20,063 nt of DNA, from IMG/VR virus record IMGVR_UViG_3300025276_000279, positions 1 to 20,063 of that record. One strand, 5' to 3'. Shown here piece by piece: positions 1 through 20,063 of this stretch. Below the pieces are notes generated by a model. The model was not told the origin of the DNA. It saw nothing but the letters and a program-made list of their open reading frames with translations, and ran no database searches. The stretch's first letter is position 1, and each line of letters begins with the position of its first letter. The translations under genes and the position numbers were made by a program. The stretch is from a virus.

Positions 1-127
1 ATGCGTCGGCCAATGCTTGCTCTAGCATCCGTTCCTTCTCCATCAGGCGTGCGTCTGCTATGCGTCCTTGGTTGGCAATCTGCTGCCGTGTTGATTCCAA
101 AAACTCTTCTAGCTCTTCAATGCTCAT
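1..127 (-). CDS. Small coiled-coil-like protein, 3' part cut by window edge (paralogue of 301..507)
   Basis: Read leftward from the ATG at 127, the frame stays open to base 1, so only the first 42 residues are visible. They begin MSIEELEEFLESTRQQIANQ and are rich in E, Q, R and L with heptad-like spacing, so a helical or coiled-coil protein is likely. The start is supported by GGAG (136-139 on the complementary strand), which lies inside the last codons of the upstream gene 117..308, giving an 11-base overlap. 29 of the 42 residues match the product of 301..507 with no gaps, and the two start codons are exactly 380 bases apart, so this is one half of a local duplication. I do not recognise a function. 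Its place at the end of a leftward run of tiny genes suggests an early phage accessory protein. Confidence 0.7.
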   Translation of the reverse strand, partial: MSIEELEEFLESTRQQIANQGRIADARLMEKERMLEQALADA

Positions 128-308
128 GGTTGTGCTCCTCTAGTAGGGTTTCTAGCTTTATTGTGTACTCGCGCAGCTCATCTATACTTGAAAACTCGCA
201 GGTTCCACTTGTGTATTTATTCACACTCTCTATGTCATCTTCAAACCCGCACCAATATTGCAAATCACCGAGGTAAGCCTCTAGGTAGTTCTTTAGATCT
301 TTAGTCAT
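117..308 (-). CDS. Small acidic hypothetical protein (63 aa)
   Basis: A 63-residue acidic protein beginning MTKDLKNYLEAYLGDLQYWC and ending in a glutamate/histidine tail (LLEEHNHEH). The sequence is predicted helical; no known domain is recognised. The ATG at 308 overlaps the end of the upstream gene 301..507, and its ribosome-binding sequence GGAG lies in that gene's final codons, seven bases from the ATG, so translation is probably coupled. The same arrangement recurs at its own 3' end, where CATGGTTGTGCTCC at 125-138 (+ strand) mirrors CATGGTCGTGCTCC at 306-319. The gene sits between the two paralogous copies 1..127 and 301..507 and may have been carried along or trapped by that duplication. 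Function unknown; probably an early phage accessory protein. Confidence 0.65.
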   Translation of the reverse strand: MTKDLKNYLEAYLGDLQYWCGFEDDIESVNKYTSGTCEFSSIDELREYTIKLETLLEEHNHEH

Positions 309-507
309 GGTCGTGCTCCATTATAAAAGTCGTAGCGGGCCAAGAAACAGCTATACACGAGCTAGACTCATTGTGTCGTCTGGAGTGCCCAAGTGCTTTT
401 ACTAGCATCTGTTCCTTATCTACAAGGCGGGCGTCTACTATGCGTCCTTGGTTGGCAATCCTCTGTCGTGTTACTTCTAATAATGCTTCCAGCTCTTCAA
501 TACTCAT
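301..507 (-). CDS. Small coiled-coil-like protein (68 aa), paralogue of 1..127
   Basis: The most likely start is the ATG at 507, giving 68 residues that begin MSIEELEALLEVTRQRIANQ. A longer reading from 603 would add 32 residues that overlap the neighbouring membrane-protein gene almost completely and has no better ribosome site. GGGAGT lies at a suitable distance upstream of 507, and the ATG overlaps the stop of 504..701 as ATGA. The first 40 or so residues look helical and charged; the C-terminal part is unlike the paralogue and ends in an H/D tail (MEHDHD). The 1..127 copy matches at 29 of 42 positions, and a 23-bp block is identical (58-80 versus 438-460). Function unknown. Confidence 0.7.
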   Translation of the reverse strand: MSIEELEALLEVTRQRIANQGRIVDARLVDKEQMLVKALGHSRRHNESSSCIAVSWPATTFIMEHDHD

Positions 508-701
508 AACATTACTCCCAATAGGATTACTGCGCTGATAACACCTAGCACTCGCAGTATGCGTACCACCCGCACTTGCTTGGGTGTGGACTCGTCTGCC
601 CATTGGTACTGGTTATCTGGATCATGGATGTTCAGCTTGGCGTGTGACTTGTATATCTGGCCTACTGCGTGGTTCGATCTGGATGTTTTAATAACTCGCA
701 T
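504..701 (-). CDS. Small membrane protein with C-terminal transmembrane helix (65 aa)
   Basis: A 65-residue protein whose last 20 residues (RILRVLGVISAVILLGVML) form one clear hydrophobic helix after a basic stretch (TPKQVRVVR). This predicts a tail-anchored inner-membrane protein with its polar N-terminal two-thirds in the cytoplasm. AAGGAG lies seven bases before the ATG at 701, and the stop overlaps the next start as ATGA, so the gene belongs to the leftward operon. A perfect 19-bp inverted repeat (718-736) sits directly upstream of its ribosome site. Small single-helix proteins in phage early regions often act in host takeover, superinfection exclusion or lysis, but nothing here decides between those roles. 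A holin is possible but no endolysin is adjacent in the visible sequence. Confidence 0.65.
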   Translation of the reverse strand: MRVIKTSRSNHAVGQIYKSHAKLNIHDPDNQYQWADESTPKQVRVVRILRVLGVISAVILLGVML

Positions 702-717
702 GTCGTTCTCCTTGGGT

Positions 718-736
718 AGGTACGGAATCCGTACCT
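718..736. repeat. GTACGGAWTCCGTAC palindrome, copy 1
   Basis: The sequence AGGTACGGA-A-TCCGTACCT is a perfect 19-bp inverted repeat around one central base. It lies in the 41-bp gap between 743..934 and 504..701, 16 bases upstream of the 504..701 start codon. It shares the 15-bp core GTACGGAWTCCGTAC with copies at 962-978, 1370-1384 and 2426-2440. A two-fold symmetric DNA operator for a dimeric regulator and an RNA hairpin in the leader are both possible. Confidence 0.75.
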
Positions 737-742
737 TGTGGT

Positions 743-934
743 TTAAGTGGTTCTCTTAGGGTTGAGTTGCTTTAACTCCTCTCGTGAGAGAAGCATGTAG
801 TTGCTCTTGTTGAGCGGGGCGACTGTGTGCTTCACCTCACTTGCTGCGGACTCTCCACATACTAGACAAGTCAGTCTGCCTAGTTGGTAACGGGCTTCGG
901 AGTAATACTTGTCGCACTTGATGCAATTAGCCAT
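743..934 (-). CDS. Small zinc-ribbon protein (63 aa)
   Basis: The 63-residue product has two Cys pairs in its first half, CIKC (residues 4-7) and CLVC (residues 23-26), spaced as in a zinc ribbon. The C-terminal tail is LLSREELKQLNPKRTT. From memory, very similar short proteins with a Cys4 head and an LNPKRT-type tail occur in many aquatic phages without an assigned role. Zinc binding is a well-supported inference; DNA, RNA or RNA-polymerase binding is only a guess. It is the first gene after the leftward promoter (1015-1043). AAGGAAA precedes the ATG at 934, and the transcript leader carries palindrome copy 2 (962-978). It is probably an early regulatory or host-interaction protein. Confidence 0.75.
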   Translation of the reverse strand: MANCIKCDKYYSEARYQLGRLTCLVCGESAASEVKHTVAPLNKSNYMLLSREELKQLNPKRTT

Positions 935-961
935 AGCGTTTTCCTTGGTACTGTTATGTAA

Positions 962-978
962 GGTACGGAATCCGTACC
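962..978. promoter_or_regulatory. GTACGGAWTCCGTAC palindrome, copy 2, in leader of leftward operon
   Basis: GGTACGGA-A-TCCGTACC is a perfect 17-bp inverted repeat lying 27 bases upstream of the 743..934 start codon. With the promoter at 1015-1043 it would fall about 30-46 bases into the transcript. On the - strand its downstream flank (CCTTACATAACA) nearly equals the + strand flank of copy 3 (CCTTGCATAACA), so the conserved element is longer than the palindrome and the two copies face away from each other. An operator downstream of the promoter or a leader hairpin is inferred. Confidence 0.6.
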
Positions 979-1014
979 CTGTAAATTGAACCTAAACTTC
1001 CAAACTACATACAC

Positions 1015-1043
1015 ATTGTATCACAATTAGCTTACTTTGTCAA
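1015..1043 (-). promoter_or_regulatory. Leftward sigma70-type promoter
   Basis: On the - strand, TTGACA (1043-1038) is followed after exactly 17 bases by TACAAT (1020-1015). This is a perfect -35 and a five-of-six -10 with ideal spacing. TGA directly precedes the -10, matching an extended -10 element. Transcription would start near 1008 and read leftward into 743..934 and the small genes beyond it. It is the best promoter in the window and implies that host RNA polymerase expresses this operon, as expected for early genes. Confidence 0.75.
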
Positions 1044-1055
1044 GGGGTGGTATTG

Positions 1056-1398
1056 TAATGTTACATTGTTATAAAAATAGGGGGTAATGTTACGAGGCGT
1101 ATAACATTAGGTTTCGCGTAACAATGTACAGAATACGCGGGGTGTGGAGCTGTTTTATATATAATGTTATGGTGTTATGAGTTTTAGAGAAAAACATACC
1201 CCCATAGAGAAATTTATTCACTGCGCGAAGGGGGGTAGGAGAAGAGGATAAAATACTGAAAGTACTTTTCTTTGCATAACATTACACAAAAGGCTCTTTA
1301 TGCTGACATATCAACGCTTTAGCGCGTAACATTAAACATAACATTAGGAGTGAAACGTAACATTACAACGTACGGATTCCGTACCTTGCATAACATTA
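1056..1398. repeat. Cluster of nine TAACATTA octamers
   Basis: Perfect copies in + orientation start at 1102, 1277, 1327, 1339, 1358 and 1391; in the opposite orientation (TAATGTTA) they start at 1056, 1085 and 1162. A near-match (TAACAATG) lies at 1119. Copies at 1327, 1339 and 1358 are closely spaced, like iterons. Outside this cluster I noted the octamer at only two other places (507-514 and 14550-14557). Likely binding sites for a phage replication initiator or regulator; the orientation bias of the right-hand copies is notable. Confidence 0.65.
1370..1384. promoter_or_regulatory. GTACGGAWTCCGTAC palindrome, copy 3
   Basis: A perfect 15-bp inverted repeat placed between two TAACATTA octamers (1358-1365 and 1391-1398). 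Unlike the other three copies it does not precede a gene start. Its + strand downstream flank CCTTGCATAACA matches that of copy 2 on the - strand, so it points rightward, toward the 32-bp direct repeats. Operator or processing-site function is inferred. Confidence 0.6.
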
Positions 1399-1401
1399 GG
1401 C

Positions 1402-1520
1402 TGGCGCAGCAACTCCATAGTTACTGTCATCACCCTACTTTAGAACCTGCATGGCGCAGCAACTCCATAGTTACTGTCATCACTGACTTCGATAGCAGCC
1501 AACTTCCACTACTGTCATCA
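1402..1520. repeat. 32-bp direct repeat, two perfect copies plus a degenerate third
   Basis: The 32 bases at 1402-1433 recur exactly at 1452-1483 (period 50, spacer 18). Each copy begins TGGCGCAGCAACTCC and ends TACTGTCATCAC. A shorter diverged copy ends at 1520 (TACTGTCATCA, 1510-1520). They lie directly right of the octamer cluster and left of a terminator, in non-coding sequence. Iterons or protein-binding sites are the best guess. Two equal copies and one worn copy fit local duplication rather than a CRISPR array. Confidence 0.75.
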
Positions 1521-1555
1521 GAAATTTTTGGGGGATTCGATGTAGGAATTACAGG

Positions 1556-1594
1556 CACAAAAAAAGGCCAACCCAGAATTAACTGGATTGGCCT
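1556..1594 (-). terminator. Intrinsic terminator of the leftward gene 1611..2393
   Basis: On the - strand a 12-bp stem, AGGCCAATCCAG pairing with CTGGGTTGGCCT (one G-T pair), encloses a six-base loop and is followed by seven T residues (1565-1559). It starts 17 bases after the stop of 1611..2393 and would isolate that transcript from the control region to its left. Confidence 0.85.
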
Positions 1595-1610
1595 AGTGTA
1601 TTGCGGGAGA

Positions 1611-2393
1611 TTACTTAGATTTGTAATCCGCGAAACCATCTGCCCAAATAGCTTCCGATTCCATTGTAGCAAGCGCATTAGATAAACGCGTCTTCATTTT
1701 CTCAAGAGATTTGACGTGATCGGGATTCAACTCAGTTTCGGCAATTCCCGCTGCGTCTTCTAGAGCAGGCAGATAACCGACAACCCTATTGATTACCGCT
1801 TGCAAGTCGACTCTGATCTGCGCACCGGCAGGCAAATCCTTGTATTCCTGTCGAGCCTTCTTATCAGTGTTAGCCTTCTCAGCTTTAGCCGTTGCTTTAG
1901 CTTTGATCATAGGATCGAAACAGGGGTTTAATATGCTACCCTTTTTATCTAAACCCATCTCGACAGCCTTCTTTTTTGCGGCTGATTTAAAGTTTTTATC
2001 ATTCTTATCATAGGTCGGCATACACTCCGCGAATCGGAGTTTAAAGGTCTTTAATTCGCCGCAAGGTTTACCCGAATTTATGTGAACCGTGCGCAATGTA
2101 GTATTCATTTCAACCGCAATTGAGTAAGCAATAATAGCCTGCTCCGTTGTCGGCCATAATGAGTTACCCGCATATTTCTCAAGGAATTTACCGACACCGC
2201 CTAGTGTCGCATTCGCCGCTACTAGCGGGAAGGCTGGTGCGATACCAGTAATCAGATCGGCAGCTTCCTGATACTTTGTACCGGTTGCACCTACTAAAGA
2301 GTCGCCTTGTTTCTTAGCAGTATCGGCCGCGCATTGTGACTCGGCAGCCTCGCGGATTGCGTTTTCTAATGTTGCGTTAGTATTTTCTGACAT
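1611..2393 (-). CDS. Hypothetical protein (260 aa), single-gene leftward transcription unit
   Basis: A 260-residue soluble protein beginning MSENTNATLENAIREAAESQ. It has no signal peptide or membrane helix. It is alanine-rich and strongly helical; the middle (about residues 135-185) is lysine-rich (SAAKKKAVEMGLDKK, then KAKATAKAEKANTDKKARQ), suggesting contact with nucleic acid or an acidic partner. A final helical segment follows. I do not recognise the family. It is transcribed alone and opposite to the late genes, is closed by a strong terminator at 1556-1594, and carries palindrome copy 4 in its upstream region (2426-2440). The ribosome site is modest (AGGT about eight bases before the ATG at 2393). 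A regulatory or replication-associated early function is plausible but unproven. Confidence 0.75.
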   Translation of the reverse strand: MSENTNATLENAIREAAESQCAADTAKKQGDSLVGATGTKYQEAADLITGIAPAFPLVAANATLGGVGKFLEKYAGNSLWPTTEQAIIAYSIAVEMNTTLRTVHINSGKPCGELKTFKLRFAECMPTYDKNDKNFKSAAKKKAVEMGLDKKGSILNPCFDPMIKAKATAKAEKANTDKKARQEYKDLPAGAQIRVDLQAVINRVVGYLPALEDAAGIAETELNPDHVKSLEKMKTRLSNALATMESEAIWADGFADYKSK

Positions 2394-2425
2394 AATGTTT
2401 TACCTATTAAGTATTAATGACCAAG

Positions 2426-2440
2426 GTACGGATTCCGTAC
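2426..2440. promoter_or_regulatory. GTACGGAWTCCGTAC palindrome, copy 4, upstream of 1611..2393
   Basis: A perfect 15-bp inverted repeat lying 32 bases upstream of the start of 1611..2393. With copies 1 and 2, it means three of four copies precede leftward start codons by 16 to 32 bases, as expected for shared control of those genes. Its - strand downstream flank starts CCTTGG, close to the CCTTRC flank of copies 2 and 3. Confidence 0.6.
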
Positions 2441-2600
2441 GTTGCAGGTCGCGCCATTAGTGGCTCGACATAGGGTTATAGTACCCCATAGCTTAGTATA
2501 TGCAAGCAAACGGCCCCCCTACGCACCCCCCATGGCCCCTTACCTACAGCAAATGTGTCGGCGCTATATACATAATAATATGCACAATTAATACCACGAC

Positions 2601-2628
2601 TTGACAATTCCTACTTACTTTCCTTAAT
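2601..2628 (+). promoter_or_regulatory. Candidate rightward promoter for packaging/capsid operon
   Basis: TTGACA at 2601-2606 is a perfect -35. After 16 bases, CTTAAT at 2623-2628 matches the -10 consensus at four of six positions. Transcription would begin near 2635 and reach the terminase genes after a leader of about 240 bases made largely of pyrimidines. It is weaker than the leftward promoter and could need an activator; late phage promoters often do. Confidence 0.4.
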
Positions 2629-2640
2629 TAAATCAATAAC

Positions 2641-2815
2641 TTACCCCCACCCCCTCTTTTTCTGTACCCAGCTAGCTCGCACCCCACCCCCCTCTCACAC
2701 AGAAACACCCCCATAGGAGTCCGAAAGCAAAACAGGGTAGGGGGTATTTTTTATTTTTCCTTCTTCTTTCCTTCATTTGCCTCTTTTTTCCTTCTTCTTC
2801 TTCTTGTATGGCTTG
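2641..2815 (+). other. Long pyrimidine-rich tract
   Basis: The + strand is strongly biased to C and T: runs of C (2644-2655 and 2685-2693), then from 2749 almost only T and C, ending in CTTCTTCTTCTTCTT near 2813. A short C-run at 2708-2712 could pair with GGGGG at 2740-2744 before a T-rich stretch, but the loop is 27 bases, so a terminator is weakly supported. Polypurine-polypyrimidine DNA can form triplex structures and, as RNA, a long unstructured leader. Confidence 0.55.
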
Positions 2816-2875
2816 CATGTACCAAAGTATCTGGTTTACACTCCGCCCATCGGTATTAACTACCTGCGAAAAGAT

Positions 2876-3496
2876 ATGCCTACTGTACAAGTGGAGCCAA
2901 CAAAGGACCACAAAGTCCCCTACGATCTGTCTGAAGAGAAGTCAAAGACTCTCTTGGACGAGATGGCCGTCGCTGGTAATACAGCAGAGTTGCAAGAAGC
3001 ACTAGGTGCCTCACTTGATATAACCGAAGGTGATACAGCACGAGAAAAAGAACTCTTGCAAGCCGTTGCCGGGGCCAGAAAACCATCTAACCTCACAAAC
3101 CAAACCACCGCCTTTGCCGCTGCGGCTTTCCTGCGTACGTATGGCCAGCAACTTGCTATGGACGCCGTTCAGGCACGCGCTGCTATTACAAACAAGCTCA
3201 TGGAGATCGCTGACTGTGGCGACCCAAGGTACGAGCTAAAAGCACTTGAACTGCTAGGTAAGCATAGTGACATTGGCATTTTCACTGAACGCAGCGAAGT
3301 GACGATAAACTATAAGAATCCTGACGACTTAGAAAAAGCAATCAAAGAGCGCATAAAAACTTTGCTTAATGCTAGCGTAGTAGATGTAATGTCCCCAAGC
3401 GGGGCATCGGAAGAAGAGCTAGACGACCTACTAGGTGTAGTAGACATAGATGATGAGGATGAGGACTTAAATGCCGAACCAGACATCGCCATTTGA
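2876..3496 (+). CDS. terS: Terminase small subunit (probable)
   Basis: From the ATG at 2876 the protein has 206 residues beginning MPTVQVEPTKDHKVPYDLSE. It binds phage DNA ends and stimulates the large terminase in packaging, if the assignment holds. Support comes from position (directly before and 26 bases overlapping the large subunit), size, a helical N-terminal half, and the segment ALELLGKHSDIGIFTERSEV (about residues 123-142), a pattern I associate with small terminases of tailed phages. The C-terminal tail is very acidic (EEELDDLLGVVDIDDEDEDL). An upstream ATG at 2777 would add 33 residues read from the pyrimidine tract; I reject it. The ribosome site (GCGAAAAG) before 2876 is weak. 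No clear helix-turn-helix is readable by eye. Confidence 0.75.
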   Translation: MPTVQVEPTKDHKVPYDLSEEKSKTLLDEMAVAGNTAELQEALGASLDITEGDTAREKELLQAVAGARKPSNLTNQTTAFAAAAFLRTYGQQLAMDAVQARAAITNKLMEIADCGDPRYELKALELLGKHSDIGIFTERSEVTINYKNPDDLEKAIKERIKTLLNASVVDVMSPSGASEEELDDLLGVVDIDDEDEDLNAEPDIAI

Positions 3497-5006
3497 TAAC
3501 ATATCTCTTCAAGATATACCTAAAGTACTACCTCTACTCTCACAGACAGAGCAAGAGTTGGTACTAGCAGAGCTTGAGCAATTATCCAAGCTTAAGAAAC
3601 AAAGGAAAGCGCAGACAAAGTTCATAGATTTTGTCAATGCTGTTTGGCCTACGTTTATATCGGGGAAACACCATGCAAAGATGGCTGAAGCGTTTGAGCG
3701 AGTGGCTCGTGGGGATTGTAAGCGCCTCATTATTAATATGCCTCCTCGTCATACTAAGTCTGAGTTTGCTAGTTACTTACTACCTGCGTGGTTTTTGGGT
3801 CAATTCCCCCATAAAAAAATTATTCAAACGTCACATACCGCCGAGCTAGCGGTAGGTTTTGGTCGTAAAGTACGTAACTTAGTAGATACGGACAACTACC
3901 AGAGTATATTTCCTGAGTTAACCTTGCAAAGTGACTCTAAAGCAGCGGGAAGATGGAACACAAGCAGAGGGGGTGACTACTTTGCGATAGGTGTAGGTGG
4001 TGCGGTTACTGGTAAAGGTGCGGATTTGCTCATTATTGACGACCCACACTCGGAACAAGAGGCAGCATTAGCCGAAATAAACCCGGATATTTACGATAAG
4101 ACCTACGAGTGGTACACATCAGGTCCACGTCAGCGTCTACAACCGGGTGGAGCTATAGTTATAGTAATGACAAGGTGGTCGTTACGTGACCTGACATCTA
4201 AAGTGTTAAAATCTTCGGCCCAAAGGGGTGGAGAAGAGTGGGAAGTCATTGAATTCCCTGCTATTTTACCTTCGGGTAACGCGTTATGGCCTGAGTTCTG
4301 GCCTCCTGTGGAACTAGCAGCGCTGAAGGAAGAACTACCCAACAGTAAGTGGATGGCGCAGTACCAACAACAGCCGACATCAGAGTCTTCGGCTATTGTA
4401 AAGCGTGAATGGTGGCGTGAATGGGAAGAAGATGACCCTCCACCAGTGACTTTTATTGTACAAGCGTGGGATACGGCGTTCGAGAAGACAAATAGGGCGG
4501 ATTACTCTGCATGTACGACATGGGGAGTGTTCTACCACGCGGATGAAGACGGAGAAGAGCGGGCTAACCTGATACTTCTAAACGCTTTTAGAGATAGGAT
4601 GGAGTTTCCTACACTTAAGCGAGCAACTGTAGAGCAATATGACGAGTGGCAGCCAGATTCTTTAATTATTGAGAAAAAGGCTTCGGGGTCTCCTCTTATT
4701 TACGAGATGCGGGCGATGGGCATACCAGCGCAGGAGTTTACCCCCACAAAGGGTAACGACAAGATTACAAGATTGAACGCGGTATCGGATATGTTTGCGT
4801 CTGGTATAGTATGGGCACCAAACAGGTCTTGGGCAGAAGAAGTTATTGACGAGGTTGCTAGCTTCCCCGCAGGGGAACACGATGACTACGTTGACTCAGT
4901 GTCTCTTGCACTAGCGCGGTTCAGAAAAGGCGGGTTCATTCGATTGCCTTCGGACGAAAGGGAAGAAGACCCTATGTTTAGAAGGCGCAACGGCGGGTTT
5001 TACTAA
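3471..5006 (+). CDS. terL: Terminase large subunit (ATPase and nuclease)
   Basis: The 511-residue protein is the motor that pumps DNA into the prohead through the portal and cuts it. The ATPase half shows a Walker A-like loop PPRHTKSE (91-98), Walker B LLIIDDPH (186-193) and the MTRWS coupling motif (233-237). The RNase H-like nuclease half shows AWDTA (332-336, Asp334), IEKKASG (400-406, Glu401) and DDYVDS (471-476), so the acidic catalytic set looks intact. The length is typical of this family. The ATG at 3471 follows GAGGA and overlaps the small-subunit gene by 26 bases; the stop overlaps the portal start as TAATG, implying coupled translation. The packaging strategy (headful or cohesive ends) cannot be read from the sequence alone. 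Confidence 0.95.
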   Translation: MPNQTSPFDNISLQDIPKVLPLLSQTEQELVLAELEQLSKLKKQRKAQTKFIDFVNAVWPTFISGKHHAKMAEAFERVARGDCKRLIINMPPRHTKSEFASYLLPAWFLGQFPHKKIIQTSHTAELAVGFGRKVRNLVDTDNYQSIFPELTLQSDSKAAGRWNTSRGGDYFAIGVGGAVTGKGADLLIIDDPHSEQEAALAEINPDIYDKTYEWYTSGPRQRLQPGGAIVIVMTRWSLRDLTSKVLKSSAQRGGEEWEVIEFPAILPSGNALWPEFWPPVELAALKEELPNSKWMAQYQQQPTSESSAIVKREWWREWEEDDPPPVTFIVQAWDTAFEKTNRADYSACTTWGVFYHADEDGEERANLILLNAFRDRMEFPTLKRATVEQYDEWQPDSLIIEKKASGSPLIYEMRAMGIPAQEFTPTKGNDKITRLNAVSDMFASGIVWAPNRSWAEEVIDEVASFPAGEHDDYVDSVSLALARFRKGGFIRLPSDEREEDPMFRRRNGGFY

Positions 5007-7456
5007 TGGCTATTGAAAAAGGTTTATACGGCATGCCCGAGGGCATAGACGGAGAGTTGATGGGCGAGATGGGTCAACCTGACGCCATGATCGAAATGGA
5101 TATAGTTACGTCTGAAGACACGCCCATTATGATTGAGCTGGAAGATGGCGGTGTTGAGATTAACTTCGGGGAAGAAAATGAAGATATAGACTCGGCTCCG
5201 TTTGATGCAAACCTAGCCGACTACTTAGAAGACAGCCAGCTTCAAGAAATATCAAGCGAGTTGTGTGATGCTGTAGAAGGTGACATGGCGGCCCGACGTG
5301 ACTGGGCTGATAGCTATGTTGCTGGTCTTGATGTGTTGGGCATGAAATACGAAGAACGTACTGAGCCTTGGGAAAATGCTTGTGGGGTATATAGTAACAT
5401 TTTAGCGGAAGCCGCTATCCGGTTCCAAGCTGAAGCCATGAGCGAGACGTTCCCTGCCGCTGGGCCAGTAAGAACTAAGATTCTTGGAGAAATAACCCAA
5501 GATAAAGAAGACGCTGCCTTACGTGTTAAGACAGATATGAACTACGAGCTGACTGAGGTTATGGTAGAATACCGCCCCGAACATGAGCGGCTATTGTATT
5601 CACTCGGTTTAGCTGGTTCAGCGTTCAAAAAGGTGTATTTTGACCCCGGTATGGGGCGTCAGATTGCCTTATATATCCCTGCGGAAGACGTGATTGTACC
5701 CTACGGTGCCTCTAATATTGAGTCCGCAGAGCGCGTTACGCACGTCATGCGCAAGACAAAGAACGAAATGGTCAAGCTACAGGCTGCTGGATTCTATCGA
5801 GACGTGGAACTTGGCGACCCTATGTCGTTTTTCTCTGACGTTGAAGAAGCTAAGGCCGAGCAGTCAGGTGTATCTCTTACTTCTGACGACCGTTACACCA
5901 TGTTTGAAGTCCACGCTGACTTAAATATTGACGGTGTAGATGGGGCAGACACTGAAGAGTCTTTGCAAGTCGCAAAGCCTTATGTAGTAACGCTTGAGAA
6001 GGGTACGGGTGAGATACTAGCTATCCGTCGTAACTGGAACCCTGACGACGAATTGACGCTTAAACGTCAACATTTTGTACATTATGCTTATGTACCCGGA
6101 TTTGGATTTTATGGACTTGGACTCATTCACATTATTGGTGGCTACGCTCGCGCTGGCACTTCTCTCATACGTCAACTCGTGGACGCTGGAACCCTATCCA
6201 ATCTACCCGGAGGTCTTAAATCTCGCGGACTACGAGTTAAGGGTGACGACACCCCGATTGGTCCCGGTGAGTTTCGTGATGTAGATGTGCCGTCAGGTTC
6301 GATCCGCGACAACATTATGCCGCTCCCCTATAAAGAGCCTAGCCAAACCCTCTTTGCCTTACTTAAGCAGATCACTGAGGAAGGGCGACGCCTAGGGGCA
6401 ATCTCCGATATGAACATTTCTGACATGAGCGCAAATGCGCCTGTTGGAACTACTCTTGCGCTACTAGAGCGTACTCTCAAGCCAATGGCTGCGGTGCAAT
6501 CCCGTGTCCACTACTCGATGAAACAGGAGTTTAAACTCCTAAGAAAGATCATCGCTGAGTACGCCCCTGAAGAGTATATGTACGTGCCTGACCGTGGCGA
6601 GCCTCGTGCTAGACAAGCTGACTACGCTATGGTGGAAGTCATCCCCGTCAGCGATCCTAATAGCAGCACGATGGCACAAAGAGTTGTGCAATATCAGACT
6701 GTTATGCAGATGGCGCAGGCCGCCCCACAAATCTACGACTTGCCACAACTTCATCGCCAGATGATTGAGGTCTTGGGCGTTAAGAACGCCGATACACTCG
6801 TACCTGTTGAAGATGATATGAAGCCTTCTGATCCGGTCAGCGAGAACATGAACGTCATAGTCGGTAAACCGATTAAAGCGTTTATCTACCAAGACCACGA
6901 TGCGCACATCGCTACACACCAAGCGTTTATGCAAGACCCACAGATTGCAGCGTTTATAGGGCAAAGCCCCGCAGCGCAACAGGTCGTCACTGCTTTGCAA
7001 GCGCATATTGCGGAACACATAGGGTTTAGCTATAGACAACAAGTAGAAGCAAAACTTGGAGCACAATTACCAGCGCCCGGGGAGGAAATGCCAGATGAGG
7101 TAGAAAAGCTTCTTTCTCAAACTATGGCAAAAGCGGGAGTGCAACTTACTCAACAAAAGCAACAACAAGCAGCGCAAGCGCAAGCGCAAGCGCAACAACA
7201 AGACCCTGCATTTCAAATGCAACAAGCGGAACTACAACTCAAGCGAGGCGAGCAGCAGCGTAAAGTACAGAAGGATCAAGCAGATACACAGCTCGATGCC
7301 GCCCGCCTACAGTTGGATGCAGAAAAAGCTAAAACCACTGCTGCTATTGAAGCAAGTCGCGTAGCGGCGCAGAGCGAGCAGGCTAATGCAAAACACGACT
7401 TAGACGAGGCAAAAGCCATTTTAGACTTAGCAAAAGCTAACAGAGAGGGTAAATAA
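5006..7456 (+). CDS. Portal protein
   Basis: The 816-residue product forms the dodecameric ring at one capsid vertex through which DNA passes and to which the tail binds. The call rests on its position right after the large terminase, its size, and a central region of portal type (for example TEPWENACGVYSNILAEAAI near 119-138 and SETFPAAGPVRTKI near 146-159). The N-terminal 70 residues are very acidic. From about residue 712 the C-terminus is glutamine/alanine-rich and predicted coiled coil (LTQQKQQQ... then alternating AQ, then KAKTTAAIEASR), reminiscent of the helical barrel of long podovirus portals such as P22. Start and stop codons overlap both neighbours as TAATG. Comparison with P22 is structural inference, not sequence identity. 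Confidence 0.9.
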   Translation: MAIEKGLYGMPEGIDGELMGEMGQPDAMIEMDIVTSEDTPIMIELEDGGVEINFGEENEDIDSAPFDANLADYLEDSQLQEISSELCDAVEGDMAARRDWADSYVAGLDVLGMKYEERTEPWENACGVYSNILAEAAIRFQAEAMSETFPAAGPVRTKILGEITQDKEDAALRVKTDMNYELTEVMVEYRPEHERLLYSLGLAGSAFKKVYFDPGMGRQIALYIPAEDVIVPYGASNIESAERVTHVMRKTKNEMVKLQAAGFYRDVELGDPMSFFSDVEEAKAEQSGVSLTSDDRYTMFEVHADLNIDGVDGADTEESLQVAKPYVVTLEKGTGEILAIRRNWNPDDELTLKRQHFVHYAYVPGFGFYGLGLIHIIGGYARAGTSLIRQLVDAGTLSNLPGGLKSRGLRVKGDDTPIGPGEFRDVDVPSGSIRDNIMPLPYKEPSQTLFALLKQITEEGRRLGAISDMNISDMSANAPVGTTLALLERTLKPMAAVQSRVHYSMKQEFKLLRKIIAEYAPEEYMYVPDRGEPRARQADYAMVEVIPVSDPNSSTMAQRVVQYQTVMQMAQAAPQIYDLPQLHRQMIEVLGVKNADTLVPVEDDMKPSDPVSENMNVIVGKPIKAFIYQDHDAHIATHQAFMQDPQIAAFIGQSPAAQQVVTALQAHIAEHIGFSYRQQVEAKLGAQLPAPGEEMPDEVEKLLSQTMAKAGVQLTQQKQQQAAQAQAQAQQQDPAFQMQQAELQLKRGEQQRKVQKDQADTQLDAARLQLDAEKAKTTAAIEASRVAAQSEQANAKHDLDEAKAILDLAKANREGK
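7172..7195 (+). repeat. Hexanucleotide microsatellite (GCGCAA)4 inside portal gene
   Basis: Four exact GCGCAA units encode alternating Ala-Gln in the portal's C-terminal coiled coil, followed by CAACAA. The repeat is in frame (two codons per unit), so gain or loss of units would lengthen or shorten the coil without a frameshift. Confidence 0.9.
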
Positions 7457-7620
7457 TGGAAGGTGTTAAACATTACAAAAAAGACGGAACGTTGTTTACA
7501 GGCAACTCACACAAGATGCCTGATGGCTCTTTGCACAGTGGGAAAAACCACAGCAAAGGTAGTGTGAAGTTATTCCACTTAAAAGACTTGTCAGCTACGG
7601 CAAAAAAGAAAGCTAAATAA
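7456..7620 (+). CDS. Small basic hypothetical protein (54 aa) after portal
   Basis: The ATG at 7456 overlaps the portal stop as TAATG, and AGAGGG lies upstream in the portal's last codons. The 54 residues begin MEGVKHYKKDGTLFTGNSHK and end in a lysine tail (TAKKKAK). The repeated pattern of YKKDGT, HKMPDGSLHSGK and HSKGSVKLFHLKDLS is one I remember from short proteins encoded beside portal or capsid genes in aquatic phages. The role is unknown; its basic charge suggests contact with DNA or an acidic capsid surface. The complete frame, coupled start and lack of spacer make it a real gene despite its size. Confidence 0.75.
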   Translation: MEGVKHYKKDGTLFTGNSHKMPDGSLHSGKNHSKGSVKLFHLKDLSATAKKKAK

Positions 7621-7659
7621 GAGAACAAATAACCTTAAAACCACAGGAGTTAGAACCCT

Positions 7660-7884
7660 ATGATAAAAAACCCTAAATTTAGTATTGACCCACCCGCCCT
7701 AGAGATGGAAGCTATTACAGAGGTAGCCTGCGAAGTGGCAGAAAGAACAGTAATAGAAGCAATCTGGCGCACTAGCCGTAGGGCAGGAGCATCACCAGAT
7801 GCTAACGAGGCAATGAAACTTTCTCAGGCAGCGTTAAACCTTGCTCACACACTAGCAAGCCTAGACCGCATAGGGAGAAACTAA
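7660..7884 (+). CDS. Small helical hypothetical protein (74 aa)
   Basis: A 74-residue, mostly helical protein beginning MIKNPKFSIDPPALEMEAIT. AGGAG lies 10 bases before the ATG at 7660, a slightly long but acceptable spacing, and the stop overlaps the next start as TAATG. A 39-base gap separates it from the preceding gene. There are no membrane helices or metal-binding clusters. It belongs to the head operon by position; I do not recognise the family, and a minor virion or assembly role is only inferred. Confidence 0.7.
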   Translation: MIKNPKFSIDPPALEMEAITEVACEVAERTVIEAIWRTSRRAGASPDANEAMKLSQAALNLAHTLASLDRIGRN

Positions 7885-8081
7885 TGGCTACTACCGTCTT
7901 TGACGTGCTGAATGAAAAAATAACGGAGCTTAAAGGCTCTAGCGAAGATTTCCTGAAAACTGGTGGAGCTAAAGACTTTGCTGAGTATCGGGAGGTGTGT
8001 GGCGTTATTCGAGGTCTAGACGCTGCATTAAGAGAAGTAGGCGACCTTTCGCGTAACTATATGGATGATGACGATGACTGA
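7884..8081 (+). CDS. Small conserved phage protein (65 aa) in head operon
   Basis: The 65-residue protein begins MATTVFDVLNEKITELKGSS and contains KDFAEYREVCGVIRGLDAAL followed by an acidic tail (YMDDDDD). From memory this KDFAEYREVCGxIRGLxxA pattern recurs in short proteins next to portal and scaffold genes of many podovirus-like phages, with no assigned function. It is predicted all-helical. The start overlaps the upstream stop (TAATG), and its last codons overlap the start of the GroES-like gene by eight bases, so it is translationally linked to both. Confidence 0.75.
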   Translation: MATTVFDVLNEKITELKGSSEDFLKTGGAKDFAEYREVCGVIRGLDAALREVGDLSRNYMDDDDD

Positions 8082-8532
8082 AACAGTAACAGTTAGTGGG
8101 GTCAGCGCTGACGCGTCTACAACCCCAGCAATGACTGCACTAGAGAAAAAAAGACAGAAGCGTATCGAAGTAGAAGCAGTAGTAGAGGCAGAGCTAGAAG
8201 CCTCTATCCCTAAACCTGTGGGCTATAGGGTGCTAATTGCCTTGCCTAACGTCGAAGATACTTTCGGGGAAAGCGGGCTTATTAAGGCAGAATCTACCCG
8301 TCGAGAGGAATATATCCTATCTACTGTTGGGTCTGTACTTGATATGGGTGAGCAAGCCTACAGCGATAAAGAACGTTTTCCTACGGGGCCTTGGTGCAAA
8401 GTAGGCGACCATGTGATGTTCCGAGCCAACACCGGCACGCGCTTTAAGGTGAATGGACAGGAGTTTCGCTTAATGAATGACGACTCTATTGAAGCCGTCG
8501 TAGATGATCCGCGAGCTGTTTCGCGAGCATAA
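8074..8532 (+). CDS. GroES-like co-chaperonin (Cpn10 domain)
   Basis: A 10-kDa chaperonin-type domain spans about residues 47-147 of this 152-residue protein. GYRVLIALP (50-58) corresponds to the first beta strand of GroES, EDTFGESGLI (61-70) to the mobile loop with its GroEL-binding hydrophobic end, and GDHVMFRANTGTRFKVNGQE (111-130) to the core strands. A charged helical N-terminal extension of about 45 residues is added. Phage co-chaperonins such as T4 gp31 replace host GroES so that GroEL can fold the capsid protein; this gene's place between portal and scaffold fits that role. Of three in-frame ATGs (8065, 8068, 8074), I chose 8074 because GGATG lies six bases upstream; the longer form adds only three residues. 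A cysteine at 108 is incidental. Confidence 0.85.
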   Translation: MTETVTVSGVSADASTTPAMTALEKKRQKRIEVEAVVEAELEASIPKPVGYRVLIALPNVEDTFGESGLIKAESTRREEYILSTVGSVLDMGEQAYSDKERFPTGPWCKVGDHVMFRANTGTRFKVNGQEFRLMNDDSIEAVVDDPRAVSRA

Positions 8533-8542
8533 GGAATAGACC

Positions 8543-9583
8543 ATGCCTAGAGAAAATGTAGAGTTTGAATTTCCAGACCCAGACAAGGATGAAGTATCTC
8601 AAGAAGTTGAGGTAGACATCGAAGAGGAAGATGCCCCCCTTGAAGTAGAAAGTGCTGTGGGGAGGGAAAACATGAAGTCCGCCAAAGATGCTATTAAAGC
8701 GGGCGAAGTAGAGATTGAGATAGAAGACGATACTCCAGAAGCCGACCGTGGGCGAAAGGTGTCTCCCCCACCAGAGGAAGTTACCAACGAGGAGCTAGAA
8801 AACTACTCCGACAAAGTTAAGAACCGTATTAAGCACTTTAGTAAGGGCTACCACGATGAACGTAGGGCCAAAGAAGAGGCCCAACGACAACAAGAAGCTC
8901 TTGAAGCGTATACTAAAAACTTGATGGTAGAAAACGAAAAGTTAAAAGGCTCTGTAGATCAGAACCACAATACGCTTATCGAGTCAGCTAAAAAGCAAGT
9001 GCAGGGCGAAATGGCGTTGGCTCAACGTCAGTATAAAGAAGCGTATGAGTCTGGCGAGTCAGATAAAATTTTAGAGGCCCAGACTTCGCTTAACACTGCT
9101 CAAATACGCCTAGAGAAAGTTAACGGGTTGAAACCTAAGCAGATTCAGGCTTTACAACCTCGAGAAACTCCTGTACAAACGCAAGTAGATGTACCTCAAC
9201 CTCGAGTGCAGCGAGACGAAAAAGCTGATTCATGGCGCGATGATAACGCGTGGTTCGGCTCAGATGACGAGATGACTGCCTTTGCGTTAGGGTTACATAA
9301 CAAGTTAACGAAAGAGGGGGTAGACCCCAAAACTGATACTTACTACGAGAAAATCAACACTCGTATGCGACAAGTATTCCCTGAACAGTTCGATGATGGG
9401 ATAGAGGATGAACCAGAAGGGACTAAGAGAAAATCTAGCAATGTGGTTGCTCCCGCTACGCGGAGCACAGCGCCTAATAAAATTAGGCTAACGCAATCAC
9501 AAGTCGCTATTGCAAAAAAACTTGGAGTCCCACTGGAAACTTACGCCAAACAGGCTGCTGAATTAATGAGGAAACAACAATGA
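8543..9583 (+). CDS. Capsid scaffolding protein (probable)
   Basis: The 346-residue protein is built like a phage scaffold: a very acidic N-terminal third (for example VEVDIEEEDAPLEVE, residues 22-36), a long charged coiled coil (about 90-200, with DERRAKEEAQRQQEALEAYT), a proline/glutamine linker, and a basic helical C-terminus (IRLTQSQVAIAKKLGVPLET then AKQAAELMRKQQ). Scaffold C-termini usually bind the capsid protein inside the prohead and leave before or during packaging. Location between portal and capsid genes supports this. AAGGAA precedes the ATG at 8543, and the end overlaps the next gene as ATGA. No protease-like motif is seen, so removal by cleavage would need another enzyme. The identification is by architecture and context. 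Confidence 0.8.
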   Translation: MPRENVEFEFPDPDKDEVSQEVEVDIEEEDAPLEVESAVGRENMKSAKDAIKAGEVEIEIEDDTPEADRGRKVSPPPEEVTNEELENYSDKVKNRIKHFSKGYHDERRAKEEAQRQQEALEAYTKNLMVENEKLKGSVDQNHNTLIESAKKQVQGEMALAQRQYKEAYESGESDKILEAQTSLNTAQIRLEKVNGLKPKQIQALQPRETPVQTQVDVPQPRVQRDEKADSWRDDNAWFGSDDEMTAFALGLHNKLTKEGVDPKTDTYYEKINTRMRQVFPEQFDDGIEDEPEGTKRKSSNVVAPATRSTAPNKIRLTQSQVAIAKKLGVPLETYAKQAAELMRKQQ

Positions 9584-10029
9584 CTCAGAATCGACAAAAT
9601 AGGGACGCGGAAACCCGTGAAAAAACTGTACGTAAGAAGGCGTGGGCGCCACCAACAGTGCTGCCTGATCCTATCCCTCAAGATGGGTACAAGTTTCACT
9701 GGGTTCGTGTAAGCACTATGGGTCAACCTGATTCTACTAATGTGTCCTCAAAATTACGTGAAGGTTGGGAGCCAGTACGCGCAGAAGACCACCCAGAGAT
9801 ATTTAGTGACGCCGTTGATGACGTGCGTTTCAAAGATAATGTCATTGTTGGTGGGTTAATGCTGTGTAAGGCCCCAATAGAACTCGTTGCAGAACGTACT
9901 GAGTACTACGAAAATTTAACGGAGTCTCAAATGCGATCTGTTGACCAAGGTCTGATGCGTGAAAACGACCCTCGTATGCCCCTATTTAACGATAGGAAGA
10001 CGAAGGTTACTTTCGGCAAAGGAAATTAA
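9580..10029 (+). CDS. Conserved phage head-operon protein (149 aa)
   Basis: A 149-residue hydrophilic protein. The first 30 residues are basic and arginine-rich (NRDAETREKTVRKKAWAPP). The core has YKFHWVRVSTMGQPDSTNVS and REGWEPVRAEDHPE, and the end has MRENDPRMPLFNDRKTKVTF. I remember proteins with this GYKFxWxR, REGWEPVxxxDHP and NDPRMPL signature beside capsid genes of many uncultured marine phages; the role is not assigned. It overlaps the scaffold gene by four bases (ATGA) and is followed by the decoration-like gene, so a minor capsid or assembly function is likely by context only. Confidence 0.75.
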   Translation: MTQNRQNRDAETREKTVRKKAWAPPTVLPDPIPQDGYKFHWVRVSTMGQPDSTNVSSKLREGWEPVRAEDHPEIFSDAVDDVRFKDNVIVGGLMLCKAPIELVAERTEYYENLTESQMRSVDQGLMRENDPRMPLFNDRKTKVTFGKGN

Positions 10030-10049
10030 CTTTATTTTAGGAGTTTAAA

Positions 10050-10637
10050 ATGGCTTATCCAACAGTCAGTGCTCCCTACGGTTTTCAAGCAATTAACCGC
10101 GTAGATGGTACGCCTTATGCAGGTCAAACTCGCCTTATTCCTATAGCGAGCACCTACAATACGGCTATCTTTGCAGGTGATTTGGTTAAAATCGTGGCGG
10201 CAGGCACAATCGAGAAGTTCACTGGCACTACTACTGGCTCCCCTTCGGGCGTCTTTGTAGGTGTTCAGTACGTCAATTCATTGAGCCAGTTCACACCGGC
10301 TCAGTACTACCCCGGCACTAGCGTTACAGAAGCTTTTGCTATCGTAGTTGACGATCCAATGGCGGCGTTTAAAGTCGCTGTAACTGCTGCTAACAGCACC
10401 ATGTCTTCAGCGGCTCGCGCGGCTGTAGGTTCTAACATGTCTGTTTTGGCAGGTACGGGTGATACAGCTACTGGAAACTCTGGTGCGTCAGTACTAGCAG
10501 GGTCTGAAGCTGGAACCGCAGGTCTAGTTGTGCGCGTTATTGACACAGTAGATGAAACTAAAACCGCTGCTGATACTTTTGTAGAGATAATCGTAAAGAT
10601 CAATCTGCATCAGTACAACAACACAACTGGCGTATAA
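10050..10637 (+). CDS. Capsid decoration/stabilising protein (probable)
   Basis: The 195-residue protein begins MAYPTVSAPYGFQAINRVDG and continues TPYAGQTRLIPIAS. It is rich in small residues and predicted mainly beta, with no cysteine. The N-terminal APYGF and GTPYAGxTRxIPI pattern, together with a position directly before the major capsid gene, is one I associate with head decoration or cement proteins of marine podovirus-like phages. A strong ribosome site (AGGAG, six bases before the ATG at 10050) suggests high expression, as expected for a protein needed in hundreds of copies. The assignment is from pattern and context; it could also be another abundant virion protein. Confidence 0.65.
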   Translation: MAYPTVSAPYGFQAINRVDGTPYAGQTRLIPIASTYNTAIFAGDLVKIVAAGTIEKFTGTTTGSPSGVFVGVQYVNSLSQFTPAQYYPGTSVTEAFAIVVDDPMAAFKVAVTAANSTMSSAARAAVGSNMSVLAGTGDTATGNSGASVLAGSEAGTAGLVVRVIDTVDETKTAADTFVEIIVKINLHQYNNTTGV

Positions 10638-10649
10638 GGAGACTAGCAA

Positions 10650-11558
10650 ATGGCTATTTCAAGAGCGCAACTCCTTAAGGAGTTACTACCGGGTCTAAAC
10701 GCCCTATTTGGTCTCGAATACGAGAAGTATGGTGACGAGGCCGCTGCAATCTTTGAAACCGAGTCTTCTGATCGGTCTTTCGAGGAAGAAACTAAGTTGT
10801 CAGGTTTCAGTGCCGCACCTGTTAAAGGTGAAGGTTCTGCAATCGAGTATGACAATGCGCAAGAAGCGTGGACTGCTCGTTACACTCACGAGACAGTTGC
10901 AATGGGCTTCTCGCTCACTGAGGAAGCAATCGAAGATAACCTCTACGATTCGCTCTCTTCACGTTATACAAAGGCACTAGCCCGCGCTATGGCGTACACT
11001 AAGCAAACCAAAGGTGCTGCTATTCTTAACAACGCCTTTGCTGCCGGTACTACGTACGGTGATGGACAGCCACTATGTTCGACTGCTCATCCTCTCGTAT
11101 CTGGCGGTGTAAACTCAAACCGTCCTGCTGTTTCTGCTGACCTTAACGAGGCTTCACTAGAAGCTGCTGTTATTCAGATAGCTGGCTGGACTGATGAGCG
11201 CGGTCTGCTTATTGCATCTAAACCTACTAAGCTTGTTATCCCACCTGCGTTGCAATTCGTTGCTACTCGTTTGTTGGATACCAATCTTCGTGTCGGTACA
11301 GCGGATAACGACATCAACGCACTAAACAACAATGGTTCAATCCCGGGTGGTTACACAGTTAACAACTACCTGACTGATACCAATGGTTGGTTCTTGATGA
11401 CGGACATTCCTAATGGCCTGAAGCACTTCGTTCGCTCTGCTATGAGCACTAGCATGGACGCAGACTTCGACACAGGCAACAGTCGCTACAAGGCTCGTGA
11501 AAGATACAGCTTCGGCGTATCTGATCCATTGGGCATTTTCGGTTCACCCGGCGCTTAA
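10650..11558 (+). CDS. Major capsid protein (HK97 fold, Mu gpT-like)
   Basis: The 302-residue protein builds the icosahedral shell. It resembles the Mu gpT-type capsid proteins: an N-terminal region with GLEYEKYGDE (21-30), a central segment ATRYTHE-type TARYTHETVAMGFSLTEEAI (75-94), RAMAYTKQTKGAAILNNAF (112-130), the characteristic GQPLCSTAHPL (139-149), and PTKLVIPPALQFVATRLL further on. These points and the position after the scaffold and decoration genes make the call strong. AAGGAG precedes the ATG at 10650. Two tandem terminators follow the gene, a common arrangement that gives the capsid transcript a stable 3' end and separates its level from the tail genes. Whether the N-terminus is cleaved on maturation cannot be told. 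Confidence 0.9.
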   Translation: MAISRAQLLKELLPGLNALFGLEYEKYGDEAAAIFETESSDRSFEEETKLSGFSAAPVKGEGSAIEYDNAQEAWTARYTHETVAMGFSLTEEAIEDNLYDSLSSRYTKALARAMAYTKQTKGAAILNNAFAAGTTYGDGQPLCSTAHPLVSGGVNSNRPAVSADLNEASLEAAVIQIAGWTDERGLLIASKPTKLVIPPALQFVATRLLDTNLRVGTADNDINALNNNGSIPGGYTVNNYLTDTNGWFLMTDIPNGLKHFVRSAMSTSMDADFDTGNSRYKARERYSFGVSDPLGIFGSPGA

Positions 11559-11578
11559 TAAGCAAAAGGTATTAAGGT

Positions 11579-11603
11579 AGGGGGCTTCGGCCCCCTTTCT
11601 TTT
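11579..11603 (+). terminator. Strong intrinsic terminator after major capsid gene (UUCG loop)
   Basis: AGGGGGC (11579-11585) pairs with GCCCCCT (11590-11596) around a TTCG tetraloop, followed by TTTCTTTT. A seven-pair stem, six of them G-C or C-G in the core, with an extra-stable UUCG loop makes this an efficient terminator. It starts 21 bases after the capsid stop codon. Confidence 0.92.
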
Positions 11604-11652
11604 GTCTTGGGTTTAGTGTTAGATTTAAGTTGTAGTACCCCCTTGAGATTTT

Positions 11653-11678
11653 ACCCATCCTAATCGATGGGTTTTTTT
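11653..11678 (+). terminator. Second tandem intrinsic terminator
   Basis: ACCCATC (11653-11659) pairs with GATGGGT (11666-11672) around a six-base loop, followed by an unbroken run of T to 11678. It lies about 50 bases after the first terminator and would catch read-through. Confidence 0.85.
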
Positions 11679-11680
11679 AT

Positions 11681-11711
11681 TTGTGCATTGCAAAAATAAG
11701 TGTTATATACT
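11681..11711 (+). promoter_or_regulatory. Candidate promoter for the second late operon
   Basis: TATACT at 11706-11711 matches the -10 consensus at five of six positions. TTGTGC at 11681-11686 is a weak -35 at 19 bases from it, or at 17 bases from the overlapping TATATA (11704-11709). The position directly after two terminators and before the structured leader makes a promoter expected here. Transcription would start near 11718, giving a leader of about 90 bases. Confidence 0.5.
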
Positions 11712-11733
11712 TAGCTAAATCCGGGGCCATCCG

Positions 11734-11800
11734 GTGTATCTGACAGTCTCGGCTGACGACATGCAGACAGATATACCTAAAACTAACTCGCATGTGAGGA
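11734..11800 (+). promoter_or_regulatory. Structured leader RNA with possible pseudoknot at the ribosome site
   Basis: GTGTATCTG (11734-11742) pairs with CAGATATAC (11768-11776) in a nine-pair stem with one G-U. Inside, CAGT and GCTG (11744-11755) can form a small hairpin around CTCG. The unpaired ACATGC (11759-11764) is complementary to GCATGT (11790-11795), which directly precedes the GAGGA ribosome site of 11808..12287. If that second pairing forms, it makes a pseudoknot that could hide the site. This is manual folding; no known riboswitch class is recognised. Confidence 0.5.
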
Positions 11801-11807
11801 ATTACCG

Positions 11808-12287
11808 ATGGGTACTACAACTTTCTCTGGCCCAGTTAAAGCGGGCACTATCTCCAACACTACCGGAACAACTCTCGGCAAGGATGTAAAGAACACGGGC
11901 CAAGTGACTATGGCTCAGACGTTCTCAACTGGAACCGACCTTGCCGGTGGAGCTTCTGCTGCGAACGCTACTACTGTAGTTATTCCAGCCAACTCTCAAA
12001 TTATTGACATCGTACTAGACTGTCCTTCAGCTATGGCGGGTGCTACAGCAGTGCTGAGTATTGGCGCTACTGTTGGCGGTAATGCTACGTTCCTTAATAG
12101 TTTCTCCATTACAGTGGCTTCTGGCGTAGGTCGAAAGTATCCTACCACTGAAGCTGGCGGCGCTCTTTCTTGGGCAGACACTGGAAATAAGGATTTAAAA
12201 TTGACTTGGACTACGACTGGGGCCACTAGTGGTGGTGAAGTTAGAGCGACTGTTCTGTATCAACAAAACATTAATATTACTCCTTAA
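11808..12287 (+). CDS. Thr/Gly/Ala-rich virion-type protein (159 aa)
   Basis: The 159-residue protein begins MGTTTFSGPVKAGTISNTTG. It is rich in T, G, A, S and V, predicted almost all beta, has one Cys (in VLDCPSAM) and ends LYQQNINITP. The N-terminal TTTFSGPVxxGTI pattern is one I remember at the front of structural proteins in aquatic phages; head fibre, decoration or tail roles have been proposed for such genes but I cannot choose. GAGGA precedes the ATG at 11808. It is the first gene after the capsid terminators, with its own candidate promoter and a structured leader, so its expression seems separately tuned. Its stop codon lies within a hairpin that covers the next gene's ribosome site. 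Confidence 0.7.
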   Translation: MGTTTFSGPVKAGTISNTTGTTLGKDVKNTGQVTMAQTFSTGTDLAGGASAANATTVVIPANSQIIDIVLDCPSAMAGATAVLSIGATVGGNATFLNSFSITVASGVGRKYPTTEAGGALSWADTGNKDLKLTWTTTGATSGGEVRATVLYQQNINITP

Positions 12288-12320
12288 ACATTAAAACTAC
12301 TTAATTGTAAGGAGTAATAT
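12274..12320 (+). promoter_or_regulatory. 13-bp hairpin hiding the ribosome site of 12321..12728
   Basis: ATATTACTCCTTA (12274-12286) is the exact reverse complement of TAAGGAGTAATAT (12308-12320), with a 21-base loop. The right arm contains the whole AAGGAG ribosome site and ends at the base before the ATG at 12321. The left arm contains the stop codon (12285-12287) of the upstream gene. A ribosome finishing the upstream gene would open the stem, so coupled translation is inferred. No T-run follows, so it is not a terminator. Confidence 0.8.
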
Positions 12321-12728
12321 ATGGCTGATACATTAACGACGCAAATAATCCAAGATGGCAGCAAACAGGCAATCATTAAAGTCACTGCGGTTGTAGGAAA
12401 TACAGACGTAGTGACTAGCACAATGGTTGATGTTTCTACGTTATCGGCTGATCCGGTTAGCCGTAGAGCCTGTACTGGAGCTGTGCTAGCAAAGCTTACT
12501 TACGTAGGTGTTGGTGTAGGGGTCAAACTAGAATGGAAGGCAAACGCTAACGTTCTTATCTTTGACCTGCCCGTAAACTGGACAGAGGACTATGATTTCT
12601 CTAGCTATAGTGGCATACCCAACAACGCTGGGGCGGGTAAAACTGGCGACATCGTAGCAACCACAGTATCTCCAACTGCTGGGGACACCTACACCTTTAT
12701 ATTTACTGTGAATAAGCAATATGGCTAA
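12321..12728 (+). CDS. Conserved phage virion-type protein (135 aa)
   Basis: The 135-residue beta-rich protein begins MADTLTTQIIQDGSKQAIIK. It continues with VDVSTLSADP, CTGAVLAKLTYVGVGVGVKL and NNAGAGKTGDIVATTVSPTAG, ending DTYTFIFTVNKQYG. I recall this TTQIIQDG start and NNAGxGxTGDI end from a widespread but unassigned family in marine phages, usually encoded among late virion genes. GAGKTGD resembles a P-loop by chance only: the rest of an ATPase is missing. Translation start is inside a 13-bp hairpin (12274-12320), so the gene is probably made only when 11808..12287 is translated. It overlaps the next gene by eight bases. Confidence 0.75.
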   Translation: MADTLTTQIIQDGSKQAIIKVTAVVGNTDVVTSTMVDVSTLSADPVSRRACTGAVLAKLTYVGVGVGVKLEWKANANVLIFDLPVNWTEDYDFSSYSGIPNNAGAGKTGDIVATTVSPTAGDTYTFIFTVNKQYG

Positions 12729-12996
12729 GCAAGTAAATAAGAAAGCAATGGCTTGTAATAAGCCAAGACGAACTCCGTCTCATTCTAAGAAGTCTCATGT
12801 AGTTAAGGCTTGTGAGGGTGGGAAGGAGAAAGTTATTCGCTTTGGCGAAAAAGGTGCAAGCACTGCTGGTAAACCCAAAAAAGGCGAATCTGCTAAGATG
12901 AAGGCTAAGCGCAAGTCGTTTAAGGCTCGTCACGGCAAGAACATTGCTAAGGGTAAAATGAGCGCAGCCTACTGGGCTGACAAGGTTAAGTGGTAA
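12721..12996 (+). CDS. Small lysine-rich phage protein (91 aa)
   Basis: A very basic 91-residue protein beginning MAKQVNKKAMACNKPRRTPS. It has ACNKPRRTPSHSKKSHVVKA, a middle KVIRFGEKGASTAGKP, and a C-terminus KARHGKNIAKGKMSAAYWAD. The MACNKPRRTPS, RFGExGAxTAGxP and SFKARHGKNIxKGxMSAAYWA pattern is one I remember as common in marine phages, without an experimental role. The charge suggests nucleic-acid binding, perhaps packaged with the genome or lining the head-tail interface. It overlaps the previous gene by eight bases and the next by one (TAATG), so it is part of a tightly coupled set of four basic genes (12721-13733). Confidence 0.75.
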   Translation: MAKQVNKKAMACNKPRRTPSHSKKSHVVKACEGGKEKVIRFGEKGASTAGKPKKGESAKMKAKRKSFKARHGKNIAKGKMSAAYWADKVKW

Positions 12997-13298
12997 TGCC
13001 TAGTAGAAGCAAAGCTCAGCATAACTTAATGGCGGCAGTAGCAAATAATCCTAAGTTCGCCAAGAAAGCGGGCATCCCACAAACGGTAGGAGCAGATTAC
13101 ATGAAGGCAGATAAAGATAAGAAGTACAAGTCTGGCGGTTTGGCTATGGTAGAGAAGGGCGGTAAGAAAGTCCCTTTTTACGCGGCTGACGGCGTAGGTA
13201 AGATGAACATGGGCGGTACGGTTATGCCGTATAAAGCTGGCGGCTTTGTAGGTGACGGAATAGCTATCCGAGGTCGAACTAAAGGCCGAATGGTATGA
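12996..13298 (+). CDS. Small basic Gly/Lys-rich phage protein (100 aa)
   Basis: The product from the ATG at 12996 has 100 residues beginning MPSRSKAQHNLMAAVANNPK, with FAKKAGIPQTVGADYMKADK, then glycine- and lysine-rich sequence containing SGGLAMVEKGGKKV and NMGGTVMPYKAGGFVGDG. A GTG six bases upstream (12990) is in frame, but the ATG overlaps the upstream stop as TAATG and fits this operon's style. The MPSxSKAQHxLM and GIPxxVGxDY signature is one I know from short late-gene proteins of many phages, role unassigned. It overlaps the next gene by four bases (ATGA). Confidence 0.75.
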   Translation: MPSRSKAQHNLMAAVANNPKFAKKAGIPQTVGADYMKADKDKKYKSGGLAMVEKGGKKVPFYAADGVGKMNMGGTVMPYKAGGFVGDGIAIRGRTKGRMV

Positions 13299-13468
13299 TG
13301 AAGTGCCGGGGTATGGGCAAAATGAAGCCCGTTACGTTTAAGAAGGGTGGTACGGTCAAAGACGACTGTTACCGCAAGGTGAAGGCATCGTACAAAGTCT
13401 TCCCTTCTGCGTACGCCTCGGGTGCTATAGCTAAGTGCCGAAAGAAGAAAGCCAGTGGCCGTTCGTAA
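13295..13468 (+). CDS. Small Cys/Lys-rich protein (57 aa)
   Basis: A complete 57-residue frame from ATG 13295, overlapping the upstream stop as ATGA and the next start by 14 bases. It begins MMKCRGMGKMKPVTFKKGGT and contains DDCYRKVKASYKVFPSAYAS and GAIAKCRKKKASGRS. The KxxYKVFPSAYASGAIAKCR stretch is of a kind I have seen in small basic phage and giant-virus proteins (YPSAYAxxxxxK type). Three cysteines (4, 25, 48) could bind metal but the spacing is not a standard ribbon. The gene is easily missed because of its size; tight overlap on both sides and composition like its neighbours support it. Confidence 0.75.
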   Translation: MMKCRGMGKMKPVTFKKGGTVKDDCYRKVKASYKVFPSAYASGAIAKCRKKKASGRS

Positions 13469-13733
13469 AACCGAGAAGGGCAAGGCCCTAAAGCGGTGGT
13501 TCAAAGAGGACTGGAAAGACGTCAAGACAGGCAAGGCTTGCGGGCGTAAGAAGGGCGATGAACGGGGAACCCCGTACTGTAGGCCCACAAAACGGGTCTC
13601 TAGTAAAACGCCTAAGACCTCTGGTGAGATGACAGCGGCAGAGAAGAAGTCCCGTGTAGCGCAGAAAAAGCGCCTAGGGCAACCGGCAGGAAAACCTAAG
13701 CGTGTAGCTCCGCTTAAAAGGAAGAAGAAATAA
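13455..13733 (+). CDS. Small highly basic protein (92 aa)
   Basis: This 92-residue protein, from a GTG start at 13455, is about one-third lysine and arginine. It begins MAVRKTEKGKALKRWFKEDW and continues KDVKTGKACGRKKGDERGTP, YCRPTKRVSSKTPKT and a terminal KRVAPLKRKKK. The WFKExWxDVKTGKxCGRKxGExRGxPxCRPxKRVSxKTPKT pattern is one I remember in marine phages and some giant viruses, function unknown. Two cysteines (29 and 42) lie in the conserved core. Strong positive charge suggests DNA or RNA binding. GTG is used because no ATG lies near; the start overlaps the upstream gene by 14 bases and its stop forms TAATG with the next gene. Confidence 0.75.
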   Translation: MAVRKTEKGKALKRWFKEDWKDVKTGKACGRKKGDERGTPYCRPTKRVSSKTPKTSGEMTAAEKKSRVAQKKRLGQPAGKPKRVAPLKRKKK

Positions 13734-14437
13734 TGGCGACATCTGGCACAGCTACATTCAACATGGACTTCACCGAGATTGCGGAAGAAGCGTGGGAACG
13801 TGCCGGTCGAGAAATGCGTTCTGGCTACGACCTGCGCACTGCTCGTAGGTCTATGAATCTGTTAACTATTGAGTGGCAGAACCGTGGCATTAACATGTGG
13901 ACTATCGAGGAAGGTACGAAAAACCTCGTAGAAGGCACCGCTACATACGATCTGCCCGCCGATACAATAGACCTTTTGGAGCACGTTGTACGTACAGGTG
14001 ACGGTAGTATAACTACTCAGTCTGATCTAAACATCACGCGTATCAGCGTCTCTACCTATTCAAGTATCCCTAATAAGCTCTCTCAGGGCCGCCCTATACA
14101 ACTTTACGTAGACCGTGGACAAGCTAACCCCTCGGTTACTGTGTGGCCTGTACCGGACCAAGGGCCAGTAGGCGCACCTTACTACGTGCTCAAGTACTGG
14201 CGGATGCGCCGTATACAAGACTCGGGAACAGGTGTTAACACCGCCGACGTTAATTTTCGTTTCTTGCCCTGCCTCGTTGCAGGGCTTGCGTATTATATAG
14301 CACAGAAAGACCCAGAATTAATGCCTCGCCTACCTATGCTACAGGCGGAATATGAGCGCCAATTTGAGTTAGCCGCAGGAGAAGACAGAGAAAAAGCCAC
14401 GCTTAGCTTGGTGCCGCGTATACATGGCGTGAGGTAA
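13733..14437 (+). CDS. Head-tail adaptor / packaged-DNA stabilisation protein (probable, P22 gp4-like)
   Basis: The 234-residue protein begins MATSGTATFNMDFTEIAEEA and has a helical N-terminus (WERAGREMRSGYDLRTARRSMN, split by a turn), then LLTIEWQNRGINMWTIEEGT and a beta section with TYDLPADTIDLLEHVVRT. Near the end are FLPCLVAGLAYYIAQKDPEL and a helix with EYERQFELAAGEDREKAT. The helical start, WxNRGxNxW segment, YxLPxDxxDLxxxxxR strand and C-terminal Yxxxfxxa helix are what I expect of the P22 tail accessory factor (gp4) family, which binds beneath the portal and closes the head. Similarity is remembered, not measured. It starts in a TAATG overlap. Confidence 0.7.
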   Translation: MATSGTATFNMDFTEIAEEAWERAGREMRSGYDLRTARRSMNLLTIEWQNRGINMWTIEEGTKNLVEGTATYDLPADTIDLLEHVVRTGDGSITTQSDLNITRISVSTYSSIPNKLSQGRPIQLYVDRGQANPSVTVWPVPDQGPVGAPYYVLKYWRMRRIQDSGTGVNTADVNFRFLPCLVAGLAYYIAQKDPELMPRLPMLQAEYERQFELAAGEDREKATLSLVPRIHGVR

Positions 14438-14439
14438 GT

Positions 14440-15213
14440 ATGAGCTATACGTATGCGTCTGGGCAAAAAGCAATCGCAATATGCGATGTATGTGGTTTTC
14501 AGTACAGGTTACGGCAGCTTAAAGAGCTGATTGTTAAGGGGAATAAAACTAACATTAGGGCTTGTCCTGAGTGTTGGAATCCAGATCAGCCACAGCTTAT
14601 GCTAGGTACGGTCCCAGTGGAGGACCCGCAAGCTATACGTAACCCAAGACCGGACTCAGCAGAATTAGTAGCAAGCAGAGATATTCAATGGGGTTGGGAT
14701 CCAGTAGGGTTAAGTGACCCTTTTGGACTCACACCAGACAATTTAGAAGCCGTAGGCGTTGCAGGGCAAGTTACTGTACTAGCAAGCGGCGGAACGCCGG
14801 TCCCGGGTTCGGCGAATATAAATGTTTCAGGCGTAGGAGCCACGGCTTCCGTAGGATCAGTAACAGTAACAGTGCCTGCCATTACTACTTTTGCTATAAC
14901 GGTAGCTAATCCGGGCGTAGGAAACAGATATTATGTAAATGGCGTGTTGCAAGCCACACTAACTTTGAATGAAGGCAGCACATACAGATTGGACCAAAGT
15001 AACGGCAGTAATAGTAGCCATCCGTTGAGGTTTTCTACGACATCTGACGGAACACACGGAGGGGGTAGTGAGTACACTACTGGAGTAACTACTAGTGGAG
15101 TACCGGGTAATGCTGGAGCGTACACGCAGATAACTGTGGCAAGCGGAGCGCCTACTTTATATTATTACTGCACAAACCATTCAGGAATGGGCGGTCAAGC
15201 CAACACACCGTAA
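14440..15213 (+). CDS. Zinc-finger / cupredoxin-like fusion virion protein (257 aa)
   Basis: Three parts can be seen in 257 residues. Residues 12-50 hold a Cys4 zinc-binding set, CDVC (15-18) and CPEC (42-45). A linker (about 105-147) contains one unit (ANINVSGVGATASVGSVTV) of the same 22-residue repeat found eight times in 16502..17221. Residues 148-257 form a beta domain with a tail of YYYCTNHSGMGG. In that domain His194 (SSHPLRF), Cys244, His247 and Met250 match the His-Cys-His-Met order of type-1 copper sites in cupredoxins. From memory, such domains (SxHPLRFSTTSDGTHxGG) are common in marine phage structural proteins. Copper binding is inferred; the spacing Cys-x2-His-x2-Met is short but within cupredoxin range. 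The gene lies two bases after the adaptor gene. Confidence 0.75.
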   Translation: MSYTYASGQKAIAICDVCGFQYRLRQLKELIVKGNKTNIRACPECWNPDQPQLMLGTVPVEDPQAIRNPRPDSAELVASRDIQWGWDPVGLSDPFGLTPDNLEAVGVAGQVTVLASGGTPVPGSANINVSGVGATASVGSVTVTVPAITTFAITVANPGVGNRYYVNGVLQATLTLNEGSTYRLDQSNGSNSSHPLRFSTTSDGTHGGGSEYTTGVTTSGVPGNAGAYTQITVASGAPTLYYYCTNHSGMGGQANTP

Positions 15214-15223
15214 GGAAATCAAC

Positions 15224-15406
15224 ATGAAAATAAAGTCAAGATCGAACGTAAAAGTACCCAAGGTCATCGAGTTCCCAGATGAGCCTACTATGTATAAAGT
15301 GGACACTTGTAACCAACCGCCTAAAGATATGAAGACTAGCGGTATTAAGGTTCGCGGCGTAGGTGCAGCAACTAAAGGTACTATGGCCCGAGGCCCAATG
15401 GCTTAA
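15224..15406 (+). CDS. Small basic phage protein (60 aa)
   Basis: A 60-residue basic protein beginning MKIKSRSNVKVPKVIEFPDE and ending SGIKVRGVGAATKGTMARGP plus MA. AAGGAA lies six bases before the ATG at 15224. The final GIKxRGxGAATKGxxARGPMA is a pattern I remember from very short proteins in late operons of aquatic phages; role unknown. It lies between the cupredoxin-like gene and the connector-like gene and is closely spaced with both. The next gene's ribosome site (AAGGAG) begins at its stop codon. Confidence 0.75.
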   Translation: MKIKSRSNVKVPKVIEFPDEPTMYKVDTCNQPPKDMKTSGIKVRGVGAATKGTMARGPMA

Positions 15407-15416
15407 GGAGTAGCAG

Positions 15417-16046
15417 GTGAATTACACCGAGCTTAAGACAAATATTGAGGACATCTGCGAGCAGTCGTTTACGGATGACCAGCTTGCTATGTTTACTCAA
15501 CAGGCCGAGCAGAGTATATACAACACTGTTCAGATACCTGCATTACGTAGAAACCAGACGGGCGACCTATCTATTGGTAATAAGTACCTAGTCTACCCTA
15601 CGGACTTCTTGTACACGTTTTCTTTGGCGGTTATTGACGCTGCGGGTAACTATACGTATTTGCTGAACAAGGATGTTAACTTTATTCGTGAGGCATACCC
15701 CGGGCCAACAAGTACAGGCACTCCCGTACACTACGGAATATTTGACGATACAGCGTTTATCATAGGCCCAACGCCAGACGCTGCGTATAAAGTAGAACTA
15801 CACTACGGGTATTACCCTCAGACTATTGTTACTGCGGGTACTACGTGGCTTGGGGATGAATTTGATTCAGCTCTGCTTAACGGGGCACTTGTTCAGGCAA
15901 TACGTTTTATTAAGGGTGAACCAGATATGGTAGCCTTGTATCAGAAGATGTATGTAGACGCTATGGCGTTATTAAAGAACTTAGGCGACGGCAAGATGCG
16001 AGAAGATATGTATCGCTCTGGTCAACTTAGAATAGAACCGCGTTAA
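15417..16046 (+). CDS. Connector / tail structural protein (probable, 209 aa)
   Basis: The 209-residue protein starts with GTG at 15417, chosen because AAGGAG lies six bases upstream. It begins MNYTELKTNIEDICEQSFTD. A helical N-terminus (DDQLAMFTQQAEQSIYNTVQ) leads to beta segments with LVYPTDFLYTFSLAVIDAAG and LLNKDVNFIREAYPGP, then helices (ALVQAIRFIKGEPDMVALYQ) and a tail YRSGQLRIEPR. This layout of helices, a YPxDFL strand and a C-terminal helical pair is what head-to-tail connector or tail-tube A-like adaptors show. I know similar sequences in marine phages, usually unannotated or called tail proteins. It is the second adaptor-like gene after 13733..14437, so it may form the next ring of a short tail. 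Confidence 0.65.
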   Translation: MNYTELKTNIEDICEQSFTDDQLAMFTQQAEQSIYNTVQIPALRRNQTGDLSIGNKYLVYPTDFLYTFSLAVIDAAGNYTYLLNKDVNFIREAYPGPTSTGTPVHYGIFDDTAFIIGPTPDAAYKVELHYGYYPQTIVTAGTTWLGDEFDSALLNGALVQAIRFIKGEPDMVALYQKMYVDAMALLKNLGDGKMREDMYRSGQLRIEPR

Positions 16047-16063
16047 TTTAAGAGGAAACACAA

Positions 16064-16498
16064 ATGGCTATTTCACAGGCTATGGCTACATCGTTTAAAG
16101 TTCAAATCCTTGGTGGGGACTTTGATTTTAGTTCAGGTACTTCACAAGCATTTTATTGTGCGCTGTACACTAACTCAGCCACGTTAGGCGCTACTACTAC
16201 TGCTTACGCTACGACTAACGAAGTTAGTGGCACCGGATACACTGCGGGCGGTAACGCGTTAACGATAACGCAAGTGCCTACATCTACTGGCACTACCGCA
16301 TTTTTAGACTTTCAAAACGTTACTTGGGGCACTTCTACCATTACCGCTCGTGGGGCACTCCTTTATTTAAAAAATAATGGTACTAACCCTGCAATTGCAG
16401 TTTTAGATTTTGGTAGCGACAAGACTTCTACGGCGGGTGATTTCACTATCGTTTTCCCTGCGTCAGATTCAAGTAATGCGATCATTCGGATTGCCTAG
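16064..16498 (+). CDS. Conserved beta-rich virion protein (144 aa)
   Basis: The 144-residue protein begins MAISQAMATSFKVQILGGDF and contains FYCALYTNSATLGATTTAYA, TNEVSGTGYTAGGNALT and a C-terminal FTIVFPASDSSNAIIRIA. It is nearly all beta by composition. The pattern SFKxxxLxGxxDF, ALYTSSATLGxxTTAYxTTNEVxGTGYTxGG is one I remember as very widespread in phages from many hosts, among tail or baseplate genes, with no settled function. AGAGGAAA precedes the ATG at 16064. The gene lies between the connector-like gene and the repeat protein, so a tail or spike component is likely. Confidence 0.75.
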   Translation: MAISQAMATSFKVQILGGDFDFSSGTSQAFYCALYTNSATLGATTTAYATTNEVSGTGYTAGGNALTITQVPTSTGTTAFLDFQNVTWGTSTITARGALLYLKNNGTNPAIAVLDFGSDKTSTAGDFTIVFPASDSSNAIIRIA

Positions 16499-16501
16499 TA
16501 A

Positions 16502-17221
16502 GTGGCTGACGGATGGGGTCGTGACACTTGGAGTTCAGGCTCTTGGGGTGAAGGAGTTGATACAACCGTCCGATTGGGTGGTTGGGGACGTGCCTCGTGG
16601 GGCGCTGGAGGTTGGGGAGAATCCCTAGGCATTCAAGCTGTTGGCTCCGTTGGCTCTGTTACTGTAGCCGCTAATGCCGTAGTTAATGTTACGAGCGTCA
16701 TTGGTACTACTGCTCTTGGTAGTGTAGCTGTAAGTGGAGATGCTAGTAATATCGGAGTGCTGGGCAACGCGGCAACTGGCACGTTAGGGACGGTAACAGT
16801 ACAAGCAAAGGCAACTGTCTCAGTGACAGGTGTTGCGGCTACAACAGCCGTAGGCAACGCCAACGTCCAACAAGGCGCAGGAACTTCCCCAACAGGCGTT
16901 GTAGGAACTACGGCACTAGGTGTAGTAACGGTAATCGGAAAAGCAAATGTACCAGCGACGGGCCTACTTGCTACATCAGCTTTAGGTACTGTAACGGTAC
17001 TACTGCAACAAAAGGTTAACGTAACAGGCGTTCAAGGCACTGCGGCATTAGGCCAGACAACTGAAACAGGCTCTGCCATAGTTAACGCGGTAGGCGTACA
17101 GGGCACGGGTCAAGTCGGAACAGTATTAGTCTGGAGTCAAATAGTTCCGGGCGGTGATCCTAAATGGACTGACATTGCCCCTATTAGTCAAACCCCTACG
17201 TGGACGGATATAGCAGCATGA
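16502..17221 (+). CDS. Repeat protein, eight 22-residue beta repeats (239 aa), virion-type
   Basis: Translation from GTG 16502 gives 239 residues. Residues 1-40 carry paired Trp-Gly motifs (GWGRDTWSSGSWGE, then GWGRASWGAGGWGE). Residues 41-213 are about eight units of 22 residues with consensus AxVxVTGVxGTTALGxVTVxxx. The C-terminus has two copies of WTDIA (222-226 and 234-238). This looks like an elongated beta solenoid or fibrous stalk. One copy of the repeat also occurs in 14440..15213. No clear ribosome site precedes the GTG, three bases after the previous stop, so re-initiation by ribosomes leaving that gene is probable. The last codons overlap the next start as ATGA. A tail fibre or spike stalk is the best guess; the family is not assigned. 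Confidence 0.7.
   Translation: MADGWGRDTWSSGSWGEGVDTTVRLGGWGRASWGAGGWGESLGIQAVGSVGSVTVAANAVVNVTSVIGTTALGSVAVSGDASNIGVLGNAATGTLGTVTVQAKATVSVTGVAATTAVGNANVQQGAGTSPTGVVGTTALGVVTVIGKANVPATGLLATSALGTVTVLLQQKVNVTGVQGTAALGQTTETGSAIVNAVGVQGTGQVGTVLVWSQIVPGGDPKWTDIAPISQTPTWTDIAA
16622..17140 (+). repeat. Eight tandem 22-codon units in the 16502..17221 repeat protein
   Basis: Units can be aligned as ending in, for example, TALGSVAV, GTLGTVTV, TAVGNANV, TALGVVTV, SALGTVTV, AALGQTTE and GQVGTVLV. The unit length is mostly 22 residues (66 bases), with the third unit one residue longer. The DNA has diverged between units, so the array is old rather than a recent slippage product. Confidence 0.75.
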
Positions 17222-17430
17222 AAACAACAAACGAAGCACAAAACTTGGGGAGCACAATAGACCCAAAGCATGAAATTGAAGTGTTATGCAGTAACTGCGG
17301 GTACGATATAGATGAGGCGGAACTAATGGCCGATACTTGCTCTGGTTGTGGTAACACCCTAAACTTGCGTCAGAATACAAAGATTTACGCGACAAGCCTT
17401 CCCGCCGCTGGCGGCAGCACGTTAGTGTAG
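17218..17430 (+). CDS. Small zinc-ribbon protein (70 aa)
   Basis: The product from the ATG at 17218 has 70 residues beginning MKTTNEAQNLGSTIDPKHEI. Two pairs, CSNC (residues 24-27) and CSGC (43-46), are spaced by 15 residues like a rubredoxin-type zinc ribbon, with GYDIDEAELMADT between them. The tail LNLRQNTKIYATSLPAAGGS is unstructured. A GTG at 17200 would extend it by six residues, but the ATG overlaps the previous stop as ATGA and is preferred. It is the second metal-binding small protein among late genes (compare the N-terminus of 14440..15213). Role unknown; such ribbons may mediate protein contacts in the virion or fibre assembly. Confidence 0.75.
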   Translation: MKTTNEAQNLGSTIDPKHEIEVLCSNCGYDIDEAELMADTCSGCGNTLNLRQNTKIYATSLPAAGGSTLV

Positions 17431-17446
17431 ATACTGGAGAAACTAA

Positions 17447-18478
17447 ATGGCTACTTATGTAAACAATCTAAGACTTAAAGAAATTACCACAGGTGACGAA
17501 GATGGCACTTGGGGAACCAGTACCAACACTAACCTTGAGCTAATCACTGACGGGTTTAGCTACGGCACGAAGCAGATGTCTTCTGATGCCAATCAAACTT
17601 TCACTATGCCCGATGCTACGGCAGACGCTACTCGCGGGTTCTATTTAAAGATTACCTCAGCAGGTTCTCTTACGGGCACTCGCGTGGTAACGCTGGGCCC
17701 TAACACTGTTTCTAAAGTATGGCTGATAGAGAACGCTACTACGGGCAGTCAAATCATCACGATCAAACAAGGTTCGGGCGGTTCGGTTAATATTGCCAGT
17801 GGCTCTAAAGTAATGATAGTTACGGATGGCGCAGGAACTGGAGCTGCGGTCTTTAGCGCTAACCCAACAGAAACGAGTACAGGGGACGTTACGCTCACCG
17901 GCACACAGACCCTAACTAACAAGACATTAACTTCCCCTGTTCTGGGCGGAACAACAACTACGGCTTCAGGCAATATCGTCTTATCTCCAGCCACACAAAT
18001 AGTAGAAGTAAAAGGTAATGGGAGCAGCGTAGAAGGGCAAATCAAGCTCAACTGCCACGCCAACACTCATGGGCAAACTGTCAAGGCACAGCCCCACAGT
18101 GCAAGTATTACCAACACCATGCTACTGCCAAAAGGCGCAAACTCAACTTTAGTAAGTGAAATAGGGCTTGCCACTCTAACCGGCAAGACAATCGTAGATA
18201 CAGTTTACGCTCTATCTGGTACAGCTTTTTTAGCTACGAATGGTGGCGTTCAGACCAAGACAGTTAGTGCCAATGTGACTTTTAGCGACTCTTTAGTTTC
18301 GGGTGATGCAATTGTCCTTATGCTTGAATCAGGAGCTAGCTACACCGTCACTTGGCCTACGATAACTTGGGTTACGAGTGCGGGTAATGTCGCCCCCACG
18401 TTGACTGCTAAAGATACACTGGTACTTTGGAAAGTCTCATCTGTACTTTACGGCGCTTACACTGGCAGCTACGTCTAG
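17447..18478 (+). CDS. Tail fibre-type protein (343 aa)
   Basis: The 343-residue protein begins MATYVNNLRLKEITTGDEDG and TWGTSTNTNLELI, an N-terminal form I remember from fibre and collar-type proteins. It contains the motif GTQTLTNKTLTSPVL (152-166), typical of phage fibres where short beta repeats lead into the trimeric shaft. Overall it is rich in T, S, G and V with no cysteine clusters or membrane helices. The C-terminal part (about 265-343) with TVSANVTFSDSLVSGDAIVL and a Trp/Tyr-rich end may be the tip domain. GGAG precedes the ATG at 17447. It is followed by a second, larger fibre gene, so it may be a proximal fibre or a fibre-anchoring subunit. Confidence 0.75.
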   Translation: MATYVNNLRLKEITTGDEDGTWGTSTNTNLELITDGFSYGTKQMSSDANQTFTMPDATADATRGFYLKITSAGSLTGTRVVTLGPNTVSKVWLIENATTGSQIITIKQGSGGSVNIASGSKVMIVTDGAGTGAAVFSANPTETSTGDVTLTGTQTLTNKTLTSPVLGGTTTTASGNIVLSPATQIVEVKGNGSSVEGQIKLNCHANTHGQTVKAQPHSASITNTMLLPKGANSTLVSEIGLATLTGKTIVDTVYALSGTAFLATNGGVQTKTVSANVTFSDSLVSGDAIVLMLESGASYTVTWPTITWVTSAGNVAPTLTAKDTLVLWKVSSVLYGAYTGSYV

Positions 18479-18487
18479 GAGTAACGC

Positions 18488-20063
18488 ATGAGTAAATTAA
18501 CTAAAGCTCTGACAGCAGCGGCAGGTAACGCAGGTGGAGATAAACTCTATGTTGAGGATGTCTTCTCTACTTACGTGTATCCCGGTAATAACTCTACGCT
18601 GACTATTACTAACGGTATTGACCTTGCTGGTGAAGGTGGGATGGTTTGGAGTAAATCAAGAAACACGAATGATAATCATCGAGTATACGACACTGAGAGA
18701 GGCACAACCAACGGGTTAATACCAAATGCAGCAAATGATCAGGTTGCATGGGGCGATTTTGTATCTTATAACAGTGGTGGGTATTCTCTCGCCAGCGGCG
18801 GACTGACCTCACCACTCGCCAGCAACTTTGTCTCTTGGACATTCCGCAAGGCTAAGAAATTCTTTGATGTTGTTACCTATACTGGGAATGGAGCAAGTTC
18901 TAGGACTATAGCGCATAGTCTTGAGTCTGTTCCGGGAATGATGATTGTGAAAGGTGCTTCCAATGTTTCTGGATGGAGGACTTACCATACATCATTAGGC
19001 GCAACAAAATATGTTCAACTTCAAACCACTGCTGCCGAAGCAACTTATAATGTATGGAACGACACTACGCCAACTGATTCAGTCTTTAGTATTAGCTCAG
19101 ATATTAACTCAAACGGTGTTACCTATGTAGCCTACCTCTTCGCCTCAGACGCAGGCGGCTTTGGAGCCGATGGCAGCGAGAACATTATTAAGTGTGGGAG
19201 TTACAGTGGTACCGCTTCAGTTACAGTAGGATTTGAACCGCAGTGGTTATTAATCAAAAAAACAAGCGCAGTTGAAGATTGGCAATTGTACGACATTATG
19301 CGCGGAATACCAACAGGCTCAAATGATGCTGCATTAATTCCTAATTCCAGTGGCGCAGAGACTTCCACTTTTGATGGGGTTACATTAACGGCTACAGGTT
19401 TTAAGATAACAAATATGAGCGGAGATTTTATCTACATGGCAATCCGCCGACCGATGAAAGTGCCTGAAAGTGGGACTGAGGTTTATAACAATTTAGCCAA
19501 TAGAGTTGGAACAAGTGCAGCAGCAACAATATCAGGCGTTGGCTTTGCTGTTGATTTAATGATTCCATTTGCTGAGACTACCGGCAGCAGTAAACCCTTT
19601 GTTGACAGGTTGAGAGGTGCAACTAAATATCTGCTTCCTCCTTACCGCAACGCAGAACAAACCAATACTAACGTTGTAACAAGTTTTGCAAGCATGGATG
19701 GCGTAATAGTTGGCGCTGACTCTTTGGATGTTATTAACAATTATTACAATTCCAGCAGAAGATATGCAGCCAGCTTTTTCAAACGCGCCTCCGGTTTTAT
19801 GGATGTGGTTTGTTATACCGGGAATGGTGTAGCAGGAGCGAGATTAATAAACCATAATTTAACAACCGCTCCAGAATTTTTTATTGTTAAAAACAGGGAT
19901 GCCGGTGGTAATAATAACAATTGGGGTGTTTATCAAACTTATTTGAAAGCTAACTCAAGAATTGTTTATTTAAATTTAGATTATACGGACGCTAACGACT
20001 GGACTAATTTTGTAAACCCTACAGCTACAACTATAGATGTTGGTGGAGTAGGTTTTGGCGGGA
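18488..20063 (+). CDS. Large tail fibre / receptor-binding protein, truncated by window end
   Basis: A frame from ATG 18488 stays open to the last base, giving at least 525 residues; the 3' end lies outside. AGGAG is six bases upstream. The sequence begins MSKLTKALTAAAGNAGGDKL and is built of repeats: FFDVVTYTGNG (125-135) followed by SRTIAHSLESVPGMMIVK, a related block near 238-256 (GSYSGTASVTVGFEPQWLLI), and FMDVVCYTGNG (437-447) followed by a similar APEFFIVK. The first and third are about 312 residues apart, so a module of roughly that size seems duplicated. Between them lies DRLRGATKYLLPP (near 375-387). I recall these TGNG-xxRTIxHxLxxxPxMxIVK domains from marine phage fibre proteins. 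Host receptor binding is inferred from type and position. Confidence 0.8.
   Translation, partial: MSKLTKALTAAAGNAGGDKLYVEDVFSTYVYPGNNSTLTITNGIDLAGEGGMVWSKSRNTNDNHRVYDTERGTTNGLIPNAANDQVAWGDFVSYNSGGYSLASGGLTSPLASNFVSWTFRKAKKFFDVVTYTGNGASSRTIAHSLESVPGMMIVKGASNVSGWRTYHTSLGATKYVQLQTTAAEATYNVWNDTTPTDSVFSISSDINSNGVTYVAYLFASDAGGFGADGSENIIKCGSYSGTASVTVGFEPQWLLIKKTSAVEDWQLYDIMRGIPTGSNDAALIPNSSGAETSTFDGVTLTATGFKITNMSGDFIYMAIRRPMKVPESGTEVYNNLANRVGTSAAATISGVGFAVDLMIPFAETTGSSKPFVDRLRGATKYLLPPYRNAEQTNTNVVTSFASMDGVIVGADSLDVINNYYNSSRRYAASFFKRASGFMDVVCYTGNGVAGARLINHNLTTAPEFFIVKNRDAGGNNNNWGVYQTYLKANSRIVYLNLDYTDANDWTNFVNPTATTIDVGGVGFGG

Follow-up and report, generated by a model that had tools for sequence, protein, structure and literature searches.

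In cells, blue-copper-type domains are found in electron carriers and oxidases. Of the described systems, the cupredoxins of the plastocyanin/azurin superfamily (2dv6, rusticyanin, amicyanin) are like the phage domain reported here in predicted fold and in the order of a His...Cys-His-Met ligand set. Unlike the cellular cupredoxins, the phage domain is fused to a protein of the head-tail region, and its copper site is putative. Metals have also been placed in phage tails by the Ferrojan (Trojan horse) hypothesis, in which iron occupies HxH sites of phage fibres such as T4 gp37 (PMC11705849). The likeness to that idea is a metal ion in a phage tail protein, possibly serving receptor engagement (PMC11705849), with a bound metal that is presumptive in our case; the difference is that iron is held at fibre HxH sites there, whereas a globular cupredoxin domain with Cys, His, His and Met is found here. 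Ig-like display domains on phage structural proteins are likewise optional, appended β-sandwiches, but they have another fold, and it is the cupredoxin-like domain that has the conserved metal ligand set. An Ig-like annotation has been given to some relatives of the domain (MED4-213, and P-HM2 in a PF07686 note). Furthermore, PHROG 27200, 30742, 693, 708 and 677, which are families of tail fibre, baseplate wedge and unknown function, match parts of residues ~112-255 and thus have homologous stretches in common with the domain, although most of their members are fibre or baseplate proteins of much greater size, with no copper annotation.

Here, we analysed the gene at 14440..15213 (+) of a window of 20,063 bases that is an entire virus record. 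The gene has an ATG start and encodes 257 amino acids, arranged as an N-terminal Cys4 domain, a linker with a repeat, and a cupredoxin-like domain; relatives have the same architecture. It lies between two SU10-type adaptor-like genes. The upstream neighbour (13733..14437, +) matches Pfam SU10_adaptor, PF24175, with an E-value of 1.8e-12. The downstream neighbour (15417..16046, +), which is a different protein, matches the same model with an E-value of 6.6e-21 and also matches PHROG 2941, a virion structural protein. Pfam and PHROG further assign a terminase (3471-5006), a portal (5006-7456) and a major head protein (10650-11558) in the window. Relatives of the N-terminal part are encoded immediately 3' of genes annotated 'portal-adaptor protein' in Planktothrix phage Pag-Yong1, 'tail adaptor' in Roseobacter phage CRP-902 and 'Pam1 adaptor protein' in phage DSL-LC04. 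Given the adaptor-like neighbours and the place of these relatives directly after adaptor genes, the product likely belongs at the head-tail connector position. The position in the structural module, beside adaptor genes, is accompanied by structural homologues, namely the PHROG tail families and the annotated proteins of phage isolates, and from gene position and relatives' annotation we infer that the product would be present in the particle.

The conserved N-terminal domain comprises residues 1-73 (14440..14658, +). It contains Cys15, Cys18, Cys42 and Cys45 in a CxxC-x23-CxxC arrangement, followed by a conserved Pro/Arg-rich arm that includes D62 and R70, and its invariant residues are A6, D16, G19, Q52 and R70. 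In the model of residues 1-149, the segment ~11-50 has a pLDDT of about 84-93 and the rest is lower, residues 51-149 being mostly of low confidence. The putative N-terminal zinc set of the original prediction is real in this protein, but it is not general: of 64 unique full-length relatives, 32 have all four cysteines and the others carry SSGE, CTGV or CSGQ there. Fold matches of this domain are weak; FYVE and Csm zinc regions reach a Z of at most 3.8, and a name taken from them was dropped for that reason. Elsewhere in the window, a separate 76-residue zinc-ribbon-like protein (CSNCGYD...CSGCGN; 17200-17430, +) has only weak zinc-ribbon Pfam matches and is kept in the same place in the related contigs L022 and L183.

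The N-terminal and C-terminal domains are joined through a segment in which a repeat unit had been proposed. It is present as one copy of a ~20-residue β-repeat (VSGVGATASVGSVTVTVPAI; residues 129-148; 14824..14883, +), identified from the sequence and by a pattern scan. The pattern is VTGVxGTxxxGxVTV, and the number of copies differs among relatives. Another open reading frame of the window, 16502-17221 (+), has at least 5 copies of a ~22-residue VTGVxGTTALGxVTV repeat, which is the same unit; these copies are preceded by W/G-rich repeats (GGWGRASWGAGGWGES), and the protein has no family match.

The cupredoxin-like domain consists of residues 148-257 (14881..15210, +). The AlphaFold2 model of residues 146-257, computed with 26 relatives in the input, has a mean pLDDT of 95.1 and a pTM of 0.86. 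In this model, one strand is preceded by His194, another ends at Cys244, and the loop before the last strand holds His247 and Met250. The top Foldseek matches in the PDB are rusticyanin, the cupredoxin domain of Hyphomicrobium denitrificans nitrite reductase, plastocyanin, AcoP and pseudoazurin. With VIA-align, the best match is 2dv6, the N-terminal cupredoxin domain of the Hyphomicrobium nitrite reductase, with a Z of 9.2 over 97 residues at 2.5 Å, and rusticyanin (2cal) aligns with a Z of 8.3. The margin of the best match over those at Z 7-8 is modest, and these are copper proteins too. The PDB fold matches also include 3fs9, an azurin with a CAAHAAM loop, which has the C-x2-H-x2-M spacing. 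Both the model and the PDB fold matches correspond to the Greek-key β-sandwich of cupredoxins. The C-terminal domain is therefore predicted to have a cupredoxin-like fold, as the original prediction had claimed; in the comparison with plastocyanin and azurin folds that it proposed, the best PDB matches are cupredoxins.

The sequence has diverged far from the cellular proteins, with about 10-22% identity. Neither the domain nor its profile had a significant match among PDB sequences, and no Pfam model matches the domain. At E<=10, nothing in the window is matched by PF00127, Copper-bind (curated cut-off 21.2 bits), and of 27 relatives only 2 give a match, both weak (best E 0.11). The link to cupredoxins was therefore made by fold. 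When the domain was compared by hhalign with profiles of cellular cupredoxins collected in the same analysis, the pseudoazurin-like and CopC_like_cup groups scored above all 150 column-shuffled controls, and all four ligands aligned for one group, CopC_like_cup. Kinship to true azurins is not claimed, as the hhalign score was not significant and 14 of 150 shuffles scored as high.

The four cysteines of the N-terminal domain and His194, Cys244, His247 and Met250 were all found where the original prediction had placed them. The first putative metal ligand, His194 (15019..15021, +), aligns with the cupredoxin histidine and is kept in 122 of 126 unique domains, drawn from viral contigs, phage isolates and marine genome bins. 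It is followed by a proline, at a place where cupredoxins often have asparagine. The other three ligands lie in the loop C244-T-N-H247-S-G-M250 (15169..15189, +), a C-x2-H-x2-M motif of the same length as the amicyanin loop. The cupredoxin-like domain has a single cysteine and a single methionine. Chance seldom produces the order H-x49-C-x2-H-x2-M: when the same 112 residues were shuffled 200,000 times, H-x35-65-CxxHxxM arose in 13 of the shuffled sequences. Conservation among homologues is by far the stronger test. All four ligands are kept together in 120 of the 126 domains, as are the C, H and M of the loop, so the ligands are family-conserved in the His...Cys-xn-His-xn-Met order of type-1 copper sites. 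These domains are not 126 independent trials, and the losses stem from few lineages. The pattern of the first viral scan included C244 and H247 and was hence biased towards the ligands. N-terminal queries, which cannot favour the ligands, recovered C-x2-H-x2-M in 29 of 29 cupredoxin domains; a tblastn search of phage isolates is likewise free of this bias. The loop itself has 43 different fillings among the 126 domains, and it is therefore the ligands, not the loop, that are conserved.

The six exceptions have each lost three of the four ligands, and single or double losses are seen in none of the 126 domains. In the PSS2 clade (PSS2 gp080, L164, L165, L166), both histidines and the cysteine are gone and the methionine is kept; in P-RSM6 and S-SZBM1, the first histidine is kept and the other three ligands are gone. 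Strict invariance of the ligands among homologues thus fails in these six, while their co-conservation in the remainder holds, and losses of three at once fit the loss of a metal site, not the absence of one. From the ligand pattern and the modelled fold, we consider it likely that the site holds copper. An unlikely alternative is a real metal site that is not type-1 copper and that stabilises the displayed domain in seawater with Zn, Ni or Cu(I). That the four residues are conserved as a block demonstrates a retained site and says nothing about the identity of its metal, and other phage fibres have been reported with metals, such as iron at the HxH motifs of T4 gp37 (PMC11705849); however, the closest folds belong to copper proteins, and with this topology His...Cys-x2-His-x2-Met is the ligand set of type-1 copper. 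Still less probable is a metal-free β-sandwich adhesion domain of cupredoxin descent, whose four residues would be kept for packing or hydrogen bonding. The ligand-less natural relatives, which include the 112-residue PSS2 gp080, P-RSM6, S-SZBM1 and L164-L166, show that the fold can persist without the site, but packing alone would be expected to give the single losses that the 126 sequences lack, and the residues between the ligands vary freely.

The C-terminal part of the protein is gained and lost as a unit. Blastn alignments of the window to close relatives (L022, L026, L071, L177, L183 and others) end at ~14778 and restart at 15213-15227, with 73-91% identity. The segment 14779..15212 (+), which holds the end of the linker, the repeat and the cupredoxin-like domain, thus has fixed boundaries in a group of close relatives, some of which have it and others not. 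With residues 1-87 as query, 80 loci were found, of which 79 stop at residue 112-117, and no cupredoxin is encoded elsewhere within the fetched flanks of these 79. By these sequence comparisons, the cupredoxin domain is an accessory module. Two other clades of the N-terminal domain, made of distinct proteins, comprise 28 with a cupredoxin domain, 56 with the N-terminal domain alone and 24 with other tails. Among the last, ten have a linker only, and 12 share a TFDSTSxTLDSTxxTFDEG-like ending, an alternative C-terminal module (L271, L277, L278, L282, L284, L301, L308, L310, L333, L334, L337, L341). Tandem pairs of cupredoxin domains occur in L080, L103 and L171-L173, and in L068 and L167 a cupredoxin domain is also found in a second gene of the same contig. 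That close relatives keep the N-terminal domain and lack the module at exact boundaries speaks against a structural role in the particle, and makes the earlier suggestion that the metal-loaded domain stabilises it unlikely for this protein. Copper sensing, also suggested, has no specific support.

The domain is widespread, in agreement with the expectation that many copies exist in marine phages. Tblastn over phage isolates found it in 67 records, which include cyanophages, pelagiphages and Methylophilales phages, and the proteins that bear it are annotated as tail fibre, virion structural, baseplate wedge or hypothetical. Fold matches in BFVD include the putative T4-like proximal tail fibre of P-SSM2 (Q58M57), baseplate wedge tail fibre connectors, and an MED4-213 protein annotated 'immunoglobulin domain'. 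In the same database, two giant-virus 'beta-sandwich proteins', A0A481Z6J5 (Pithovirus LCPAC302) and A0A481YVH3 (Marseillevirus LCMAC201), match the domain model with a Foldseek E-value of 1.2e-05. Relatives of the domain were also seen in SAR11 and Actinomarina genome contigs (L107-L109, L112, L113, L118, L120-L128), which are possibly proviruses or co-sorted phages. In the non-subscription literature searched, no paper was found that pairs cupredoxin with a phage tail fibre, or a plastocyanin-like domain with a cyanophage structural protein; papers that combine phage with cupredoxin and structural protein, or with blue copper and tail, appear unrelated from the parts available. We therefore found no report, within that literature, of this domain on phage virion proteins.

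On balance, we favour a virion protein of the head-tail region in which an optional display module, with a type-1-like copper site and a host-contact role, is joined to a conserved N-terminal anchor. The anchor would comprise residues 1 to about 110, which are common to all relatives and are encoded beside the adaptor genes in the operon. The β-repeat stalk and the C-terminal cupredoxin domain would form the module and point outwards, which would place the domain on the outside of the particle. His194, Cys244, His247 and Met250, with the short C-x2-H-x2-M loop, would build a type-1-like mononuclear copper site. Most likely, the copper-loaded domain would aid the engagement of the host envelope by the particle, perhaps because it docks to a partner at the surface or in the periplasm, or because it keeps scarce copper at the contact site. 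Host contact itself, suggested by the tail-fibre homologues, is a tentative assignment that we hold to be somewhat less than an even chance. The module would be swapped among the neck, fibre and baseplate proteins of unrelated marine phages. A redox-active domain with an auxiliary role in electron transfer or oxidant quenching rather than adhesion is very improbable: electron carriers such as rusticyanin and plastocyanin are among the fold neighbours, but no partner gene is evident and the domain is found as a swapped module in tail fibres and connectors, where adhesion modules usually reside.

The favoured reading, a displayed copper module on an anchored virion protein, could be carried further. 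It is conceivable, though rather doubtful, that a swappable cupredoxin module loaded with copper is common to several families of marine phages, which would carry it on their necks, fibres and baseplates to recognise host-surface proteins that handle copper or are redox active. Such a module would parallel, for copper, the Trojan-horse idea for iron, and would form a protein-bound copper pool in seawater. Many 'hypothetical' or 'immunoglobulin-like' tail regions gain a new annotation, and the domain is small and suited to direct expression and assay. A portable virion module with intact, co-conserved ligands in phages of Prochlorococcus, Synechococcus, SAR11 and methylotrophs would tie adsorption to trace-metal chemistry.
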